A stretch of DNA of 62,483 nucleotides from a virus: the IMG/VR virus record IMGVR_UViG_3300038832_000018, positions 1 through 62,483 of that record. One strand, written 5' to 3'. A program made the position numbers and the translations under genes. The notes below the pieces were generated by a model that worked only from the letters and a program-made list of their open reading frames with translations, was not told where the DNA came from and made no database searches. Of the stretch, positions 1 through 62,483 are shown one piece after another (the first letter of the stretch is position 1; the number at the start of each line of letters is the position of its first letter).

Positions 1-55
1 TCATACCCTTTTAGATCAACTAACATTTATGAGGCTTATCGTACTATAGTCACAT
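1..55. repeat. Direct terminal repeat, left copy
   Basis: The first 55 bases are identical to bases 62429-62483. A repeat of exactly 55 bp at both contig ends is what a k-mer assembler leaves when a circular, or circularly permuted, molecule closes. It therefore marks completeness rather than a biological terminal repeat. Joining the ends places the terL start codon 9 nt downstream of the stop codon of the T9SS-type gene at 36-1325. Confidence 0.95.
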
Positions 56-1325
56 ACCCGCTGATGACATAGGAGCTCCCCGCCATAGAGCACTGCAGTT
101 GATAGTTGTATACATCGCTAGGGACATAGTATTCGTCACCACCCAACCAAATATCGTTGGGGTCTTCACTTTCCCAAACCACATCGCCATATCGAGAGTA
201 AACCCGCAACACCCATGTGAGCCAGCAAGACTCGTTGGTTTCAGCCCCCCAAACATCGTTCAGCCCGTCGTTGTCTGGGGTGAAAGCGTTTGGCAGATAA
301 ATAGGGCACTCAGGAATCGGCTCTAGGCACGGGAGCCCTGTGTCGCACTCTACACCGACCAGGTCATATTCATAGGTGGATACGGTGTCATATACATATT
401 CTGTGGATAGTACAGTGTCAAGTATATAGACATAGGTTGTGTCGTATATATACTGATCCACCCATGCTGTGTCATATACATAGTAGGGTACGTAGATTGT
501 ATCTGTAAGATACTCAGTTAGATAGAGCGTATCAGTGGAGTATATATAGGTGGTGTCATAGAAATACCAGTTGATCGCAACAGGTATCGTGTCATACTCA
601 TAAATGACTACGGTGTCTGGCGGCAGGTCTACATAGACCGTGTCGCAGACGGCCTCTGGGATCGGGTCGCCACATGGGCCCACAATCACCCAGTTGTCTA
701 AGAAATTGTCGTCATCATATATGCCGCAACAAGGAGGGGTGATACCCCCACCAAGGCTCCCCACTTCTGCCCACCCTCCGTTGTCAGCGTACATAGTGGG
801 GCCGTAACTGATCTGCCAGATTACTGCCTGTATACTCAGGTCCTGATCTAGCCAGAAGTCAAATGCATTCAGCAGATTGGAGTAAAGGCTGTTGCTGGAA
901 GCCTGATAGAAGTCCCCCAAGGGGAACGTAATTGTATCTCCAGCATAGTACGGGGGGTCTACGTCGTAGTCCGCCCACACGTCCAGGTTGGTCCAGTTGC
1001 TCGACTCCACCGAGGTCGTGGGAGAATATATCCATCCAGGGTGGTTGCTATCGTCTGGCGTGCTCAACCCCCAGGGAAAGTCCCACCCCTGGTTCATGGC
1101 GTTGCAATCTACATCTAGGGCCTGAAACCCAAACTGCACCTCTGCTATGCCCGTTGGGCCAGCCGTCCCCCCGCAGCTCTGAGTGTTGTTGAACGCCACC
1201 GTAATGGTGCCTTCGACTACGTCAAACTCTAAAATCTCTAGGTCACACTGAGCATGTAACGAAAGAGGGAAGTACAGTAGTAAGAGAAGCCCTCTTAAAA
1301 CTCGTCTGGGTGACCTATGTCGCAT
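36..1325 (-). CDS. Secreted T9SS type B cargo protein (gliding motility-associated C-terminal domain)
   Basis: 429 residues. A signal peptide is visible: basic MRHRSPRRVLR, then a leucine-rich core, then SLHA before Gln26. The middle part is beta-rich. Residues ~230-325 form an unusual low-complexity linker dominated by Tyr, Asp, Thr and Val with recurrent YDT and DT-Y-V units. The last ~90 residues (340-429) begin LPNAFTPDNDGLNDVW and contain VYSRYGDVVWES, the hallmark of the CHU_C/TIGR04131 type B sorting domain that directs Bacteroidota proteins through the type IX secretion system. It lies immediately upstream of terL across the circular junction and overlaps the preceding gene by 31 nt, so it is co-transcribed with packaging genes. 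I infer export by the host to the surface or medium; whether it ends in virions is unknown. Confidence 0.85.
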   Translation of the reverse strand: MRHRSPRRVLRGLLLLLYFPLSLHAQCDLEILEFDVVEGTITVAFNNTQSCGGTAGPTGIAEVQFGFQALDVDCNAMNQGWDFPWGLSTPDDSNHPGWIYSPTTSVESSNWTNLDVWADYDVDPPYYAGDTITFPLGDFYQASSNSLYSNLLNAFDFWLDQDLSIQAVIWQISYGPTMYADNGGWAEVGSLGGGITPPCCGIYDDDNFLDNWVIVGPCGDPIPEAVCDTVYVDLPPDTVVIYEYDTIPVAINWYFYDTTYIYSTDTLYLTEYLTDTIYVPYYVYDTAWVDQYIYDTTYVYILDTVLSTEYVYDTVSTYEYDLVGVECDTGLPCLEPIPECPIYLPNAFTPDNDGLNDVWGAETNESCWLTWVLRVYSRYGDVVWESEDPNDIWLGGDEYYVPSDVYNYQLQCSMAGSSYVISGYVTIVR

Positions 1326-1600
1326 GCCCTGCCAAAATCTAGATCGATGTACATCGGGGTCTTCTCCCCCACATAGGCATCGAAAACATTGAATTCTAAA
1401 TACTCTCGAGCGTCCTCTGGAGTCATGTCCTCTTTTCTAAAGAGATGCTCAATCATTTTATTGATGTCGTAAACCGCTACGGGGTTGATGCCCGTGGTGA
1501 TGCCGATCAGGGCAGAGTCAAAGCCATCGGCCAGCAGGCACTCGTTTTCTTCCAGCGCCTCCATGAGATTGTCATAGGAAAGTGTATCGTCTACTTTCAT
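1295..1600 (-). CDS. Conserved phage hypothetical protein, acidic, 101 aa
   Basis: 101 residues, acidic, soluble, with no signal peptide. The sequence has a predicted helical N-terminal half (LMEALEENECLLADGFD), then a short beta-containing half ending YLEFNVFDAYVGEKTPMYID. This pattern is familiar from uncharacterised proteins in marine phages and I know of no assigned function. It overlaps the upstream 97-aa gene by 4 nt and the downstream T9SS-type gene by 31 nt, which suggests translational coupling in the pre-terminase operon. Confidence 0.75.
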   Translation of the reverse strand: MKVDDTLSYDNLMEALEENECLLADGFDSALIGITTGINPVAVYDINKMIEHLFRKEDMTPEDAREYLEFNVFDAYVGEKTPMYIDLDFGRACDIGHPDEF

Positions 1601-1890
1601 TTTTTACTGAATTTTTCTGCGAAGCCGCCCGTGTAGTCTTTTCCTTCAGCGACGTCGTTACCCAAAGTAAGGTCCTTCATCATCTGCTCCAACTTCTGCC
1701 TTTCAACAAGCAGCTCTTTGCAATCCACTGCTGTCTGCTTAATAGATTGCAGCTCAGCCTTTCTGGCACTACCGTTTACCTCAGAGTCAACGGGTTTCTT
1801 GATCTCCTCGATCATATTGTCGATCGCGATTTCCATGCTCCCCATCAGGCGACGAGCTGCATCGATCGTGGTAAACTTCTTAGAGGGCAT
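1597..1890 (-). CDS. Small coiled-coil protein upstream of terL; possible terminase small subunit
   Basis: 97 residues, highly charged and mostly helical: an N-terminal KKFTTIDAARRLMGSMEIAIDNMIEEIKK-type helix region, a second long helix around residues 42-75, and a basic C-terminus ending in KFSKK. It is two genes upstream of terL, where small terminase subunits often sit, and its size and helical nature would allow that role. I see no convincing helix-turn-helix, so this is only a positional inference. It overlaps the GroES-like gene upstream by 11 nt. Confidence 0.6.
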   Translation of the reverse strand: MPSKKFTTIDAARRLMGSMEIAIDNMIEEIKKPVDSEVNGSARKAELQSIKQTAVDCKELLVERQKLEQMMKDLTLGNDVAEGKDYTGGFAEKFSKK

Positions 1891-2455
1891 ACAACAAGTC
1901 TTGAGTTCGAGTCCTGAAGTACTCCCTGTCGTTTGCCTTGAACGTATAGTCCATGTTTTTTCTAAACCCGACAGTATCCCCCACTTTCAGCCCCAAGTCC
2001 TCCAGATCTTTACTGGGGGCAGCCACAACCCCAGTCGTCCTGACCTTGTCTTTCAACTTAACTACGTCAAACATGGCGTGCTCGACCTCCTCTTCAAAGG
2101 CAGGCTCTAGGATACTCCACCCATCTAGCGGCAAGATGTCGTCCTTGCCTTTGGGCTTGTACGCATACGCATGACTGTTTACGGCCACCTTGGGGTCGAA
2201 GCTGACGACATAATGGTCCTTGTAGTCAGCAAACGGCATACCCCCGTTGATCACGACATTATGATGAAAGTACAGGGTGTCTCCAGGTTTGACGGGGGTG
2301 TCAAACTTGAGTGGGGTGTGAACCACCTCACCTTCGTTCACCCTATGTTCAAACTCGTCGAACTTCGTCTCGAGGTAAATTTTTTGATCGCCCAACGCGA
2401 CCTCGTCGTGAAAAAGCTTCGGCAGCTTGACGACGAAATAGTAAAGTAGATTCAT
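1880..2455 (-). CDS. GroES-like co-chaperonin with N-terminal extension
   Basis: 191 residues. The C-terminal ~95 residues read as a complete Cpn10 fold: a first strand (LDGWSILEPAFEEE), a variable loop, a TTGVVAAPS strand, then LKVGDTVGFRKNMDY and a final NDREYFRTRTQDLLYAL, matching the KVGDKVLF and EDDILA end of GroES. About 95 residues precede it, including KPGDTLYFHHNVV, which itself resembles the KVGDKV turn, so a second degenerate GroES-like unit is possible. Phage Cpn10 proteins (T4 gp31 type) adapt the host GroEL chamber to fold capsid protein; I infer this role. I chose the Met at 2455, 1 nt after the upstream stop, over a start inside that gene. Confidence 0.7.
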   Translation of the reverse strand: MNLLYYFVVKLPKLFHDEVALGDQKIYLETKFDEFEHRVNEGEVVHTPLKFDTPVKPGDTLYFHHNVVINGGMPFADYKDHYVVSFDPKVAVNSHAYAYKPKGKDDILPLDGWSILEPAFEEEVEHAMFDVVKLKDKVRTTGVVAAPSKDLEDLGLKVGDTVGFRKNMDYTFKANDREYFRTRTQDLLYAL

Positions 2456-2456
2456 A

Positions 2457-2696
2457 TTAAAAGTTGCAGTCAAACTCTACGATGCACGGCATGTCATCGA
2501 CAGCCTTCCACAGAACCTGACTGTTGTCGACGTCTAGGTATACCAAGTAGCGAGTCTTGGAGTATCGATACAGGTGCTCTTCGTCGATGACTATCGCTGC
2601 CACCCTTCCGTCGTTGCCAGCTCGCATCCCGACGTAATACGCCATTGCGTCCTTCGGGTCTCTCCCGATGACGATCTTACGGATCAGGCCATTCAT
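2457..2696 (-). CDS. Conserved phage hypothetical protein, 79 aa
   Basis: 79 residues. It opens MNGLIRKIVIGRDPKDAMAY and alternates short strands with aromatic residues (YLVYLDVDNSQVLWKAV), ending IVEFDCNF. It looks like a small alpha/beta protein. Similar short proteins recur near GroES-like genes in marine phages, from memory only. It overlaps the upstream gene at its start by 1 nt and is 1 nt from the GroES-like start, so the three genes are tightly coupled. No function can be assigned. Confidence 0.7.
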   Translation of the reverse strand: MNGLIRKIVIGRDPKDAMAYYVGMRAGNDGRVAAIVIDEEHLYRYSKTRYLVYLDVDNSQVLWKAVDDMPCIVEFDCNF

Positions 2697-3040
2697 TAGT
2701 TTAAATTTTCGGGGGAGTCCAAGTCATCAAGCAGGTCCTTCCACCAGTTTTCGCTTTCGTATTCCTCGTCCTCATCTCGATACTCGTTCGACAACGGGAA
2801 CCCTCCTTCATAAGAAAACTTCAAGAACTCAAGCGCCTCTGCCAGGATCTCCTCGTTATCTACATCAAGAGAAAAAACCGCTTTCAATATCGGCTCCCCA
2901 AACGCGTCGTAATCTACCACTCCAGTAAGCATAATGTTTACCGCCTCACCCTTCATGCCAAACGAGTGCGTCAACGCATCCAACTCGACGTGCAGGATCT
3001 GTATCGCGTGCAAAAACTTGTCTGTATGTTCGCTATCCAT
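2696..3040 (-). CDS. Acidic hypothetical protein, 114 aa
   Basis: 114 residues, with a very acidic C-terminus (EYRDEDEEYESENWWKDLL). It is helical and lacks Cys-rich or membrane segments. The start at 3040 (MDSEHTDKF) is preferred to an upstream Met at 3061 because that extension is short, hydrophobic and not supported by spacing. The chosen start codon shares a CATG tetranucleotide (3038-3041) with the start codon of the rightward MarR-like gene. No function recognised. Confidence 0.65.
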   Translation of the reverse strand: MDSEHTDKFLHAIQILHVELDALTHSFGMKGEAVNIMLTGVVDYDAFGEPILKAVFSLDVDNEEILAEALEFLKFSYEGGFPLSNEYRDEDEEYESENWWKDLLDDLDSPENLN

Positions 3041-3455
3041 GCCTAGGAGTAAAGTAAGCAAAAAGAAAATGTTCAGGGAATTTTCTTTGCTAGATCAAAA
3101 GTACGTAAATCACAACCACCTAAAACACCTAAGGCTGCGGTTGACGCAGGCTGAAGAGGCGAATGAGATCTACAGAAAAGAACTTATGTTCCTACTGTGG
3201 GCGTACGACCTGGAGTTCTTTACTCTGGATTACGCATCCAAAGATTACGGCATGCGCAAAAACCACCTGGGGGACAGGATCATATACCCTCTAGTAAGAG
3301 AGGGGTGGCTATACAAGCACTTCGATAAGATGACCCCAAGCAAGAAGCGAGAAGACCACCTCTTTCGAGAAGAGACCAAGTTCAACTACAGGGTGCGATA
3401 CGCCCTCACACAGAAGGCTCGGCTGATGCTGCAGCGATTCTATAACTCCCTTTAG
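3039..3455 (+). CDS. MarR-like winged-helix regulator, antisense to the late block
   Basis: 138 residues if translated from 3039, or 128 if from Met at 3069 (MFREFSLLDQKY). The body reads as a winged helix: helix LRLRLTQAEEANEIYRKELMF, a recognition-helix-like segment in YASKDYGMRKNHLGDRI, a wing with basic DKMTPSKKRE, then a strand-helix end, RYALTQKARLMLQRFYNSL. This order matches MarR-type DNA-binding proteins. It is the only rightward gene inside the leftward block; its start overlaps the divergent neighbour and its stop overlaps the convergent DUF5675 gene by 4 nt. A promoter, if any, must lie inside the 2696-3040 gene. I infer a regulator expressed separately from the late genes. Confidence 0.75.
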   Translation: MPRSKVSKKKMFREFSLLDQKYVNHNHLKHLRLRLTQAEEANEIYRKELMFLLWAYDLEFFTLDYASKDYGMRKNHLGDRIIYPLVREGWLYKHFDKMTPSKKREDHLFREETKFNYRVRYALTQKARLMLQRFYNSL

Positions 3456-3940
3456 ATACAGTCGCTGTATCGGATCGTAACGCGGTTTCCGTCACGAAGC
3501 TGATTGGCAACCAGTGGGTAGAGTCGAAAATACGCTCGTGTAGAGTGGCCGATAAAGCCACCCTTCTTCACTTGGTTGTTCTCTTGCGAGTCACCCACGA
3601 GGAGACAGCCCGACGTGTGTTCGTCAGTATTTCCGCAATGAATGAGAATATCCGAGAACTCAGGGACGTCACGTACCCACAGCATTCCCAGATGTATATC
3701 AGCGAATCGTTTCGCATATCGATTATGAAATCCACCAAACGTGCGTAGCGTGATTTCATATTCTCCTTCAGGGATTCTAGTCTCCCCTTTAATCTTTTGT
3801 TCTCTAAGCTCATCCTCTAGTGTGTAGCATAAAAACTCACGGGTTCCCCCCGTGATATCGAACAGCAGGCCGTTGGTGCTGTCGCTCTCGCTGCTGAAGC
3901 GCACTACCTCGAGCTGCAAGCTTGGTTCTTTTAAGGTCAT
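3452..3940 (-). CDS. DUF5675-like protein, candidate cell-wall lytic enzyme
   Basis: 162 residues. The sequence contains CYTLEDELRE, then RIPEGEYEITLRTFGGFH, then the motif IHCGNTDEHTSGCLLVG. The H-x-GN...(S/T)-x-GC arrangement resembles the catalytic His/Cys motif of YkuD-type L,D-transpeptidases, and the whole protein matches my memory of the phage DUF5675 family. A role in peptidoglycan cleavage or modification at lysis is an inference from motif and phage context; no other endolysin is obvious in the genome. There is no signal peptide. It ends overlapping the antisense MarR-like gene. Confidence 0.65.
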   Translation of the reverse strand: MTLKEPSLQLEVVRFSSESDSTNGLLFDITGGTREFLCYTLEDELREQKIKGETRIPEGEYEITLRTFGGFHNRYAKRFADIHLGMLWVRDVPEFSDILIHCGNTDEHTSGCLLVGDSQENNQVKKGGFIGHSTRAYFRLYPLVANQLRDGNRVTIRYSDCI

Positions 3941-3995
3941 TGTACCGTTTCAGTCTGGGGTTAAAGTAGCCCTTACTCCCCATATTAACAATCAC

Positions 3996-4322
3996 TCATG
4001 GTCGGGACACCTGCCCTTGCATTTCATAGAACCTCATGAGCCTGGGGTCGCCAAGGCTACCTGAGTACTCAAACACCCCCTTCTGTTTGTTGAACTTCGG
4101 AGCATACCGAGCCCCAGACCTCACGTATTCGTTCAACATGCCGCTGGCGTTCCTGTCTTCTAGGGCTTTTATAAAATCCGCGATTGGAACTTTAGAACCC
4201 TTAATGTAAAAGCCAACGTTCATCTTAGAGTTGGGGTCCGTTGGGTCAACGGGCTCTGGGCGCGCAAATAGATCGTCAGATAGTTTGACGTCACCCCCTC
4301 CTGGTCCATGAACTATCCTCAT
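3996..4322 (-). CDS. Hypothetical protein, 108 aa
   Basis: 108 residues beginning MRIVHGPGGGDVKLSDD, followed by a Pro/Asp-rich stretch (PEPVDPTDPNSK), a short strand-helix section and a C-terminal LGDPRLMRFYEMQG. It starts inside the last codons of the upstream gene (4-nt overlap), a normal coupling here; an upstream Met at 4352 would lie deep inside that gene and is rejected. It is probably part of the virion or late module by location. No family recognised. Confidence 0.6.
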   Translation of the reverse strand: MRIVHGPGGGDVKLSDDLFARPEPVDPTDPNSKMNVGFYIKGSKVPIADFIKALEDRNASGMLNEYVRSGARYAPKFNKQKGVFEYSGSLGDPRLMRFYEMQGQVSRP

Positions 4323-4771
4323 GCTAGAGCAGCGAAAACCTCTACTTGACAAGAAGCGGTATCCGCTCTGGCCAAGATGTTATCGATGGCGGTCAGGTTG
4401 CCTGCAGCGGCGCTGTTGTCTCCTGCTGCATTAGCATCGAGACTGCTGTTGAAGAGAACGTAGCTCTGCCCAGCTTCTAGCTTCACCATATATTCTTCAG
4501 TGCTGTCGTTCTGCACTGTGATGGCCACGAAGTTGGAGCCGTCCAGATTGGTGATACGCAAGTACTTGACGTTTGTACTAAAAAGTTTACCACCAGCTGA
4601 GTTCCCCTCTGTGGCATCCATCTCTAAGATCGTCTGTGTCCCCGAGGTCTTCACATCCATAATGCGGTGGAAGGTCTCAGTGATACTGGAAATGTCTTTA
4701 GATATAACGCTGCCACGGTCCTTACCGTTCAGGTTAAGCTTCTCAGCGATAGAAACTGATAGTGTTGACAT
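4319..4771 (-). CDS. Minor virion-type beta-sandwich protein (paralogue of 48228 and 48635 genes)
   Basis: 150 residues, beta-rich, Ala/Ser/Thr-rich. It shares a layout with the proteins at 48228-48635 and 48635-49030: an N-terminal strand pattern, a central YLRITNLDGSNFVAITVQND segment equivalent to their YLYIKN and KVYIKN segments, then a glycine turn and a closing strand. I infer a capsid decoration or minor structural protein. A promoter element lies at 4776-4783, ending 4 nt before the ATG, so its message may be leaderless. Confidence 0.7.
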   Translation of the reverse strand: MSTLSVSIAEKLNLNGKDRGSVISKDISSITETFHRIMDVKTSGTQTILEMDATEGNSAGGKLFSTNVKYLRITNLDGSNFVAITVQNDSTEEYMVKLEAGQSYVLFNSSLDANAAGDNSAAAGNLTAIDNILARADTASCQVEVFAALA

Positions 4772-4775
4772 ACTA

Positions 4776-4783
4776 CAAATATA
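4776..4783 (-). promoter_or_regulatory. Bacteroidota -7 promoter element TATATTTG
   Basis: On the minus strand the sequence reads TATATTTG, a perfect TAnnTTTG. Only 4 nt separate its last G from the ATG at 4771. In Bacteroidota, transcription starts a few nt after this element, so the transcript would begin at or beside the start codon. No clear -33 TTG was seen. Confidence 0.7.
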
Positions 4784-4789
4784 ATATGA

Positions 4790-4921
4790 TTACCCGCTGC
4801 AGGATTCGCAGTCCTCGGGGGAGTCTATGTTACAAGAAATCTCCCCGCTCTCGAGTTTCTCTTCGGTCTTCTTCACCCGCTCAGGGTTGAGGAAGCTGAT
4901 GTCGTCTTCTTCAAAGTTCAT
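4790..4921 (-). CDS. Small acidic Cys-containing protein, 43 aa
   Basis: 43 residues: MNFEEDDISFLNPERVKK, a charged helix, then SCNIDSPEDCESCSG at the C-terminus with three cysteines. The ATG lies inside the last codons of the 583-aa upstream gene (11-nt overlap), giving a coupled start, and the stop is 6 nt from the promoter element of the next gene. The clustered cysteines suggest metal binding or a disulphide, but no family is recognised. Short, so coding status rests on context. Confidence 0.55.
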   Translation of the reverse strand: MNFEEDDISFLNPERVKKTEEKLESGEISCNIDSPEDCESCSG

Positions 4922-6662
4922 TTCTGTCTCTCATAGATAGTGCGATGGCTACGGCTTGGTCGTGTGGGCGTCCCTCTTTCTTCAGCACCTTGATTTTTTT
5001 TGCAACCTTACCCCCGACGTCATATCTGAACCTAGCTCCAGTTTCAGGGACGATCTCAATAAACGGCACTGACTCCTCTACCCCTCCAGTCCTTACGACT
5101 CTGAACGGTTGCTTAGCACTTATCTGAACCTCGCTCTCTCCACCGAAGTGAATGTGCGCCCCTTGACCTCTAGAGGGTCTAAACATATCTGCTCTAAGTA
5201 CGGGGAGACCTTTAGTATCTGTAATCTTGAACCCAGGTCTGTTCGGGTCTAAAACTGGATCCCCACCTAATTTCTTTTGGATCAGTTTCATCTCATCTAC
5301 ACCCCCCATATCCATCAGTGAGAGATACTCACTTACTTCTTTGTCGATCCCATATCCAAAGCCCATGTCATCCAAAATCTCAGCGGCATCTAGATCTCCA
5401 TATTTTTGAAGTAGCTCAATTTGGGTTTTGACGTTTTCCTTTTGAGTCTGACTAAGGGCATCAAAGGCGGGTGACTTAAAAATCACATCTTCAGGAATGT
5501 TAGTAGAACCCACATTTCCAAAAGCTGCCATAAGATGTCCGAGGTCTCTGTCTGAGAAGCTCACCATTCTATCCGTCCCCTGCATCGCACGTTCTGCTTT
5601 CTGAGATAGAGTAGGCAAGATATCTCCTGGCTGGATTTTGTGGGCGGGGATATTCAAAACATCAGAGCCTCGAATCACATTATACTTTGCGCCCGCCACG
5701 GGGACCCTCTGAAGCGAGATGTTTTCCGCCATGCGTTGCATCTCGTCAGAGGCGATGAGCCCAGTTCCTTGCGCAGTACCGTGGCTCTGGTGCCGAAGCG
5801 ATTGGGTGACGGCTCTTTCTGACGGGGTCCCCTCGATCATGGACATCCCCCTGGGATCGATAGTGGTGATCGGCGGTCCCCCCAAAAGCTCAGTGCTCAT
5901 CCCTGGCTGTATGCCTGCCTGAGTCAAATCGACTGGGTCGAGCCCCGTATACCCCAACTGCCTCTGTCTTGTGCTGACGACGTCAGCCAACGTGATATCC
6001 TCACTCGAGAGTCGGCTCACTGGCGTCCCAGCCAAATCGATCCCCGTCCTACTTGACTCCTCTACTGCCTCTTTCAGCGCCTGATCGAACTCCCGTGGGT
6101 TGGCGGATCTGGCCTGTACGATGTTTTGAGCCTGAACCTGCATATCACCAAGGACCTGTGCGACCTCTTGGTTTCTCTGCATGGGGTCTTTGATGGCTCG
6201 AGCTCGGCGCAATCTCTTCTGCGTCTCCAACATCCCGTCTCTTACGGATCGTGGGAGAACCATCAACAGCGGGCCGAGCGCCTGCTCAAGATCGTTGTCT
6301 GAGGCGAGGGAGGTGAGGAAGAACGCGACGTCATCGATTGGGTTGAGCGCCTGCATAGTCGCCCCCATCGGCGTCTCGACAGACCTCATCTGACCGCGAG
6401 TTGGGAAAAACGTGTCGTATCTACTCGCCGCTTTGATCGCATCAAGAGGGTTTGCGAACATGTTGGCTAAATCGGCAAACCGATCCAGGATGCCATATTC
6501 TGGGGTGGGGCGGATTTCACCTTGGTCGAGGCGAGCCCTCTGATCTGCGAGGAGCTGAGCAAAAGCCGCTCTCTCTGCCTCCCTTACGGGGTCCCCATGG
6601 TACCCACCATGGCGGTATTTCTTAACCTGTACGCCTGGTTTGCGCTTTTTCTTTTGCCGCAT
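4911..6662 (-). CDS. Large virion-associated protein, first gene of the leftward block
   Basis: 583 residues. The N-terminus is very basic (MRQKKKRKPGVQVKKYRHGG). The middle is helical with many Arg/Gln, and the C-terminus ends with a beta segment followed by KVAKKIKVLKKEGRPHDQAVAIALSMRDRNEL-type residues. This terminal Lys-rich helix with QAVAIALS is a motif seen on many uncharacterised phage head-associated proteins. It faces the divergent regulatory gap and would be the first gene transcribed leftward. I infer a virion or internal protein; a regulatory or replication role cannot be excluded. Confidence 0.65.
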   Translation of the reverse strand: MRQKKKRKPGVQVKKYRHGGYHGDPVREAERAAFAQLLADQRARLDQGEIRPTPEYGILDRFADLANMFANPLDAIKAASRYDTFFPTRGQMRSVETPMGATMQALNPIDDVAFFLTSLASDNDLEQALGPLLMVLPRSVRDGMLETQKRLRRARAIKDPMQRNQEVAQVLGDMQVQAQNIVQARSANPREFDQALKEAVEESSRTGIDLAGTPVSRLSSEDITLADVVSTRQRQLGYTGLDPVDLTQAGIQPGMSTELLGGPPITTIDPRGMSMIEGTPSERAVTQSLRHQSHGTAQGTGLIASDEMQRMAENISLQRVPVAGAKYNVIRGSDVLNIPAHKIQPGDILPTLSQKAERAMQGTDRMVSFSDRDLGHLMAAFGNVGSTNIPEDVIFKSPAFDALSQTQKENVKTQIELLQKYGDLDAAEILDDMGFGYGIDKEVSEYLSLMDMGGVDEMKLIQKKLGGDPVLDPNRPGFKITDTKGLPVLRADMFRPSRGQGAHIHFGGESEVQISAKQPFRVVRTGGVEESVPFIEIVPETGARFRYDVGGKVAKKIKVLKKEGRPHDQAVAIALSMRDRNEL

Positions 6663-6908
6663 GACCGTAAAGATACAAATGTGATCTGTTACACGTGTTT
6701 AGTTAAAGTATCACTTTAAGTGTGAGTGACTTTTAAACACAAGCAGCCCCAATCACAACCCATCTTACCAACGATACTTGGAGGGTCCGAAATCCCCCTC
6801 CATACTCGAGTTGGGTTCCGATAGGATACTGCAAAGTTACAACAGAAAATTGACAATGTCAAGCCCTGTTAAGAAGCATAGGTGTTTTTATGCGGCCCAT
6901 TCTGGTCG

Positions 6909-6982
6909 GCGGGGCTTTGAGAGCCCGCCACCAGGGCCGCTATCAACAAAGAAGCCCCGCATAAGCTTTCGCGTCGGCGAAA
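6909..6982. other. Two adjacent inverted repeats in the divergent gap
   Basis: GCGGGGCTT (6909-6917) pairs perfectly with AAGCCCCGC (6952-6960) around a 34-nt GC-rich loop, and is followed at once by the perfect hairpin TTTCGC/GCGAAA with loop GTCG (6967-6982). There is no T-run directly after the second stem, so a simple terminator is unlikely. They may be part of a leader RNA or an origin structure. Confidence 0.55.
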
Positions 6983-7144
6983 TGTTGACGCTTTTTAGGC
7001 AAAAGGGCGAGAAGATCGCAGTCAGGGGATTATGTATATATACGCACGGTGCCGCGCCCAAACCGAACTCAACGCGCACGACCCCCCACCCCTCGCTAAC
7101 TCGTTGATTCTCAGGAATTTCTGCCTTTTTACTGCGCGTGTGTG

Positions 7145-7157
7145 CGGTAGTCTGCCG
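7145..7157. promoter_or_regulatory. 13-bp palindrome copy 1
   Basis: CGGTAGTCTGCCG, first of four 13-bp palindromes of the form CGGTWNTYTACCG in the divergent gap. It has one G in place of A in the right half-site. A candidate operator for a phage DNA-binding protein. Confidence 0.5.
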
Positions 7158-7286
7158 TACCCTGTCCCTCGCCGATGGGGGTCAACCTACGACCCCCTAA
7201 GTCGCTGATTCCCAAGCCCATCCCGACAAGGGTGGCCTCGCACGCGCTGACAAAGACTCTATCAATCGCCTGTGCGTAGCGCCTTG

Positions 7287-7299
7287 CGGTAGTTTACCG
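7287..7299. promoter_or_regulatory. 13-bp palindrome copy 2
   Basis: CGGTAGTTTACCG, with half-sites CGGTA/TACCG around a 3-bp centre. It lies 39 bp from copy 3, close to four helical turns, which would put bound proteins on the same DNA face. Confidence 0.55.
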
Positions 7300-7325
7300 T
7301 CACTCCATTGTTGATAAATCCTCCA

Positions 7326-7338
7326 CGGTTATTTACCG
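7326..7338. promoter_or_regulatory. 13-bp palindrome copy 3
   Basis: CGGTTATTTACCG, one mismatch from the consensus. It is flanked by ACGG and CGCGT, as is copy 4 on one side. Confidence 0.5.
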
Positions 7339-7405
7339 CGTGTGCGACCCTCTCTTCGGGGCTAACTCCCTGATTCTCAGTACTTTCCGTTTGGAGTGGC
7401 GGCCA

Positions 7406-7418
7406 CGGTATTCTACCG
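7406..7418. promoter_or_regulatory. 13-bp palindrome copy 4
   Basis: CGGTATTCTACCG, with perfect CGGTA/TACCG half-sites. It is the copy nearest the rightward block, about 200 bp before its first start codon. Confidence 0.55.
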
Positions 7419-7524
7419 CGCGGGCACTGATTAAAGACTCTAATCAATCGGGGGTGCGATTGTTGAGAACTTTATCAACTTTTGTCTTTGAGAGTACGTC
7501 GGACCACCCCGATTTTCCGAACCA

Positions 7525-7590
7525 TTAGTAACTCTAAGTTTAATACACTCTCTTCATTTATGAAGAGTGTATTAAACATAGAGATACTTA
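7525..7590 (+). repeat. Intergenic hairpin element R1 (loop type A)
   Basis: First of seven related palindromic elements. It runs from TTAGTA to TACTTA. The stem includes AAGTTTAATACACTC pairing with GAGTGTATTAAACAT; a 2-nt TC bulge and TTCAT/ATGAA close on a tiny T-rich loop. The TTTAAT/ATTAAA part differs from other copies on both arms, so pairing is preserved. It ends 21 nt before the ATG at 7612, followed by a C-rich leader. Confidence 0.85.
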
Positions 7591-7611
7591 CCCCCTAAAC
7601 CCCCAACCACC

Positions 7612-8034
7612 ATGGCAAACTCCGCCACCCCCTCCAAGACCTTCTACACCCCAACCCACAAGGCCGACGGCACGAAGCTGAGCCGAGCCGAGCGGAAGGC
7701 CGCCAACAAGGCCAAGTGGGCCGCCGAGCAGGCCGCGAAGCGCAAGGCTTCAAAGTCAAAGAAGAAGACCAAAGCAAAGGCAAAGGTCAAGACTGCCGAG
7801 GTCAAGCCGTCTGCCGACCGCATGAAGCTGACCGACATCAAGCAGTGGTCGGAAGCACACCCCACACGGAAAACTATGTCAGCTCTTGACTTGTCTGATT
7901 GGATGACTCAAGGTCGGACCAAGACCGCCAAGCGCCTCGACCGCAAGGGCCGCATAGACTCACAGATGTCGAAGCGGAACAACCGCCTCGAGGTTCAGGC
8001 TCAGTACAAGGGCGGACAGCTCGCCGCCTTCTGA
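7612..8034 (+). CDS. Highly basic Lys/Ala-rich protein, first gene of the rightward block
   Basis: 140 residues. Residues ~20-70 are extremely Lys/Ala-rich (KASKSKKKTKAKAKVK), resembling nucleoid or histone H1-like tails. The C-terminal half has a short helical domain (MSALDLSDWMTQGRTKTAKRL) and a basic end. It is preceded by hairpin R1 and a C-rich leader (ACCCCCAACCACC) rather than a Shine-Dalgarno. As the first early gene and strongly cationic, a nucleic-acid-binding role is inferred; the exact function is unknown. The next gene is 95 nt away, and a tRNA-like element fills that gap. Confidence 0.75.
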   Translation: MANSATPSKTFYTPTHKADGTKLSRAERKAANKAKWAAEQAAKRKASKSKKKTKAKAKVKTAEVKPSADRMKLTDIKQWSEAHPTRKTMSALDLSDWMTQGRTKTAKRLDRKGRIDSQMSKRNNRLEVQAQYKGGQLAAF

Positions 8035-8053
8035 GCGCACGGATCCACGGACA

Positions 8054-8106
8054 AGCGTACACGGTGGCCCACATGGGCGAGGGGTTCGACTCCCCTCTGC
8101 GCTCCA
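8054..8106 (+). ncRNA. Mini tRNA-like element TLS1
   Basis: The T-arm is GAGGGG-TTCGACT-CCCCTC (8079-8097), with the canonical T-loop TTCGA. The 3' acceptor strand TGCGCT (8098-8103) pairs with AGCGTA at 8054-8059 (one G-U), or alternatively with AGCGCA at 8034-8039 over the stop codon. CCA follows at 8104-8106. Between acceptor and T-arm lie CACGGTG and a small hairpin GCCC-ACAT-GGGC, but no anticodon arm. Length and layout are wrong for a normal tRNA. Confidence 0.7.
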
Positions 8107-8129
8107 ACAAACCCCCAAACCCCACACAT

Positions 8130-8351
8130 ATGCCCCTTTCCACCCGCTTCAGCAAGCGCCAAGCCGCCTTCCTTGAGGTCGTCAACAACTACCACGGGAA
8201 CGCGCCCACGTTCAAGTTCGACCCTACCTTCGAGCGCATCACTCTGATTGAAGCACCGTCAGGCTTCCTCCGCGAGCTCATGGACGCAGACGCGTCTCTG
8301 TTTCTCAAGCGCGATGGCCTCATCGTCGAATTCCTCAACGAAAACAGCTGA
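8130..8351 (+). CDS. Hypothetical protein, 73 aa
   Basis: 73 residues: basic N-terminus MPLSTRFSKRQAAFLEVV, then a beta-rich part with RITLIEAPSGFL and a C-terminal LIVEFLNENS. The ATG at 8130 follows a C-rich leader (AACCCCCAAACCCC), the usual start context in this block. No family recognised. It is followed 13 nt later by hairpin R2. Confidence 0.65.
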   Translation: MPLSTRFSKRQAAFLEVVNNYHGNAPTFKFDPTFERITLIEAPSGFLRELMDADASLFLKRDGLIVEFLNENS

Positions 8352-8364
8352 ACCCGACTGACCC

Positions 8365-8424
8365 TTACTCACTCTAAGTATACACTCTCTTCATTTATGA
8401 AGAGTGTATACATAGAGAGAGTTA
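8365..8424 (+). repeat. Intergenic hairpin element R2 (loop type A)
   Basis: Spans TTACTC to GAGTTA. CTCTAAGTATACACTC pairs with GAGTGTATACATAGAG (the A-A mismatch typical of the family), and the outer CTC/GAG triplet differs from other copies on both arms. The TTCAT-TT-ATGAA top and the TC bulge match R1 and R3. It ends 28 nt before the ATG at 8453. Confidence 0.85.
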
Positions 8425-8452
8425 CCCCAACAGAAACCCCAACCCCAACCCC

Positions 8453-8671
8453 ATGACCCAATCCCAACGCATCGCCGCCAACATCGGCGCCCTCCGCGAG
8501 ACCACCAACAAGGCTCTCGACCTGCTCACCAAGACCGCCACGGACGCTTCCCGTGCGGAACTCGAACGACTTGAGGCCAAGCACGCTTGGCTCACCGCTG
8601 ACGGACCTGATGCGCTCCCCACGAGCGTGTGGTTCGACCTCCCGCCGAACGAGTGGTGGGACGCCAACTAA
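8453..8671 (+). CDS. Hypothetical helical protein, 72 aa
   Basis: 72 residues. It has an N-terminal amphipathic helix region (MTQSQRIAANIGALRE), a second helix of TDASRAELERLEAKHAWL type, and a C-terminal segment with VWFDLPPNEWWDAN. The start follows the leader ACCCCAACCCCAACCCC, a pure C/A repeat. The gene is set between hairpin R2 and a structured noncoding stretch. No function recognised. Confidence 0.65.
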   Translation: MTQSQRIAANIGALRETTNKALDLLTKTATDASRAELERLEAKHAWLTADGPDALPTSVWFDLPPNEWWDAN

Positions 8672-8682
8672 TCAGGCACTCA

Positions 8683-8725
8683 AGCGCACATGGTGTACAG
8701 GGGAGGTTCGATTCCTCCCTGCGCT
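8683..8725 (+). ncRNA. Mini tRNA-like element TLS2
   Basis: Acceptor AGCGCA (8683-8688) pairs perfectly with TGCGCT (8720-8725). The T-arm is GGGAGG-TTCGATT-CCTCCC (8701-8719). The linker CATGGTGTACAG contains a GG that could play the part of D-loop G18-G19. There is no D-stem or anticodon arm. The combined helix of 6+6 bp equals the 7+5 bp acceptor/T stack of a tRNA. CAA, not CCA, follows. Confidence 0.7.
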
Positions 8726-8920
8726 CAAACCATCCCGCAAGGGTGCAAGTGTCCGAATCACCGACTACGGACACCCACAGACCTAAACATCGGTGTACCC
8801 CGATACTCGTGGGGGACTTAAGCATCGAGTAGAGTAGGTGAAGCGCGTGTGACACTGACCCTCTGAGGGCAGGCGCACACCGACTCGACCCTTTAAAATG
8901 CAACCCCTAAACCCCGAACA
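8726..8920 (+). ncRNA. Structured noncoding stretch after TLS2
   Basis: No open reading frame is credible here. Successive hairpins are visible: CCC-GCAA-GGG, a GNRA-tetraloop hairpin (~8732-8745); a perfect GTGTCCG/CGGACAC stem with a 12-nt loop (8749-8774); ATCGG/CCGAT (8789-8804), overlapping an alternative pairing with the later GGGGGAC; and a nested hairpin 8825-8888 built from TCGAGT/ACTCGA, GGTG/CACC, GCGC/GCGC, CTG/CAG and CCCT/AGGG. Such density of stems suggests an RNA gene or a structured 5' leader for the small lipoprotein gene. Confidence 0.55.
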
Positions 8921-9067
8921 ATGAAACGTTCAAACTTCGCCCCTCTGCTCGTGGGCGGCATCATCCTGCTCGCCTGCCTGGTGTCCTCGTGCGCCACGAC
9001 CGAATATACTTCGAGCACCTACCGACACCATAACCACGGCGCGTGTGCCGCATACCAAAACCCCTGA
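8921..9067 (+). CDS. Small lipoprotein, 48 aa
   Basis: 48 residues, MKRSNFAPLLVGGIILLACL then VSSCATTEY. It has a basic N-region, a hydrophobic core and a lipobox LVSSC with Cys24, so a lipoprotein signal is clear; Cys24 would be lipidated, leaving a 25-residue His/Tyr-containing peptide at the membrane. The start follows a C-rich leader (AACCCCTAAACCCCGAACA). Phage early lipoproteins often alter the envelope, for example to block superinfection, but that is only inference. It ends 4 nt before the next ATG. Confidence 0.7.
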   Translation: MKRSNFAPLLVGGIILLACLVSSCATTEYTSSTYRHHNHGACAAYQNP

Positions 9068-9071
9068 AACC

Positions 9072-9461
9072 ATGACTGAACAACAACTCGGCTACATCCC
9101 TCACGAGGGTATGCCCGTGAACTTGTACATGGGTCCGATGTCACAGCGCAACTACGATGCCCTGTGGAACTACCAAAAGACGGCAGGTTCCTTCGCATCC
9201 TCGCTCATCCAAGCGTTCTGGAACGCTGACGGCAACAACCGCATCAAGTTGCTCGATGCCTTCCCGTGGCTGTTCGTCCTGCGCGAGGAAATGATCGCGG
9301 AGGCGGAGACGTGGTGGGAGGAGTACGAGGAGGAGAACAAAGTCTGCTCCACCTGCGATGGCAACGGCTCCTACCTGAGCGGCCACTACGCTGACCCCGA
9401 CTCGTACGAGGTCACCTGCCCTGACTGCGACACCTACGACCCTGACACCCGCGACCGCTGA
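9072..9461 (+). CDS. Zinc-ribbon-type protein, 129 aa
   Basis: 129 residues. It has an N-terminal region with Tyr/Met-rich segments, a helical middle (SLIQAFWNADGNN, LREEMIAEAETWWEEYEEE) and a C-terminal CSTCDGNG...CPDCD element with Cys92, Cys95, Cys116 and Cys119. This DnaJ-like CxxCxGxG pattern indicates a single zinc site. The ATG at 9072 is preferred over a GTG at 9045, which lies inside the lipoprotein gene. Function unknown; protein-protein or RNA binding is possible. Confidence 0.7.
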   Translation: MTEQQLGYIPHEGMPVNLYMGPMSQRNYDALWNYQKTAGSFASSLIQAFWNADGNNRIKLLDAFPWLFVLREEMIAEAETWWEEYEEENKVCSTCDGNGSYLSGHYADPDSYEVTCPDCDTYDPDTRDR

Positions 9462-9471
9462 AATCCAACCC

Positions 9472-9535
9472 TTAGTATCTCTTAGTATATACACTCTCTT
9501 CATTTATGAAGAGTGTATATACTAAGAGAGACTTA
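9472..9535 (+). repeat. Intergenic hairpin element R3 (loop type A)
   Basis: The longest uninterrupted copy: TCTCTTAGTATATACACTC pairs with GAGTGTATATACTAAGAGA, with a TC bulge and the TTCAT/ATGAA top. Here the internal A-A mismatch of the family is replaced by proper pairs. It ends 19 nt before the ATG at 9555. Confidence 0.85.
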
Positions 9536-9554
9536 CCCCAAACCCCAAACCACT

Positions 9555-9962
9555 ATGGCAAAGAGAGAAAGAAAGAATGACGGCTACCTCGGGAAGGTAG
9601 AGTTCTGGACCGAGCAGTTGGCTCTCGCAAAAGAGGCGGAACAGCTCGGCCTTGAGGACCACTCACGCTACCCCATCGAGCGGTGCGAAGAGAGCCTCGC
9701 CTACTTCAAGGGCAAGCGGGCGGACTACCTCGCCAAGCACGGCGAGACCTCCGAGGCCGATGTTGAATCCGCGAAGGACCGCGCCATCCGCAAGTGTCAG
9801 GAGCGCTTCGAGGGCCTGAACGAGAGCGAGCGCATGATGCTGGCCAACAAGGTCATCAAGGATGCCACAGGCATGGGCATCAGCGTGAACGAAACGATGG
9901 CCTTCCTCAAGGACGCGGAGGTCATGAGCGACACCGAACTGATTCACTCCGTCACCTTTTAG
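9555..9962 (+). CDS. Hypothetical helical protein, 135 aa
   Basis: 135 residues, mostly helical and charged, starting MAKRERKNDGYLGKVEFW. It has a central ESLAYFKGKRADYL segment and a C-terminal region around NKVIKDATGMGISVNETMAFL. The start follows hairpin R3 and the leader ACCCCAAACCCCAAACCACT. The TAG stop lies inside hairpin R4. No known domain recognised. Confidence 0.7.
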   Translation: MAKRERKNDGYLGKVEFWTEQLALAKEAEQLGLEDHSRYPIERCEESLAYFKGKRADYLAKHGETSEADVESAKDRAIRKCQERFEGLNESERMMLANKVIKDATGMGISVNETMAFLKDAEVMSDTELIHSVTF

Positions 9963-10014
9963 ACACTCTAATAATACTCTGAACAAAGTGAAGAGTATTA
10001 TATAGAGAGTCTTA
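9959..10014 (+). repeat. Intergenic hairpin element R4 (loop type B)
   Basis: Spans TTAGAC to GTCTTA and overlaps the preceding stop codon. CTCTAATAATACTCT pairs with AGAGTATTATATAGAG. The loop GAACAAAGTGA replaces the TTCAT/ATGAA top of R1-R3; its GA...GA flanks could form tandem sheared G-A pairs under AC/GT. The outer AGAC/GTCT covaries with AGAT/ATCT in R5 and R6. It ends 18 nt before the ATG at 10033. Confidence 0.85.
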
Positions 10015-10032
10015 CCCCAAACCCCAACCCCA

Positions 10033-10767
10033 ATGTCAAAAGTTCCATCTCGAATTGCATGGCATGACGGCAAAGTTCTGCACGTCATCCGCCTCGGCAA
10101 GACCACCAACGCAAAGATTGCACGCCCCACAGACAAGGTGTTGCAGACCTACCACTTCGACCTTCGGCAGTTGGCCCTCGTGCGGTCACACCTCGACGGC
10201 AAGCGCAAGATTCCGATGTCGGATTTCTTCGACCTCGATGCCGCCAACTGCATGGACTGCCCGCTCTCAAGCAACAGCGGCAACGGCAAGTGTTACACAC
10301 ACAAGTACATGCAGTTCAGCGGGTTCGTGTCCATGCTCAAGTCCCTGTGCAACGAGGACATCCACGAAGGTTTGGATGACGTGCACCGATTGGGTATCAA
10401 GCTGATGGCCGAACGTGCGGACTTCATCCGCTTCGGTACATACGGTGAGCCATCGCTACTCCCCATCGACCTTGTGGGCGACATCGTGGTGGCAGGGCAA
10501 TGCAAGTGGACGGGGTACACACACCAGGCGCGCAAGCCTTGGGCGCAAGACTACTCCGCCTACTTCATGGCTTCGGCCCACTCTGACAAAGACGCCGCAT
10601 CGATTACGGGGTGGCGGGCCTTCGTCTGCGTCGAGCCTGACGACACCTCCACGGGTGTGCAATGCCCTGCATCCAAGGAACTGAGCGTATCCAACTGCTC
10701 CACCTGCGGGCTGTGCTCAGGGATCTTGGGCAAGGGCAAGAAGAACATCAAAATCAATATGCACTGA
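10033..10767 (+). CDS. Cysteine-motif phage protein, 244 aa
   Basis: 244 residues. Conserved-looking blocks are CMDCP (Cys73, Cys76) with Cys87, IRFGTYGEPSLLP, KWTGYTHQARKPWAQ, and a C-terminal CPASKE...CSTCGLCSG cluster. The cysteines could hold one or two metal or Fe-S sites. I recall similar proteins with the GYTHQ block in many marine phages, all of unknown function. The start follows hairpin R4 and a C-rich leader. The next short gene begins 1 nt after its stop. Confidence 0.75.
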   Translation: MSKVPSRIAWHDGKVLHVIRLGKTTNAKIARPTDKVLQTYHFDLRQLALVRSHLDGKRKIPMSDFFDLDAANCMDCPLSSNSGNGKCYTHKYMQFSGFVSMLKSLCNEDIHEGLDDVHRLGIKLMAERADFIRFGTYGEPSLLPIDLVGDIVVAGQCKWTGYTHQARKPWAQDYSAYFMASAHSDKDAASITGWRAFVCVEPDDTSTGVQCPASKELSVSNCSTCGLCSGILGKGKKNIKINMH

Positions 10768-10768
10768 C

Positions 10769-10840
10769 ATGCCAAAAGCAGAACTCATCAAGGCGCTCGA
10801 CGGCGTTCCAGAACACATCCCGCTGTACGTTATGCTCTGA
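10769..10840 (+). CDS. Possible 23-aa peptide
   Basis: An ATG 1 nt after the previous stop opens a 23-codon frame, MPKAELIKALDGVPEHIPLY plus three residues, ending 4 nt before hairpin R5. Position and spacing fit a coupled small gene, but the length gives little statistical support. No function suggested. Confidence 0.35.
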   Translation: MPKAELIKALDGVPEHIPLYVML

Positions 10841-10844
10841 ACCA

Positions 10845-10903
10845 TTAGATACTCTATAGATATACTCTGAACATAGTGAAGAGTATATCGATAGAGAATC
10901 TTA
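10845..10903 (+). repeat. Intergenic hairpin element R5 (loop type B)
   Basis: TTAGAT to ATCTTA. CTCTATAGATATACTCT pairs with AGAGTATATCGATAGAG (TA versus CG is the only internal break). The loop is GAACATAGTGA. It ends 15 nt before the ATG at 10919, after a GAAACCCTGACCCCA leader. Confidence 0.85.
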
Positions 10904-10918
10904 GAAACCCTGACCCCA

Positions 10919-11632
10919 ATGATTGACCTCAAGAAATCCCCCCGCACCATGGAACTCCCTCCGAACCCCCTCCGTACCCTGTACCGCCGCCGCTGTAGCG
11001 TGACGGGTGAAGGCATGAACTCTGGTTGGCTCTTCGAAGACGACCACGACACCATCAAGTACAAGCGTGACGTGGTCCGCGTCATCAAAGATTGCGCCCC
11101 CAACTACGGCCTCAATGTCGAGGGCCGTTCGGACGACGACATCCTGCAAGCCGCATTCGAACTCGACATCTGCTATTGGACCGAGTGGGAGGAGGAGATT
11201 GGTCCCGACGACGAGTGCTACACCCTGCACGGGGTGACCTTGCACACGGAAGCGGACCGCAAAGCCTACCGCAACAACCTCCCCTGCTCTGACGTGGAGC
11301 GGGCCGCAGTAGTCCTGGCGGACCGTGGTTACCACGTGTGGGTCATCGAAGGTGAGGGCGAGGAGTACGGGGATCCACGACTGTGGACAGGCAAGCAGTT
11401 CCTCTGCATCGGAAATATTTGGGACCACAAACTGACGGAGGCCATTGCAGTCGAGGTTGGCAAGCGCGAGTTGAAGCACTACTCCGACCACTACCTCGCC
11501 GACCCTGACAAGTTCTTGGGCACTGCGATGAACCCCAATCGGTGGCGCTTCATCGGATGGGAGAGCATCCACAAGACCCTCCCCGAACTCATGCCCAAAG
11601 AGTACGGCGCTGAAGACATCCCATTTGACTGA
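10919..11632 (+). CDS. Hypothetical protein, 237 aa
   Basis: 237 residues, acidic, no signal or membrane segments. An N-terminal region with PPNPLRTLYRRRCS is followed by an alpha/beta body (YKRDVVRVIKDCAPNYGLNV), a C-rich middle and a C-terminal GWESIHKTLPELMPKEYGAE segment. The start follows hairpin R5. I do not recognise a family. Position among early small genes suggests a host-takeover function, by inference only. Confidence 0.7.
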   Translation: MIDLKKSPRTMELPPNPLRTLYRRRCSVTGEGMNSGWLFEDDHDTIKYKRDVVRVIKDCAPNYGLNVEGRSDDDILQAAFELDICYWTEWEEEIGPDDECYTLHGVTLHTEADRKAYRNNLPCSDVERAAVVLADRGYHVWVIEGEGEEYGDPRLWTGKQFLCIGNIWDHKLTEAIAVEVGKRELKHYSDHYLADPDKFLGTAMNPNRWRFIGWESIHKTLPELMPKEYGAEDIPFD

Positions 11633-11638
11633 ACCCCA

Positions 11639-11697
11639 TTAGATACTCTAAGTATATACTCTGAACAAAGTGAAGAGTATATACATAGAGAATCTTA
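11639..11697 (+). repeat. Intergenic hairpin element R6 (loop type B)
   Basis: TTAGAT to ATCTTA, 6 nt after the stop at 11632. CTCTAAGTATATACTCT pairs with AGAGTATATACATAGAG, with the typical A-A mismatch. The loop is GAACAAAGTGA. It ends 13 nt before the ATG at 11711 (leader AACCCCTAACCCC). Confidence 0.87.
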
Positions 11698-11710
11698 AAC
11701 CCCTAACCCC

Positions 11711-12043
11711 ATGAAGTTTTACAACGTCGACCCCAAGAAAGGTATCACCGACCACCTGAAGGATGCACTCGAAGACAGCATGAGACTCGAACGCATCTTG
11801 AATTACTGCGCCGAGGTTGACATCAACCCGTATGCAGAGAACCCGCTCGATGCGAGTTCCTCGACCCCCTTCATCGAGTTCCTGCCCGACACCAACCTCG
11901 CGAACGTTTCGTGGCGAGAGGAAGACATGATGACCGACGACTACACCTCCCCGTCATGGCTGATGGGGAACATCCAAGAGGCGTTGCAATCCATCATCGC
12001 ACTCTACCTCGAACACGACAAGCAAGCCACCATCGACCTCTAA
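11711..12043 (+). CDS. Hypothetical acidic protein, 110 aa
   Basis: 110 residues, acidic and helical: MKFYNVDPKKGITDHLKDAL, then a segment with SMRLERILNYCAEVDINP and a C-terminal helix IQEALQSIIALYLEHDKQA. It follows hairpin R6 and is 3 nt from the next gene. No family recognised. Confidence 0.65.
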   Translation: MKFYNVDPKKGITDHLKDALEDSMRLERILNYCAEVDINPYAENPLDASSSTPFIEFLPDTNLANVSWREEDMMTDDYTSPSWLMGNIQEALQSIIALYLEHDKQATIDL

Positions 12044-12046
12044 GCT

Positions 12047-12265
12047 ATGGACTCATACGGAATCTACGTGATGGCTACCATCATCGAACACCACTGCGGA
12101 TTGCACGGAGATGCAATGGACCTGCATTGGGAGTTTTCTGCCGCACATTATGCCAACTTCTACCGCTCCCGTTGGGATAGCGAGGACCGCAGTCAGGCCG
12201 ACTGCATTGAAACATACGTCAAACACCAATCTGAGAACGACCCCGATTGGTTAAACCCTGAGTAA
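12047..12265 (+). CDS. Hypothetical protein, 72 aa
   Basis: 72 residues with an aromatic, His-rich middle (IIEHHCGLHGDAMDLHWEF) and an acidic end. It starts 3 nt after the previous stop, and its stop shares a base with the next ATG (ATGATT context), so coupling is likely. No family recognised. Confidence 0.6.
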   Translation: MDSYGIYVMATIIEHHCGLHGDAMDLHWEFSAAHYANFYRSRWDSEDRSQADCIETYVKHQSENDPDWLNPE

Positions 12266-12726
12266 TGATTGACAGACAAGTAAACGCTAAGGTCATCTAT
12301 CCTACCCTTGGCTACACCGTACTCAGTACGGGACAGGATATCCGCCGAGACGAGAACGTCGAGGTCATCGTTCACGTTGGACACGCCGCCCATGGAAGGG
12401 CGTGGTTCGAGTTCTACGACAGGAAGACAGAGGGGGAGGCGTACCACGCCGAGGGAGAACTCGAGGTCGAGGACGGCAAGCTCGTGGGGTACGATGGTGT
12501 CGGAGAACTCCCGACTGTGGTGATGGACATCGCACGGGACAAGTTCGGTGTCGACGTGTCGGAGGTGTACCACGATGACGGACAGCCCAACGAATACGAG
12601 ATGTTCATGTACTGGGTGGACGGCAAGTGCTTCCACACCATGCATGACGCCCGACAATACATCCACTCCCTCAAGCTCGATCTTGACGCGAACCGCGCCA
12701 AGTTCAAGGAGATTCAGAGGAAGTGA
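12265..12726 (+). CDS. Hypothetical beta-rich protein, 153 aa
   Basis: 153 residues, beginning MIDRQVNAKVIYPTLGYTVL. It has beta-strand-like stretches (VEVIVHVGHAAHGRAWFEF, EGELEVEDGKLVGY) and a C-terminal helix rich in Lys. No signal peptide, no cysteine motif. It starts on the last base of the upstream gene. Its stop is followed by a ~260-nt structured noncoding stretch. Function unknown. Confidence 0.65.
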   Translation: MIDRQVNAKVIYPTLGYTVLSTGQDIRRDENVEVIVHVGHAAHGRAWFEFYDRKTEGEAYHAEGELEVEDGKLVGYDGVGELPTVVMDIARDKFGVDVSEVYHDDGQPNEYEMFMYWVDGKCFHTMHDARQYIHSLKLDLDANRAKFKEIQRK

Positions 12727-12988
12727 ACGTGGTGGGGACCACGGGGAAGAGGGTGAGAGCGCACCACCCGTCATCGAATACATCGTGCGCCGAAGGGGTG
12801 AGAGGCCCCTACATGATGCGAATGGTTAATGAGGGTTCGATTCCCTCCCGCATCACCTCCTGTTCAGAGGTGTGAATTGGTATAGGGGTAGCCTATGCCC
12901 GACCTCACCACAGAAGGGAACAGGTAGCGGAACGCCTCATCCGATAAAACGACAGGGGGAAGTCGTCGAACTGCAGTCGGCGCACACT
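12727..12988 (+). ncRNA. Structured noncoding stretch upstream of tRNA-Arg
   Basis: No credible gene. In order: hairpin GTGGT-GGGG-ACCAC (~12729-12742); GCGCAC/GTGCGC (~12759-12788) around a 20-nt loop; GGGG/CCCC (~12795-12809); mini tRNA-like element TLS3; then a three-tier structure in which CCTGTTC (12859-12865) pairs with GAACAGG (12918-12924), GAGGT with ACCTC, and GGTATAGG with CCTATGCC; and ACGAC/GTCGT (~12949-12966). Probably an RNA gene cluster or a long structured leader. Confidence 0.6.
12814..12855 (+). ncRNA. Mini tRNA-like element TLS3
   Basis: Acceptor TGATGCG (12814-12820) pairs perfectly with CGCATCA (12849-12855). The T-arm is GAGGG-TTCGATT-CCCTC (12831-12847). The 10-nt linker AATGGTTAAT looks like a D-loop (TGGTTAA) without a D-stem. 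There is no anticodon arm. CCT follows the acceptor. The acceptor sequence differs from TLS1 and TLS2 yet remains fully paired. Confidence 0.72.
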
Positions 12989-13061
12989 GCCCACGTAGCT
13001 CAGGGGATAGAGCAACTGCCTTCTAAGCAGTCGGTCGCAGGTTCGAATCCTGCCGTGGGTA
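12989..13061 (+). tRNA. tRNA-Arg (anticodon UCU)
   Basis: A normal cloverleaf: acceptor GCCCACG (12989-12995) with CGTGGGT (13054-13060, G1-U72 wobble); D-arm GCTC/GAGC with AGGGGATA loop; anticodon stem ACTGC/GCAGT with loop CTTCTAA giving TCT at 13022-13024; a CGGTC variable region; T-arm GCAGG-TTCGAAT-CCTGC; and discriminator A. The 3' CCA is not encoded. It would read AGA and AGG codons. It stands 23 nt before the next gene. Confidence 0.95.
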
Positions 13062-13084
13062 CTAACCCCCAAACACACACAATC

Positions 13085-13213
13085 ATGGACAAAGAAATCA
13101 TCGACGAACTCTGCAACAAAGTAGCAGACATCAAGTACGAACTACAACAGGTCCTTGACGTCCTGTACAGATTACAAAGCGAAGAAGAGAACACATGGAC
13201 AACGAAATTATAA
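13085..13213 (+). CDS. Small coiled-coil protein, 42 aa
   Basis: 42 residues, MDKEIIDELCNKVADIKYEL followed by heptad-like leucines and an acidic end. The ATG at 13085 is preferred because any longer frame would run through the tRNA gene. It begins after ACCCCCAAACACACACAATC, the block's C-rich leader, and overlaps the next gene by 19 nt. Function unknown. Confidence 0.55.
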   Translation: MDKEIIDELCNKVADIKYELQQVLDVLYRLQSEEENTWTTKL

Positions 13214-13677
13214 AGCGCCTTGAGTGGCATGACGGCGGCGATGGTGTCGATTACGAGTTCTGGAAAGACCCTGATACAGGAAAGCTGTACAAGGTGCCAA
13301 TCCAAATCGAGCGGCTGTTCGACCAGGCAGAAGCAGTGGATAGAGTCTCAAAATTCTTCTACATGAATCATTTTGACAAGACCGTACTGGAGACGGTACA
13401 GAAAGACATCGAAGCCGTCGAGCGGGTCGGCAGTATGCGGGGACTGATTGGATGGTGGTCTGTCACAGACGCCCACGGTACGGGCCTCGCAGGTGAAGAC
13501 CAATGGAACTTCGTCACGGATAGCTACCCCAAGTTCGTGGAGTGGGTGCTGAAGCAGTACATGGAGAACGAGCCTCACCCGATGTACACCGACCGCAAAA
13601 TTCACTGGAGAGACATCGATGACTACGAGGTCATGACCGCATACATCGAAGAGATGGGAAGCATCGACAACATTTGA
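13195..13677 (+). CDS. Hypothetical protein, 160 aa
   Basis: 160 residues, acidic, with many Trp and Tyr, starting MDNEIIKRLEWHDGGDGVDY. It has a helical centre (FDKTVLETVQKDIEAVERVG) and a C-terminal MTAYIEEMGSIDNI. The N-terminal MDNEIIK repeats the MDKEII start of the upstream small protein, but that may be chance. No domain recognised. Confidence 0.6.
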   Translation: MDNEIIKRLEWHDGGDGVDYEFWKDPDTGKLYKVPIQIERLFDQAEAVDRVSKFFYMNHFDKTVLETVQKDIEAVERVGSMRGLIGWWSVTDAHGTGLAGEDQWNFVTDSYPKFVEWVLKQYMENEPHPMYTDRKIHWRDIDDYEVMTAYIEEMGSIDNI

Positions 13678-13688
13678 CACACACAATC

Positions 13689-14036
13689 ATGAGTTATTAC
13701 TACACCAAACCCGACCAGCCGCTGAACGCGTACAACCAACTATGTTGCATCCAAGGCATCACCGATGACCTCGATGCTCTGAAGCCCCTGCTCGAAGAGC
13801 AGTTCGATATCCGCGTCAAGATGGCTGACGAATATTTCACTCTGCCCACCCCTGGGGAACCAGACACGGGGGGCAGGCGTGACATCCTCTTCTATGTCCA
13901 CGACGACGACACCATGAAGTTCGCCGTACCTCGATTGCAGTTCGGCATCAGGTGGTGGGAGGACATCCTCGGCAACGGCCACGGCCCGACGATTCCGCAG
14001 GAGATTCTTGACAAATACCCAAACACATGGACATGA
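13689..14036 (+). CDS. Hypothetical protein, 115 aa
   Basis: 115 residues, starting MSYYYTKPDQPLNAYNQLCC, with a segment DDLDALKPLLEEQFDIRVKM and a C-terminal Trp-containing region. Start at 13689, after ACACACAATC, preferred to an in-frame TTG that overlaps the upstream stop. It ends overlapping the next gene by 10 nt. No family recognised. Confidence 0.6.
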   Translation: MSYYYTKPDQPLNAYNQLCCIQGITDDLDALKPLLEEQFDIRVKMADEYFTLPTPGEPDTGGRRDILFYVHDDDTMKFAVPRLQFGIRWWEDILGNGHGPTIPQEILDKYPNTWT

Positions 14037-14314
14037 GTTTCCTTACACGCACCCCAGCACTCGACCAACACGTATCTATTCGATTGAATCTGCGTGCTGA
14101 GCAAATCTCCGACAGGGTCAAGCGCGAAAGCGAGCGACACGGAGAGAACTACAAAGACCTGGACGGCCCCCCGATGCGCTGTCTGGCGAACATGTTTGTC
14201 AATCACGCAGACACTGAAGTCATCACCGCGTGGTTGGAGAGGCAGGACACCGCGTTCCGTGACTACGTCCCGCGTATGGTGTTCGAAATCCTGAAGGACA
14301 ACACGTACGAATGA
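14027..14314 (+). CDS. Hypothetical protein, 95 aa
   Basis: 95 residues, charged and helical: MDMSFLTRTPALDQHVSIRL, then a basic helix (EQISDRVKRESERHGENYKD) and a C-terminal region with FRDYVPRMVFEILKD. An in-frame Met two codons later is equally possible as start. It ends in an ATGA overlap with the next gene. Function unknown. Confidence 0.6.
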   Translation: MDMSFLTRTPALDQHVSIRLNLRAEQISDRVKRESERHGENYKDLDGPPMRCLANMFVNHADTEVITAWLERQDTAFRDYVPRMVFEILKDNTYE

Positions 14315-14472
14315 CGCAAGCATACCTCGACGAACTACAGGCTCGCATTGACGAGCTGTATGATAGGCTTCTCGATGATCCTGAGTGCAGGGCCACAGCA
14401 ATCCTGCTGTCTGCGTGCATCGACAACTACAATGCGAAACTCAAACTCCTACAGAAACCATGCGCCAACTAA
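14311..14472 (+). CDS. Small helical protein, 53 aa, coupled to the sigma factor gene
   Basis: 53 residues, entirely helical: MTQAYLDELQARIDELYDRL then a Cys/Ala-rich second helix. It starts in an ATGA overlap with the gene before and overlaps the sigma factor start by 13 nt. Its position makes it a candidate partner or anti-sigma-type modulator of the sigma factor, which is inference from location only. Confidence 0.6.
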   Translation: MTQAYLDELQARIDELYDRLLDDPECRATAILLSACIDNYNAKLKLLQKPCAN

Positions 14473-15329
14473 AAATCACACAACAAGTCACACGTAGAGA
14501 CGCTGAGTCGCTCAACAAGTACCTGACTGACATCTCACCGATTGGACTGATTGACGCACAGCGAGAGGCAGAGCTGGCCTATCGCATCCGTGTGCACGGA
14601 GACAAGCAAGCCATGGACGAGTTGGTCAAGGCTAATCTGCGCTTTGTGGTCTCCGTTGCCAAGCAGTATCAGGGGCAGGGATTGAGCCTGCAAGACCTCA
14701 TCAACGAAGGCAACCTCGGGCTCATTAAAGCGGCCACTCGCTTCGACGAGACCAAGGGGTTTAAGTTCATCTCGTATGCGGTCTGGTGGATTCGACAGCA
14801 CATCTTGCAGGGGATCAGCACGCAGGGTCGTACGGTGCGTCTGCCACAGAACAAGATTGCTACGGTGGTCAAGATTCGCAACGCCACGTCAGACCTCATG
14901 CAAGAGAACGAACGGCCCCCTACGATTTACGAGTTGGCCGAACACCTTGGCGTTTCTGTAAAGGAGATTGAGCTATGCATCTCAAACACAGGGGCAGTAC
15001 CGTCCCTGGACGCGCCATTGTCCTCCGACAGCTCTTCGAGTCCATTCATCGACATCGTCCCTGATTCCGAGGGCGACCACCCCGACCAACTCATGGACCT
15101 GATGTCCATGCGACAAGACATAGCTGAAGCGCTCAAGGTGTGCAGTCCGCGCGAGCAGAAAATCCTGTGCATGTGTTACGGCATTGGCACAGAACACCCA
15201 CACACGCTGGATGAAATCGCCGAGCACTTCGACGTCACTCGTGAACGCGTCCGACAAATCAAAGACAAAGCCATCAGACGACTGCGCCGTCCGATGATTA
15301 ACAATATGCTCCGAAGCCATTTGGGTTAG
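14460..15329 (+). CDS. Phage-encoded RNA polymerase sigma factor, sigma-70 family
   Basis: 289 residues with all core regions: region 1.2 (~12-45), 2.1-2.4 (~46-115, with ANLRFVVSVAKQYQGQGLSL and FKFISYAVWWIRQ), 3 (~130-180) and 4.2 (~230-289, TLDEIAEHFDVTRERVRQIK). There is no region 1.1. The start MRQLKIT and overall length match the Bacteroidota primary sigma very closely, so capture from a host rpoD-like gene is likely. Region 2.4/3.0 (HILQGISTQGRTVRLPQNK) differs from what I recall of host RpoD. It should redirect host RNA polymerase to phage promoters. ATG at 14460 is chosen because the longer frame runs through the upstream gene. Its stop lies inside hairpin R7. Confidence 0.92.
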   Translation: MRQLKITQQVTRRDAESLNKYLTDISPIGLIDAQREAELAYRIRVHGDKQAMDELVKANLRFVVSVAKQYQGQGLSLQDLINEGNLGLIKAATRFDETKGFKFISYAVWWIRQHILQGISTQGRTVRLPQNKIATVVKIRNATSDLMQENERPPTIYELAEHLGVSVKEIELCISNTGAVPSLDAPLSSDSSSSPFIDIVPDSEGDHPDQLMDLMSMRQDIAEALKVCSPREQKILCMCYGIGTEHPHTLDEIAEHFDVTRERVRQIKDKAIRRLRRPMINNMLRSHLG

Positions 15330-15384
15330 ACACTCTAAGTATATACTATGAACATAGTGAATAGTATATACATAGAGAGTCTTA
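15326..15384 (+). repeat. Intergenic hairpin element R7 (loop type B variant)
   Basis: TTAGAC to GTCTTA, overlapping the sigma stop codon. CTCTAAGTATATACTAT pairs with ATAGTATATACATAGAG: the C-to-A change in the inner stem (ACTAT for ACTCT) is matched by ATAGT for AGAGT. The loop is GAACATAGTGA. Unlike other copies, no C-rich leader follows; the ATG at 15385 abuts the element. Confidence 0.85.
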
Positions 15385-15567
15385 ATGATAGAGACCATGA
15401 CACTGAAAGAACAACGAGACCTGCAAGACAAACATCGAATCATGACGGCATTGATAAACAACAAGGGCCATCGACGTGCGGCCAGCATCGATCTCTGCAT
15501 GAGCGAACGCACCCTGTACCGCTACCTCCGCCGCCTTGATTTGCAAAAATTTGCCAAGAGCACTTGA
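15385..15567 (+). CDS. Small Fis/NtrC-type helix-turn-helix protein
   Basis: 60 residues. The C-terminal two-thirds reads HRRAASIDLCMSERTLYRYL then RRLDL, the pattern of the Fis-type HTH (A-x-x-L-x-[I/M]-S-x-R-T-L-Y-R-x-L). The N-terminus is a short charged helix. As a 60-residue stand-alone HTH it would bind palindromic DNA as a dimer. It begins directly at hairpin R7 and follows the sigma gene, so it may regulate early genes or itself; target unknown. An alternative Met lies four codons in. Confidence 0.75.
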   Translation: MIETMTLKEQRDLQDKHRIMTALINNKGHRRAASIDLCMSERTLYRYLRRLDLQKFAKST

Positions 15568-15593
15568 CAAACCACCAACACCCCGTATCTTTA
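15564..15593 (+). promoter_or_regulatory. Bacteroidota-type promoter, TTG-N19-TATCTTTA
   Basis: TTG at 15564-15566, exactly 19 nt, then TATCTTTA at 15586-15593, one base short of the TTG-N19-TAnnTTTG consensus. The downstream ATG is at 15617, after a CCCTAACCCC leader. The promoter overlaps the end of the HTH gene and would separate transcription of the following small-gene run. Confidence 0.72.
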
Positions 15594-15616
15594 CAAACCC
15601 TCAACACCCTAACCCC

Positions 15617-16120
15617 ATGAATGAGAACACCGAACACAACGGCATCCTTGTCGTTGCCAACACCTACCGCCGCCCCTGGGGCACAGGAAAGACTGTGCAA
15701 CAAGCCCGCAAGAACGGCTACGGAATCCGCAAGACGGACCACCAAACCATTTACTACTTCCGCCACAGTCATTGGGCTGTGAGTGGTTACGGCAACCCCG
15801 TCTACCCACCTGACGTCGAGCCCCCCGTGGAAGTGACCATGTACAAGGGGGAGATCATCAAGATGACCCTCCATGGACGTGGTGAAGCTTATGAGAATGG
15901 CTGGAAGAGCGAGGTGTACATCATGGAGCACCCCGACTCCGATGCCGCTGAGAAGGACCGCGTCAAAGGTAAGATGGTGTACGAGGAGCAGGACTCCGAG
16001 TACGAATTCAACGAGGCCAACGACAACTTCAACAGCCCGACCTACATGAAGAAGACAGACATGGTCGAGTACGAGCCAGGCAAGTGGCGTGACAAGAAGT
16101 ATGCAAACGAAGCGGCATGA
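15617..16120 (+). CDS. Hypothetical protein, 167 aa
   Basis: 167 residues, beta-rich with many Tyr. It begins MNENTEHNGILVVANTYRRP, contains HQTIYYFRHSHWAVSGYG and later VYIMEHPDSDAAEKDRVKGK, and ends basic. It starts behind a good promoter and a C-rich leader. No signal peptide and no recognised domain. It overlaps the next gene in an ATGA context. Confidence 0.65.
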   Translation: MNENTEHNGILVVANTYRRPWGTGKTVQQARKNGYGIRKTDHQTIYYFRHSHWAVSGYGNPVYPPDVEPPVEVTMYKGEIIKMTLHGRGEAYENGWKSEVYIMEHPDSDAAEKDRVKGKMVYEEQDSEYEFNEANDNFNSPTYMKKTDMVEYEPGKWRDKKYANEAA

Positions 16121-16275
16121 TTACTGACGGCGAGAAAGACATCCGAACCTGCCTGTTCGAACTCGAGCAGTCCGCAGTGGGGCGTGACGACATGGAGGAC
16201 CTGGAGCTGGTGCAACGGGTACAGAAGTTTGTCGACGACCAAGAGAACACCATCCTAAATCTTTTCAAGCAATGA
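16117..16275 (+). CDS. Small helical protein, 52 aa
   Basis: 52 residues, MITDGEKDIRTCLFELEQSA followed by an acidic helix and LNLFKQ. Both ends overlap neighbours by 4 nt (ATGA at each), giving strong support for coding despite the length. Function unknown. Confidence 0.6.
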   Translation: MITDGEKDIRTCLFELEQSAVGRDDMEDLELVQRVQKFVDDQENTILNLFKQ

Positions 16276-16556
16276 GCGACCACATCTACATCAAGTGCCT
16301 TGGAGAACCCTTCGACGGGTACTCTCCATACAAAGTGTACGAAACCGACGACTGGCTGGCCGTCATGTACGACAGCAGTGATAGGGGCAGGCCCACTGAG
16401 CACGACCTGAACATCTGGTGGGACGAGAACAAAGAGAAGTGGCAATGGGCCATCTACAGCCTTCGTAAGGACCGCGAAGGCATGATGCAGACGGATGGTC
16501 GTCTGGCCATCGCCAGCGGTGACGCAGAAGTAGCAGAAGATTATGCAGGACACTAA
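16272..16556 (+). CDS. Hypothetical protein, 94 aa
   Basis: 94 residues, MSDHIYIKCLGEPFDGYSPY, Trp-rich with a DDWLAVMYDSSDRGRP segment and an acidic C-terminus. It overlaps both neighbours (4 and 14 nt). No family recognised; a small alpha/beta fold is likely. Confidence 0.6.
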   Translation: MSDHIYIKCLGEPFDGYSPYKVYETDDWLAVMYDSSDRGRPTEHDLNIWWDENKEKWQWAIYSLRKDREGMMQTDGRLAIASGDAEVAEDYAGH

Positions 16557-16875
16557 CGAAGAACACATGAGCCACGATCACGTAGACCCCCTATTCAAGA
16601 ACATCTTGAACGCAGTCAGCGGACAGATGGAGTTCGTTGCCAAGCGCATCGACATCAAACTCAAAGAGAAAATGCCAGACACACAACGCCTGACCGTTCA
16701 GCAGGCCCAAGCACTGAACAAATTGCTCGACCTCATCCACGACCTCATGCACGAAGTGGATGACCAGCACAGACAAGACAAGTACGAACGCAGATTCCAA
16801 CTCATCCTCGACAAGCTGTTCCCTGAACGCGTGCAGTGGAGAAACACCAATGCTGATGGCACGAAACAATCCTGA
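16543..16875 (+). CDS. Hypothetical helical protein, 110 aa
   Basis: 110 residues, highly charged and helical (KRIDIKLKEKMPDTQRLTVQ, LNKLLDLIHDLMHEVDD), which suggests a coiled-coil or four-helix bundle. Alternative Met at 16567. Overlaps the upstream gene by 14 nt and the next by 26 nt. Function unknown. Confidence 0.6.
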   Translation: MQDTNEEHMSHDHVDPLFKNILNAVSGQMEFVAKRIDIKLKEKMPDTQRLTVQQAQALNKLLDLIHDLMHEVDDQHRQDKYERRFQLILDKLFPERVQWRNTNADGTKQS

Positions 16876-17050
16876 GGACTTCAACTACATCGTTGCCTAC
16901 ATGGGGGGCACGGAGATGGAGGGGGTGACCGAGGGGTTCTTTCCGTGCAAAACCATGGATGACGTGGTCGATACCATGGACGATATCAAAGAATCGCACG
17001 GCTTCTGGAAGCTGGCCGTGTGTCAAATCATAGAAGAGTATGAAAGCTAA
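16850..17050 (+). CDS. Hypothetical protein, 66 aa
   Basis: 66 residues, MLMARNNPEDFNYIVAYMGG, then a helix with DDVVDTMDDIKESHGFWKLA. Start at 16850 (or MAR at 16856) rather than further upstream, because longer frames run deep into the preceding gene. Overlaps the next gene by 11 nt. Function unknown. Confidence 0.55.
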   Translation: MLMARNNPEDFNYIVAYMGGTEMEGVTEGFFPCKTMDDVVDTMDDIKESHGFWKLAVCQIIEEYES

Positions 17051-17414
17051 AATTAGATTCCACTTGGGGCGCGGCCCCAACTACCAGAGATGGCAAGTCA
17101 AGTATGATGATGCCGTCGAGTACTACGACCCCGAGGACGTGATCCTGGAGATGCATGATGCCAAGCTGTGTAACAACCGCAAGACTGCCGAGCGCATCTG
17201 CAACGGGGAAAACAAAACTGTGTGCGCATGGGTAGAGTGCGATGAGGTGGTCGTCCTCCCATCGAACCCTGACAGCGCACCGCAAGTGCGTGACTTCGCT
17301 CACTACAACCCGAAGCGCCGACCGTTTTGGCACAACACCGCCCGAGAAGACTTGGACAACACCGAGTACCCGAGGCTTGCAACCTATGGCAAACTCATAA
17401 TCATCCCGACATGA
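17040..17414 (+). CDS. Hypothetical protein, 124 aa
   Basis: 124 residues, MKAKIRFHLGRGPNYQRWQV, then alternating strands and a charged helix with NNRKTAERICNGENKTVCAW. Basic overall with a C-terminal YGKLIIIPT strand. It ends in an ATGA overlap with the DnaA-like gene. No known family; proximity suggests a replication or regulatory role, as inference only. Confidence 0.6.
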   Translation: MKAKIRFHLGRGPNYQRWQVKYDDAVEYYDPEDVILEMHDAKLCNNRKTAERICNGENKTVCAWVECDEVVVLPSNPDSAPQVRDFAHYNPKRRPFWHNTAREDLDNTEYPRLATYGKLIIIPT

Positions 17415-18049
17415 CCGAGAAACATACACCAGCACAGCGATTCCAGCTGGCGGCGGAGAGAATTGAGATAGAGAGGAAGCAACTGAGGGGCATGTCTACC
17501 ACCATGCGCATCAGAGGAGAGTCTTCGGAGTCTATCATGAAGGAGATTATGGAGATTGTCTGTAACGCCTACGCCGTGTCTAAAGAGGAGGTGTGCAGTC
17601 CAAACCGAGTGAAGGCGATTGCCCATGCTCGACATGCATACTGCTACCTCTGCACCAAGCTGGACCCCATGATCACCCTCAAAGAGGTTGGAGCGACCAT
17701 CAACAGAGACCACAGCACTGTCATCAACAGTATCAAAAAGACAGAGGATTTGCGTCTCACTGATTACCACTTCATGGCCTCGTTCAATGTGTGCCTCGAC
17801 AGTATCGCAGACAGCAACAGCAAGTACATGCGACGACTGGACGTAGGGGGGCACGGCCTGGAACAAGGCGGAGAAGACGCGGGAGAAAACGAACTTCACA
17901 AGTCGGTTCGTGCCCTCGGTATCGTGCATGACTTCATGCTTGCCTACTCGGCATACGACCTACGTAAAAGTGACGGTGACCCGTCGACTCACGACCTGTT
18001 GCTTGACCTTCAAGACATCAGATACAAAGCACTCAAACAAGGATTTTAA
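17411..18049 (+). CDS. DnaA domain-IV-like DNA-binding protein
   Basis: 212 residues. Residues ~45-112 match the DnaA C-terminal (Bac_DnaA_C) domain: VCNAYAVSKEEVCS, a helix with R-KAIAHARHAYCYL, ITLKEVGATI, then NRDHSTVINSIKK, which matches the DnaA signature RDHSTV. The AAA+ part of DnaA is absent. The C-terminal ~100 residues are unique, with a Gly/Glu-rich stretch. In DnaA this domain binds TTATCCACA boxes; here it may recognise phage origin sites, such as DnaA-box-like sequences in the 6663-7611 gap, or compete with host DnaA. It heads the replication-recombination gene set. Confidence 0.85.
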   Translation: MTEKHTPAQRFQLAAERIEIERKQLRGMSTTMRIRGESSESIMKEIMEIVCNAYAVSKEEVCSPNRVKAIAHARHAYCYLCTKLDPMITLKEVGATINRDHSTVINSIKKTEDLRLTDYHFMASFNVCLDSIADSNSKYMRRLDVGGHGLEQGGEDAGENELHKSVRALGIVHDFMLAYSAYDLRKSDGDPSTHDLLLDLQDIRYKALKQGF

Positions 18050-18060
18050 TTCACACCCCC

Positions 18061-18411
18061 ATGAAAAAGTGGAAAGCCTGGTCGGATGATGACCTCCGTA
18101 TTGTGCACAGCTCAATGCGCCTCATTTTGAAAACCTCAGGTGGCCGTGGCGTCAGCCTGAAGAACAGAATTCTGCAGGCAGTGGCGAAGGATGTAGACCG
18201 TAGCGTCGACGCCGTAGCCGCCAGAGTTCGGATCGAGCTAACAAAGCAAGGGCTGTTGCCTGCACCAAAACCTAGGTCCAAGTCCCATCCTAAGATGGTC
18301 ATGCAATACACCCCGCCCGAACCAACCCAAGCCAGTGTGGCCGCCGTCCCACTAAGAAAGCTGTACGGCAAAGTCGATTTTGAAACCTTTATGTCCCTCA
18401 TCAATGAGTAA
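18061..18411 (+). CDS. Myb/HTH-like small DNA-binding candidate, 116 aa
   Basis: 116 residues, basic. The N-terminal KAWSDDDLRIVHSSMRLIL resembles the start of a SANT/Myb-like helix (W-S-x-x-D/E), followed by DRSVDAVAARVRIELTKQGL, which fits a recognition-helix turn (R-S-x-x-A-V-x-x-R). The middle is Pro/Lys-rich. Similar HTH modules help phages target their DNA, but this assignment is tentative. It follows a TTCACACCCCC leader and overlaps the annealing-protein gene by 8 nt. Confidence 0.55.
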   Translation: MKKWKAWSDDDLRIVHSSMRLILKTSGGRGVSLKNRILQAVAKDVDRSVDAVAARVRIELTKQGLLPAPKPRSKSHPKMVMQYTPPEPTQASVAAVPLRKLYGKVDFETFMSLINE

Positions 18412-19009
18412 CTACAAATTCAAGACCACGAACATCCGTGGCAAGCAGTACGTTGAAGTCAACGAACGCATCAAGTTCTTCCGTCAGGAGAAGCGCTACG
18501 AGAACTGGGCCATCAACACCGAGTTCCCTATGCTCACCACAGACGAGGCGTTGTGCCGCTGTACCATCACGGATCGTGACGGCATGGTCGTAGCTGTCGG
18601 TCACGCCCACGAGGTGAAGGCGGCCAGCAACATCAACAAGACCAGCTACGTCGAGAACTGCGAGACGTCAGCTGTGGGGCGCGCCCTTGCTATGCTGGGT
18701 ATTGGCATCGATGCGTCCATCGCATCGGCCAACGAGGTTGAGACCGCCATCGAGCAGCAGGAAGAGGAGAAGCCCGCCCCCAAGAAGCGGACGACCAAGA
18801 AGGCCCCTGCCAAGAAGGCTCCCGCTAAGAAGGCTGAGCCCAAGATTGAGGTGGCGCCCACCCAACCTGTCGATGACATCATGGACAAGGCGGTCAACTA
18901 CGTCAAGGGTGCGACTGACAAGCGCAAGTCGTATGACCAGATCATCGCCAAGTACGGCGACCAGCTGAGCGAGGCACAACAGGCAGGACTCTTCAAGTTT
19001 GTGCGATGA
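18404..19009 (+). CDS. Single-strand annealing protein candidate (ERF/Rad52-like)
   Basis: 201 residues from ATG at 18404. The N-terminal domain (1-115) is beta-rich, then ENCETSAVGRALAMLGIGI, a block I recall from ERF-like phage recombinases and related annealing proteins. Residues ~120-150 form an H1-like linker of KKAPAKK repeats, leading to a C-terminal ~50-residue domain. It sits next to a RecE-like exonuclease and an SSB-tipped protein, the usual partners for annealing-based recombination. The family assignment is by motif and context. Confidence 0.7.
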   Translation: MSNYKFKTTNIRGKQYVEVNERIKFFRQEKRYENWAINTEFPMLTTDEALCRCTITDRDGMVVAVGHAHEVKAASNINKTSYVENCETSAVGRALAMLGIGIDASIASANEVETAIEQQEEEKPAPKKRTTKKAPAKKAPAKKAEPKIEVAPTQPVDDIMDKAVNYVKGATDKRKSYDQIIAKYGDQLSEAQQAGLFKFVR

Positions 19010-19776
19010 GTATGCGAGACCAACTGCAAGAGAGGTACGGGAAACCGCACCTCTCTTACTCCTCCCTGAAGCAAGCCCTCGGGGACATGCGACAGTTCGA
19101 GATGTACATGCGAGGCGAACTGTACAAGACCTCCGATGCGTTGACCTTTGGCAGTCTATACGACTGCTTGCTGTTGACCCCGAGTGAAGCGCCCGATCAG
19201 TACGTCATCCTGCCTGATGAGGAGATGATGAAAGGCATCCAAGCCAAAAACGTTAAGGCCACCAAGGAGTACAAGAAGCGTGTGCAAGACTGGACAGACG
19301 CTATGGTTGATTCTGGCAAGACTGTCGTTACCGAGGAGGACTGGACTCGAGCGCGCGGTATGATAGACCGCCTTAGCGACGAAGGTCTACTGGACGAGGT
19401 GCTGTCTCTGGGTCAGGCTCAAGTTGAGTTCAATGAGGACATCGATGGTATCCCGCTCAAGGGGTTCATCGACTACTTGCACCCCGACTTTGTACTGGAC
19501 AGCAAGTCCACACGAAGTATGAGCAAGTTCCGCTACGATGTGAACAGCTTCTGCTACGATATCCAAGCCTATATCTACACGCTGGTCACTGGCAAGCGTG
19601 ACTTCTACTGGTTGGTGCAGGAGAAGACCGAGCCCTTCTACCCAGGACTGGTGAAGTGCTCAGAGAAGACCCTGTTCTCAGGAGAAATGAAGTTTAACGA
19701 AGCTGTAGAGAACATCCGCGAGTGGTTGTCTACAGACGCAAGTGAACAAAATGGCATCGCCAGATTCGAAGTTTGA
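19006..19776 (+). CDS. RecE-like PD-(D/E)XK exonuclease
   Basis: 256 residues. It begins near HLSYSSLKQAL, typical of RecE/DUF3799-type nucleases, with TFGSLYDCLLL as motif I. Catalytic core: GFIDYLHPDFVLDSKS gives Asp156, Asp165 and Lys167, followed by YDIQAYIY (Q-x-x-x-Y motif). I infer 5'-3' resection of duplex DNA to feed the annealing protein upstream. ATGA overlap with that gene. Length is normal for the family. Confidence 0.85.
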   Translation: MSMRDQLQERYGKPHLSYSSLKQALGDMRQFEMYMRGELYKTSDALTFGSLYDCLLLTPSEAPDQYVILPDEEMMKGIQAKNVKATKEYKKRVQDWTDAMVDSGKTVVTEEDWTRARGMIDRLSDEGLLDEVLSLGQAQVEFNEDIDGIPLKGFIDYLHPDFVLDSKSTRSMSKFRYDVNSFCYDIQAYIYTLVTGKRDFYWLVQEKTEPFYPGLVKCSEKTLFSGEMKFNEAVENIREWLSTDASEQNGIARFEV

Positions 19777-19789
19777 CTGGGACTTTGAC

Positions 19790-19820
19790 TTGGTCTATGC
19801 CATAGTCTTGTATATATTTA
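19790..19820 (+). promoter_or_regulatory. Candidate promoter TTG-N20-TATATTTA
   Basis: In the 66-nt gap after the exonuclease gene, TTG (19790-19792) is followed after 20 nt by TATATTTA (19813-19820), close to TTG-N19-TAnnTTTG. The ATG of the SSB-tipped protein is 23 nt further on. Confidence 0.5.
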
Positions 19821-19842
19821 TTCTCGCACAAATCATTTTAGC

Positions 19843-20136
19843 ATGAGTGAAGAAAAGAAGTACGACAGCATTCTTGTCGGCTGGGTCGACGACCCGAACT
19901 ACACGGAGGACGGGCAGTTGATGAACTGGCGCGTCAAACTGAAAGAGCACGAGTTGCAAGACATGCTCGACAAGTACCTCACCGCCAAAACTGAGCGTGG
20001 TGGAGGCAACGTTTACCTGACGCTGTTCGTCAGCAAGAGTGGGCGGTCGTGCTGCAGGGTCTACGATCCTAATAGCGAAGGAGCAAAGAAAGCACGAACA
20101 GAGAAGGCCAACGTGGCCGATGACCTCCCGTTCTAA
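19843..20136 (+). CDS. Small protein with SSB-type C-terminal tip
   Basis: 97 residues. The body is a small beta-rich domain (DGQLMNWRVKLKEHELQDML, GGGNVYLTLFVSKSGRS). The last residues ADDLPF match the acidic D-D-[I/L]-P-F tip that SSB proteins use to recruit partners. At 97 residues it is shorter than normal OB-fold SSBs, but the tip, its position in the recombination/replication set and its own promoter make a ssDNA-binding or SSB-mimic role plausible. Confidence 0.65.
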   Translation: MSEEKKYDSILVGWVDDPNYTEDGQLMNWRVKLKEHELQDMLDKYLTAKTERGGGNVYLTLFVSKSGRSCCRVYDPNSEGAKKARTEKANVADDLPF

Positions 20137-20404
20137 GAAAATACTGTACCACACCATTAAGGTGAGTTACCTGAGGCACAAACGCGAAGTGTTCTCAGAA
20201 GAGTGGGCAGTGACTCGCCAGCGTAATCCTGAGGACATCATGATGTATGATGACCACACGATGCAACGCTTGCGCAGAAAGTTCTATGGGAACCGCAAGG
20301 TCAAGAACAAGAAGGTCACGATCCACGAAATACTCGACACGGTGGTGCTCGGTAGAGAAAACAACAGGGATGACAAGAGAGGACCAGATAGTAGCGGCCT
20401 GTAA
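20120..20404 (+). CDS. Basic hypothetical protein, 94 aa
   Basis: 94 residues, strongly basic (RRKFYGNRKVKNKKVTIHEI), with MTSRSKKILYHTIKV at the start. The ATG overlaps the end of the SSB-tipped gene by 17 nt, and its end overlaps the next gene by 35 nt. Possibly nucleic-acid binding; no family recognised. Confidence 0.6.
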   Translation: MTSRSKKILYHTIKVSYLRHKREVFSEEWAVTRQRNPEDIMMYDDHTMQRLRRKFYGNRKVKNKKVTIHEILDTVVLGRENNRDDKRGPDSSGL

Positions 20405-20729
20405 CAGAGTCAGGGAGTTGCTTCTTGAGAAGAACCATGCTTATGGAGATAGCGCGTTGTCTCCGCTAAACATTTTTTCTCAGGCCAGTGCCGAGTATGG
20501 GATACGACAGCGTATCGACGACAAGCTGAAGCGCATTAAGAATGCTGGCTTGAACGACGCTACGGAGGACACCCTACTCGACCTGGCTGGTTATCTCATC
20601 CTGCTTATCATTGCGCGCGATGAAGGCCACGATATTCAAAACCATATACGCCAAAAACGAGCCTCATCAGATATCAATCACCCGAGCACTACAGCGGATT
20701 CGCGATGGGGCATCACGTACGACGGTTGA
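20370..20729 (+). CDS. DUF1599 / nucleotide-modification-associated-like protein
   Basis: 119 residues. The pattern LLLEKNHAYGDSALSPLNIF ... IRQRIDDKLKRIKN ... EDTLLDLAGYLILLII is that of the DUF1599/Nmad1 group, small all-helical phage proteins related to MazG-type NTP pyrophosphohydrolases and often linked to nucleotide metabolism. The ATG at 20370 is chosen over longer frames inside the upstream gene. It overlaps the primase-helicase start by 110 nt, an unusually long overlap, so the C-terminal ~35 residues may be poorly constrained. Confidence 0.65.
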   Translation: MTREDQIVAACNRVRELLLEKNHAYGDSALSPLNIFSQASAEYGIRQRIDDKLKRIKNAGLNDATEDTLLDLAGYLILLIIARDEGHDIQNHIRQKRASSDINHPSTTADSRWGITYDG

Positions 20730-22506
20730 GTCTGTACGATCGGGAAACAAAGAGGACAAACTGCAACTCCCTGCTGTTCTTTTCAGTGGGGAGTTCTCGT
20801 CTAGACACGATGATGACATCCACGAGCACAGTGGGTTCATCGTCTTAGACTTCGATCACGTCGAAGTAGAAAGCACTAAGAGAGCGCTGGCCACAGACGC
20901 TTTCATCTACAGCTGTTGGGTCTCCCCTTCAGGGACTGGCATTAAGGCGCTAGTCAAAATCGTCAGCCCTGAGCGGCATCGCGATCACTTCCGCGCACTC
21001 GTTCGATACTTCGATGAGCGCTACGGATTGAGTCTCGATGAGAGCGGCATCAATGAAAGCCGCGCGTGCTTCGAGTCGTACGACCCAGACATAATCATCA
21101 AGCAGAGCTATGAAAGCTTTGCGATGCTGTTGAGCGAGGAGTCTGCCACGGCAGAACCCGAGGGACCAACACAAACCCTTACCGACTATACCAAGCTAAA
21201 CATAGCTGCCCGCATGGTGCGCTCTGCACCCGATGGGGAGAAGCACAACACACTGATCAAGGCCGCCACGCTGTGCGGTGGGTATGTGGCGGCAGGCCGC
21301 ATGGAGGAAGATGAAGTCGTTCGCATCTTGTCTCGAGAGATACAGAAGCGCGACATCGACAACCTTGATGCGGCCATCTCTGACATCAAACAGGGGATTG
21401 AGCATGGCAAGACTCGACCGATACGCGACGTAGTCCAGGAGGAAGAGGAGGCTATCCGCCGCATGCAGATTGAGGACGGAGACTTCTCTTTTCTCAGCGA
21501 GGACGACAGTGACTTTGCGTGGATTCAGGCATACAGTGAAGGCAGGATCCCGCACGGGCTGGACACGGGGAGTGAGGAGCTGGACAAGTACTTTAGGTAC
21601 AAGAAGGAGTTGGTCATCCTAAACGGACACAGCAACGTCGGTAAGACTACCGTAGCCTTGTACATGATCGCAAACAGCACAGTGCGGCATGGCTGGAAGT
21701 GGCTTATCTACAGCGCAGAGAACAAGACCAGCAGCATCAAGATGCAGCTGATGCAGATGTACTTAGACAAGCGCGCAGGCAGCATGTCGTATGCAGAGCG
21801 CAAGGCTTCGTACAAGTGGGTGCAGGACAACTTCTATATCATCAACAACGACAAAGTGTACAGCTACTTGGACATCATGTTGTTCATGGAGAAGGTTAAG
21901 CACCAGTATCACATCGACGCAGTCTTCGTGGACCCCTACAACTCTTTGCGTTTAGACTTGCGCAGATCGGAGATGCAGAACACGCATGACTACCACTACG
22001 AAGCAGCGACTGCCTTCCTTACGTTCAGCAACACCCACGATACGGCAGTGTGGTTGAACATGCACGCTGTGACGGAGGCTCAACGACAGAAGGGGGCCGA
22101 TGGCTTGCCCCGCGCCCCGTACGCTGAGGACACCGAGGGTGGTGGAAAGTTTGTGAACAGGGCCGACTGCTTCCTCACCATACACCGTAAGGTTCAGGCG
22201 CCAGACCCACACACCCGCATGATGTCAGAGATACACGTCCGCAAGGTTCGTGAAACCGAGACGGGCGGGCGCCCCACCCCTGTCGATGAGCCGTTCAAAC
22301 TGATAATGAATACCAGCCACACGGGGTTTATCGAGTGGGGTAATCAAAAGAAAATGCTTCAGGCATACTCAGTAGACACGGGCAAGCAGGTTGAGATGCC
22401 TCTCGATAGTATGCGCTTTGAAATCGGGCCCAACGAAAATTTTATACGTACCTTACCTACCGATGAAGAAGCGGAAGGCGGGGACAAGGCCCAGCAGGAA
22501 ACGTAA
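20620..22506 (+). CDS. Primase-helicase with VirE/BT4734-type N-terminal domain
   Basis: 628 residues. The N-terminal ~165 residues match the VirE_N/BT4734 domain: GEFSSRHDDDIHEHSGFIVL, Asp77-x-Asp79-His80, SPSGTGIKALVKI, GINESRACFESYDPDI; this acts as an archaeo-eukaryotic-type primase in mobile elements of Bacteroidota. The C-terminal half is a RecA-fold helicase: GHSNVGKTT Walker A (336-344), VFVDPYN Walker B (Asp438), and LNMHAVTEAQR as the sensor-like strand. It probably primes and unwinds phage DNA at the fork. An in-frame TTG lies 3 codons before the chosen ATG. No separate DNA polymerase gene was recognised. Confidence 0.88.
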   Translation: MKATIFKTIYAKNEPHQISITRALQRIRDGASRTTVESVRSGNKEDKLQLPAVLFSGEFSSRHDDDIHEHSGFIVLDFDHVEVESTKRALATDAFIYSCWVSPSGTGIKALVKIVSPERHRDHFRALVRYFDERYGLSLDESGINESRACFESYDPDIIIKQSYESFAMLLSEESATAEPEGPTQTLTDYTKLNIAARMVRSAPDGEKHNTLIKAATLCGGYVAAGRMEEDEVVRILSREIQKRDIDNLDAAISDIKQGIEHGKTRPIRDVVQEEEEAIRRMQIEDGDFSFLSEDDSDFAWIQAYSEGRIPHGLDTGSEELDKYFRYKKELVILNGHSNVGKTTVALYMIANSTVRHGWKWLIYSAENKTSSIKMQLMQMYLDKRAGSMSYAERKASYKWVQDNFYIINNDKVYSYLDIMLFMEKVKHQYHIDAVFVDPYNSLRLDLRRSEMQNTHDYHYEAATAFLTFSNTHDTAVWLNMHAVTEAQRQKGADGLPRAPYAEDTEGGGKFVNRADCFLTIHRKVQAPDPHTRMMSEIHVRKVRETETGGRPTPVDEPFKLIMNTSHTGFIEWGNQKKMLQAYSVDTGKQVEMPLDSMRFEIGPNENFIRTLPTDEEAEGGDKAQQET

Positions 22507-22906
22507 CCTGGGCAAGTTCAAGAGTGCGATCGAGAAGTATTGCAATGATTCATTGCGGGCTGCAGGTCTTGACTTCTATTACGAACAGAAAGAGTTTGAG
22601 CTGATGCCGTCGTTCAGATACCCGCAGCGGTACCTGAAGATGACAGCCAAGAAGAAGGTCCTAAGCGACAGGAGTAATTCTGTTCAACTCCCTATCCGCT
22701 ACACCCCAGACTTTGTGGCGAAGGACGGGAGCTGGATTATAGAGACGAAGGGCTACCTCCCATCGCATCACGACTTTCCGATGCGCTGGAAACTTTTCCT
22801 CAAGCACCTCGTTGACAACAACCTTGACTGTGCTGTTTACATAGCCAAGAATAAGCAGCAAATTGATGAGGTGATCAAGGACATACAGACCCATGGAGAG
22901 GGCTGA
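22463..22906 (+). CDS. PD-(D/E)XK endonuclease (T7 endonuclease I-like)
   Basis: 147 residues, basic N-terminus (MKKRKAGTRPSRKRNLGKFK), then IRYTPDFVAKDGSWIIETKG: Asp83, Glu94, Lys96 form the D-E-x-K core. The following MRWKLFLKHLVDNNL helix fits the fold. Phage nucleases with this layout resolve branched DNA before packaging, or cut host DNA. ATG at 22463 overlaps the helicase by 44 nt. I am confident about the fold, less so about the substrate. Confidence 0.8.
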   Translation: MKKRKAGTRPSRKRNLGKFKSAIEKYCNDSLRAAGLDFYYEQKEFELMPSFRYPQRYLKMTAKKKVLSDRSNSVQLPIRYTPDFVAKDGSWIIETKGYLPSHHDFPMRWKLFLKHLVDNNLDCAVYIAKNKQQIDEVIKDIQTHGEG

Positions 22907-23102
22907 GCTGAGTAAGATTTACGGGGGGGCTTGCAACAGAATGCATGAGGCGGTGACGCATCTATACGAGGCTCTGCATGATTACCAGGGAGACCCACAC
23001 ATTGATGTGGGGTATGTTGTAGATCGAGTATCGGAGTACCGACGATGGCTGCTGATCGAGGCAGACATGATACGCGAAGCCGTCAAAGAGTTCCATGAGT
23101 AG
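22893..23102 (+). CDS. Hypothetical helical protein, 69 aa
   Basis: 69 residues, all helical (MERAELSKIYGGACNRMHEA; VSEYRRWLLIEADMIREAVK). It overlaps the nucleases on both sides by 14 and 8 nt, so it is translationally embedded between them. No function recognised. Confidence 0.6.
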   Translation: MERAELSKIYGGACNRMHEAVTHLYEALHDYQGDPHIDVGYVVDRVSEYRRWLLIEADMIREAVKEFHE

Positions 23103-23610
23103 CCCCGTTTCCATAAGCAAGCGGATGCGCTCTTGGAAAGCAGGCAGCATGGCTGAGCTGCGATACCAGCGTTGCTACCCGAAGGCCCGAAAGTCAAGTC
23201 GGGCAGAAGATATTTTTATGCATGTCGACTTTTGGCATGGCGATGTGGGCGTCGACGTCAAGGGCAACAACTTGCCCGACGAAATCTGGGTCGAGTTCAA
23301 GAACGTAAGGGGCGAGCCTGGCTGGGTCTTTGGTGAGGCCACCTACATTGCGTTCGACATCCCTGAACTACACGGATTTGTTCTGGTGGAGAGGCAGGAG
23401 TTGCAGAACTACTGTCGTCAGAACGTAGACTTCAGTGGTCTGGTCGCCAAGCAGGACGCATACAAGAAGTGCTATCAGAGAAAGGATCGTGAGGACCTGA
23501 TCACGAAGCTAATACTACAAGACCTGCAGGAGTTAAACAGCTTCACAATCACAGAGTATTGTGCTACATATTTTCACCCTGAGAGCGGGGAGATTTGTTA
23601 TGTATCTTAG
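23095..23610 (+). CDS. Second PD-(D/E)XK-like nuclease candidate
   Basis: 171 residues. The segment HVDFWHGDVGVDVKG gives Asp45 and Asp54-Val-Lys56, followed by IWVEFKN (Glu67), and GWVFGEATYIAFDI. This order (D ... D-x-K, then E) suggests a divergent PD-(D/E)XK fold; I recall similar uncharacterised proteins in marine phages. It is the last rightward gene and ends 57 nt before the double terminator. Nuclease activity is inferred from motif only. Confidence 0.62.
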   Translation: MSSPVSISKRMRSWKAGSMAELRYQRCYPKARKSSRAEDIFMHVDFWHGDVGVDVKGNNLPDEIWVEFKNVRGEPGWVFGEATYIAFDIPELHGFVLVERQELQNYCRQNVDFSGLVAKQDAYKKCYQRKDREDLITKLILQDLQELNSFTITEYCATYFHPESGEICYVS

Positions 23611-23666
23611 AGTCTCTCCCTAAGGGGTTAGGGGGGTGGGTGTTTATAACACCTTGTTGAGAAAAA

Positions 23667-23690
23667 GAGGGGGCGCAACGGCGTCCCCTC
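23667..23690. terminator. Intrinsic terminator A (serves mainly the leftward block)
   Basis: A perfect 10-bp stem GAGGGGGCGC/GCGTCCCCTC with AACG loop. On the minus strand it is followed by TTTTTCTC, so it can stop leftward transcripts; on the plus strand only TTTATATTT follows. Confidence 0.85.
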
Positions 23691-23739
23691 TTTATATTTG
23701 TGTGAGTCACAGAAGCATCGTGATGATTTTGGTTTTTGG

Positions 23740-23770
23740 GAGGGGGCGCAACGGCGTCCCTTCTTTTTTT
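23740..23770. terminator. Intrinsic terminator B (rightward block)
   Basis: Second copy of the same hairpin (GAGGGGGCGC-AACG-GCGTCCCTTC) followed on the plus strand by a run of seven T. It stops rightward transcription just before the convergent holin gene end. The near-identity with terminator A suggests local duplication with each copy specialised for one direction. Confidence 0.88.
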
Positions 23771-23773
23771 ACC

Positions 23774-24223
23774 TCACTTCTTAGCCTTCTCGATGGTACG
23801 TCCAGCGAAGTACGCACCGAAGGCTGTCAGCATAAGGATCTGCAGTAGATCCACATAGCTGTCCTTGACATTGAAGGCCCAGTTGTCCATGCTGTCTGCC
23901 ACCATCGTCACCATAAACATCGTCATCAGTGAGATGAGGGTGACGGGGCGGATCAGCTTGGCCAGCTTTACGTCGCTCCCCATGTCTGCTTTCCAGCGCT
24001 CGGTCACTTGCTTTTGTGCTTCTACCTCTTGTTGCTGCTTGAGTTTTTCAAACTCCAGCTTGTCCTCTACAGACACATTCGGATCCTTGTCTACCAGGTT
24101 CTTTACCATCCCCAGCACGCCTTGGTCTGGCAACGCATCGCCGACTACATCGAGGACAGACGGGACCTTTTCTCTCAGCCACTGGCCGAGCTTCGTGTCT
24201 TTTACTTTCTTGTCTTTGCTCAT
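23774..24223 (-). CDS. Phage holin, 3TM-type
   Basis: 149 residues. N-terminal charged region, then DPNVSVEDKLEFEKLKQQQE, TERWKADMGSD, and a C-terminal membrane part with two or three hydrophobic stretches (IRPVTLISLMTMFMVTMVA; LLQILMLTAFGAYFAG) ending RTIEKAKK. This is the layout of the Holin_3TMs family. It would form inner-membrane holes to time lysis. It is the last gene of the leftward block, overlapping the large virion protein gene by 4 nt, and is followed by terminator A/B. Confidence 0.85.
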   Translation of the reverse strand: MSKDKKVKDTKLGQWLREKVPSVLDVVGDALPDQGVLGMVKNLVDKDPNVSVEDKLEFEKLKQQQEVEAQKQVTERWKADMGSDVKLAKLIRPVTLISLMTMFMVTMVADSMDNWAFNVKDSYVDLLQILMLTAFGAYFAGRTIEKAKK

Positions 24224-27200
24224 TTGTCATATTTTTTTCCTGGCAGCATGTCGTACGAGATGTTCAACACCAGAGCCATGTTTGCCATCAGTAGTACCTC
24301 TGCGTCCTCAATCTCTTTCTGACGCAGGGCGTATGCCTTGAGTTCTTCATCGCTGGATAGGAACGTCACGGGGTTCTCTCTCTGTTCGTCCATAGCCATG
24401 GAGCGCAGGTTCCACAAGGCGAATGCGCTTCGATCGACCTTCTCCATCAGCTTCAGGGCGCCAGAGGGAGCAGCGTAACGGAAGTCCATGGGACCCTGCA
24501 GGTCATCTGGCAACGGGTTATCTAGCTGTCGCATCAACTCTTGAGGGTCGCGCATTTCCTTCCCGACAGGCTTGATGCGCTGCTTGAGTTGGAAGTACTG
24601 CGACATCACGTCGTCCTTCATGCCGTCGCTGTAGAAGTCTCGGACAAATGGGAGGTCGTCGGCATCAAACAGGCGGTCAGCCCTCTGTCCATCGGGAAGC
24701 TGTCTGATAGCACGCCAATCCTTAATTGACTTTGTCGTTCTGTTGTACGTAGAGTACAGGCCACCCATGTAGTACTGAGCAAAGTAGTCGCCGAGGTTGG
24801 CAGGCAGGTCGGTCGTAACTCCGTTCTTCTGACCAGACAGATACTTCGATCCACCACCCAGACTTTCGTTCCAGTCTTGGAAGAACTGGTTCATGAGCTG
24901 AAAGTCAGATTCGTTGCTCATCACCCTCGCCTTGCCTTCTCTGTCGTAGAATACGTTGCCACCAAAAGAATTTTTGTTCGTGGCAAAGTCAACAAGGCCA
25001 CCTAAAGGACCGCTACCCAGGGGAATGTTAACGACTTTTGCAGCAAGCTGTTGGGCGATCATGCCTTCCTTGGCGGGGTCTTCCTGTCTCGCAGCACCTG
25101 ATATGGGGGTAAGGTTATGCTCCAAAGAAGACATAATGTAAAATCCAGCGTCTTCCTCTCGGCGAATCCCGCTCATCACCTCGCCAGCAGCTAGACCAAC
25201 GTCAAGGAACTGTCCGTATCCGTACGGCTTGGGTAGGGTGACGTACTCCTTAGTCCCTGGGATCATGAAGATCTGAAACTGCTTCTTCTCGTAGTCAGGG
25301 ATTTTGGAGTACTCCGATCGTCCTGTCATATCCACGGCAGATACAGCTTCGTTGAACATAGTCAGGGTCATACCCCATGTTGTGATGCCGCCGAGGACTG
25401 TAGCCATAGGGCCGTACCTTGCCGCGCCTTCGAGCGGGTCACCATCTGGCGTGTATCTTGGGCGTGGTGCAGACATTGTTCCTGCCGCCTGGTCGATACC
25501 CTGAGCAGTAGCATTGTAGAAGTACATGACCCCACCCAACTCTGCACCATAGTTGCCCCTGCGGTTGAAGTCTACTGTAACGTACTTAGCCAGAGCAGCA
25601 GCGCGTTCGATACTGACTCCCTGCCTGCGGGCGGCGACGTAAGACGCAAAGCGCGGTGCCTGCTCATAGACGTCGTTGATTGCTTCGATCCACTTTAGCG
25701 GCTCTTTCAGAATGGAGAGCTTGCTGGTAATAGAGTTTCTCTTCTTGGGGTCTGTCTCTCTACGCAGTTGGTCCATGACTGACCGAAGCTCATCGATGTG
25801 GGCATAGCCTGTCTTACCTTGCGCGTTGTACTCTGCTGCATACCTGGCCATCTCTGAATTGCCAGACTTGGCAATGAGCTTCTCGTCACCCATAGCCATG
25901 AACCTCAGAGCTTGTGGGTAAAGCTGCCCCATCTCTCTCACCAGCTGCCCAGAGTTTACTGGGGTGCCATCCTCTGCGTACAGGGCGTAGCCAAACTCCC
26001 GCGAAGACTGAGATAGGGCTTGCAACAGTGCTGTCTGTCCATCACGAGCAAACGCTTTCGGACCGAACTCAAGGCTAAAGTTGGTGTGGACCTTCTTGAG
26101 CTGGGCAGCTTGACGCATAAATCGATTGAACGCAGTGTACATACTATTAGCGTCCATGCCTGTGCCGCGCTTGAACTGACGGACAACGTCAGGATCCCTA
26201 AAGTATACTTTTTGCGGAACCCCATCGAAGTATGCGGTGAGAGTGTGCGTGTCTGGAAGGTTCTCGTCTGGACCGACGAGTCTATAGTATGGGTCCGTGA
26301 TGGATGGATCGACAGGGTATTGCCTGACAAACTCGACGACCGACTGGGTCAGGCGGTTGCGCTCAGACAACATGATAGAGTTGGCCTCCTGCATGACGGA
26401 CTTTCCAAGGATGTCTACAGTCTCCGCCGATCTACCCTCTGCTTCGAAGAAATACTTTCCGTTCACATCGATACCCTTGGGCGCGTTAAGGTATCCAGCA
26501 TCGTCACGCAACATCGGGTCATCTCCTGATCGAACCAGCATCTCATCGATAGACAATCCGTGCAGGCCGACGTAGTTCTCGAACGTGTTCATACTGGCAT
26601 CGTACTGTGCCTGACTGTAGATACCAGATGCAAGGTAGTTATCCCTAGTGCGCTGCTGCATAGCTCTAAAGGCAGGCAGGGCCTCATCAAACTTAGCCCT
26701 GACGTCATCGGGTAAGCCCTCAAGGAATGCCACTGCATCGTCGTTAGACATACCGCTGCCCTTGTTGGCTCGGATTCGATCTTCAGTAAGCATCAATATC
26801 TCTTTCTCCCTGGGGGTGAGGCTGCTTTTTGCCCGAAGCTCTTCTGCAACTTCCTGATTCTTTTGTCTGATGTTCAGGTTGCGCTCTTTAGCATGCAGCG
26901 CGTACAGGTATCGCCCGAACAGCCCAACGTTGTCTTTGACGTAGCCTTCTGGCAAAAGAGCACGGAGCTCGTCAGTCATCTTGACCTCGGAGAGTTTATC
27001 CAGCAACCCAGAATCCTTTCTGAGCTTGGCTGCATCCTTCAAGCGCTGAGCAGTACGTGGTTCAAACAGGCGCAACCGTACGTCGATATCGGCCTCCTCT
27101 ACCACACGTCTGCCTTCAACTCCGCCTGGCTGCTGTTTCTCAACTGCACGCTGCCATTTACGCAGAAGCTCGAAAGTGTCTACGAAATTCTCGTACATCG

Positions 27201-29490
27201 GGGCGCGCTTGATGTCCTCCTCGATCCTCACAAACTTCGATCCTTCAGGACGCGATCTAACCAATACGTTGTCAGGGTCATTGGGGTCGTCACCCTTGTA
27301 CTTCGGCGTAAGAATTCCGACCTGTCCGATGCCGTCTACTTGCTCGTACACCATCTCCTCAGCAAAGGGGCGTTGAGCATCATATATAGACTCGATGTCG
27401 ATGCGCTGGTCTTGAAGCTCGTCGAATCGAGTGGCCATAGCCTTCATCTCATCGCTCCCCTCTTTTGCCTTCATCATAGAGCGGTACAGCCTGTTCTGCT
27501 CCAGCGAAATGTTGTAGACCTTTTCAAGGTCTGTGTCTGACATCTGTTTGTAATAGTCAGCGTCGTCCAGCATCTGCTGGTTGCGAGCCAACAATAGTTG
27601 TCCGTACTGATCATTCAGGTTTTGCTGCATCAGTGGATCTTCAGTCTCAGAGAGAGCAGCTAATAGTCTATTCTCTTCAAGGGTAAACCGTAAGCCACTG
27701 CCATTGCGTCCCACAGGGTCACGAGCAACAGCGAGGTTTAGCAGTCCACCACTTGCGGCCAAACCACCACCTAACGTAGCGCCAGTAAGAGCCATGTCGT
27801 AGCCGACCTCTCTTACTTCTTGCCACGTGTACTCCTCACCAACAGCATCCTTGGCCGCCATGTATTGCTTCATGGCAACGAGCGAGCCCGTAGTGCCACC
27901 CACACCAATTGACAGCCCAGTGTTTGCAAAATTGTATCTCAACCACACGTCCAGATCGCGAGCCCCCTGCTTGAGTCCAGGCATAGGGACTTGACGCAGA
28001 GCACGCATGAACGTAAACGTAGAGAACCCGTCTGCGATGAAGGACCCACCAGCCACATTGCTGAGGTATCCTGCCTTGCCCCAGAAGTTGTCGTCCACCG
28101 TAAACTCAGACATCAACCTTTCGGGGTCGCCCCCGACAGCTTCAAGTGCCTGATTGTAACTGTAGCTCTGTCCGTCCCTGATGTACAGGTTCCATGCGGG
28201 GTTGCCTGACATGCGTGCGGACTCCTGGAACGTAGCTACCGTTGCGTTTTCGAGTCCAACCAGAGCGGCAGTAGACATAGGGCCTAATCCCAACCCGCCT
28301 GTAGCTACACCGACAGGCAGCATTACTGATAGGTTCGGTCCAGCCTCAGCGATATTACCGAACAGCTGCGCCACGCCGTTGCCAAGATTGCCGCTGGTCA
28401 TCCCATCCACAAACTGCAAAGTCTCTGCACGGATCTGTTCTGCCTCTTCTCTACGCTCCACAATTTCTGGTCCGCCCCTAAAGCCTGTCATAGCATAGGC
28501 AAAGCCGTTGATCATATCGAGTTCTCCTGCCTTCCAGCGGTCAGCTAAGTACCCAGAAAACTGAGGTATGGGCATAACTACATCACCAGAACGAACGACA
28601 TCAAACCCATCGAAGCTGAGAAGCGGCTTGTTGCCCACCTGCCCCTCACCAGTCAGGTCGATCATCGCGCCGTAGTCCTCCAGCATAGACTGCTCGAGAT
28701 TCTTCAGTGCTTCGGGATCGTTCTTCATCTCCTCTGGCATCGCCTTGAGAAGGTCCTCTCCCATGCGGTCGTACACCACGCGAGTGAAGTGTCTATTCAG
28801 TGCAATCTCCCGCTCCCTGATGACAGTCTCTCTGGGTTTTTGGCTGACGATGGGCATCGTTCCAGGAATCAATCCCGTACCGTAGTTGGTTACAGTCTCG
28901 GTCACGTCGATCCCCATCTCTTCCATGAGAGCATCGTTGCCTGCAAGATCCTTAGACACCTTGCTGTACACGTTGTGCAGCATGGATCCTTGCAGCCCCT
29001 CTTGAAGGTGCTCTGCAACAATGTCTGCCTCGTCCCCCATCAACTGCATGTAAGGACTGAGGTCTTTGTCCAGTGCGTCTAGCCCACCGAACTGATAGAG
29101 GCTCGAGAATCCCCGAGCATCGATGTTGAAATCATACTGGTTTGGTGCTGAAGCCAAGCTGCCAGAGCTTGGTTCTGTAGGCAAGGGTGAATCCAAAGAA
29201 GGATCCGTCCCATCCAAAGGCAAGGATGCAGGTTCGGGGACCTGTGGGACGCTCTCGTCTTTTTTTTTTACGACACCAAAAAGCTCGGGGAACTTGGCGT
29301 TCACCACAGTGGTGTCCTGGCCGTATTCAGGGTTGTTGTACGTCGCCACGTAATCATGAAGCACGTTCTTGTCGTACTTAGCAAGCTCAGGAAACTTAGA
29401 ATCTACTACATCCCAGTCCTGATTGTACTTAGGATTGTTGTAGGTAGCTGCGTAATCCAAAAGCAGCTGTCCCAGTTCTTCTTCTTCCAT
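24220..29490 (-). CDS. Giant internal virion protein with LPD38-like region
   Basis: 1756 residues from Met at 29490 (2 nt after the upstream stop); a longer frame to 29595 would overlap that gene. The N-terminus has a tandem repeat of ~35 residues (YAATYNNPKYNQDWDVVDSK and YVATYNNPEYGQDTTVVNAK). The middle contains small hydrophobic, glycine-rich stretches (ATLGGGLAASGGLL). Around residues 1250-1420, APRFASYVAARRQGVSIERA and KYVTVDFNRRGNYG then FYNATAQG match the large polyvalent protein domain LPD38. I infer a protein carried in the capsid and ejected with DNA. No RNA polymerase or lysozyme motif was seen. Confidence 0.78.
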   Translation of the reverse strand: MEEEELGQLLLDYAATYNNPKYNQDWDVVDSKFPELAKYDKNVLHDYVATYNNPEYGQDTTVVNAKFPELFGVVKKKDESVPQVPEPASLPLDGTDPSLDSPLPTEPSSGSLASAPNQYDFNIDARGFSSLYQFGGLDALDKDLSPYMQLMGDEADIVAEHLQEGLQGSMLHNVYSKVSKDLAGNDALMEEMGIDVTETVTNYGTGLIPGTMPIVSQKPRETVIREREIALNRHFTRVVYDRMGEDLLKAMPEEMKNDPEALKNLEQSMLEDYGAMIDLTGEGQVGNKPLLSFDGFDVVRSGDVVMPIPQFSGYLADRWKAGELDMINGFAYAMTGFRGGPEIVERREEAEQIRAETLQFVDGMTSGNLGNGVAQLFGNIAEAGPNLSVMLPVGVATGGLGLGPMSTAALVGLENATVATFQESARMSGNPAWNLYIRDGQSYSYNQALEAVGGDPERLMSEFTVDDNFWGKAGYLSNVAGGSFIADGFSTFTFMRALRQVPMPGLKQGARDLDVWLRYNFANTGLSIGVGGTTGSLVAMKQYMAAKDAVGEEYTWQEVREVGYDMALTGATLGGGLAASGGLLNLAVARDPVGRNGSGLRFTLEENRLLAALSETEDPLMQQNLNDQYGQLLLARNQQMLDDADYYKQMSDTDLEKVYNISLEQNRLYRSMMKAKEGSDEMKAMATRFDELQDQRIDIESIYDAQRPFAEEMVYEQVDGIGQVGILTPKYKGDDPNDPDNVLVRSRPEGSKFVRIEEDIKRAPMYENFVDTFELLRKWQRAVEKQQPGGVEGRRVVEEADIDVRLRLFEPRTAQRLKDAAKLRKDSGLLDKLSEVKMTDELRALLPEGYVKDNVGLFGRYLYALHAKERNLNIRQKNQEVAEELRAKSSLTPREKEILMLTEDRIRANKGSGMSNDDAVAFLEGLPDDVRAKFDEALPAFRAMQQRTRDNYLASGIYSQAQYDASMNTFENYVGLHGLSIDEMLVRSGDDPMLRDDAGYLNAPKGIDVNGKYFFEAEGRSAETVDILGKSVMQEANSIMLSERNRLTQSVVEFVRQYPVDPSITDPYYRLVGPDENLPDTHTLTAYFDGVPQKVYFRDPDVVRQFKRGTGMDANSMYTAFNRFMRQAAQLKKVHTNFSLEFGPKAFARDGQTALLQALSQSSREFGYALYAEDGTPVNSGQLVREMGQLYPQALRFMAMGDEKLIAKSGNSEMARYAAEYNAQGKTGYAHIDELRSVMDQLRRETDPKKRNSITSKLSILKEPLKWIEAINDVYEQAPRFASYVAARRQGVSIERAAALAKYVTVDFNRRGNYGAELGGVMYFYNATAQGIDQAAGTMSAPRPRYTPDGDPLEGAARYGPMATVLGGITTWGMTLTMFNEAVSAVDMTGRSEYSKIPDYEKKQFQIFMIPGTKEYVTLPKPYGYGQFLDVGLAAGEVMSGIRREEDAGFYIMSSLEHNLTPISGAARQEDPAKEGMIAQQLAAKVVNIPLGSGPLGGLVDFATNKNSFGGNVFYDREGKARVMSNESDFQLMNQFFQDWNESLGGGSKYLSGQKNGVTTDLPANLGDYFAQYYMGGLYSTYNRTTKSIKDWRAIRQLPDGQRADRLFDADDLPFVRDFYSDGMKDDVMSQYFQLKQRIKPVGKEMRDPQELMRQLDNPLPDDLQGPMDFRYAAPSGALKLMEKVDRSAFALWNLRSMAMDEQRENPVTFLSSDEELKAYALRQKEIEDAEVLLMANMALVLNISYDMLPGKKYDK

Positions 29491-29491
29491 G

Positions 29492-31192
29492 TTATCTACT
29501 TGTTCCTGCGGATGGGGTGGTGGTAGGAGTACCGAACTTGCTGACAGCATCGTCCCACAAATCGTCGTGAGTAAGGTTGGCTTTAGCCAAACCAATATTT
29601 AGTGAGGCGTGGATCATCTGGTCCTCTGCGTTATTGAGATTGGATCGGTCGATAAGCAGCTGAGGTCCGTCAACAAGAGACAGGACGTACTTGGTTGGGT
29701 TGTTCTCATACACGCGGTACCCGTCAACAGCAGACTCAGTTTGGAAGTCCGACTCTTGCATCATCGTAGCAATAGCCTGTGCCGTAAGACGATCCTGCTG
29801 GGTGGGATTTTCTGGAACACCCAACTCGATCTTACCGAAATCGTTGATCGTAGCGTACGCTTTTCCTTCTGAGTTTGCTGTGTTCAAGTACAGGCGCAAG
29901 TCATCGTAGTACTTGGGGTTGACGTACGTGACCTTGATGTTCTCTGCTTGAGCAGTAGGAATCTCTTGAATTGGATATACCACCGAGCGAACTTTTTCGG
30001 TATCCGCATTCATGACAATCCCCTGTATAGGCTTGTTTGTCTCAGGATTGATGGGGAGATCGGTAATCCCCAGCGTACCAGAGACACCAGCGTTCAAAAT
30101 GTCCAGCTTAATCTTACCTGCAGACTTAGTGTCCTTAATCTCCCACTTCGTGTGAGGCAGCGTCCCTGTAGTCCAGGCATCTTTGATCGCCCCCTTGACC
30201 AAGTCGTAGAGTGCGGCATCGCCGCTCTCTCTTTTGCGTGGGTCTAGCTGGTAGTACTCCAGGAGCTGCTCCTCGTTTTTAAAAGATGCGGCAGTAGGGT
30301 TACGATCGATAATGTCTTGTCTGGTCCTGAAGTATGAGGCAAGCCGAAATGCATACTCATCGTTGTCTGTCTCTGCCATAGCATCAAAGTCAACGTAGTT
30401 CTCGTACAGGTTTGCATACTTGCCCGTCACCCTATCAGCACTCCAGCCTGAATTGGCAGCGGCACTCTTGTCCTCACTTTTGATCCCCTCTCCGATCTGT
30501 TGCAGGCTCATCACATTGGCTCGCGTCGTACCGTACTGGTATTCGGCAGGGTCGTTGAAGAACGGAGAGACGGACAGCTCCGTAACCTCGTCCGCTACTT
30601 GCCCAGTCCTCCGATCGAAAGCTTGCCCCTCAATCTTGAACCTACCGTTGTTGTAATCCAACTTGGCATTACGCAACAGGTCTCGGTTTTGGTGATTGTC
30701 TGCTGCAAACACCATGTCTTCGGTGGCTACGGGCAGGTATAAATTACCCAGTGTCTTGTTCTCAGCCCTGTAAGCCTCGCTCGTCTTGTCGGTCATAGCC
30801 GCCAAACGGTTTCTAGACTTCATCATTTCGGCGTTCAGCTCATACGGCGCTACGCTGGCCTTGAAATCTGCGATCATGGGTTTGGCTAACTCCGCGCCGT
30901 TGGCCAAAGGCAGCAGTTTCATTACGTCTTGTTCAAGCTGTGCTGCCGCCTGCTCGACAAATGGCAGGGCAAACGGGTGAACGTTCTCATACAATCCCCC
31001 TAGCTGCGACTTGAGCGCAGCCTGGTTGGCCATCTGGTCTTGCAGCGCCTTGGTTCTGGCAGCCTGTTGCTTTGCAGCAAGCGCACCAGATCGCATTTGC
31101 AGCTGTTGCTGCCTGCTGACCTCACCAGATAGGTCACCAACCTGCTTCAGGTTAGGGATTGGGATCTTACCCGTAAATCCGAGTTCGCTCAT
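29492..31192 (-). CDS. Virion protein, helical, 566 aa
   Basis: 566 residues. The N-terminal ~130 residues are Gln/Ala/Leu-rich helices (QQQLQMRSGALAAKQQAART), then a mixed alpha/beta body and a Thr/Ser-rich C-terminus. It lies between two putative internal virion proteins and overlaps the upstream one by 4 nt. The composition fits T7 gp15/gp16-like ejection proteins or crAss-like cargo proteins, but no sequence family is recognised. Assignment rests on position. Confidence 0.65.
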   Translation of the reverse strand: MSELGFTGKIPIPNLKQVGDLSGEVSRQQQLQMRSGALAAKQQAARTKALQDQMANQAALKSQLGGLYENVHPFALPFVEQAAAQLEQDVMKLLPLANGAELAKPMIADFKASVAPYELNAEMMKSRNRLAAMTDKTSEAYRAENKTLGNLYLPVATEDMVFAADNHQNRDLLRNAKLDYNNGRFKIEGQAFDRRTGQVADEVTELSVSPFFNDPAEYQYGTTRANVMSLQQIGEGIKSEDKSAAANSGWSADRVTGKYANLYENYVDFDAMAETDNDEYAFRLASYFRTRQDIIDRNPTAASFKNEEQLLEYYQLDPRKRESGDAALYDLVKGAIKDAWTTGTLPHTKWEIKDTKSAGKIKLDILNAGVSGTLGITDLPINPETNKPIQGIVMNADTEKVRSVVYPIQEIPTAQAENIKVTYVNPKYYDDLRLYLNTANSEGKAYATINDFGKIELGVPENPTQQDRLTAQAIATMMQESDFQTESAVDGYRVYENNPTKYVLSLVDGPQLLIDRSNLNNAEDQMIHASLNIGLAKANLTHDDLWDDAVSKFGTPTTTPSAGTSR

Positions 31193-32226
31193 GCGTCTTG
31201 AAATTGTTCGCCCTCAAGAAATGCGAGAAGCTCAGCAGCCTTTTTGATTTCCGCTGACGCGGAGGGGGAGGCTGCAAGTTTATCAAGCAGGGCTTTGACA
31301 GAGTTCAAGTTTTTAAACTGATTGGGGTTGAGGATACCCTCACCACCCGTGACCTCCCCTAATTTTTCCCCATCTTCCTGATCTACCAGTGCAATCTTGT
31401 TGGTTTTGTGACTGAACTCACCGTCTGTCACCCCACCTTCTTTGCCGATGTAGCCACCTAGGTCATAGATGCCGTCTCCCATGATCACTTCCTCTTCTTC
31501 TTCAGAAAAACTTTGATCTGTTGTAGGCACAAACCCTTCATCTTCATCAGTAGATCTAGTCCCGTAGAGAGTAGACATCAAATCCATCTGTCTGTCGAGA
31601 GCAGTTTGCTGATCTGCGCGAGCGTCAATTGCCCCACCCAGAGCCACAGCTGTCTCACCTAATTCAGAGAGCAGAGCCCTGTTCCCCTCTGCCCTTGCGG
31701 CTCGCTCACCATACATAGCTTCAGTAAACGTATCGAAAGAGCGACCAGCCCTCTCCATATCTATCTGATCGAGCATCATGTCTCGCTGACGTGTCTTGTC
31801 TGCAGCAGCCTCTTCGGCTTTGGTGGTGGTGGCTGTAGCGTCGACCTTCATCTGCCCTGTCTGCAACTGCGCTTTCTGCTGGGCGTCTTCAGACTGAGAA
31901 ATGATGCGCGGGGCAAGGGCTTGCATCATACGCGGGGAGTCCTGCAAAGCAGACAGCGCTCGGGCTTCGCGCTCGTCGCCACGGCGTACAGATTCAGACC
32001 CCAAGAGCTCGGCCTGCAGCTTGCGCTCTTGCTCTAGCTCGTATACACCGCTGCCTGGAGAGAAGTCTATATCGGCAATGCGCTGTCGAGCTGCCTCCAT
32101 AGCCCGCTCCTGATCAGAAGTTTCCCCCTTGTACTCAGCCTCTCTCCTTTTGCTCTCTCGATTGGAGAGATACTGCTGTCCCGCTTGAAGGCCAGCCGCG
32201 AGGAGTGTGGATGCTAGTAGTGCCAT
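31189..32226 (-). CDS. Internal virion protein candidate, 345 aa
   Basis: 345 residues: MALLASTLLAAGLQAGQQYL (small-residue hydrophobic helix, as in gp14-like ejection proteins), then long charged helices with many Arg/Gln/Glu, and a C-terminal part with GGYIGKEGGVTDGEF and GEVTGGEGILNPNQ. The TGGE-x-x-x-NP motif recurs in Bacteroidota phage virion proteins in my memory. It is likely to be packed in the capsid or at the portal and to cross the membrane during DNA entry; inference from layout. Confidence 0.68.
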   Translation of the reverse strand: MALLASTLLAAGLQAGQQYLSNRESKRREAEYKGETSDQERAMEAARQRIADIDFSPGSGVYELEQERKLQAELLGSESVRRGDEREARALSALQDSPRMMQALAPRIISQSEDAQQKAQLQTGQMKVDATATTTKAEEAAADKTRQRDMMLDQIDMERAGRSFDTFTEAMYGERAARAEGNRALLSELGETAVALGGAIDARADQQTALDRQMDLMSTLYGTRSTDEDEGFVPTTDQSFSEEEEEVIMGDGIYDLGGYIGKEGGVTDGEFSHKTNKIALVDQEDGEKLGEVTGGEGILNPNQFKNLNSVKALLDKLAASPSASAEIKKAAELLAFLEGEQFQDA

Positions 32227-32246
32227 GTGTTGCGAAATTACAAAAT

Positions 32247-33155
32247 TTATTGACGCCGCCTTCTGCTACGCCCACGCCTGCTGGGCATTGCAGCTGCCTT
32301 GCTGTGGTCATAGGTTGTGGGTTCGTACTCCAAGTTCACAGCAAAAACCTCCCAGTTTTGATTGCCGAAAGTGAACACGGCGTCAGCGTACTGCCCGCGA
32401 AGCATATCTCCGTTGACAACCGTAGGGGTGACAGCGTATACGTAGATGTTGGTTTGATCGGGGAGTTGAGCTGCAAGACCCTCAGATAGCTCATTGATTG
32501 TAAGCGTATTGTCCCCGCCAAAAACTATGTTGTCAGGCACCTCTGCAAACGTACCCGAGAGGTCTACGGGATCGATGGTGTTGCTTACAATCTCAGGGCC
32601 AGACTCGAGGTTGACGCCTAGAACATACGGGATGTCGTTTAGTACATGACTCTGCCCTCCATCATGGTATATGAACGTCCCGTTTACCGCACCCCCATCA
32701 ACAGAAAAAGAATCGTTGACAACAATCCTGCCTACCAAATTGATATTGGCCGTGCTGTTTCTGTTTAGCCCCTGTATTACCCCGTACATAATGCCGCCGT
32801 GGTCATCGAAAGCAATGACATCTGACTGCTTCGCCTGTCCCGCTACAGTGCTGTTGTTGGCCACTACAAACGCGTCAGGAGTTGAGTTGCTTGTCCCCTC
32901 AACAGAAATGCTTTTGAGGATTTTGTTTTCAGATGGCCGTTGGTTAAAACTAACAGCAAATCCCGAGCCCGCTGGGCTACCATAAAACGTATTGTAGCCC
33001 CCAGCATTGTGCCTGTAGAACGGATTTCTGTTTTCTATTTGAGTCTGAAAGCTGGCAAACACCTTGTCCATATACGCATAGCAAGTAGAAAAAAAGCTGT
33101 AGCGCGTTTTCCAATACCCACCGCGATGAGAGAATGCAAAGGTCCTATTAGCCAT
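32247..33155 (-). CDS. Virion-associated protein, 302 aa
   Basis: 302 residues. It begins MANRTFAFSHRGGYWKTRYS with a long aromatic segment, continues as beta-rich Asn/Ser/Gly sequence, and ends in a basic tail (RRGRSRRRRQ). It overlaps the 2183-aa protein gene by 8 nt, so the two are coupled and may be parts of one tail structure. No family name recognised. The Arg-rich tail could contact DNA. Confidence 0.65.
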   Translation of the reverse strand: MANRTFAFSHRGGYWKTRYSFFSTCYAYMDKVFASFQTQIENRNPFYRHNAGGYNTFYGSPAGSGFAVSFNQRPSENKILKSISVEGTSNSTPDAFVVANNSTVAGQAKQSDVIAFDDHGGIMYGVIQGLNRNSTANINLVGRIVVNDSFSVDGGAVNGTFIYHDGGQSHVLNDIPYVLGVNLESGPEIVSNTIDPVDLSGTFAEVPDNIVFGGDNTLTINELSEGLAAQLPDQTNIYVYAVTPTVVNGDMLRGQYADAVFTFGNQNWEVFAVNLEYEPTTYDHSKAAAMPSRRGRSRRRRQ

Positions 33156-36100
33156 TGTACGAGCTTGCTATGTTGTTAGTCAGATCGATATACTCCGCTT
33201 CAGAGATGGGGTCGGGGCCAAATTGGTCGAAGTCAGCGAGGAACGCGAGGAGATCAGCTGTGCCGACAAGACCGTCAAGATCTGCTGCCCCCCCTGCACT
33301 AGAAATAATATCTGACCTGTTCGCGGTGGACGCCCGAGCCAACCGCAAGCCACTGGTAGGAAGGGCGGGTTGATAAGAAAGCAAGGTGTTCGGTATGTTT
33401 CGGAAACTCTGTTCTAGGTCCCCTAGCAACTGCCTCAGCAAGTCACCTGTAATCTCAATTCCGTTTGAACTTAAGAATTCCAACTGCTGGGCAAGCACGT
33501 TGGCGGACTGAACATCTTCAGGCTCTATAGCCGTTCCGCTACCACCAAGCACAGCAAGCGCACCGAGTGTGCTGAAGTTGTCGTTTGATGATTGAACATT
33601 GGGGATCAGCGTATTGGCTTCGGCATCAACAACCGTAGGTGCTGAGGAAGCTTCTTCAAGCTGGTTGGTTACAACGTCGAGGCTCGCCCTAAGGCTGTCT
33701 ATCGTCGCGCTCATAGAGTCAAAAACAGAATCTGGATCAGTCAGCGTGTTCGGGTCTATGGAGTTTGCCACAGTTTGCAAATCCTCGATGGCGAGCTGTA
33801 CCCCGACTAGGAGTGGTCCTGGTTGATTCAGGATGTTGTTTGGTATCTCCCTATAGTCGTACCCAAAACCCGTAGGATAAACCATAGTTTCTCCTGTTTT
33901 TAAGTTCTGCTCGGTGATTTCGACGCTGCTGTATGGGATAGCGTTACTAGCAGACTGAAGAGCAGAGGTGGCGCTAATAATATCAGCACCAAAGTTGGTG
34001 AGAGTTGTATTGGTTGGGTCAAACTCCAAGGCCAGAGTACCAATTCTGTTACCCTCTTCGATCAAATCGTCTACAGCGTTTGTGATCGCCACCTCCTCTA
34101 TAGTCCTGTCCTCAACAAGCCTCTCAAGAGCAGTCCCTTGCACCCTCTGTCCAAGAACATAGCAGTGATCCCCTACTGTTCTCGGTGTATCAAACTCTGC
34201 AGGAGCAGAGTAGCCTGGCGGGACCAAGTGAGCTTGAAGCGTGTTCCATAAAAGCGCCTGTGCAGCACCAGGATTTGCGCCATATTGACTCCTTATACTA
34301 GGGTCTGTAATCATCAGGTACCCCGCCCCATTATTGTTGAAGTCTGAGTTTACCACACCCCTTCCGTACCACAACTGCCCAATAACCGTGTTAGGGTCAT
34401 CGTATGTGGAAACTGGTTTTGCTTGAAACCCTGTGTCAAGTTCAAGAAACGGGTTGGAGAAACCAAGACCCGAGAGATCCAACAGGAGACCTGGCCCTAA
34501 GACGGGCGGTGTTTGACTACTATGGTTGTTTTGGACAGTCACGTTTGACCCAAGAACGACGTCACTAAGTGCAACGTCTGCAGGCCACGTTGCCTGTTGG
34601 TATGATTGAATAGCGTTGTAAATGACTCCCTCGCCAGTGGTAGCTTTATAGTAAAAGGACATTGTACCCCAAGTACCCCCCCAAAAAACGACAGGGTCTA
34701 GGGCGTTAAGAGCGGCGACATCAAACCCTGACAGTGGTACATCAAACGCCTCGTCAAAAACGTCGGCATTGGGGTCTCCCCCATCACCTGAGTCTCCCCC
34801 ATCACCTGGGCCTCCCCCACCAGTAAAGTCATCAGGTGGTCCGATAGGATCGTCAGTGCTGGGGTTGTACACCCCGTCTTCCGTCTCGTTAAAGTTGAAC
34901 GGCTGGAGTAGCGGTTGCCTAAACAGCGTCGGCAAGGCATACGAGATGGCGTCAATGTTCAACATCGACACGATGTACTCGTCTTTGAGTGGGTCATAGC
35001 CACTGACCACCCGTACGTTCCCACCGAAAATAACATCTTGGAATGCGTCGTAGAGCTGTGCTGCTATGCCCTTGCGTCCAATCACATCGATCTTACCGCC
35101 TTGAAAGCGATAGACCTCCCCCTTTCCCTTATGAGCGAAGTACACAGACTCATCGACTTTGACCACCGACTCCCTGTTGTTGTCAGCCCCGTACTTACCA
35201 CCGATAAACTTCTGCTTACCGATGATTTTGTCTGAGCTGATAAGTTGATCGCCGCCAGAGGCGTCAGCCAGAATGTTTCTGTTGATCGGGACTACACTAG
35301 CCTTGTCTTCTTGGACGACAAACACAAACTCACTGAACTCCACAAGGGCGTTGATAGCGCCATGCTGGTTGGGCAAGTCTTTGAACGGGGCTTGGAAGGG
35401 GTTGAAGCTCGTGAACCTGACCCTTCGCGTGCTGAAATCGTTTGCATCGCTGTAGGTAACCGAAGACTCTCGGCGCACCTCAGCGGCCTCAGGAGAGTAA
35501 AACTTTCGCTTCCCATAACCATTGACATCAGCCCCCGCAAAAGTGTCCGTAAAAGCCCTGCACTCCAGATACCTGTTTCGGAAACGAGGCTGATAGTCGA
35601 CCTCAATGATTTCGCCGTCGCCGTCGGCCTGTTCTTGAGATTCGGGTATCAGGGATACAAATGCCTGTTCGTCTTCGGAGTACTCTTGCAGGTTTACTGG
35701 CACCCGTCGCCACCACACGTCTCCTCTGCGCATGCGGATTCGAGGAGTTTGGTGTACGACCCCAGTATTTCCAGATCGGCTGACATTAAACACCAACCCA
35801 GTTTCTTGATAGCTCCTGATATCTGCATCAGCACCTGCTTTCGGCCTTACAATCTCGACGATGCACCTTTTGCTCCAGTTAGACAGCACCCCGCTGAAGT
35901 TGTTGCCCTGAGCGTTGACAGAAGCCCAGTTGAATCCTGTCGCTTCAGGGTCGTTGCGCAACTTCAAGAACGACCCTCTCAAGAACAGGGGGGTCTCTCC
36001 ACTCCCGCTGTCTAGTGGGTTTCTGGTTTCTTCTGTCTCTGCATCTCCGTTGCCTGTAAGGAGGACTTGGTCCACAACATCGAACACGAGCTGGTTGGGG

Positions 36101-39100
36101 AACACAGTGTTTCCTGGCTCGCTCTCAAAAGAGATTACCCTGACCTGATCGCCTGGCACAAACGTGTATAGGTCCTTGTTGCCGTTAGGATCAACAGCAC
36201 CAAAAGCCTGAGCATAGCTTACATAGCGATCAGACTGCAGGTGGTTGAGACTTAGGTATATATTTCTTGCGGTATTGGCATCACCCACCTCATCGACAAA
36301 AGCGCCAGCCACAGAGTACTGCACGAAGTCCTGATATGTGCTGTTGCCTGCGTACACAATTTGATACTGGTGCGCCCACGGCGGGGGGAAGCTATTCAGC
36401 TCGATGTCGAGCTCTACCCTACCCTTGTTGCCGCGCTCTTCGTTGCTGTAGCCTGCGACGTAGACTCGAGGCAACTGGTTTACGTTGCCTGGTCGTCCAC
36501 GGTCGTCGTAGTAGACAACTCCAAGGTCGTGATACGCGGAGCTCTTGAACGACCTGTACGCTCCAGAGACCTCAATCTCATCCAAGAAACCGTTGAACGA
36601 CACCTCCACCTCTTGAAACTGGTCTTCTGCCCCATCGGGAACTACAAATGCAGTTTGACCCGTATACAGGACAGAGGTGGGGAACAAGGGAGAAATAGAA
36701 TTTGTGAGTATGGTCGCAGCCGACCCTGCAGAAGTGCCACTGGGGCTGTATGAAACAAGGTTAAATGTTCCTTGTATATAACTTGACTGAAAGCTTGGCC
36801 CCATTAAGGACTTGAAAAACAAACTCTGTTGGGCCGCATCGTCGTTAGGGATCTCACCATTAAGCAAAAGGGTAACTACTAACCCCACTTGCCCACTAGG
36901 GCGAGCCATAACAGCTCCGTTGAGAATCATCAAACTGCTGACCCCACCTTCATCAGCATCATCGTTTTCGTACTGCAAGCGAAAAAAGATGGGATCATCC
37001 ACACCCGTACCACCGAAAATAGTGCTGGTGGGTACAGAAAGTAGTTGACCTTTTACTCTGGGAGTTTGAAACTGAAACCCCCCCTCAGTATCAAACATGC
37101 TGGTCCCCACCTCATTCGTGGTGGCCAGTATCACATCGTTTACCTGAGGGATCAGAGCGAGATCTTCTCTTTTTTTGGCGTTAGTCTCAAAAAGGTCTGT
37201 GCCTGCTACCGAGCCTCCGTTCGCAGTCAAGTACCCTACTACTTTTTTTCTTTGTGACTGATGTGCAGAGAAAAAGTCTAATCCAACTGCTGGGGTGCCG
37301 AAGATAGAATTTAGACCAAGAGCATGAAAAACTGCTGAAGTAGTCTGCTGTGGAGTGCCGCTAAATGCAAAATCAGAACCCAAGCTAAAGCCCTCATATT
37401 CAGACTCTACATCTAGAATTTGGTTGTTACTAAGGTAATCTGCATCGTAAATCCTCCACTGACGCACTCTAAGATCGGGGAGAGTCATACAGGGGACGCA
37501 GGTCAGGACGTCCACATTAGTCAAAGAGCTAATCTCTAGCGTCAAGATGCATTCCCCTAGCGGGTCATTTATCATATGAGGCTGATGAACCAGCTGCATG
37601 CCGACATTAGCCTCGTTCACAATAACGTATCCCACGGGACATGGATTGGCACCTGCAGAATCCTCAAACACGGGGGTAATGCAGTCCAATGCATCAAGCT
37701 GCTCACTGCCTGCGGGGACGTTGATGGCAATTTCCCCATTGAAAGTAGTGCCCCCTTTCCCCAGTCTAAACAAGCGGCCGTCCTCGTTTCCGTTGGGGGC
37801 CCTCAGACCAAAGTTGTAGTTATACGAAGACTGCACATTAGCTTGTGCTACCTCGATTTCATCAGGCAACGAGTCAAAGTTTCCTGAAAAGGCCAAACCG
37901 ATAGCAGCAGCCACCACAGAGGGGGCGTCTTCTAACTCAGCCGTAATGGCTAGTTCAATAGAAAAATTACACTGCCCCCCTTTGATTTTTAAAGGGGCTG
38001 CAGCAGAAGTTCCGATGCGGACATCAGTGACACTAGTCTCCCCTTCAATAAACCCTTCAGTTTGCTGCCACTGTAGGGAGAGGCCAACACCAGATCCGAT
38101 GCCTGTAGCATTTAGAACCTTGTTCTCAGCCAACTCCGCATTGCCGTCTACGCCATTAACAAAAAGATCTGCATAAGCGGGGTTTGTTGTAAGGTCAAAT
38201 ACTTGACTTGCAGGGGCTACGTTGTAGGCAATGTCCTCTTTGACTCCCCCAGTAATTGTAGAGTTGTGATACCCCCCAGCAACATCGTATAGAGCCAAGT
38301 TTTTAGCTGGTTCAAATTCAAAACTGACGCTAATGCTCGTGCCAGATGCTAACGTAGCAGGCAGTGAACTGGTATCGATAGCTACTCCTGGCAGCCTCTG
38401 AGGCACCACGTCACCCTGCAGGTCCGTGCTTGTCGTACTGGCACTGATCGGGACCATAATGGGTGTGGCCGTCAGTTCGAAGGCGGACTCCGAGGTAGAG
38501 CCCTGCATGTAGACAGGCTCAACTGTACCGTCAAACGGCACTTCATCAAACCCCTCGATGTAGTTACCAAAAAACAACCTGTTTTCTACTGCCGTCAGGG
38601 CTTGCGCCACCCTAGGGAGATTGTCAAACTGCTTGTTTTCTTCAGACTCGGTGATGCCAATCAACACCTTGTCGTTGAAAAAGTCATATTGGGTCACACC
38701 CCCCACGACTCGATCTACTTCGTCAACAATAAAGAACGGACCGTCATTGCCGCGACGCACAAGGATCTTGAAGGCGACAACCTCCTCGCTGATGACCACT
38801 GCACCAGTGTTGGCCCCTAGGTTTGCATATGGCTCTGGATCGATTGTAATCGTGCATCGCTGTGGGAGGTTCAGTTCCCCCGTAATCGTGCCCTGCCGTA
38901 GATATTGTTCGGGGATGGCGATGTCGCTGTAAGTGCTGAGTGCGGATTCCTCCCCACCTGCGTATATACATTGATACGCAAACTGCACTCCAGGAACCCT
39001 TCTGAAATCGCTGGACCTGCGGTTGGCACTCCCATCAAAAGAGAATGCGAATCTTGGAGGATAGACGGGAGAGCGTGGACAGGCAGTGATAAAGTCCTTA

Positions 39101-39699
39101 TCGTTGACATCGTTTGCCACATACCCAAAGTCACTGGGAGTGTAGCCTTCCTCTAAGCACCGCTGAACGTCAATTTTTCTCGGTTCGTTCTCGTCGTCAG
39201 TGAAGTACAGGATCGGACGGAAGTCTTGATCAGACCCGCCGCTGACGTGAACGATGTCCCCAACAACTCTGCCCGTGTCAGAAAAGTTGAACTCAGGGGT
39301 GCAATAGATGGGGCGCCATTGGTTTGCCCCACCTCCGAAGTAGTTGTACGCGTCCCAGGCATACACCCCCATTTCCTGCACGTTGTTGCTGAAAACAAAG
39401 AAGTAGATGACCCCAGCCTTGGGGTCTTCAACCTTTCCGATTACCCTTCGGATAAAATCTTCGCCTGCAGAAAAAACAGAATCTAGACTAAAGGTTTTAA
39501 TCTGTGACGGCGAGTTACCCAATGCAGGCTTTACTACGCCTACGTCTCCGTCCTCCTCAAGGTCAGCCCCACCCGCTGCAAAGCCGTTGCCGTAATCAGA
39601 AGTGACTGTGACGTTCAACGCGTCTTTCATCTCCATAGCCCCTCGAACTCTACTGTCCTTCGAGGAGTTCAGGACTCTGGGGAACAACTTATTGATCAT
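33148..39699 (-). CDS. Giant tail protein, 2183 aa (tail tubular B / muzzle-like)
   Basis: 2183 residues. The N-terminus MINKLFPRVLNSSKDSRVRG, followed by an NVTV segment and GVVKPALGN, is the start I associate with tail-tube (T7 gp12-like) and crAss-like muzzle proteins. The body is beta-rich with repeated Y-x-D and NG turns, consistent with a large propeller plus inserted domains. Around residues 1570-1600 there is a low-complexity insert of GGGPGDGGDSGDGGDP type. The C-terminal 300 residues turn helical (LQSASNAI, LRASLDVVTNQLEEASS) and end in a DLDGLVGTADLLAFLADF dockerin-like calcium turn. It is probably the distal tail; it may bind the host surface. Confidence 0.75.
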   Translation of the reverse strand: MINKLFPRVLNSSKDSRVRGAMEMKDALNVTVTSDYGNGFAAGGADLEEDGDVGVVKPALGNSPSQIKTFSLDSVFSAGEDFIRRVIGKVEDPKAGVIYFFVFSNNVQEMGVYAWDAYNYFGGGANQWRPIYCTPEFNFSDTGRVVGDIVHVSGGSDQDFRPILYFTDDENEPRKIDVQRCLEEGYTPSDFGYVANDVNDKDFITACPRSPVYPPRFAFSFDGSANRRSSDFRRVPGVQFAYQCIYAGGEESALSTYSDIAIPEQYLRQGTITGELNLPQRCTITIDPEPYANLGANTGAVVISEEVVAFKILVRRGNDGPFFIVDEVDRVVGGVTQYDFFNDKVLIGITESEENKQFDNLPRVAQALTAVENRLFFGNYIEGFDEVPFDGTVEPVYMQGSTSESAFELTATPIMVPISASTTSTDLQGDVVPQRLPGVAIDTSSLPATLASGTSISVSFEFEPAKNLALYDVAGGYHNSTITGGVKEDIAYNVAPASQVFDLTTNPAYADLFVNGVDGNAELAENKVLNATGIGSGVGLSLQWQQTEGFIEGETSVTDVRIGTSAAAPLKIKGGQCNFSIELAITAELEDAPSVVAAAIGLAFSGNFDSLPDEIEVAQANVQSSYNYNFGLRAPNGNEDGRLFRLGKGGTTFNGEIAINVPAGSEQLDALDCITPVFEDSAGANPCPVGYVIVNEANVGMQLVHQPHMINDPLGECILTLEISSLTNVDVLTCVPCMTLPDLRVRQWRIYDADYLSNNQILDVESEYEGFSLGSDFAFSGTPQQTTSAVFHALGLNSIFGTPAVGLDFFSAHQSQRKKVVGYLTANGGSVAGTDLFETNAKKREDLALIPQVNDVILATTNEVGTSMFDTEGGFQFQTPRVKGQLLSVPTSTIFGGTGVDDPIFFRLQYENDDADEGGVSSLMILNGAVMARPSGQVGLVVTLLLNGEIPNDDAAQQSLFFKSLMGPSFQSSYIQGTFNLVSYSPSGTSAGSAATILTNSISPLFPTSVLYTGQTAFVVPDGAEDQFQEVEVSFNGFLDEIEVSGAYRSFKSSAYHDLGVVYYDDRGRPGNVNQLPRVYVAGYSNEERGNKGRVELDIELNSFPPPWAHQYQIVYAGNSTYQDFVQYSVAGAFVDEVGDANTARNIYLSLNHLQSDRYVSYAQAFGAVDPNGNKDLYTFVPGDQVRVISFESEPGNTVFPNQLVFDVVDQVLLTGNGDAETEETRNPLDSGSGETPLFLRGSFLKLRNDPEATGFNWASVNAQGNNFSGVLSNWSKRCIVEIVRPKAGADADIRSYQETGLVFNVSRSGNTGVVHQTPRIRMRRGDVWWRRVPVNLQEYSEDEQAFVSLIPESQEQADGDGEIIEVDYQPRFRNRYLECRAFTDTFAGADVNGYGKRKFYSPEAAEVRRESSVTYSDANDFSTRRVRFTSFNPFQAPFKDLPNQHGAINALVEFSEFVFVVQEDKASVVPINRNILADASGGDQLISSDKIIGKQKFIGGKYGADNNRESVVKVDESVYFAHKGKGEVYRFQGGKIDVIGRKGIAAQLYDAFQDVIFGGNVRVVSGYDPLKDEYIVSMLNIDAISYALPTLFRQPLLQPFNFNETEDGVYNPSTDDPIGPPDDFTGGGGPGDGGDSGDGGDPNADVFDEAFDVPLSGFDVAALNALDPVVFWGGTWGTMSFYYKATTGEGVIYNAIQSYQQATWPADVALSDVVLGSNVTVQNNHSSQTPPVLGPGLLLDLSGLGFSNPFLELDTGFQAKPVSTYDDPNTVIGQLWYGRGVVNSDFNNNGAGYLMITDPSIRSQYGANPGAAQALLWNTLQAHLVPPGYSAPAEFDTPRTVGDHCYVLGQRVQGTALERLVEDRTIEEVAITNAVDDLIEEGNRIGTLALEFDPTNTTLTNFGADIISATSALQSASNAIPYSSVEITEQNLKTGETMVYPTGFGYDYREIPNNILNQPGPLLVGVQLAIEDLQTVANSIDPNTLTDPDSVFDSMSATIDSLRASLDVVTNQLEEASSAPTVVDAEANTLIPNVQSSNDNFSTLGALAVLGGSGTAIEPEDVQSANVLAQQLEFLSSNGIEITGDLLRQLLGDLEQSFRNIPNTLLSYQPALPTSGLRLARASTANRSDIISSAGGAADLDGLVGTADLLAFLADFDQFGPDPISEAEYIDLTNNIASSYNG

Positions 39700-40556
39700 C
39701 AGTACTTAGGCGATTGCTTGAAGTTCTGCCTGATCGTCTTGAGAGCCTCTGTCTTGGTGAAGTTGCTCATGCGACCCTTGGCCTTTCTACGCTCGTTGTA
39801 GTATTCAGCTCGGGCGCGCGCCTTCTCACCTGCAGGGACAGTCGACTTTCTCTCGATCAGCTTGTAGTATAGGTAGCAACGCAGAGCCTCCTCAGCGTAG
39901 ACATGAATAACGGGGAAGGTGTTGCGCGCTTCGTCAGCAACGTACTCGAGCACCACCTCGCTGATGGCGTCTTCGGTGCTCATCTCGATTCTGTTTTGGT
40001 CTAGATCGATGCGGTACTCTCCGCGTAGGTGGCCACCGCCAGCACCATACAGCCTGCCCAGCCCTCCCTGATAGAGGTAGTTTTGGAACACGTAGTAATC
40101 GTAATCCTTGTCCCCATCGCCAGAAGTTCCTGCCGTATCCGCCACACTTCTATCGCGATCAGCGATCTCATTGGCTTCAATGTTGAGCGGCCCAAGCTGA
40201 CTGTCTCCCTCGCCCGCATCGCTGCCCGTCACGACAGCCATGGACATGTTCAAGTTCTTGTTTTCGCCCAGCACGTATACGATCCCGTCTGTGACAATGC
40301 CGATCTTGATGAGGTCAACATAATCATCAGGCAGAGTGACAGTATTGTTGCTTTCTACCGACAGCTTCAATGACCGAATTCGGTTGGTGACATCAAATCC
40401 AAACTCTCGGATCCCACGCAAAGCAATGTTGCGGATAGCCACGTCAGATACATTGCTGACATAGTCGTCGCCATCCATAGTAATGATGAAATCGTCGACC
40501 ACCTGGCGGAGGCCGACGTAGTTCATCGCTGCTGTCTCTACGTTCTGTCTTGGCAT
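39699..40556 (-). CDS. Head-tail connector / ring protein candidate, 285 aa
   Basis: 285 residues. AAMNYVGLRQVVDDFIITMD, then helices around SDVAIRNIALRGIREFGFDV, then TLPDDYVDLIKIGIV, beta insertion, and C-terminal helices EALRCYLYYKLIERKSTVP and KARARAEYYNERRKAKGRMS. This helix-strand order and position, between capsid genes and the large tail protein, match the adaptor (T7 gp11-like) or crAss-like ring proteins. Overlaps neighbours by 1 nt on both sides. Assigned by layout. Confidence 0.7.
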   Translation of the reverse strand: MPRQNVETAAMNYVGLRQVVDDFIITMDGDDYVSNVSDVAIRNIALRGIREFGFDVTNRIRSLKLSVESNNTVTLPDDYVDLIKIGIVTDGIVYVLGENKNLNMSMAVVTGSDAGEGDSQLGPLNIEANEIADRDRSVADTAGTSGDGDKDYDYYVFQNYLYQGGLGRLYGAGGGHLRGEYRIDLDQNRIEMSTEDAISEVVLEYVADEARNTFPVIHVYAEEALRCYLYYKLIERKSTVPAGEKARARAEYYNERRKAKGRMSNFTKTEALKTIRQNFKQSPKY

Positions 40557-41452
40557 TACTCAGCTTTTGTTTCTCCCAGAGCATACTGAACCAGCAATGG
40601 ATCACGGAGACGGATACCGATCAGTTCGCACAACTCGTACACCAGTTCAGAGATGTAGTGTGCAGGGAGATCGAAGTTGATGGATTGATCTGGATCAGCG
40701 ATGAACAGCCCGTCTACCTGATTTACGTCAAATGTGACAAATGCAGGGTAGGCGGTGGTATAAGTAGAGTTTTGGTTTCTGCCTCTGGGTTGGCGATAGT
40801 ACCTCATGACAACCCCATCGATAGTTGATGGAAAGACTTGATAGGTGTTAGTCATGGCCAGCGCCACGGGGAAATCGTCCGTAGGGGTAGAAATATTGCT
40901 GTTCAGTAGCCTAGACAACTTCTCGTTGTCGTACAGAATCTCTATCGAAGTGTTAGTCCCAGAGACAGACATCGATATCAGCCTGCCAAAGTCGCTAGGC
41001 TCAGCAAACGTGAATGCCCCGTCAGGATTAAAGAAAAACTGATCCCCGTCCGATGAGGTCGATGAGCTAACATAGTCGTCCCCCTCGACCAGAAGTGTAG
41101 TGTCGTCAAACCCTACCGCATCCCCATCTAGGTTAATATAGCCTACATCATTACCCTCAGCATCGAACAAAAACACAATCGCAACTTGATCACTATCAGT
41201 TGTGACTTGCAAGGTTCTGATGTACGTAGACAGGTCCTCCTCCACCATCTTGTACGCAGACTTGTCTCGGCCTGCGTCACGGCGAGAGGCACGCAGGGCT
41301 ACAGCCCCGCGCAGCTCGTTGAACATCTCGTTGTATACGTTCTGTTGCGCTACCCTAGCGAGGGTGTTGAACACATTGGGGGTAACGAAGCCCTTCTGGT
41401 CTTTGTTGCAGATATCCCGAACAATAGCATAAACCCTCTCTACACTAATCAT
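40556..41452 (-). CDS. Head-tail connector / ring protein candidate, 298 aa
   Basis: 298 residues. N-terminal helices (VERVYAIVRDICNKDQKGFV; ARVAQQNVYNEMFNELRGAV), a beta-rich middle and a C-terminal helix AHYISELVYELCELIGIRLRD. The architecture parallels the following 285-aa gene, so the pair may be two connector rings. Its ATG is only 5 nt after a TATATTTG element that abuts the terminator of the preceding gene; the message may be leaderless. Confidence 0.7.
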   Translation of the reverse strand: MISVERVYAIVRDICNKDQKGFVTPNVFNTLARVAQQNVYNEMFNELRGAVALRASRRDAGRDKSAYKMVEEDLSTYIRTLQVTTDSDQVAIVFLFDAEGNDVGYINLDGDAVGFDDTTLLVEGDDYVSSSTSSDGDQFFFNPDGAFTFAEPSDFGRLISMSVSGTNTSIEILYDNEKLSRLLNSNISTPTDDFPVALAMTNTYQVFPSTIDGVVMRYYRQPRGRNQNSTYTTAYPAFVTFDVNQVDGLFIADPDQSINFDLPAHYISELVYELCELIGIRLRDPLLVQYALGETKAE

Positions 41453-41457
41453 GATAA

Positions 41458-41465
41458 CAAATATA
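41458..41465 (-). promoter_or_regulatory. Bacteroidota -7 element TATATTTG
   Basis: Reads TATATTTG on the minus strand, 5 nt before the ATG at 41452. Its upstream edge adjoins the T-tract of the preceding terminator, so termination and re-initiation happen within ~35 bp. Confidence 0.72.
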
Positions 41466-41492
41466 AAAAAGAAAAGGCCGCGCTAGGCGGCC
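41466..41492 (-). terminator. Intrinsic terminator after the 41515 gene
   Basis: On the minus strand GGCCGC-CTAGC-GCGGCC is followed by TTTTCTTTTT. It ends transcription from the 275-aa gene 22 nt after its stop. Confidence 0.85.
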
Positions 41493-41514
41493 CTTTCTCC
41501 TCTATACCAGCGGC

Positions 41515-42342
41515 TTACGCCAGCTTAGAAAGCTTCTCTTCGAGATTGCTCAGGACAGAAGCTCCCTTTTCTGTCATGCAGAATCGGGTCATCACATCTA
41601 CAGGGTCCATACCTGCAGGGACTGAGACAATCAGCTGGCCGCTATCAAACCAATGCACCCCACTCTCTCTGGTGGCGATGAACTGATACTCTTTTGCCTG
41701 CTGCACCACCGATCTCACTTGCACCTGCGGGCTATCGAAGGATTCGATAAACTCCTGTGGGCTCCTCTTGGCTTTCTGCAAAAGGTTGAAGCGGATGTCG
41801 CTAGTAGAAGCGTTGATGTTATAGCCGAAGTAGATGGCTACAGGCAAGAGCTCTTCGATGGCCTTCTCCCTCACCATACTGATAGCATCGTTGAGCAAGA
41901 ACTCCCGATTGAGCTCCTTCTCTGCATCGGCCTTCTTGTCGACCAAACGAAACAGTTTGCCCCCGTTGGCTTCGTTGCCTGGGTGAATCTCCAAGAACTT
42001 CTTGAGGTTTGGCTTCTCCTTCGGAACAAAGATGCGGCTATCCCTGAAGATCACTGCCTCTCGCTTGGCCTTGTCGCCTTGCTCGTCACTCCAGATGCTG
42101 GGCTCGTTAGGGCAGTAGCGGATCTCTCTTACCGTATCCTTTTCAGGATCATAAACGGTCACACCTTTTTGCGGTAGCATAGTAACGATGCCCCCTGCGT
42201 TGATGATTTCGTACTCTGCGTGGTACTTAACCTCCTGCTTACGGCGAACTACAGATCGCTTTGCTTTCGGTGCTGCTTTAGGCTCTGTGGTAGCAGCTTT
42301 CTTAGGACGGCCTGGCCGCCTTTGTGTGGTGGTTTCACTCAT
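41515..42342 (-). CDS. Structural-region protein with AT-hook-like N-terminus, 275 aa
   Basis: 275 residues. N-terminal RRPGRPKKAATTEP is an AT-hook-like motif (RPGRPKK) inside a basic tail of ~40 residues; it is followed by an alpha/beta body with YNEIINAGGIVTMLP-like and KLFRLVDKKADAEKELNREF segments, and a C-terminal helix SVLSNLEEKLSKLA. It could bind packaged DNA or act inside the head. Promoter element TATATTTG lies 18 nt upstream and a strong terminator lies downstream, making it a single-gene unit. Confidence 0.68.
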   Translation of the reverse strand: MSETTTQRRPGRPKKAATTEPKAAPKAKRSVVRRKQEVKYHAEYEIINAGGIVTMLPQKGVTVYDPEKDTVREIRYCPNEPSIWSDEQGDKAKREAVIFRDSRIFVPKEKPNLKKFLEIHPGNEANGGKLFRLVDKKADAEKELNREFLLNDAISMVREKAIEELLPVAIYFGYNINASTSDIRFNLLQKAKRSPQEFIESFDSPQVQVRSVVQQAKEYQFIATRESGVHWFDSGQLIVSVPAGMDPVDVMTRFCMTEKGASVLSNLEEKLSKLA

Positions 42343-42360
42343 GTTAAATTGAATTTGCTA

Positions 42361-42368
42361 CAAATATA
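42361..42368 (-). promoter_or_regulatory. Bacteroidota -7 element TATATTTG
   Basis: Minus-strand TATATTTG, 18 nt before the ATG at 42342. It overlaps the end of the upstream region of the 42370 gene, so no separate terminator for that gene is visible here. Confidence 0.7.
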
Positions 42369-42369
42369 A

Positions 42370-43620
42370 TCAGAATACCTTCTTGTATTTCTCAAACAGG
42401 TCCTGAGCTAGTTTTGATGCGTTGTTGCTGCCGATATCTGTAGAAATAACTCCGATCCTTGGCAAAAAGCCACGGAACCCAGTGCCGATATCGTCCACCT
42501 TTAAAGGCCCATCGGTAGCAAAATCCCCCTGACCAGTCAAAGCCTCCACATACCCCACAATGTCGCCAGTGTGGTTGTGCAGATACAGGTTCAGGTCTTT
42601 GTCTCGACGAAGAACAAACACATACGTCTGCTGACCCTCAAACCCTATCGTGTTTACATCGGGGTCGTCTAGCATTAGGTCGGGGAATTTATATGCTTTT
42701 GTCCCACTATCAGTGTTGTCGAGCTGCATGTACGCGGGACGCCGCGCAACAGCTGTATCATGGCGCACCCAGAACTCACTATTGGTGTTCTCTTCGCCCG
42801 CACCCGCAGCGAAACCAATGTGCGTAGCCCCATTATCTAGGATGCTGTGACCTAGGCTGCCATATCCGACCATCCCGATTACCATATAGATGGTATACGC
42901 CCCCTCTATTTCTAAGGCGTTGGCCATAATGAGGTTGTCAGCAGCAGCGATGTCTACAGCGTTTACCGACGTTCCGTTGTCTCTGTTGACTGCGGGGGTG
43001 CCCGTGTCGTTGGTGATATGATAGGTGCTGCCCCCAGAACCAGAGTTGTTCCAGTTGTTTGCCGCCCCCACAGCGGAGCCATGGGAAGGCAGCGTGGTTT
43101 CGTTGTAGTCCACGATCGGCATCAACGACGGGGCAGGGAACGTGATGTCAGCGATAGTAGTCGTGGTAGTCTGTGTAAGGTCTGTAGCGGCAGGATCGTC
43201 GCTAATCTCCTGTGTAGACATGACCACAGGTAGCTTGGGGAGCAAAGGCAATAGACTCTTTGGACTAGAGTCTTTGAAACTGCTAGTGCCAGATACAGCG
43301 TCGAACTGCAAAACCCTACGGACAGGCGAGGGATTGGTGATGAACTCCGTGATTTTTCTAATCAGCTGAAACTCTTGCCCCTGACCGCATTCTATCTCCA
43401 TGCGGGTTTTAATCAGAGCCTCCCTGGTGTCCCCCTGGAATCGCTCATACAGCCCCGCGTTGTTAAACACGATAACTACGCTACCCCTTTTTGCCGTGAT
43501 ATACGCTACATGGTCGGTACTGATAGACAGCACGGACAGGCTACTCCCAGAATCAGAAAACACTTCACTGAACTCAGTGATATCCGCTGTCCTAAACAGG
43601 AAGTACTTATCGCTTGCCAT
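42370..43620 (-). CDS. LamG/lectin-like virion protein, 416 aa
   Basis: 416 residues. After a ~130-residue helical/beta N-terminus, residues ~160-400 read like a concanavalin A-type jelly roll: IEGAYTIYMVIGM, HSILDNGATHIGFAAG, YVFVLRRDKDLNLYLHNHTG, and GFLPRIGVIS. Such LamG-like domains in phage structural clusters decorate capsids or bind glycans. ATG at 43620 (GTG at 43623 also possible) is 4 nt after TATTTTTG. Function as a decoration or adhesion protein is inferred. Confidence 0.68.
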   Translation of the reverse strand: MASDKYFLFRTADITEFSEVFSDSGSSLSVLSISTDHVAYITAKRGSVVIVFNNAGLYERFQGDTREALIKTRMEIECGQGQEFQLIRKITEFITNPSPVRRVLQFDAVSGTSSFKDSSPKSLLPLLPKLPVVMSTQEISDDPAATDLTQTTTTTIADITFPAPSLMPIVDYNETTLPSHGSAVGAANNWNNSGSGGSTYHITNDTGTPAVNRDNGTSVNAVDIAAADNLIMANALEIEGAYTIYMVIGMVGYGSLGHSILDNGATHIGFAAGAGEENTNSEFWVRHDTAVARRPAYMQLDNTDSGTKAYKFPDLMLDDPDVNTIGFEGQQTYVFVLRRDKDLNLYLHNHTGDIVGYVEALTGQGDFATDGPLKVDDIGTGFRGFLPRIGVISTDIGSNNASKLAQDLFEKYKKVF

Positions 43621-43624
43621 CACT

Positions 43625-43632
43625 CAAAAATA
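43625..43632 (-). promoter_or_regulatory. Bacteroidota -7 element TATTTTTG
   Basis: Minus-strand TATTTTTG, 4 nt before the ATG at 43620, directly downstream of a UUCG terminator. Predicts a leaderless message. Confidence 0.7.
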
Positions 43633-43636
43633 CGAA

Positions 43637-43660
43637 ATAAAAAAGGCCCCCGAAGGAGCC
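43637..43660 (-). terminator. UUCG-loop terminator after the 43692 gene
   Basis: On the minus strand GGCTCC-TTCG-GGGGCC (6 bp with one U-G pair) is followed by TTTTTTATTT. It ends the 256-aa gene unit. Confidence 0.85.
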
Positions 43661-43691
43661 TTTCTCGTAACAGAATGGTATTGACAAATGC

Positions 43692-44462
43692 TTATGCAAA
43701 TGGAGTGGCCAAAGTGCCATTGCCAAAGAGGACACCATTCAAGTGCCAAACAGCAGTAGCTGATCCTTGACCTCCAGCAGCAACGCCAGTACAAGTAAAT
43801 GTCCCGCCAACATGACGGCCATTGTCATCAGCATCCAAAACCATTTTATCATCATCAGTTCCGTCCGCATGGAACTGCTTCAACGAAACAGTGCCTGGCG
43901 CATCTTTATCAGATATGATCACTGTCGACCCTGCTGTAAAGATATCGTTTGCAGAAGCGCCGTCAAGACTAAACGTACCAGTGAAAGTGGTTTCAATAAC
44001 AAAATCATAAGTCAATCCAACTTGAGCAACTGGAAGAGTAGCTACGATGCCACCAGCTCTGTTTAATCGGAACAATGTTCCAGACTCAGAAGCCGCGATA
44101 CTCTTAGTTGCATCAGTTAGATTTTCTACTTTTGTTTTTGGACCCACGTCTCTGCCGATAGAAGCAACTACAGACCCCGAGGTCCCCACGTTACTAGAAG
44201 CATACACCTTGTCTTCGTCATCTGCGATAACAAGGAACTGATCCTTTCCAAAAGCGATAGCTTCTGAAACCTCTTTCATGAATTCTTTTTCTTTGTCAGC
44301 AGCGGTAGTAACTGTAATAGCAACATTACCGTTCACCTTATCCGTTAAGAATTCAAACACAACGGTGTTAGCCCCATTGTGATTCATTGATTGCAATGCC
44401 TCTACTGGTAGCGTAACAGCGTCGTCAGCAGCGGCATTAAAGTACAAATATTTTGCAGCCAT
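43692..44462 (-). CDS. Virion structural protein, 256 aa
   Basis: 256 residues, Ala/Val/Thr-rich and beta-dominated: MAAKYLYFNAAADDAVTLPV, later GGIVATLPVAQVGLTYDFVI and GTFSLDGASANDIFTAG, with a CTGVAAGGQGSATAVWHLNG C-terminus. The strand pattern and flanking capsid genes suggest a capsid decoration or fibre-base protein. It forms a one-gene unit between UUCG terminators. Confidence 0.68.
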   Translation of the reverse strand: MAAKYLYFNAAADDAVTLPVEALQSMNHNGANTVVFEFLTDKVNGNVAITVTTAADKEKEFMKEVSEAIAFGKDQFLVIADDEDKVYASSNVGTSGSVVASIGRDVGPKTKVENLTDATKSIAASESGTLFRLNRAGGIVATLPVAQVGLTYDFVIETTFTGTFSLDGASANDIFTAGSTVIISDKDAPGTVSLKQFHADGTDDDKMVLDADDNGRHVGGTFTCTGVAAGGQGSATAVWHLNGVLFGNGTLATPFA

Positions 44463-44496
44463 TTTTTTAGTTTATGTAGTAAAACAAATCATACGA

Positions 44497-44520
44497 AGAA
44501 AAAAGTAGGGCCGAAGCCCC
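44497..44520 (-). terminator. UUCG-loop terminator after the 44536 gene
   Basis: Minus-strand GGGC-TTCG-GCCC followed by TAC and TTTTTT. Downstream, TATGATTTG (44493-44485) is one base too long to match TAnnTTTG and is only a weak promoter candidate for the 44462 gene. Confidence 0.75.
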
Positions 44521-44535
44521 CTTTCTTAGTTCGGT

Positions 44536-45018
44536 TTATCCAACCACGTCGAAGAACAACGTGACTGCAAGATCACCGTTAGTGGTGATCGCGTGATCGC
44601 TTGTGATAATTGTCACAAACAATTCTCTTTCCTCAGTGGCGTATGAAGTCGACGCAGTGCTAACCGCAGAAGTCACCCCTGCGTCGTGCTGACCGACAAA
44701 GTCGAGAATATCAAACACTACGACAGAGTTTTCTGCTGGGTCTGCTGCATTAGCCGCCATCAGGGACCCACCATCAATGATTGAGTCTTTATCTGCAGAG
44801 GGGCCGATGTCAACTGTAAACGTAGAAGTGCTGGCTGCGTTTACTGCACTAGCAAATCGAAAGACGGCTTTAGTCAGGATCGTACCTTTTGGCTGGCGGA
44901 TTGCAACCTCAGTGTCTGCTGAATTTTGCACAAAGGCGTTCTTGATGAGGACGCTTCTGTTCGTTCTTACAGCACCTGGAGAGTGATCGTGAACCGTATA
45001 TACTGTGTTATTTGCCAT
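44536..45018 (-). CDS. Head decoration-type structural protein, 160 aa
   Basis: 160 residues, beta-rich: MANNTVYTVHDHSPGAVRTN, KGTILTKAVFRFASAVNAAS, STFTVDIGPSADKD, and a C-terminal DLAVTLFFDVVG. It directly follows the major capsid gene, the usual place of decoration proteins, and resembles the 168-aa protein at 47711 in its ending (ILHFEY versus LFFDVVG) and internal strand pattern. Role inferred from position. Confidence 0.7.
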   Translation of the reverse strand: MANNTVYTVHDHSPGAVRTNRSVLIKNAFVQNSADTEVAIRQPKGTILTKAVFRFASAVNAASTSTFTVDIGPSADKDSIIDGGSLMAANAADPAENSVVVFDILDFVGQHDAGVTSAVSTASTSYATEERELFVTIITSDHAITTNGDLAVTLFFDVVG

Positions 45019-45041
45019 GTCTTAGAATATTATGAAGCTAA

Positions 45042-45063
45042 GGGAAGGGCCGAAGCCCCTCCC
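45042..45063 (-). terminator. UUCG-loop hairpin after the major capsid gene
   Basis: Minus strand: GGGAGGGGC-TTCG-GCCCTTCCC, nine pairs including one G-U, closed by UUCG. Only a weak T-tract follows, so it may protect the capsid mRNA 3' end or terminate partially. Confidence 0.7.
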
Positions 45064-45078
45064 TTTCACTTCAAGTTA

Positions 45079-46530
45079 TTAGCCCTTGATGACCACGTGC
45101 TTGTTAGCAGCGCGGACACAGAGAGCGACTTCAGAGCGGTAGTGGAACGTAGCCACGTCTGCACCAGCGTCACCGTTGTTGGTGTGTCCGAGGACGCCAC
45201 CACCAGTGATCCAGTGCTCCATCTCGCGGCTGTATCCGTTAGCCTCCTTGTAGTACATAGCCAGCGAAGGAGCGTTACCACCCGTGCGGGGGTCAACGAC
45301 GTTCGCAAGCGGCACCATAGCTCCCTGCAGGAAGTTAGAAGCACCCAAGAGGGTAGGATCATTCAGCAGCTTCCAATCGTGCTTGTGGAAGGTATAACCA
45401 CCACGCGTGAAGGTTTTGAATCCCAGCTGCACCGCCATGTCGGCGTTGTTTTGGAAAGCACCAAACTGACCAGGCAAACCAGCCGAGACGGCAGAAGAGA
45501 TGCCAGAGGCAAGCATATCGTCGATAGCGAGGTCTTGCTTCCGATTCAAGTACATAGCGTACTCAGCAGGAGCGCCTTGCTTGTCGAGCTCGAGGATGAG
45601 GTCGTCAAACTCAGCGAAGCTGTCCATCGGATTTGCATTCGCATTGGTGATCACAATACCGCGATCTTCGATAGCAGAGATGTAACCCTCAGAACCAGCC
45701 AGATCGGGACCGATGTCGGCAGCAACATCTTCTACGGTAGCTGCGTTCTTTTGACCGAAGAGCATCATCATTTCGCGGCGATCCTCGAAACGCTTCCGTG
45801 CCTCTTGCTCGCCGTACATAAACCAGCGGTACTCACCGCCACCGACGTTGACCCACCCAATGTTCGTGGCCTGAGAGCCATTCACTTGGTAGCGGTCTTT
45901 GACGATCATAAACGGATTGCTCCGCTTCTTAACGTCAGCGTCTTGGAATTTAGCAGGCTGATCAGTGCCCTGAGCATAAAGATTGCCCAAGTGAATCAAC
46001 GTGCTGGCATTAGAAGAAGTGGATTCCGAAGGGGCATCATTGCTTCCGTCCAGAGGTTCCAAAACGATAACAGGGTCAGCTGCAGTACTTGCCGATTGCA
46101 CAATGTAGCGCGTACCAGTAGCAGCAGACATAACGACATCATTAGCCTGCAGGAATCCGCTGACGTGAGCAGCCTGGTTTCCCGCATGAGCCATAGCAGA
46201 GGTGTCGATAGTTGCCTGGATTGTGCCTGGAGCATTGGCGTCACTACCTGCTGCGGCCGACGCAAATGTAACGGCGTCAAGCAAGGTGTGGCGACGGCCT
46301 GCCTCCCACCAATCGACTTGGTCAGAAGTTCCGCCGCTGATAACAGCACCAGTAAGCTGAAGGAATCCCGTGATACCCTGATCGCCGTAGGTCTCTACGA
46401 GATCGGGCATGACGAAGTCCTTCGTCGTCTTGATCAGGGTGTTGAGCGTCGTATAAGTTTCGGGCGTCAGACGCAGATCGGCAGGAGCCTGATTTACTGC
46501 GGCGTTAGTGCCCGTTCCAATTGTTGCCAT
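45079..46530 (-). CDS. Major capsid protein (HK97-type, crAss-like)
   Basis: 483 residues. Features: LRLTPETYTTLNTLIKTTKD, GFLQLTGAVISGGTSDQVDWWEAGRRHT, the Arg-rich EQEARKRFEDRREMMMLFGQ helix (spine-like), and a C-terminal GYSREMEHWITGGGVLGHTN then RSEVALCVRAANKHVVI, matching my recollection of crAss-like capsid proteins. It follows a scaffold-like gene and is closed by a UUCG hairpin, as expected for an abundant product. Size and context are typical; the HK97 fold is inferred. Confidence 0.85.
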   Translation of the reverse strand: MATIGTGTNAAVNQAPADLRLTPETYTTLNTLIKTTKDFVMPDLVETYGDQGITGFLQLTGAVISGGTSDQVDWWEAGRRHTLLDAVTFASAAAGSDANAPGTIQATIDTSAMAHAGNQAAHVSGFLQANDVVMSAATGTRYIVQSASTAADPVIVLEPLDGSNDAPSESTSSNASTLIHLGNLYAQGTDQPAKFQDADVKKRSNPFMIVKDRYQVNGSQATNIGWVNVGGGEYRWFMYGEQEARKRFEDRREMMMLFGQKNAATVEDVAADIGPDLAGSEGYISAIEDRGIVITNANANPMDSFAEFDDLILELDKQGAPAEYAMYLNRKQDLAIDDMLASGISSAVSAGLPGQFGAFQNNADMAVQLGFKTFTRGGYTFHKHDWKLLNDPTLLGASNFLQGAMVPLANVVDPRTGGNAPSLAMYYKEANGYSREMEHWITGGGVLGHTNNGDAGADVATFHYRSEVALCVRAANKHVVIKG

Positions 46531-46548
46531 GTTTTCTTATTGTTTGTT

Positions 46549-47697
46549 TTAGATGTTGAAGGTCATGGTGGACCGATTTCTTTGAAGGATCTGCTTGACC
46601 TGTTCGCCAAGCGGATTTGAGTTTTGCTGGCCAGACACATCGTCTGGTGCCTTAGCCTGCACGTTTGCTGCGTTCTGAACCACTCCACGCTGACCCTCGC
46701 TCATGCCTTGCCGATAGGCGGACTGAACAATTGTATCGATGTTATCGATAACAGCGCGGTGTGACGAAAGCAGGTCGTAGTCCCAGCTACCGTCTTCACG
46801 GACGTATGGGTCGAAGTAGTTCTCAAGATTTGCATTCTTGTGCTTCAACACATTTTTGTAGTCGTCTTCCAGACCGAACGTAAACGTGTTCTCGTTGCCG
46901 AGATCGAACTCGAGCCCCGTCATTGCGTCTACGTTTTGAGTCATCTCAGAGACCCACGCCTCATCAACCAGTTTCTCTGGCTCTGTTGCAGTGGGTTGCA
47001 CCTCTGGGGCTTTGTACCCCTGGCGCAAATCTTCGATGGCCGCTTTGGCCTTCTGACCGTCCATCTTCATCTGAAGCTGGACCAATCGCTTATCATCTTC
47101 CGAAGCCTCGGAAGACAAGCGATACTTGCTCTGCACAAGGAGATTGATCTCATCGTTGCTTAGGGTCGGGTTGTCTGCAGCCATCTGCACACGGATAGCG
47201 GTCATATCGTCCATCTCAGACGTATTCAACCGCTGGTATGCAAACCAGTCTTCAGGTCGCTTCCCTGTTTCTTCTACGAAACGAGCGATGGTTTCAATCC
47301 TCTCATCGAGCTGACGCGGCTGTGCAAAATCATCAAAGGAAGTCACCTGCCTCCCCAGCCTCTCGCTAAGGAATCCAAGCACTGCGCCTTCAACATCTTC
47401 TTGCGTGTACTGCGCTTGTTGAGGTTCGGGCTGAACAGCCTGTGGCTCAACTGGATTGGGTGCCTCGGGTTGAGGCGTGACATCTTGCTGAACGGATGCA
47501 GCCTCTGCAGCCTCTCGCTGCATGCTGGCCGCCAGATCGGCAGGGTTGTCAAAAATCTCGAACGGAGCTTTAGTCTCAGGTGCAGGGGCTTCCTGAACCT
47601 GTGGCTCTTGCACAGGGGCTTCCTGTGGTGTCTCCGTTACCGCTTCTTGTGCGGGAGCCTGCTCGACGGCAGGCTCTTGAGTTTGTGCTTCTTCCAT
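46549..47697 (-). CDS. Scaffolding protein candidate
   Basis: 382 residues. The first ~120 residues are a Glu/Gln/Pro/Ala low-complexity region (EEAQTQEPAVEQAPAQEA), then an acidic helical body (GAVLGFLSERLGRQVTSFDD) and a C-terminal part ending in a basic VKQILQRNRSTMTF. This Pro/Gln/Glu composition directly upstream of the capsid gene is typical of scaffolds in Bacteroidota and marine podoviruses. No protease motif was seen. It would form the inner core of the procapsid. Confidence 0.78.
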   Translation of the reverse strand: MEEAQTQEPAVEQAPAQEAVTETPQEAPVQEPQVQEAPAPETKAPFEIFDNPADLAASMQREAAEAASVQQDVTPQPEAPNPVEPQAVQPEPQQAQYTQEDVEGAVLGFLSERLGRQVTSFDDFAQPRQLDERIETIARFVEETGKRPEDWFAYQRLNTSEMDDMTAIRVQMAADNPTLSNDEINLLVQSKYRLSSEASEDDKRLVQLQMKMDGQKAKAAIEDLRQGYKAPEVQPTATEPEKLVDEAWVSEMTQNVDAMTGLEFDLGNENTFTFGLEDDYKNVLKHKNANLENYFDPYVREDGSWDYDLLSSHRAVIDNIDTIVQSAYRQGMSEGQRGVVQNAANVQAKAPDDVSGQQNSNPLGEQVKQILQRNRSTMTFNI

Positions 47698-47710
47698 TTT
47701 ATTTAATTAA

Positions 47711-48217
47711 TTAGTACTCGAAATGCAGAATGATTTCTAACGCATCGGCTGCCGAAAAGTTGGGTCCAGTAGAAACAGTGCTCAACACAGCGGACGCATA
47801 AATTTTGTAACCCGTATCCACGCTTGTTAAAACAGGCCCCAGCACACGTCCTGGATCGTCGTCAGAAACATTAGCGTCTCCAAAAGTTGACAACACATAA
47901 GGGGTGAGGTTGTCGAGCTGGTTGGAGGGTGCCGTGCTGCCTTTTGTAATAGAGCCCAGATACTGGTTCAACTTAAAATTAGCATCTGTAATGTCTGCGG
48001 TTGCATTTATCGTCCCTAGCTCCGCATTGTTGACTTGAAAAAAGTGGATGTTGAAGACATCAGACGTGGTCTGCGCTTCATAATCGACAACCAATCCTCC
48101 TACCAATCTACAAGACCTAGACGGAAGTGTGACCTCAGTCATAGAGAAGAGCACGTCTCCGTTTGCGTATGCGTCGGTAGAGAGAGTAGGAGTAAATCTT
48201 GAAATTCCGAATGCCAT
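47711..48217 (-). CDS. Virion structural protein, 168 aa
   Basis: 168 residues, beta-rich, MAFGISRFTPTLSTDAYANG, with VTLPSRSCRLVGGLVVDYEA and a strand ending ALEIILHFEY. The layout matches the 160-aa decoration-type protein downstream of the capsid gene, so the two may be paralogues. Between the scaffold and two beta-sandwich proteins; no functional family recognised. Confidence 0.65.
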   Translation of the reverse strand: MAFGISRFTPTLSTDAYANGDVLFSMTEVTLPSRSCRLVGGLVVDYEAQTTSDVFNIHFFQVNNAELGTINATADITDANFKLNQYLGSITKGSTAPSNQLDNLTPYVLSTFGDANVSDDDPGRVLGPVLTSVDTGYKIYASAVLSTVSTGPNFSAADALEIILHFEY

Positions 48218-48227
48218 GTCTTATCTA

Positions 48228-48635
48228 TTAGCTGCCCCCGTAAGGATTAGCAGAGTTGTCGTTACCGAACACACCGTACTCGATCATCTGATCGACGCGA
48301 GTACCGTACACTTCGTACTTCTTGTCAGGTGAGACAGGGATGAATGCAAACTCTCCACCACCAATCTTGGCCACCAAGCCAGTGTCGGTGTCGTTGTGGA
48401 TGTAGATGTAGTTCTCCAGCTCCGTCTCGAGGTTCTTGATGTACAAGTACGCTCGCTCAGAACACTGATTAGCGATGTAGATCGCCAAGTCGTTAGTGTC
48501 TGCAGCCACACCCTTGACCTTGGCGCGGATCAGACTGCCTGAGTCAACAACCAGAGAGGCGTTGACAGACAGACTCAACGGGGAAGTAAGAACCCCGTTG
48601 CTGCTCAAAGAAAGGGCGGCACGAACAGTTGCCAT
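48228..48635 (-). CDS. Beta-sandwich minor virion protein, 135 aa
   Basis: 135 residues. MATVRAALSLSSNGVLTSPL, then YLYIKNLETELENYIYIHND and a glycine-rich tail ending NPYGGS. It shares its pattern with the neighbouring 131-aa protein and the 150-aa protein at 4319, indicating a three-member phage paralogue set. Overlaps the upstream gene by 1 nt. Probably a head or neck component. Confidence 0.65.
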   Translation of the reverse strand: MATVRAALSLSSNGVLTSPLSLSVNASLVVDSGSLIRAKVKGVAADTNDLAIYIANQCSERAYLYIKNLETELENYIYIHNDTDTGLVAKIGGGEFAFIPVSPDKKYEVYGTRVDQMIEYGVFGNDNSANPYGGS

Positions 48636-49030
48636 TAGGCTTCGTAAATAACCAAGAACTCAATAGTGAAGGCAGTCGCCACACTAGGGGTGATCTTAAT
48701 GTCCTGATCTCCGTTGTAGGGGAGAAGGCACCAGTCGCCTGCGTAGAGGCGGCCAAGGAGTTGGGACTCCACAGTGATCACGGCGTTCTCCGTGGCCACA
48801 GTGCTGGTGTTCTTGATGTACACTTTGTGAGCCTTATCGTCAGCGTAGTCAGCCTTGTCGACAAGAGTGTACTGAGAAGTAGACGTGGTCGTCTTGCGAC
48901 CCACGCCCGTGGTTTGATCTAATCCCGTGGTCGTGCCCGCTTTAGTGAGCGTAGCGGTGGTAGTCAGAGCAAGCGCATCACCAGTGAGGTCTGCGCTGGA
49001 CAGTGTAATTGATGCGGTTGTAGTTGGCAT
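48635..49030 (-). CDS. Beta-sandwich minor virion protein, 131 aa
   Basis: 131 residues. MPTTTASITLSSADLTGDAL, Thr-rich N-terminus, then AHKVYIKNTSTVATENAVIT, LLGRLYAGDWCLLPYNGDQD and a closing strand. A paralogue of the downstream 135-aa protein by layout. A TATATTTG element lies 16 nt upstream of the ATG, so it begins a new transcription unit. Confidence 0.65.
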   Translation of the reverse strand: MPTTTASITLSSADLTGDALALTTTATLTKAGTTTGLDQTTGVGRKTTTSTSQYTLVDKADYADDKAHKVYIKNTSTVATENAVITVESQLLGRLYAGDWCLLPYNGDQDIKITPSVATAFTIEFLVIYEA

Positions 49031-49046
49031 ACCTAGTTATTTACAG

Positions 49047-49054
49047 CAAATATA
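49047..49054 (-). promoter_or_regulatory. Bacteroidota -7 element TATATTTG
   Basis: Minus-strand TATATTTG, 16 nt before the ATG at 49030, lying in the 27-nt gap after the Lys-rich 84-aa gene. Confidence 0.68.
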
Positions 49055-49057
49055 ATA

Positions 49058-49312
49058 CTATTTCTTTTTAGACTTTTTCTTGGCTTTGGCAGCAATCTTA
49101 GCGGCCTCCTTCTTGCCAAAGGCAGATTTAACCCGAGCCATAGCCCAAGCGTGCTGAGAAACTTTAGGTCTGTTTCCGCTACTCATGTACGCCGCTAGTC
49201 CACGACGATACACTTCTTTTTGAGCGGCAGACAAACCTGCCATACCCCCGCCTTTCTTTTTGGTCTTCCCGCCTTTCTTTTTGGTCTTCCCGCCTTTTTT
49301 GTAGACCTTCAT
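49058..49312 (-). CDS. Lys/Gly-repeat small basic protein, 84 aa
   Basis: 84 residues. It starts MKVYKKGGKTKKKGGKTKKK, an 8-residue tandem repeat (GGKTKKK) also visible in the DNA as a repeated TTTCTTTTTGGTCTTCC. A helical middle (SAAQKEVYRRGLAAYMSSGN) and a poly-Lys end (AKKKSKKK) follow. It probably binds DNA or is packed in the head. Overlaps the next gene upstream by 4 nt. Confidence 0.65.
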   Translation of the reverse strand: MKVYKKGGKTKKKGGKTKKKGGGMAGLSAAQKEVYRRGLAAYMSSGNRPKVSQHAWAMARVKSAFGKKEAAKIAAKAKKKSKKK

Positions 49313-49518
49313 TTAGCTCCCATCTGCTTCTTGACGTTGGGGTGTGCTGCCGCCCTTTTAGCCTGTGCAGGATCGTCTAGGATGCCATCTAACATCTTAC
49401 CGCCTTCCGCAAAGACCTTGCCCCCGTACATGTACATAGGCATCTTGCCGCCACCTGGCATCTTCTTCATCTCACCTCCCATCATGTACTTGGGGGTGTC
49501 TTTCTTTTTCATCTTCAT
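49309..49518 (-). CDS. Met/Gly/Lys-rich small protein, 69 aa
   Basis: 69 residues with MMGGEMKKMPGGGKMPMYMY and further GGK motifs, then a short helical end (DPAQAKRAAAHPNVKKQ). It belongs with its two neighbours to a group of small proteins rich in GGK. It overlaps both neighbours by 4 nt. Possibly a virion component; function unknown. Confidence 0.6.
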   Translation of the reverse strand: MKMKKKDTPKYMMGGEMKKMPGGGKMPMYMYGGKVFAEGGKMLDGILDDPAQAKRAAAHPNVKKQMGAK

Positions 49519-49706
49519 ATCTGATCTCTTCTTTTCATGAGTTGTTTTAGCCTCTCCGCAACCGCTGGCGGGAATCCTTTCTTTTTTCTTTTACCCTTAG
49601 TGCCACGGTGCTTATCGTAGATAGCAGCAATCTGACTCATCAGCTTCTTGCGCTCCGCTACGTTCGAGCTCCCCTTAGTGTACTTCGGGTTGAACTTCTT
49701 AGCCAT
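49515..49706 (-). CDS. Basic small protein, 63 aa
   Basis: 63 residues, MAKKFNPKYTKGSSNVAERK, then HRGTKGKRKKKGFPPAVAER and a helical basic end. Strongly cationic and likely to bind nucleic acid. It overlaps both neighbours (4 and 8 nt). No family recognised. Confidence 0.6.
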   Translation of the reverse strand: MAKKFNPKYTKGSSNVAERKKLMSQIAAIYDKHRGTKGKRKKKGFPPAVAERLKQLMKRRDQI

Positions 49707-49884
49707 GACTAACGAGCTTGAAGTTGGCCTTTTTGACTGCTCCTGGGTGAGGCTTGTACTCCCCCTTCATGAGAAAGTACCTGCCGTTTTCGAGCATCCA
49801 GTGGTGACCAGCAGGCGGGTCAACGCTTGCAGTCTTCTGGCTAATCTTCAACTTTCCTCCCTTGTTATACTTCACGGTATTCAT
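49699..49884 (-). CDS. Small basic protein, 61 aa
   Basis: 61 residues, MNTVKYNKGGKLKISQKTAS, then GHHWMLENGRYFLMKGEYKP. The N-terminal YNKGGK echoes the GGK motifs of the neighbouring small proteins. Start shares a base with the stop of the thioredoxin-like gene. Function unknown. Confidence 0.6.
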   Translation of the reverse strand: MNTVKYNKGGKLKISQKTASVDPPAGHHWMLENGRYFLMKGEYKPHPGAVKKANFKLVSHG

Positions 49885-50249
49885 TAGAACGAACTCATTA
49901 GAATCTCATCTACACTCTCTTGAACATCAGACTTTGAGGCTTCTATAGCCATCATAATGTTTGCCTGAAATCTCTCTACCTCCTCCCCGTCGTTAAAGAT
50001 AATAATAGTAGGGACCACTACGATCTTGTACTCTTGCTGCAGCTCTGGGCTAGATGCAATGTCTACTCGAGATGTGGTACAGTCGCTAAGGTCTTCAATC
50101 CATTCGACGCTGTTCGCCGCATTGAAGCTCGCGTTGAACTCCACGACGCAAACGCCAGACTCGCACACTTCACTCTCCGCAGGCACAGCCACATACACAG
50201 CAGCCGAGAACAGAGCAGAGAAGGCCAAGAGGGCAAGCACACTTTTCAT
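49884..50249 (-). CDS. Exported thioredoxin-fold protein without CxxC
   Basis: 121 residues. Signal peptide MKSVLALLAFSALFSAAVYV. The mature part shows CVVEFNASFNAANSVEWIED, the strand-helix start of a thioredoxin fold, with ASFNAA where a redox CxxC should be, then a central strand and VVVPTIIIFNDGEEVERFQA with the cis-Pro turn. The absence of the CxxC motif argues against disulphide exchange; it may be a periplasmic binding or chaperone-like protein. Cysteines CESGVC lie just after the signal region and might form a separate disulphide. Confidence 0.72.
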   Translation of the reverse strand: MKSVLALLAFSALFSAAVYVAVPAESEVCESGVCVVEFNASFNAANSVEWIEDLSDCTTSRVDIASSPELQQEYKIVVVPTIIIFNDGEEVERFQANIMMAIEASKSDVQESVDEILMSSF

Positions 50250-50257
50250 TGTTCATG

Positions 50258-50542
50258 TTATTTGAGTTGATCGATTTTTTCTTCGATGCGTTTGATGTCC
50301 TGCTTAATCTCCCCGACGTCCTCCTGCGTAGACATGATGGTCTGACGAATCAGCTGATCCTTCATGTCGAACTCCATGCGAGAAACCTCCGACGGGAGTG
50401 GCTCAGGCAGTTCCTTCGCCTCGGCGATGTCGGCCTGCAGGGTAAACCACATTCCGATTAGAGATGCCATCCCCACTCCAATCCCCGCCAGCGACTTGAT
50501 GCTGACGTTGAACCCCATATCCTCGTTAATCTCTTTTGCCAT
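50258..50542 (-). CDS. Membrane-anchored coiled-coil protein, spanin-like candidate
   Basis: 94 residues. A single hydrophobic segment, LAGIGVGMASLIGMWFTLQA (~18-38), is followed by Pro-rich KELPEPLPSEVSR and a long coiled coil to the C-terminus (DVGEIKQDIKRIEEKIDQLK). This one-TM plus periplasmic coiled-coil layout resembles inner-membrane spanins or small holin partners. It is 1 nt from the outer-membrane barrel gene, supporting an envelope-related role. Not provable by sequence alone. Confidence 0.6.
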   Translation of the reverse strand: MAKEINEDMGFNVSIKSLAGIGVGMASLIGMWFTLQADIAEAKELPEPLPSEVSRMEFDMKDQLIRQTIMSTQEDVGEIKQDIKRIEEKIDQLK

Positions 50543-50543
50543 A

Positions 50544-51578
50544 TTAGAATATTACGTAGTTGACCCCCACCGAGAAGTCGTGCCACTCCCTGTTCCAGTA
50601 CTTGTTGTATCTCCCCTCCAGGAAGCAGCCAAGGGATCTGTTCAGCTTCCAACCAAAAATCAACCCGCCGCTGTAGTCAACCCACTGCCCCCCGTTGAGC
50701 TGGAAGTAAGAAAACTCTGACCCAGTATCTAGGTGACGAGGCAACACATTCCCCCAAGAGTGCAACCAGAAGTCTTTGGTGTAGTGGTAGTAGTCGAAAC
50801 CAGCCACGAGAGAGTAGTTCCACTCTGTGTCTAGCTCACCACGCTTGCGCTGAACGTATTCGTCAAGGACCTGCGGTATGATAACCTCTCGCCACACCTC
50901 AAAGCTGTTGGCGACAACAGTCCCGTCGGGGTCCATGTACTCCCCCGTAGAGAAGTCGTAGCTGTACCCCTCGCTGAAGGCGAGCTGAGTATAGTGCAGG
51001 CTTCCGTTCGGGAGCTCCCATTGCTTTAGCGGATCATACCCGTATGGCTCAGAGATGCGCTGTGCCGCCCCGATATTGAAAGACAGCTTCCCCTTGCTGT
51101 TAATGCGCAGTCTCTGCGAAGCCTCGAGGTAACTGACGTCAGCAAAGCCGTCCTGCACGTACTCCACTTTGCCTACAAACCTGCCCCCGACATATCTGAG
51201 GAAGTGGTTCTGGTCTAGGTACAGCACCCCCTGCTGTCTGCGGTAGTCGCTTTCGAACAGGAACTCGAAACCTTTGACCGTACCGATCGTAGCTGCATCA
51301 GAGTACGAGTGCTCCTCACCATTATAGAACACGTTGGCCCTGTTCTCATACTTGAACCTGGCGATCTTACGGATGCCAAGAGTCAAGGAGTAATCGAACG
51401 GAGTCTCCACAATGTCCGTGGAGAGCGGTCCGTTGACTACAGAGTACGTATTGTAATCAGACAAGGAGTTGTTCCCATTGACAGCCGCGTAGAAGGTCGA
51501 GAATCGAAACGCCTTCTTCAGAGTCTGAGCCCCACTCACCAGTGGGATGCACAGAAGTAGAGCCAGTATTAGCCTCAT
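50544..51578 (-). CDS. Outer-membrane beta-barrel protein, 344 aa
   Basis: 344 residues. Signal peptide MRLILALLLCIPLVSGAQ. The mature part consists of alternating amphipathic strands rich in Tyr/Trp/Phe (FKYENRANVFYNGEEHSY, SYLEASQRLRINSKGKLSFN) and ends FSVGVNYVIF, an aromatic C-terminal strand typical of Bam-inserted barrels. Phage-encoded outer-membrane proteins can alter surface receptors or exclude other phages; alternatively it assists lysis. It overlaps the T9SS type A gene by 4 nt, so these envelope genes are expressed together. Confidence 0.8.
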   Translation of the reverse strand: MRLILALLLCIPLVSGAQTLKKAFRFSTFYAAVNGNNSLSDYNTYSVVNGPLSTDIVETPFDYSLTLGIRKIARFKYENRANVFYNGEEHSYSDAATIGTVKGFEFLFESDYRRQQGVLYLDQNHFLRYVGGRFVGKVEYVQDGFADVSYLEASQRLRINSKGKLSFNIGAAQRISEPYGYDPLKQWELPNGSLHYTQLAFSEGYSYDFSTGEYMDPDGTVVANSFEVWREVIIPQVLDEYVQRKRGELDTEWNYSLVAGFDYYHYTKDFWLHSWGNVLPRHLDTGSEFSYFQLNGGQWVDYSGGLIFGWKLNRSLGCFLEGRYNKYWNREWHDFSVGVNYVIF

Positions 51579-54235
51579 AGCTTCACAATAGTTTGCTTGA
51601 ACATGCGATTGTCAGACACCAAGATCAAGTGATACACCCCTACAGGCCACTGCGATGCGTCTTGTGTAGAGCTAGAGGACCGCAGCACCTCTCTGCCAGT
51701 AGCATCAAAGACAGTCAAAACAAACGGGTATGGGGAGTCCACATAGAACTGACGCTCTACAACCGTCGGGCGGATCGCAACCTCTTCTTCTAGATCAGGG
51801 ACGCCCGTTGGCCAGCCTTGCTGACAGTAGTCGTACAGGCCGATGCACTCACTGTCCCACTCAGCCTCACAGCAGTAGGGGTCAACCTCAATTACCCAGC
51901 CGTAGCAAGAGTCGTTCAGCCAGTACGGGACACCTGGGCCCGTAGCACACCCCGCGTCATACAGGCAGTCCCCTTCAGTGTTCGCCTCAGGGTTGTAGTT
52001 GTACGCCGATACATCCATACACCCCAGCACAAACGGGATACAGCTCTCGTTATCTACGTTAGCCTCCTCGTCGAAGTTCAAGGCGTTCGGATCCGTGCAG
52101 CCAAAAACCGCAAGGGTTTCGCAACTGCCGTCATCAAAGTCTGCCACATATCCCTGCTCATAGTACTCAAGGTATCCAGCCTGCATACACCCAGCGGCAT
52201 AGTAGCAACTGCTGTCAGGGCTATTAGCGAACTCGTCGTAGTTCTGAGCCAAAGTATCCAAGCACCCGTACGCATACTCTTCACAAAAGTTCCCACAATA
52301 AGTCGTGGCCTTATAAGTGTAAGGGAACGGGATGATGCTCCACTGGGGGACGTTAATGAGCGTGTCCCCCGTAGGTCCCTCAAGCATAAACCCACATTGA
52401 GCGATGCTAAACATAGACTGAGGAGTGGGGAAGAAGTAAAGCTCTACTTCCTCTTCGCTAGACAGGTACAACTCGAAAGACTCTTCTAGTCCGTCGTCGG
52501 GCCCCACCTTATACTGTGGGGACAACCACTCACCCTGACGTACCCCCAGCCAGCTACCGAACCATCCGTCTGCAGCACCGTCAGTAAGAGTCAGTGTATA
52601 GAAGCAAGAGTCGGGCTGCAGCTCTACGTTTGCGAGCGTGTCGTAGTTGTAGTACGCACTGTCAATACACCCATACACCACAGGGGTTTCACATAGCTCC
52701 TCTAGAAACAGTGTTGCGTCAGGGTTGTATTCGAGATAGTCAGGGTCACCACACCCTACGATGTCCTCCACCTGAAGGCATTCAGGGGTCTGGAAAACGT
52801 GCTGGAAGTTGTAGCCGAAGTTGGCCTGTGCGGGATCCATAGCATACACCTCCTCACCGCAAGCAAGGATGCCAAACCCACCGTCCTCTCCCCCCCACTG
52901 AGCGCCGTTCAAGCCATCACCATAGACATCGCTGATGGTAAACGAGACCTGACTGCCGATAGGAGCACAGACACTATTGAAGATCGGGATTCCTGTGGGC
53001 TCCCCCGAGTACTCGCCAGCCAAAACAGCTGCAAGGATTTCGTCGTTGGTGACATCTGCCAGTGACCACCCCGTCTCCCCTGGGTAGTTGTCAGGTACAA
53101 TTACCACTGTGATCTCAGTTTCTGTGACATCACAATCCGCAGACTCAAGGATGTTGCAGTTCTGATCGAAGTTGGCCCACGGGTTCCAGTTGATTGCATC
53201 GGGGTTCGTACAGCCTGGGATAGCTCCGCAGGGCAGGCAACTCTCCCAGCAAAACGCAGGCAGGGCCATAGGGCCCTGCACGTTTACCGAGCGGTTGACA
53301 TAACCGAACTCATCGAAAAGGAAACACGGGGATTCCGCAACGCCGACAGGTAGCTCCTGATACTCCCAGTTGTCGGCAGAGAACTTCCACAGGTACTGCC
53401 CCGCAGCCATGTCAACAGTGGCCTCCCACACCCCATCTCCATCGGGGTCTTCCATCGGGACGCAGGCGCCACACCAACCGAAGTAGTCTGAGTTGACCTC
53501 GGGCGTTACAATCCCCTCTGGGTGTGGGCCGTTTAGGTCTAGCCTAAACGTAACCTCATAGAGGCAAGGCTCCCCTTCGAAAATGGCGGCTGGGTTATAA
53601 TTAGAAGCCTCGTCATCCATGCAGCCCAGCACGGGCGGTGGGCAAGGCAACAGGTTGATAGGGATGTCGAGCTGCGCGGTATTGAAGTCCAATACTTCGA
53701 TGTTCAGCCCACACGCATTGCTTAATACGATATACCCTTCCCCGTACTCGCAACAGATTCCGTCCCCGAAGCTGTCGTACGCCACAAACGTATACGGGCC
53801 AGGTGGTAGGTTGACCAGCGTCTCTCCTGCCACACCCGAGGCCACAACAACTGTGTCCGAGAGAATCTCCCAGCTACTTTCCGCTGCGTACTGGTCAGAG
53901 ACAAAGTCCACGTTCACCCAGCTCTGAGCCTGCAAGGATAGGATGGGGAAAAGCAAACACCACTTGACTTTGTTGGCCCAGTAAGCTGCGCTCATCTTGC
54001 CCTTGTTGATGTTCTTTCTGTGACGCGCTTTGAACGAAGCTCTCTGCTTTGCGTTCTGATTGGTCTTTGCCCCTTGCTCTCCGAATCGGATCAGCTTCAC
54101 TTTGTTACCGTCTTTAGCCAAAACGATATGAGATTTCTTAGGGTGCTTAGGCGTTCTCTTTGCTTTGTTGACGCCCTTTAGCCCGTGCTTTTTCAGCAAC
54201 CTTTTGACCCTGTTTCTTACTGGTTCTGAGGACAT
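51575..54235 (-). CDS. Fusion: phage basic domain + signal peptide + T9SS type A secreted protein
   Basis: 886 residues. Residues 1-92 are a basic domain (TPKHPKKSHIVLAKDGNKVK, ASFKARHRKNINKGKMSAAY) like the short KVKW-ending phage domain I recall from other phages. Residues 81-104 (MSAAYWANKVKW, then CLLFPILSLQAQ) also read as a complete signal peptide. Then come beta domains and about eight Cys repeats such as CMDDEASNYNPAA and CTDPNALNFDEEANVDNESC, known from secreted Flavobacteria proteins. The last ~68 residues end VLTVFDATGREVLRSS ... FKQTIVKL, a type A T9SS sorting domain. Met81 (53995) may serve as an internal start giving the exported form. Confidence 0.82.
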   Translation of the reverse strand: MSSEPVRNRVKRLLKKHGLKGVNKAKRTPKHPKKSHIVLAKDGNKVKLIRFGEQGAKTNQNAKQRASFKARHRKNINKGKMSAAYWANKVKWCLLFPILSLQAQSWVNVDFVSDQYAAESSWEILSDTVVVASGVAGETLVNLPPGPYTFVAYDSFGDGICCEYGEGYIVLSNACGLNIEVLDFNTAQLDIPINLLPCPPPVLGCMDDEASNYNPAAIFEGEPCLYEVTFRLDLNGPHPEGIVTPEVNSDYFGWCGACVPMEDPDGDGVWEATVDMAAGQYLWKFSADNWEYQELPVGVAESPCFLFDEFGYVNRSVNVQGPMALPAFCWESCLPCGAIPGCTNPDAINWNPWANFDQNCNILESADCDVTETEITVVIVPDNYPGETGWSLADVTNDEILAAVLAGEYSGEPTGIPIFNSVCAPIGSQVSFTISDVYGDGLNGAQWGGEDGGFGILACGEEVYAMDPAQANFGYNFQHVFQTPECLQVEDIVGCGDPDYLEYNPDATLFLEELCETPVVYGCIDSAYYNYDTLANVELQPDSCFYTLTLTDGAADGWFGSWLGVRQGEWLSPQYKVGPDDGLEESFELYLSSEEEVELYFFPTPQSMFSIAQCGFMLEGPTGDTLINVPQWSIIPFPYTYKATTYCGNFCEEYAYGCLDTLAQNYDEFANSPDSSCYYAAGCMQAGYLEYYEQGYVADFDDGSCETLAVFGCTDPNALNFDEEANVDNESCIPFVLGCMDVSAYNYNPEANTEGDCLYDAGCATGPGVPYWLNDSCYGWVIEVDPYCCEAEWDSECIGLYDYCQQGWPTGVPDLEEEVAIRPTVVERQFYVDSPYPFVLTVFDATGREVLRSSSSTQDASQWPVGVYHLILVSDNRMFKQTIVKL

Positions 54236-54239
54236 TACG

Positions 54240-54247
54240 CAAATGTA
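54240..54247 (-). promoter_or_regulatory. Bacteroidota -7 element TACATTTG
   Basis: Minus-strand TACATTTG, 4 nt before the ATG at 54235, in the 16-nt gap after the 84-aa gene. Predicts a leaderless start for the 886-aa gene. Confidence 0.68.
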
Positions 54248-54251
54248 ACAA

Positions 54252-54506
54252 TCAAGGCTTTACCCCATACTCGCCTGCTGATAGTGTATACGTCGTCTCC
54301 CCGTTAGTTGGGTGGACGTATGTATAGCTTTTGTCTGAAGGCAATACCATGCTCTCGTATGTCGCGGTATACGTGCCGTCGCCGTTGTCTCGGCACTCTG
54401 ACAACTCAACCTCGTTGTACCCAAAGTTCATGTGATGAACCCTAGAGTCCAACCAAGACTCCAACAGGTCTTCTTCAGATGTAATTGTAACTGAGTATGT
54501 AGCCAT
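54252..54506 (-). CDS. Hypothetical protein, 84 aa
   Basis: 84 residues, MATYSVTITSEEDLLESWLD, then beta strands with SECRDNGDGTYTATYESMVL and a GETTYTLSAGEYGV end. It resembles a small Ig-like or beta-grasp domain and may cap the RCC1-like fibre gene two nt upstream. No family recognised. Confidence 0.62.
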   Translation of the reverse strand: MATYSVTITSEEDLLESWLDSRVHHMNFGYNEVELSECRDNGDGTYTATYESMVLPSDKSYTYVHPTNGETTYTLSAGEYGVKP

Positions 54507-54508
54507 GA

Positions 54509-55828
54509 TTAGTAGATTCCAGCAACCCCGTACTTTGTACTAGATCCGAAGTTCACGAATGGGGTCCAGTAGTTTCCCGAGGCAAGGTCTTGAGCATAAA
54601 TCTCCGTGGCAGTAAAGGTGTTACTCAAACTTCCATCAATCACACCTCCGTATTGATTGTACCCCCAATAGAACAACCTGTTGCCCTTTTGCGCAGACAT
54701 CCCGTAGTCACTACTGGACTGACCAGTTGGGTCGGCCTCTACTCTCACCCAGTTCGTGTCACTACCTATCTGAACAAAGTTGCCAGCCTTGTTGTCGGTG
54801 TTGGAGCCGTCACCTCTACGGGCTGTACCCTCTCCTGTGTGATACAGCTCCCCCGAAGTATTGATCAGAAGCATCGCATTGTTTGTAAGACAGCCCTGAA
54901 CCCAATCGCTTTGTAGGCTGCCTCCGACATTCCCAGTTTGGGTCGGCTTAGTCAAGTCGGACGAGGAGTTCAGACCGAACCTTTCTTGGCTATCCTCGTC
55001 TCCCCAAGCGTACACTTCCCCACCCCTGATCAAGAAGCCTCCGTCGTAGTTGACAGTAAAGAAGGTGATGTTCGTATTGGTGAAGTTGTCGCTGTTGATG
55101 GCAGTCCAGCTGGTTGTGTTCCCACTGTTTGTGTCAAGCCCAGTCATGTACTGATAGTTTCTACCCGCCACATAAAGAACATCGCTGCTCGTCTTCGTCG
55201 CCAAGGAGTAAAACCTACTTCTCTTGACGTCTTGCCAGTCCGAGTCAGAACCAACCTGAGCCCAAGAACTATATTGGGCTGTGGTATTGCCCGTTCCTGC
55301 CTGACCATAGCTGTTTGCACCGATGTAATACATCTTGCCGCTATTGATCGCCAACCCCCCGTCATAGGTAGAAGAGGCCGCTGTCCAACCAGTATCGGAG
55401 TCTCCGACACCCGTGACTTGCTGCCAAGTGTTTGATGATGACCCCTCCATATAACTAGACTGTGAGCCGATTTCCCAAAGCTGTCCTGACGCTGTAATCG
55501 CATAGGCAGCATACCTCCCGTAAGAGATTTTAGTGAAGTCGCTCTTTGACTCGGCAACTCTAACGTATGTCCCGTCTTTGTCGCAAGACAGGTTAACTAC
55601 TGGATTGGCCCCGTAGGCGTGCTTAGGTTGCATGTTACTGGAGTCAGTTCCAGTAGTGCTTATCCTCATGCCACCAAACTTTATAAGTCCAGAAGTAGGC
55701 ACTGTCTCGGTGTATGTCCCGCTGTCAGATACGGGGTTGTAGGCGCCCCCTCCAGAGGCGATGTCTTGACCGTTGATTGATGCTATGTTACCCACGTCGA
55801 TTGCGTTGTACGATGCTATGTCTGGCAT
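54509..55828 (-). CDS. RCC1-like beta-propeller fibre protein, 439 aa
   Basis: 439 residues. N-terminus MPDIASYNAIDVGNIASING, a short motif seen at the base of marine phage fibres. The body contains repeated blades with G-x-L-[WY]-x-x-G units: SGQLWEIGSQSSY, SGKMYYIGANSYGQAGTGNT, GGEVYAWGDEDSQERFG, SGELYHTGEG, GNRLFYWGYNQYGG. This is the RCC1 repeat, indicating a seven-blade propeller. Placement between a collagen-like fibre and virion genes suggests a receptor-binding or adhesion role. Shares a base with the collagen-like gene. Confidence 0.78.
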   Translation of the reverse strand: MPDIASYNAIDVGNIASINGQDIASGGGAYNPVSDSGTYTETVPTSGLIKFGGMRISTTGTDSSNMQPKHAYGANPVVNLSCDKDGTYVRVAESKSDFTKISYGRYAAYAITASGQLWEIGSQSSYMEGSSSNTWQQVTGVGDSDTGWTAASSTYDGGLAINSGKMYYIGANSYGQAGTGNTTAQYSSWAQVGSDSDWQDVKRSRFYSLATKTSSDVLYVAGRNYQYMTGLDTNSGNTTSWTAINSDNFTNTNITFFTVNYDGGFLIRGGEVYAWGDEDSQERFGLNSSSDLTKPTQTGNVGGSLQSDWVQGCLTNNAMLLINTSGELYHTGEGTARRGDGSNTDNKAGNFVQIGSDTNWVRVEADPTGQSSSDYGMSAQKGNRLFYWGYNQYGGVIDGSLSNTFTATEIYAQDLASGNYWTPFVNFGSSTKYGVAGIY

Positions 55829-57453
55829 TAGGAAAGAACAATGAAGTCATTGGACGGATTGAACCAGATCTGACCATTGGTACTGTCGAGGCAATACCCC
55901 ACTACGCGAACTACGTCTCCGCTGCCAGAGGGTGCGGTACCAGTAATGTCCCCTGCCGTAGTAGAGACATACAGTTCGTCAGCGATAGTGCCTGGGTCGT
56001 GGTCCAAAGTGAACATCCCGCGAAGCAGCATTCCATCTACGTCTGGGTCTGTGCCTAACGCGATAGCCAGCAGGCACCCCCCAGAGGTAGAAGCCGCATC
56101 GGCGTCTGCAGCAGCCCAAGCCCCATCAGACTTGTAGTAGCACAGCTCACCTTGAGTCGTGCTGCCAGTCCCAATCTTTACAATATCTCCTTGAACACTG
56201 AAGTCCGTGTCTGAAGTTTTAGCAAAGACATTCTTTGTTGATGTGAGCTCACCAGTAACGTCAACACCTGTATTTGTTACGCTGAGTCTCTCTGTATCAT
56301 TAATCTTAGTGTTGACCTCGTTTGCAGTGCTGAAGTCAACGTACTCTTGGTCGGTAGCCGTTCCGATCTTCGTCAGGCTGCTGTTGATGATTGAAGTGAT
56401 CGTCGTCTGAGCCGCACCGACATTCAAAGTCACAGTGCCCGTGGTGCCACCACCAGATAGTCCATCCCCTGCGGTAACGCCTTCGATGTCACCGCTGCCA
56501 CCACCGCCACCGCCAGCGGCGGCAATCGTAATGGCACCATCTGCATTGGTGATGGTTACGTTACTTCCTGCCGTCAAGGTGGCTACAGCAGGACCGCTAG
56601 TGCCCCCGATCAAAAGCTGACCGTTGGTGGACATAGCGGCGGCAGCAACTGTATCGGTGCCGCTGTCCTGCGTAATCAACACTGCCTTATCAGCAAACGA
56701 AGTAGCTCCCGTTCCACCCTGAGCCACGGTCAGGCCCCCGACTTCTAAGTCGATGGTGCCGTCGGCATCTTGATAGGTCGCAGTGATACCGCTCTCGGTG
56801 TTGCCAGTGAACATTCCACCAGCTATGTCTTGCACCTCCTCGGTAGTGAGTTGAGTGTCAGACGTTTGATTTACATACGACAGGTTGCCCGACCCGTCGG
56901 TCTTCAATACCTGACCGTCGCTCCCGTTAGACGTGGGGAGGGTAAACTGCACATCCCCTGCAAAATCAGCATGCGCTGGGGCCTGAACGGTAACCTTGTG
57001 TGCCGCAGAGCTTTCACAGTAAAAGTCAATCTTACCTGAACTGCCCGTACCGCTAAGGATTTCTACATGACCGTCAGAGACTTTGACTCCACTAGAAGAG
57101 CTTGAACTGTCAATTACGACCTTACCATTGCCATTCGGCTTGATGTCAATATCCCCGTCCGAAGTGCTGACAATGTCATTGCCGTTGACATCCAGATCCC
57201 CACCAAGTTGTGGGGAGGTGTCTACTACAATGTTTGTGCCGCCATCAGCACCCGCAGGCCCTTGTGCGCCAGTAGCTCCCGTGGCTCCTGTAGCCCCTGT
57301 AGCCCCTGTAGGCCCCGTTGCACCAGTTGCACCCGTGTCCCCCGTATCTCCTTTGTCCCCCTTTGCTCCTGGGCTCGATACGGATATGCTGCTCGACGCA
57401 GGTTGAGTTACCGTTACGGTAGTCCCATCAGTTACTGTGATCGTCGTAGACAT
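55828..57453 (-). CDS. Collagen-like tail or head fibre, 541 aa
   Basis: 541 residues. An N-terminal ~30-residue Thr/Ser/Val-rich section is followed by GAKGDKGDTGDTGATGATGP, a 13-15-triplet Gly-X-Y collagen-like segment (~30-75). The rest is beta-rich with GGDLDVNGNDIVSTSDGDID, LTVAQGGTGATSFADKAVLI (a phage fibre linker motif) and a C-terminal tip. Such fibres trimerise through the collagen rod. The GGTGATS motif appears in many caudovirus fibres. It probably reaches outward for host attachment. Confidence 0.82.
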   Translation of the reverse strand: MSTTITVTDGTTVTVTQPASSSISVSSPGAKGDKGDTGDTGATGATGPTGATGATGATGATGAQGPAGADGGTNIVVDTSPQLGGDLDVNGNDIVSTSDGDIDIKPNGNGKVVIDSSSSSSGVKVSDGHVEILSGTGSSGKIDFYCESSAAHKVTVQAPAHADFAGDVQFTLPTSNGSDGQVLKTDGSGNLSYVNQTSDTQLTTEEVQDIAGGMFTGNTESGITATYQDADGTIDLEVGGLTVAQGGTGATSFADKAVLITQDSGTDTVAAAAMSTNGQLLIGGTSGPAVATLTAGSNVTITNADGAITIAAAGGGGGGSGDIEGVTAGDGLSGGGTTGTVTLNVGAAQTTITSIINSSLTKIGTATDQEYVDFSTANEVNTKINDTERLSVTNTGVDVTGELTSTKNVFAKTSDTDFSVQGDIVKIGTGSTTQGELCYYKSDGAWAAADADAASTSGGCLLAIALGTDPDVDGMLLRGMFTLDHDPGTIADELYVSTTAGDITGTAPSGSGDVVRVVGYCLDSTNGQIWFNPSNDFIVLS

Positions 57454-57866
57454 CAGGCGAGGGCTTCAGAGATGTCATCGTTCACAGTAAAGTTTCCCTT
57501 TAGGATGGTTGTTGTAACGCCATCGAGGATCTGCTGCAGGTCGTACACGTACCTACCAGGCTGAACCTTTCTCATAATCGCATCACTAGCGGTAACCGTA
57601 AGGACCCCTGAATCGGTTTTGGTGAACGTAAAATTGACCCCCTCGTCCGCAGCCTTCCCCCTGTTTGTGCTCCCAATGAGAAGCTTGCGAGAGCCCTGCG
57701 ACTTTTGGCGTCCCCGAACCTGCATCAAAAACTCATAGCCCGATGTGGTTAGCGTTAACGCTGTACCCGTCGAGTCCTTCAGGGTCAACTGGAGTTTAAA
57801 GGTGTCTCCTTTTCTACATGTGATGTCCAGCTTTTCTGAGACATCCAAGTTTACTTTACTAGCCAT
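57453..57866 (-). CDS. Beta-sandwich structural protein, 137 aa
   Basis: 137 residues. KLDITCRKGDTFKLQLTLKD, GYEFLMQVRGRQKSQGSRKL, and RYVYDLQQILDGVTTTILKG, the strand order of BppU-N-terminal-like Ig folds that sit at fibre attachment points. It shares single bases with the portal gene before it and the fibre gene after it. Possibly the connector between virion and collagen-like fibre; inferred from fold pattern. Confidence 0.68.
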   Translation of the reverse strand: MASKVNLDVSEKLDITCRKGDTFKLQLTLKDSTGTALTLTTSGYEFLMQVRGRQKSQGSRKLLIGSTNRGKAADEGVNFTFTKTDSGVLTVTASDAIMRKVQPGRYVYDLQQILDGVTTTILKGNFTVNDDISEALA

Positions 57867-60304
57867 TACTGCTTCACCATATTTAGCATCTCAAGAATAT
57901 TCGAGCGCTTCTCTTCTTGCAACTCAGGGCGCTTGCCAGTGCGTTGGGAGATCAACTTGCTCTGCTCCACAGCCTGCTTCTTGACTCTGTCATCCTTGCG
58001 ATTGTCTTTCTGAGTTTCGATTTGACTGCGGTGATTAAACTCCTCCTGCTTCTGGGCGTCGTTGCGCTGGATCTTCATGGCCTCAATTTCCTTGTTCATC
58101 TGGTGCTCTGCCTGCAAGATTGCCAGCTGACTCTGAGTCTTGAGCTCAATCATTTTTGCATCTACCTGTGCCTGCAGCTCTACCTCTTGCGCTTTTGCCT
58201 GAGCGGCAGTCATCGCGGCTTGCTGGGCCTGCTGAGCCTGCATCTGAGAGTTTTGTAACGCCTGCTGCTGAGCCCTTTCCATGCGCTTACTGCGCCTTAG
58301 AATCAGCAGCCTCTCTGCCTGGGTCACGTCTTTGAGGGAGCGGACAGCCATGGCATCCTCTAAATCGATTTCTTTTTGGCTCAAAGCAATCTGAATGTTT
58401 TGCTCCATCACCTGCTTGTCCCTGTCCTCCATGTCTCTCTGCACCTGCACACCGAAGTTGTACATGGGCAGGTTAGAGAAGGATGTCAACACGCTCATGT
58501 TGGTAGAGCCAATCGCGTTAGCATAAGCCTTGTAGATCACGCTCTCCACGGGGAGGATCTGCACGCACTTTACGACATCCTTACAAACCTTTTTGTACAG
58601 CACCATGGCTGCGTTGGTGATGTCAAACGTAGCGTTGTTGCTTGCAGCAATAGCTTGCTGCTGAACCCCCACCAAGGCATCAGTCTTTGGTGTAGAGGCA
58701 TCGACAACCTCGTTGATACCCGTGGTGTCACGGATCATACGCAGGTAGTGATTGTACAGACCAATCAGCTCGTTGATGTTTCGAATGCTGTTGCCAATCT
58801 CTCGGACTGGCGGGTTCTGGAATCCGCCCTCGGGGTTCTTGCTGCGATAGTAAAAGACTCCCGTTTGCTCATAGATATCGTGAAGGTCAAGCGGTTGAAG
58901 CTCGCCAGCCTTTCCAAGCTGCACGTTTTCCAAGCCCTCGATATCAATAATCAAACCATCAGGCTTGGCCTTAGCAATAGCTTGCTGCAGTTTCAAGTGC
59001 GTTAGCTGCAGCATGTCTGCAAAGCCTACGCAGCTGTCGACCATAGACTTCGGCTTGTTGCCAACCATGTTGGTGGCGATAACCGAGTAGGAAAGATGAG
59101 CACGACTGATATCGTGCATGTTCTTCGGGGTATTGAACTGCTTGCCGTAGTTGATCAAGTGATCAGTGCCAAGGATATATGTCCCCTTGTACACGCAGGT
59201 AATCTCCATGGTATGCGGCTGGCGGTCATAGACACTTCCCTTCCGCTCCTTGTATTCAAAACCTTCGAAGAAAAAGTTGGTGTTCCCGTACCGATTAGAC
59301 TTCTCTTCGAAGTGCATGCAGTCTACGGTCAAGAACTCAAAGTCAAGAACCTCAACTACGTATCCACCGTACTGCTCCTTCTTGGGACCACCACTAGAAT
59401 AAGGCGTATTGGGGTGCATGTTCGATGTGCTACGCCTAGCCTTCTTAGAGATCTTTTTCAGGTCTTCGTCGGTAAGCTGATCACCAGCGATACGGCGCAA
59501 CTCGTGTAGCGGAATCTCTCTGACATGACCAGCATAAACCAGGTCATCAAAGTTTGGGTCATCCGTATAGCTGTGAACGAAGTTGATCGGGTCCACGTAC
59601 TCCAACTCAATGCCGTAGTTGGGGTCGTTCTTTCTCATCACAACGGCCATGCCCAAAGCGGCAAGGTCATTTACACACCTCCGATAAGTCCCGTCTTCGA
59701 AGTTGGCCCACGAAAGAGTCAGATCCGTAGCGACTTGTGCAGCGATTTCTGCATCCGTCTTGATGTTTGTGTCCATCAAGATCTCTGCTTCCTCTTGCGT
59801 TTCTGGGATCTGCTCTGCGCTGACCCCCAACATCGGGCGGCCTAACACACCCTGCATTTCCATAAACTCCTCGCGAAGCTTAACCTGGTTGCGGATGATG
59901 TTTTTCTCCTTGTTCTTTTCGCTGGAAGACAGTGGGTCTACTGCCTCAATGTTTGGGTAGGGATTGCGAGAAAGAATCTTGTTAACTACGATACGGACGA
60001 ACTTCGGGAGAACAGGGACTGGGGTGAAGTCCATGTTCATGAGGCTGCCGTCACCATTGTTTGGGTCGGCCTGATTCAACAGCTGCTTGTAGATAGCAGT
60101 GTCTTGAGTTCCGTTTGCGTAGTCCCGATTTCTGATGAACAAGTTTCTTCTGCCGCCGTAGGCCGAAGAATTCTCCTTGGTTTCACCCCACTGACTCTCA
60201 ATTGCCTTCGCGTATTGAAGACCATACTCGTTCGTCAGCTTGGTCTTTTGAGGGGCAAGCGGATCTGGAAACCCCCCTGCAGAATCGGTTGTTTTATTGT
60301 ACAT
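57866..60304 (-). CDS. Portal protein
   Basis: 812 residues. An N-terminal wing (TNEYGLQYAKAIESQWGETK), a central DFTPVPVLPKFVRIVVNKIL block, LRRIAGDQLTDEDLKKISKK, and a helical stem with RDTTGINEVVDASTP, a motif (TG-[I/V]-[N/S]-x-V) common in podovirus portals. The C-terminal ~160 residues are Gln/Ala-rich coiled coil (QQQALQNSQMQAQQAQQAAM) projecting into the head. It follows terL and has its own TATATTTG element. Length is large but usual for crAss-like portals. Confidence 0.87.
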   Translation of the reverse strand: MYNKTTDSAGGFPDPLAPQKTKLTNEYGLQYAKAIESQWGETKENSSAYGGRRNLFIRNRDYANGTQDTAIYKQLLNQADPNNGDGSLMNMDFTPVPVLPKFVRIVVNKILSRNPYPNIEAVDPLSSSEKNKEKNIIRNQVKLREEFMEMQGVLGRPMLGVSAEQIPETQEEAEILMDTNIKTDAEIAAQVATDLTLSWANFEDGTYRRCVNDLAALGMAVVMRKNDPNYGIELEYVDPINFVHSYTDDPNFDDLVYAGHVREIPLHELRRIAGDQLTDEDLKKISKKARRSTSNMHPNTPYSSGGPKKEQYGGYVVEVLDFEFLTVDCMHFEEKSNRYGNTNFFFEGFEYKERKGSVYDRQPHTMEITCVYKGTYILGTDHLINYGKQFNTPKNMHDISRAHLSYSVIATNMVGNKPKSMVDSCVGFADMLQLTHLKLQQAIAKAKPDGLIIDIEGLENVQLGKAGELQPLDLHDIYEQTGVFYYRSKNPEGGFQNPPVREIGNSIRNINELIGLYNHYLRMIRDTTGINEVVDASTPKTDALVGVQQQAIAASNNATFDITNAAMVLYKKVCKDVVKCVQILPVESVIYKAYANAIGSTNMSVLTSFSNLPMYNFGVQVQRDMEDRDKQVMEQNIQIALSQKEIDLEDAMAVRSLKDVTQAERLLILRRSKRMERAQQQALQNSQMQAQQAQQAAMTAAQAKAQEVELQAQVDAKMIELKTQSQLAILQAEHQMNKEIEAMKIQRNDAQKQEEFNHRSQIETQKDNRKDDRVKKQAVEQSKLISQRTGKRPELQEEKRSNILEMLNMVKQ

Positions 60305-60325
60305 GCGGGGATACTACTTATCCCA

Positions 60326-60333
60326 CAAATATA
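60326..60333 (-). promoter_or_regulatory. Bacteroidota -7 element TATATTTG
   Basis: Minus-strand TATATTTG in the 35-nt gap between terL and portal, 21 nt before the portal ATG. It probably drives portal and the fibre genes independently of terL. Confidence 0.72.
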
Positions 60334-60339
60334 ATAAAT

Positions 60340-62454
60340 TCACCCTCGTATTTTGTAGCGCCTAAAGAACACCTTCTCGTCGAAGGAGCTCACCTGCTTC
60401 GGTTTTACTTTTTGCGCAGCCAACAAAGCCAGCCCAGAGCTAATTGTAAGGTCAAATCGGGTTCTGTTGTTGATGTCATAACCGATCCAGTCCTCCATGG
60501 TCCGATTAAAATACATGCTCCCCATCTCGCCAGTATCGCGATTCAACCCCACGTGTGAGTGAATGTACGCCTCGATTGCCTGAGCGTGAGACTGGATGAC
60601 ATCTACCGAGTTCGATGGTATCCCCTTCGTCTTGACTTTTACTTTCTGGCTGCTGCTGGTAAGGTGTGACGGCCTATCCATGAGATATCCATCATACCCG
60701 CGAGACTCGAAATACCTGGCGATACCGTACTTATTGTTCTCGATCAGGATTGGGTAACCGTAGAAGACCGCAGCCATCAAAACGTCCTCATAAAAAATAG
60801 AGGCCAGAGGTGGCCGCGCAGCATACTCCAAAACAAACATGTTTGCTGGGACCTCCATGTTGAACTTATTGTACAGGTGCAGGGCACCCTTCGAACCCCT
60901 GCCGTCGACCGTGGCGTCAAGGTCATAGCTGTCTACCCCGCCACAACCAAGGTGAGTGTTAGGCGCAACTCTCTTCCCCCTTTCCTGAGCCTTTTTGTTT
61001 CTCAACTCTACGGGTGGCATCCAAGCAATCCGAAACCTACCCTTCGGGTCTGGGGTAAAAACAACTTCGCTATCCTTGACCCCTCCCTTCCAGGAGAACT
61101 GACCAGACACAACTGGGTTTGGAAACAGTGAGTCGTTGTGCTCTACTTGCTCGTAGATGTGCCCGATGTTGAACAGGCTCGACTCGATGCTATCACGAAA
61201 CGCTTCGTCTTCGGTGAAAGGAAACTGCCTGATGGTTTCGTTGAGCTCTGACGCATCGTGCTTCAGGCTGTCTCGTTCGTTTTTCAAAAACGTCTTGGCG
61301 CCCATATGGATGTGCTCACCATCAATACCCTCGACCAACCCCTCAGGATTTTCAACTACAGGTATCCCGTATTTGTCGAAGAACCCCTCTAGCGATTCAT
61401 AAGCAGGGATAAACAGTCGGTACAGCCCCGACCTAGTCCTCCCATTCGCATTCCTGTCCGTCGGATCCGAGTCCGCCCACAGGTCCTTGTATTCTCGTCC
61501 GCCTTTTCCCATGGGGTTGACGGTGCTTCCGACCATTGCCTTCCCCACGATTTTTCTTCCGACGATCAAACACGTCCTCTGAATCCTCCAAGCCTCTCTT
61601 ATGTCTGTGGGTTTTTCCCATTTCCCCGCCTCGTCTAGATACAGTAGGTGTAGCTTCTCTCCGTCGTATGCGTTGTTGGTGGTGTTCTTCCAGTTGATGA
61701 CCGTATTCAAGGCGTCGCCCATCGTGGCCGTCTTGTTGTTCTTGGTGATCTTCTTTGACGGCTCACGGAAGGCAAGCTCCATACGAGGGTTGGTAGTACC
61801 GTCTTGGATGGGCTTGAAGAAGAAAGGATACTTGCGGAACATGGTCACCACCTTCTTCATGAAGATGTTTTCCTGGGCATCCTTACCTGTCTTGCTCTGT
61901 ATCCCGACCAGCTTGTCTTTGACCTGCGTAGCCTCGTCTACGATAACTGAAGAACAAATGTTGGTGTATCCTGATCTACGGCACTTGGTATATAGCTGTC
62001 CAATACAACGAGGGTCCGCCTCACACGCGGCCAAATGTAAGAATATATCTCTTTGAAAATCAAGGTAGTACGGCGCGCCAACGTCTAACACCGACCACTG
62101 CAGCATCATGTAGTGACGCCCCGTGATGTATGTAGCGTTACCTCGGTTATAAAACCAAACGCCCTCACGCCGACGGCGAAATTCTTCTTCGATGTATGGA
62201 CGAAACTTCTCTCGAAACTCCCGAGGCATCTCCGCCCACTCATCCATAGAACGAATACGCGATATCTCTGCGGGTAGATCAGCTCGCCGCCAGTACTGAT
62301 CCTGCACGGGTAGATCGCAGTAGAGGATGTCTTTGATTTTAGGGGGCTTCGGAAGCACAATGAGAAGGCCACCGATTTCGACGTGGTCACCAATCGTACC
62401 GTTGGGACAAATTGCCACCGCTTTTTCTTCATACCCTTTTAGATCAACTAACAT
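60340..62454 (-). CDS. terL: Terminase large subunit
   Basis: 704 residues. ATPase motifs: a degenerate Walker A, KCRRSGYT (157-164), and Walker B, LLYLDEAG (Asp274-Glu275), followed by MVGSTVNPMGKGG as the coupling motif. The C-terminal nuclease part includes GCGGVDSYDLDAT (Asp508, Asp511) and later acidic residues in an RNase H-like arrangement. It resembles crAss-like TerL proteins in overall pattern. It cleaves and pumps phage DNA through the portal. The ATG at 62454 lies within the right terminal repeat, so the upstream neighbour is the T9SS gene at 36. Confidence 0.92.
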   Translation of the reverse strand: MLVDLKGYEEKAVAICPNGTIGDHVEIGGLLIVLPKPPKIKDILYCDLPVQDQYWRRADLPAEISRIRSMDEWAEMPREFREKFRPYIEEEFRRRREGVWFYNRGNATYITGRHYMMLQWSVLDVGAPYYLDFQRDIFLHLAACEADPRCIGQLYTKCRRSGYTNICSSVIVDEATQVKDKLVGIQSKTGKDAQENIFMKKVVTMFRKYPFFFKPIQDGTTNPRMELAFREPSKKITKNNKTATMGDALNTVINWKNTTNNAYDGEKLHLLYLDEAGKWEKPTDIREAWRIQRTCLIVGRKIVGKAMVGSTVNPMGKGGREYKDLWADSDPTDRNANGRTRSGLYRLFIPAYESLEGFFDKYGIPVVENPEGLVEGIDGEHIHMGAKTFLKNERDSLKHDASELNETIRQFPFTEDEAFRDSIESSLFNIGHIYEQVEHNDSLFPNPVVSGQFSWKGGVKDSEVVFTPDPKGRFRIAWMPPVELRNKKAQERGKRVAPNTHLGCGGVDSYDLDATVDGRGSKGALHLYNKFNMEVPANMFVLEYAARPPLASIFYEDVLMAAVFYGYPILIENNKYGIARYFESRGYDGYLMDRPSHLTSSSQKVKVKTKGIPSNSVDVIQSHAQAIEAYIHSHVGLNRDTGEMGSMYFNRTMEDWIGYDINNRTRFDLTISSGLALLAAQKVKPKQVSSFDEKVFFRRYKIRG

Positions 62455-62483
62455 TTATGAGGCTTATCGTACTATAGTCACAT
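62429..62483. repeat. Direct terminal repeat, right copy
   Basis: Identical to bases 1-55. It contains the terL start codon (62452-62454) and the stop codon region of the 36-1325 gene, confirming that the two ends are contiguous in the real genome. Confidence 0.95.

Follow-up and report, generated by a model that had tools for sequence, protein, structure and literature searches.

Cutting of early phage mRNA at hairpins has its textbook example in the RNase III sites of phage T7. The T7 sites R0.3, R0.5, R1, R1.1 and R1.3 are interrupted hairpins between early genes, one of them ahead of the first gene, and are ~30-35 nt upstream of the start codon where measured. In T7 early RNA, RNase III cuts at five such hairpin sites (PMC4858673). 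The T7 sites have a common stem sequence (AAGGTC...GGCCTT), contain G-U pairs as well as an asymmetric internal loop, and show no fixed apex; the internal loop and the stem sequence are a mark of T7's own sites rather than of RNase III substrates generally. A second described set of hairpins at early genes is made up of the promoters of the phage N4 virion RNA polymerase, which have a 3-nt loop and a sheared G-A pair (PMC4496689).

We analyzed a 62,483-nt stretch of viral DNA (IMG/VR record IMGVR_UViG_3300038832_000018, hereafter the window), for which a first-pass annotation had described seven covarying hairpins of 56-66 nt before early genes. All seven are present, on the + strand: R1 (7525..7590), R2 (8365..8424), R3 (9472..9535), R4 (9959..10014), R5 (10845..10903), R6 (11639..11697) and R7 (15326..15384). 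Six are evident as inverted repeats (7527-7588, 8367-8422, 9474-9533, 10847-10901, 11641-11695 and 15328-15382) as well as in folds, while R4, which is bulged, is visible in the fold and the alignment. Each copy folds far more stably than its dinucleotide shuffles (z -5.7 to -7.9, with none of 200 shuffles as good), and the chance expectation of the cap and frame patterns in the window is 0.00-0.02 occurrences. The detailed architecture described earlier also holds. By direct count, pairing is complete in the outer triplets (GTA/TAC, CTC/GAG, GAC/GTC and GAT/ATC); six of seven copies have the A-A mismatch, the exception being R3, with A-G shifted by one position; and the inner stem shows a compensatory change, the closing stem of R7 being CTAT/ATAG. 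A T-T mismatch adjoining the end is common to all seven. Two loop classes were likewise observed, but the "loop" GAACAWAGTGA of R4-R7 is better read as a structured cap, GA-AC-RWA-GT-GA, in which GA/GA tandem mismatches and AC/GU pairs carry a triloop above a covarying stem (GAACAAAGTGA in R4 and R6, GAACATAGTGA in R5 and R7). R1-R3 are without the tandem-GA cap and have the apex CTTCATTTATGAAG. Since the R2 orthologue in contig L008 has the same outer arms with a swapped apex (TTCATTTATGAA in R2, GAACAGAGTGA in L008), the two apex classes are interchangeable.

Every hairpin in the window is followed by an ATG 0-28 nt downstream, and the stop codon of the preceding gene overlaps the hairpin in R4 and R7 and is 3-13 nt upstream of it in R2, R3, R5 and R6, as first described. 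R1 is a leader hairpin of the operon's first gene (7612..8034, +), whose 140 aa product has no Pfam or PHROG match. The genes that follow the other copies, all on the + strand, are at 8453..8671 (R2), 9555..9962 (R3), 10033..10767 (R4; C-terminal match to phrog_2554), 10919..11632 (R5), 11711..12043 (R6) and 15385..15567 (R7; 60 aa, weak similarity to HTH_8 below the curated cut-off). The hairpin operon also contains a sigma-70 family gene with regions 2, 3 and 4 (14460..15329, +), whose stop overlaps R7. Upstream of R1 we found a Bacteroidota-type promoter-like site (7460..7490, +; TTG-N20-TGTCTTTG, one mismatch to TAnnTTTG), which would place R1 within a transcribed leader but is weak alone, as a site of this kind occurs in ~10% of 150-nt windows drawn at random from the related loci. 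The strict Bacteroidota promoter pattern has no match from R1 to 15564, where a promoter of this type (TTGACA..TATCTTTA, 15564..15593, +) opens the next, hairpin-free operon.

The cap recurs at ~100 viral loci, including loci of unrelated phage lineages, above stems without common sequence. GAAC and GTGA are present in 47/47 non-redundant hairpins, with a middle of R-W-A, and the stems vary freely. In these 47 stems, 88% of pair cells are paired (62.5% after shuffling), and the covariation score is 0.651, compared with 0.180 for shuffled and at most 0.241 for slid alignments. The inner two pairs of the cap covary (AC/GT, GC/GC, GT/AC, AT/AT) with the G-A pairs retained. The stems have a median length of 23 bp (range 16-29 bp), almost every one interrupted by one to three mismatches or 1-nt bulges, and G-U pairs are rare (21/1635, with zero in the first 14 positions). 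When the window and 11 hairpin loci were compared with Rfam, only tRNA reached the gathering threshold, and the matches below threshold were weak and limited to plastid 3´ UTR and miRNA hairpins. A BLAST search of phage records with the hairpin as query gave nothing beyond short chance-level matches, and the tandem-GA hairpin was absent from the 42-45 kb examined of each of HTVC027P, HTVC023P, DSL-LC04 and ct52p938. The hairpins belong to a widespread family, not catalogued before, of leader hairpins on the sense strand in many unrelated phages: a set with a fixed cap, different from the T7 sites and unrelated to them in sequence. A covariance model and simple criteria are now available for finding such phages.

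Among the 107 hairpins for which a downstream gene was called, 106 have the orientation of that gene; the median gap to the gene is ~30 nt. The usual site is between the stop of the preceding gene and the ribosome-binding region that follows, at a median of 7 nt from the upstream stop on the same strand. Some copies stand before first genes whose upstream neighbor is divergent, and of 19 copies at the head of an operon, 16 are no more than 60 nt from the start codon though 390-1020 nt of leader is free. The strand bias of the cap, this placement close to the start and the lack of a T-run give good support to the first-pass reading of the hairpins as RNA and not simple terminators, which is also backed by the location of R1 downstream of the promoter-like site. 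The phages that carry them include ones with and without Shine-Dalgarno sites. Where a phage uses Shine-Dalgarno sites, most of them are on the 3´ side of the hairpin, so translation control, suggested earlier, is unlikely as a general role in the form of hiding the ribosome site.

The hairpins resemble the T7 sites in layout. Both sets comprise ~20 bp of double-stranded RNA with one or more internal interruptions, and the T7 sites, ~45-60 nt long, like the hairpins described here lie between early genes and also before the first gene, end ~30 nt before the start codon and have no U-run. One hairpin phage, G002, encodes a T7-type RNA polymerase, and its hairpins are upstream of the polymerase gene, as in T7. 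They differ in detail, as the hairpins described here have no common stem across phages, mostly single mismatches or 1-nt bulges in place of the T7 asymmetric internal loop, rare G-U pairs and a fixed apex. We consider the chances about evenly balanced that the hairpins are RNA elements through which every gene on a polycistronic early mRNA acquires a 5´ end of its own, probably by cleavage and with protection. The early genes would be co-transcribed from a promoter before R1, and each hairpin would be an RNA element of this transcript in the 5´ leader of the following gene. The nascent hairpin is predicted to fold into a ~20-23 bp helix with small fixed interruptions and a capped top, which a double-strand-specific endonuclease, most simply host RNase III, could cut. 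Cutting would yield a separate 5´ end ~15-45 nt upstream of each downstream start codon, and the capped remnant might shield a 3´ or 5´ end. The hairpins probably mark where early mRNA is cut or protected, and the account predicts 5´ ends for the early genes of hairpin phages.

RNase III processing, raised in the first-pass annotation, is the leading but unproven role. No RNase III gene was found in 30 of the hairpin-phage records; a phage-encoded enzyme was therefore rejected and that of the host would be needed. Several features count against RNase III: stems of unrelated sequence all carry the one cap GAAC-RWA-GTGA, and a fixed apex is unneeded by this enzyme; G-U pairs, present in the T7 sites, are nearly absent; the hairpins have neither the common stem sequence nor the asymmetric internal loop of the T7 sites; and R1-R3 are without the tandem-GA cap. 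The invariant cap favors some specific recognition and suggests that the apex is also read by something. A doubtful, though the strongest, competitor to cleavage is that the capped hairpin is the binding site of a dedicated protein, either phage-encoded or a conserved factor of the host. By recognizing the tandem G-A apex, this protein would control each early gene at the level of translation, mRNA decay or transcription elongation, making cleavage unneeded. Both the constancy of the cap over freely varying stems and the covariation of its inner pairs around retained G-A pairs speak for such a protein. By nearest-neighbor rules the cap is not especially stable as an RNA loop, so stability alone leaves it unexplained. 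The apex is, however, swappable at the orthologous R2 site, and at the level of sequence no protein family is common to all hairpin phages (16 joined records and the window). A phage sigma factor was rejected as the reader, being encoded in only 3/30 records. Somewhat less likely than not, the tandem-GA capped hairpin is a new, widely shared phage RNA signal whose apex is read by a specific factor, marking the starts of single early genes; if so, the signal spans unrelated phage lineages and hosts that differ in translation signals. The family raises a sharp question: which factor recognizes a tandem G-A cap that stays constant above ever-changing stems?

It is improbable that the hairpins are passive leaders that merely insulate neighboring genes or protect the 5´ side of the mRNA, with no specific cleavage or ligand. 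Their location mostly just upstream of the ribosome-binding region, the interchangeable caps and the tolerance of any stem sequence would fit such a role, which leaves unexplained the fixed cap, the recurrent interruptions and the near absence of G-U pairs.

The scarcity of G-U pairs instead fits a DNA-level element, a DNA hairpin formed by extrusion or folding of the sense strand, with a role in replication or as a promoter in the style of N4. The caps are similar to loops that are stable in DNA (sheared G-A, GNA triloop, TTTA), the hairpins occupy places where the homologous phage L240 has promoters, and N4 promoters likewise lie before early genes and have a 3-nt loop and sheared G-A. However, N4 promoters have a stem of 5-7 bp on the template strand, compared with 16-29 bp on the coding strand here, and strict placement just before the ribosome site, even in first-of-operon copies, argues against a DNA role, which we regard as very unlikely. 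N4 promoters also need the virion RNA polymerase, and none was found here: a sequence-level search did not reveal a polymerase in the two giant virion proteins of the window, a record that may be incomplete. Promoters for a phage RNA polymerase were rejected, as a T7-type polymerase domain is absent from 29/30 records.

We give very little weight to mobile or REP-like repeats with no expression role, related to the dispersed cellular repeat TGTCA-CTCTGAACGAAGTGAAGAG-TC of Bacteroidota, Ignavibacteria, Chloroflexi and others. The 19-nt top with its tandem G-A is identical in the two, and 73 of 126 genome matches have (T)GTCA before and TC after. The cellular repeat, however, has a short stem and fixed flanks, and long covarying arms are found only in the viral hairpins: a long stem lies under the 19-nt top in 134/152 viral copies (11 shuffled) and in 13/126 cellular copies (9 shuffled). 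Viral copies are also one per gene, on one strand and with differing stems within the same genome. In 296 sampled genomes of one phylum the model gave no match in 294 and weak matches in the remaining two; a cellular origin was thus rejected. Integron attC sites, likewise junction hairpins with variable stems, are the reverse of these hairpins, with a varying apex and fixed ends. Intrinsic terminators or attenuators, suggested by the location between genes, can be set aside almost entirely, as the copies read have no T-run, the G+C-rich stem with a following T-run that makes up such terminators is not seen here, and copies also stand before first genes whose upstream neighbor is divergent.

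Homologous phages without conserved pairing had been named in advance as evidence against the family. L240 does lack the hairpins, but it has promoters at homologous places, which points to a replaceable role and is not an argument against function. The genes that follow R1, R4 and R5 are preceded by a hairpin in the window, and their L240 homologues by a Bacteroidota-type promoter; either element would create a fresh 5´ end near the start codon. An element tied to its gene was rejected, as among orthologues of the R4 gene only that of the close relative L241/L008 retains the hairpin, which is missing in L240 and L242-L257. R4 itself scores 42.9 bits with the covariance model on the + strand and 17.0 on the -, and R6 scores 48.3 bits. 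The window and L240 thus form a pair with a hairpin-for-promoter swap before homologous genes, in which the way of making 5´ ends becomes testable.

The seven hairpins that the first-pass annotation had placed before early genes of the window (R1-R7, 56-66 nt, at 7525, 8365, 9472, 9959, 10845, 11639 and 15326, plus strand) were confirmed at these positions with fold z-scores of -5.7 to -7.9, and chance expectation does not account for the patterns. The complementary outer triplets it described were also recovered, with five different ones across R1-R7 and six counterparts in a hairpin-bearing relative (L008), all within a conserved outer-arm frame (T-A, T-T mismatch, pairs, mismatch, pairs). 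Its inner A-A mismatch held except in R3 and the R3 counterpart, where it is A-G and shifted by one position. Since the triplets differ on both sides at counterpart sites (R1, GTA/TAC versus GAG/CTC in L008; R7, GAC/GTC versus GAT/ATC), they represent true covariation between two phages.

Read as RNA, the R4-R7 apex, CTCT-GA-AC-AWA-GT-GA-AGAG, comprises a helix, then a tandem G-A/A-G internal loop, and two pairs capped by a triloop. The double-stranded DNA is non-palindromic, and the hairpin thus has a strand. With a covariance model of this cap and the upper stem, R4-R7 reach 43-48 bits on the plus strand versus 13-17 on the minus; R1-R3, whose apex differs (TTCATTTATGAA with a two-base bulge), reach 20-21 bits. 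The L008 counterpart of R2 has the outer arms of R2 but the GAAC cap, indicating that the two apex classes replace each other. Other apices in hairpin contigs retain the G-A pairs and enclose GT/AC or AT/AT.

Scanning viral contigs yielded 117 stretches with the 19-nt top. Bases beyond this top pair in 134/152 viral hits compared to 11/152 after shuffling, and 59 of the hairpins are <80% identical. Among 47 non-redundant hairpins, GAAC and GTGA are invariant, and the middle of the cap is almost always R-W-A. Stem cells are paired in 88% of cases (62.5% shuffled), with 191 double-changed cells (65.5 shuffled) and a covariation score of 0.651 (0.180 shuffled), which none of 500 shuffles reached and all slid versions fell far below; in every contig, the search pattern imposed four pairs on one hairpin or more, leaving the remaining pairs and the later-found hairpins of those contigs unconstrained. 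When the closing pairs were varied or the inner pair replaced (GAGC...GCGA), further long-stemmed contigs emerged, in records of up to 110 kb.

The window shares terminase and portal with G001, G003, G004, G007, G024 and G047, and hairpins also occur in records with few or no proteins in common with this group (G009/G028, G043, G037, G008, G002, G040, G042, G026 and G029). In G002, hairpins lie upstream of a gene for a T7-type RNA polymerase. L032 is a terminase relative of the Pelagibacter phages HTVC027P and HTVC023P, for which no hairpin of this kind was found in the first 45 kb. The covariance model gave only two weak matches in 296 sampled cellular genomes of one phylum, so the hairpin is largely a phage feature. 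For cellular hits of the 19-nt top, outer bases pair in 13/126 (9 shuffled), and most are a dispersed repeat, TGTCA-CTCTGAACGAAGTGAAGAG-TC. Such a repeat with the same tandem-GA top (TGTCA-CTCTGAACNNAGTGAAGAG-TC) is present in several phyla (genome contigs L122-L239), including >10 contigs of Candidatus Kapaibacterium SKW166 (JAOABA01); no paper containing the related sequence GAGCGAAGCGAAGAATC was found in the open-access literature.

Based on a custom-built gene caller, a downstream gene was called for 107 hairpins, 106 of which are oriented towards it, with a median hairpin-start gap of ~30 nt and a median of 7 nt after the preceding same-strand stop; 7 of 117 lie inside a called gene. In whole records, every core copy is on one strand except in L022, a 9,750-base contig that repeats itself almost perfectly in inverted orientation, which is probably an artefact of assembly; it is the sole record with hairpins on both strands. 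Where a divergent gene lies at least 300 nt upstream (19 hairpins), 16 are within 60 nt of the start though 390-1020 nt are free, which places the element in the leader of the following gene, not at the end of the preceding one. In Shine-Dalgarno lineages the site is 3´ of the hairpin in most cases, and within the outermost stem in a few first-of-operon copies (e.g. L019); the Bacteroidota lineage has no Shine-Dalgarno, and a short A/C/T-rich leader follows the hairpin. The first-gene leaders of L019, L020, L029, L092, L018 and L039 have additional stable tandem hairpins upstream of the capped one, so a larger structured RNA may span the entire leader.

Gene order along the early block, which in the window is on the plus strand with the first gene from 7612, is matched in a relative (L240/G047) where the hairpin was searched for and is absent. 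Bacteroidota promoters at L240 6072, 7946 and 9511 directly precede the L240 homologues of those window genes that follow R1, R4 and R5. The same strict pattern found none in the window from R1 to 15564, where a promoter begins the next operon, without hairpins; a relaxed pattern gave a site at 7460-7490, before R1. Promoter and hairpin at the same place would both provide a new 5´ end that precedes the start codon by a few tens of nucleotides, as do T7 RNase III sites, which are similar in size and spacing. This common denominator favors processing by an endonuclease whose products are then protected, a role to which we give an even chance, with transcription through the hairpins, cut and enzyme all putative. 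The likeness to T7 sites concerns the way of working, not class membership.

The invariant cap counts against processing, and a protein reading the cap is a possible, if doubtful, alternative. Scarcity of G-U also counts against processing. Across 73 non-redundant hairpins (viral loci L005-L121 and the window), stems have a median of 23 pairs (range 16-29), pairs one to seven are always Watson-Crick, and single mismatches (A-A, A-G, G-A, T-T) or one-base bulges recur beyond; G-U makes up 21 of 1635 pairs (1.3%), none within the first 14 positions. So few G-U pairs are unusual in an RNA helix and would not be expected in RNA selected for pairing alone. Possible causes are correction of the palindrome at the DNA level, selection that strictly enforces a perfect helix, and a function as DNA. 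A passive leader hairpin is unlikely, and we consider a DNA element improbable. An N4-type promoter does not fit in stem length, strand or, by sequence-level search, polymerase.

No Rfam family matches the hairpins, and no published description was found in the open-access literature; they belong among the leader/junction hairpins of phage early operons, and the defining cap is new. Gene calls in the 62,483-base record, together with a CHU_C type IX secretion domain (protein at 36-1325, minus strand, on a phage contig) and a BT4734-like primase-helicase, point to a Bacteroidota host. The hairpin operon includes a sigma-70 factor (regions 2-4, 14460-15329), also found in G003 and a possible switch towards later operons. 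Upstream of R1, 7095-7435 contains repeated units CTAACTCnnTGATTCTCAGnACTTT, then small hairpins of the form CGGTAnnnTACCG, possibly an origin or operator region; L240 has one CTAACTCnnTGATTCTCAGnACTTT-type unit ahead of its first promoter. Three tRNA-like mini-elements in gene junctions (8033-8108, 8675-8727 and 12815-12856), none called by ARAGORN, have an acceptor-like stem and a T-arm with a TTCGA loop, with no normal anticodon arm; they may act as decoys or as sites of RNase P/Z processing. L240 retains the first one at 7569-7626 (90%).

Follow-up and report, generated by a model that had tools for sequence, protein, structure and literature searches.

Does the 262-nt gap upstream of a phage tRNA-Arg gene (positions 12727–12988) encode one structured RNA, and what purpose might its tRNA-like stems serve? 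The window, by which we mean the whole 62,483-base virus record analyzed here, places this locus between a plus-strand ORF of 153 aa (12265–12726), which matches no known family, and tRNA-Arg(TCT) (12989–13062, plus strand), called by both ARAGORN and the Rfam gathering threshold. The terminase of the window is closest to proteins of an uncultured podovirus (50% identity) and of Flavobacterium and Cellulophaga phages, and on this basis a host within the Bacteroidota is likely. Two further features of the neighborhood are a phage-encoded RNA polymerase sigma factor (phrog_351, 14385–15329) and a set of related, long AT-rich intergenic hairpins (7531–7585, 8365–8420, 9470–9535, 9960–10012, 10845–10903, 11637–11697 and 15326–15385), recognized as self-similar blocks with Rfam matches at chance level and possibly representing another cutting or promoter element.

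Separate pieces upstream of tRNA-Arg

A sequence-only reading had described the gap as a cluster of stems that might form one multi-part RNA, and the landmarks it named are present: a tRNA-like minihelix, TLS3 (12815–12855, plus strand), a hairpin closed by CCTGTTC (12859–12865) and GAACAGG (12918–12924), and the tRNA itself. As a whole, the 262 nt have a fold only marginally better than that of shuffled sequence (z = −1.90, 7 of 200 shuffles as good), and the pieces differ from one another: the first segment, E1 (12727–12812, plus strand), has z = −0.37, TLS3 −2.42, the segment 12859–12925 −3.34 (0 of 200 shuffles as good) and the remainder (12926–12988) +1.17, so that the last 63 nt before tRNA-Arg are an unstructured tail folding no better than shuffles. 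Comparison with two relatives divides the region after position 12856. In the near contig L003, identity is 91% over 12265–12856, 98.7% over the tRNA and 92% for the protein of the upstream ORF, and the place of 12857–12988 is taken by an unrelated stretch with an ORF; this segment is likewise not kept in the second relative, L007. The strong hairpin with its inner stems (12859–12924, plus strand) is absent from both relatives and phage-specific; it contains a tRNA-like GAGGT/ACCTC-ACCA end. We rejected a multi-branched RNA closed by GTGCGCCG (12785–12792) and CGGCGCAC (12978–12985), because both relatives keep its 5′ strand and lack the 3′ partner, and a viral-contig pattern of GTGAGAGCGCACC followed by GTGCGCC, whose matches other than the relative already identified, in L004 and L006, fall in different sequence and resemble coincidences. 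Contig L027 is similar to L007 as far as mid-tRNA-Arg, beyond which it continues into another tRNA cluster (L027:11100–11300), reflecting either recombination at the tRNA or a chimeric assembly.

E1 begins at the stop codon of the upstream ORF and is kept in L003 and L007. It can form hairpins from GTGGT/ACCAC and GGGG/CCCC and may pair GCGCAC (12759–12764) with GTGCGC (12785–12790), and among 23 pairs compared, none shows a change on both sides. In L007, E1 lies directly before tRNA-Arg without an intervening TLS; E1 is thus a conserved block with candidate pairing, followed closely by a TLS in some cases and by a tRNA in others. Across the three phages E1 persists, whereas the ORF that precedes it changes. 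Inspection by eye and Rfam gave no support for E1 as an HDV-like, tmRNA or RNase P RNA, no HDV family matched this part of the window at E values up to 5, and the sequence of E1 plus TLS3 matched none of the named phages. With its 3′ half unconserved and E1 free of covariation, the proposal of one multi-part RNA was not borne out: the region consists of several separate pieces, and a single structured RNA is not confirmed.

The same reading had taken the heptamer AGCGCAC, seen at 12758–12764 opposite GTGCGC (12785–12790), as a recurring acceptor strand and a possible sign of shared ancestry. Both sequences exist, and the recurrence is at chance level, with nine copies over both strands of the window against 7.6 expected (an estimate from length alone). 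The L007 homolog matches TLS1 through the acceptor strand AGCGTAC (8054) and not through AGCGCAC (8034). An ancestral AGCGCAC element thus finds no footing, given its chance frequency and an acceptor sequence that varies freely by compensatory change.

A covarying tRNA-like minihelix

The tRNA-like structures without anticodon arms are real features of the window. Under a strict definition of acceptor, linker GG and T-arm, the window holds three minihelices, TLS1, TLS2 and TLS3, whereas 300 dinucleotide shuffles averaged 0.007 and never gave three; a relaxed motif scan yields about 2.25 chance matches per 62 kb, and we therefore used only the strict motif and a covariance model. TLS3 is built from a 6-bp acceptor (12815–12820/12849–12854), a mismatch (12821–12848), AUGGU (12822–12826), a T-arm with canonical loop (12831–12847) and an A resembling residue 73 (12855), with no anticodon arm, and the GG-containing linker probably takes the place of the D-loop at the elbow. 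TLS3 has a homolog at L003:8552–8596 and starts 88 nt from the stop of its ORF, behind E1. TLS1 (8054–8104, plus strand), a minihelix with a small extra hairpin whose architecture is shared by L007:7572–7622, follows the stop of ORF 7612–8034 (plus strand) by 19 nt, and TLS2 (8683–8726, plus strand) follows that of ORF 8453–8671 (plus strand) by 11 nt. In the TLS2 homolog at L003:5172–5237, AGGCACA/TGTGTCT replaces AGCGCAC/CTGCGCT, so that both strands of the acceptor are changed and the T-arm is retained. All three window elements lie past a stop codon within a run of co-directional genes, and none of them encodes CCA.

The minihelices fall outside the tRNA-like families compared. Relative to tRNA (RF00005), they have an acceptor stem, usually lacking the seventh pair, and a canonical T-arm, and the linker is too short for an anticodon or D-arm; ARAGORN and the Rfam gathering threshold call only tRNA-Arg. 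Scores against mascRNA-menRNA (RF01684) range from 20.7 to 22.3 bits (TLS3 20.7, the L007 element 21.4), below the gathering score of 42.5.

We searched viral contigs with a pattern of TGGT, a gap and one T-arm sequence, which returned at least 120 loci; among the 120 T-arms listed, 57 lie inside ARAGORN tRNAs. In 60 unique non-tRNA T-arms from the matches listed, unselected for the acceptor, flanking complementarity of at least 6 of 7 positions at linkers of 8–12 nt occurred 22 times, compared with a mean of 4.3 and a maximum of 10 in 200 shuffles, and peaked at linkers of 10 and 11 nt (10 and 6 seen, about one each expected). A covariance model, R1, built from 19 elements matched 19 of 20 virus records at E ≤ 0.1, several with two to four matches, most of these records having been chosen for holding an element. 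Across 100 of the at least 120 scan loci, R1 gave 66 matches at E 0.001 and, at E 1e-6, 20 loci, of which 12 were model sources. TLS3, itself a model sequence, scores 49.5 bits (E 2.1e-11).

The acceptor covaries, so that pairing is conserved among homologs of the minihelix, the check that the sequence-only reading had asked for. In alignment A3 (19 rows, including three, L050, L082 and L126, whose acceptor is shifted by one position and which were retained), the covariation score is 0.608 versus 0.166, with 0 of 500 shuffles reaching it. Two alignments of distinct rows from outside the model, which were fitted to R1 and therefore lean towards its structure, score 0.537 versus 0.115 (A5, 22 rows) and 0.780 versus 0.203 (A6, nine rows), again with 0 of 500 shuffles; when the partners are slid by one to three columns, the A5 score of 0.54 falls to 0.12 or less and the A6 score of 0.78 to 0.17 or less. 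The A5 count of double-change pairs and its number of further pair types were not above shuffles (88 and 123 of 500). Alignment A4 lost register and was excluded. The seventh acceptor pair is mismatched in 22 of 22 (A5) and 9 of 9 (A6) distinct rows, giving a consensus of a 6-bp acceptor, one mismatch and a 5-bp T-stem. TLS1, TLS2 and TLS3 belong to a class of phage RNA that appears to be undescribed. Among the matches listed in full-text searches of open-access literature, none describes such a phage element; subscription papers and preprints lie outside that scope, and absence from print is therefore not established.

The element is rare in bacterial genomes: R1 at E 1e-4 matched 2 of 41 Corynebacterium genomes, a set that includes a genome already known to match, and a genome-wide pattern scan in bacteria found six stretches, three of them tRNA or tmRNA. 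A single weak R1 match in Flavobacterium elemo phage proved to be a hairpin followed by a T run and was set aside. In a separate record (MW202828, L148:520–720), two T-arm elements stand in tandem within an unannotated gap, one of them tRNA-like with an odd middle.

Placement after stop codons in named phages

Among 27 element rows from contigs (26 distinct, L133 being identical to L163), most start within about 21 nt of a same-strand stop of a mechanically called ORF. Independent annotation comes from named records reached by BLAST with the elements, of which 12 whole records were searched with the model. Five gave clear matches: Gordonia phages Morgana (seven) and ObLaDi (ten), Corynebacterium phage PSonyx (two), Mycobacterium phage Predator (six) and Caudovirus D_HF2_7 from a saliva sample (one). 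By the depositors' annotation, 24 of these 26 matches stay clear of any CDS, with an overlap of 1 nt tolerated, and 20 begin no more than 13 nt after a same-strand stop, usually 5–9 nt; one match per record seeded the fetch and is not independent, and the T-arm fragments W06 and W09 were left out of the counts. The placement was replicated in relatives of Predator, the Mycobacterium phages Konstantine (five), Fowlmouth (nine) and Damien (six), where 17 of 20 matches lie within 18 nt after a stop, a zone in which 5–7% of positions qualify, with one overlapping the stop by 6 nt, and 17 of 20 are free of coding overlap. All 46 model matches in the eight named records (seven of them isolates on Gordonia, Corynebacterium and Mycobacterium) are on the gene strand, and in Morgana and ObLaDi the strand of the element flips together with the genes; at Morgana 82863 the left neighbor is divergent and the right neighbor agrees in strand. 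The element is thus intercistronic, on the gene strand and just past the stop codon.

In the fetched stretches, 20 of the 26 annotated gaps that measure 60 nt or more hold an element, counting one weak Morgana element beyond the 26 matches; gaps without an element number 6 of 26 there and 5 of 10, 5 of 12 and 4 of 10 in the replication phages. The control phages lambda, T7 and Acadian gave zero model matches. In T4 the sole match (E 0.0068) is tRNA-Leu, and matches near E 0.01 can therefore be tRNAs. None of the element sites read in these records is annotated as RNA. In PSonyx (L168:1497–2758), the gene immediately downstream of the element carries the annotation of an RtcB-like RNA ligase.

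Equivalent gene-end slots in relatives of the window appear to be occupied by hammerhead-like ribozymes. A type I motif at L003:4314–4363 (23.7 bits, E 0.032) fills the slot after the homolog of the ORF preceding TLS1, and successive gene ends in L007 carry two type I-like hammerhead motifs (6699 and 7051–7100) and one TLS; Rfam matches the first of the two motifs only as a weak type III (E 0.83), and the L007 score is 21.7 bits. The scores of 23.7 and 21.7 bits, both for motifs with intact cores, fall below the hammerhead gathering score of 34 (RF00163). A further type I-like motif at L015:5388 has a core found by custom scan alone, a variable stem I and no Rfam match.

A candidate intercistronic cutting site for RNase P

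We propose, with a probability of roughly two in three, that these minimal tRNA mimics are intercistronic cutting sites for host RNase P, amounting to “tRNA punctuation” without tRNAs. The transcribed element would fold as a minimal substrate of host RNase P, which would cut at its 5′ end and free the upstream mRNA near its stop codon; a tRNA 3′-processing enzyme may then cut the 3′ end and release an RNA of about 42 nt, a step in which RNase Z may take part by analogy. RNase P cutting between genes would thus turn one long transcript into messages with separate stability and translation, and the hammerhead-like ribozymes in equivalent gene-end slots fit the same task. What the sequence comparisons show is that the element exists, covaries, is spread through unrelated phages and sits past stop codons; its parts and position suit a cutting site, and ribozymes apparently substitute for it. 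Encoded CCA helps RNase P in some substrates. Its absence from the window elements counts against cutting, as do the constant mismatch, the element-free gaps and the distance of TLS3 from its ORF stop; since the seventh pair is mismatched in 31 of 31 distinct rows, the stack is 6 + 5 bp plus a mismatched pair, where RNase P measures 12 bp. The elements have the acceptor/T-arm stack and T-loop of an RNase P substrate, and the enzyme is described as cleaving acceptor/T-arm hairpins, its known substrates including the non-tRNA phage RNAs M3 RNA, P1/P7 C4 RNA and T4 gene 32 mRNA (PMC11143913). Those are single cases, whereas the TLS, whose cutting we infer, covaries and recurs from one gap to the next.

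Two other roles for the RNA are unlikely, to a similar degree. The element sits just past the stop codon, and the acceptor/T-arm is the part of tRNA read by the CCA-adding enzyme and EF-Tu, so it could cap the upstream mRNA, receiving CCA, perhaps being charged or bound by EF-Tu, and shielding against 3′ exonucleases like the tRNA-like ends of plant viral RNAs; yet the hammerhead-like motifs that fill such slots in relatives would not act as a cap, and a cut would still be required for the gene downstream. A trans-acting small RNA that decoys tRNA-reading defense nucleases, modification enzymes or RNase P itself would fit the presence of several copies in each phage, constant in the elbow and variable in the acceptor, but a decoy needs neither a post-stop position nor strand agreement with genes. 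Considerably less probable is a cis-acting aid to release, reinitiation or rescue, in which a tRNA shape at the stop works like the tRNA domain of tmRNA without its message. The typical stop spacing of about 7–9 nt favors it, as does the Predator element at L169:1497–1539, which matches Rfam tmRNA (RF00023) at 21 bits (E 3e-5, gathering score 47) with the message domain deleted; however, the elements have no tag frame or tag-coding domain, none reaches 47 bits, ARAGORN finds no tmRNA, and stop spacing extends to 303 nt, with TLS3 88 nt away.

Explanations without a dedicated RNA function are the least credible. Decayed tRNA genes or attachment-site remnants would account for T-arms that match real tRNAs and for the nearby tRNA-Arg in the window, but not for a covarying acceptor or for a truncated form, with AUGGU/ACGGU, that is shared by unrelated phages and always lies on the gene strand. 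Equally improbable are DNA-level repeats such as repressor sites between genes, even though the elements are intergenic in a single orientation, as cluster A stoperators are described to be (PMC3029335): the pairing of the acceptor is conserved while its primary sequence is not.

To return to RNase P cutting sites, to our knowledge the separation and balancing of genes in long phage transcripts is poorly understood beyond T7-type RNase III sites and isolated ribozymes. In mitochondrial transcripts, complete tRNAs mark the cutting sites between protein genes; the phage marks likewise lie between genes of one long transcript, and are 42-nt mimics without decoding. The MALAT1 tRNA-like end, for which cleavage by both RNase P and RNase Z is described (PMC4919922), and its MEN-beta counterpart (mascRNA/menRNA) resemble the phage element in being tRNA-like, at the 3′ side of a transcript and without a real anticodon arm, but are eukaryotic, occur once per transcript and belong to a family whose gathering score the phage elements do not reach. 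Hammerheads flanking phage genes have been proposed to cut long transcripts into gene-length mRNAs (PMC3088659); they are self-cleaving, whereas the TLS lacks a ribozyme core. Theta ribozymes, which are HDV-like, are also phage cutting elements beside a tRNA, but are described as processing tRNA 3′ trailers (PMC10879173).

The carriers include Predator, Konstantine, Damien and Fowlmouth on Mycobacterium smegmatis and PSonyx on Corynebacterium glutamicum, phages grown in teaching laboratories, so the idea is directly testable, and the covariance model easily locates elements in phage records that leave them unannotated at the sites read. If the proposal is correct, phages systematically use a compact mark read by RNase P, an enzyme that the host cannot lose. 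We lean slightly towards the broader view that, in phages of several unrelated host groups, a two-arm tRNA serves as reusable punctuation, exchangeable with self-cleaving ribozymes, through which host enzymes would dice polycistronic messages and release a pool of tRNA-like small RNAs.
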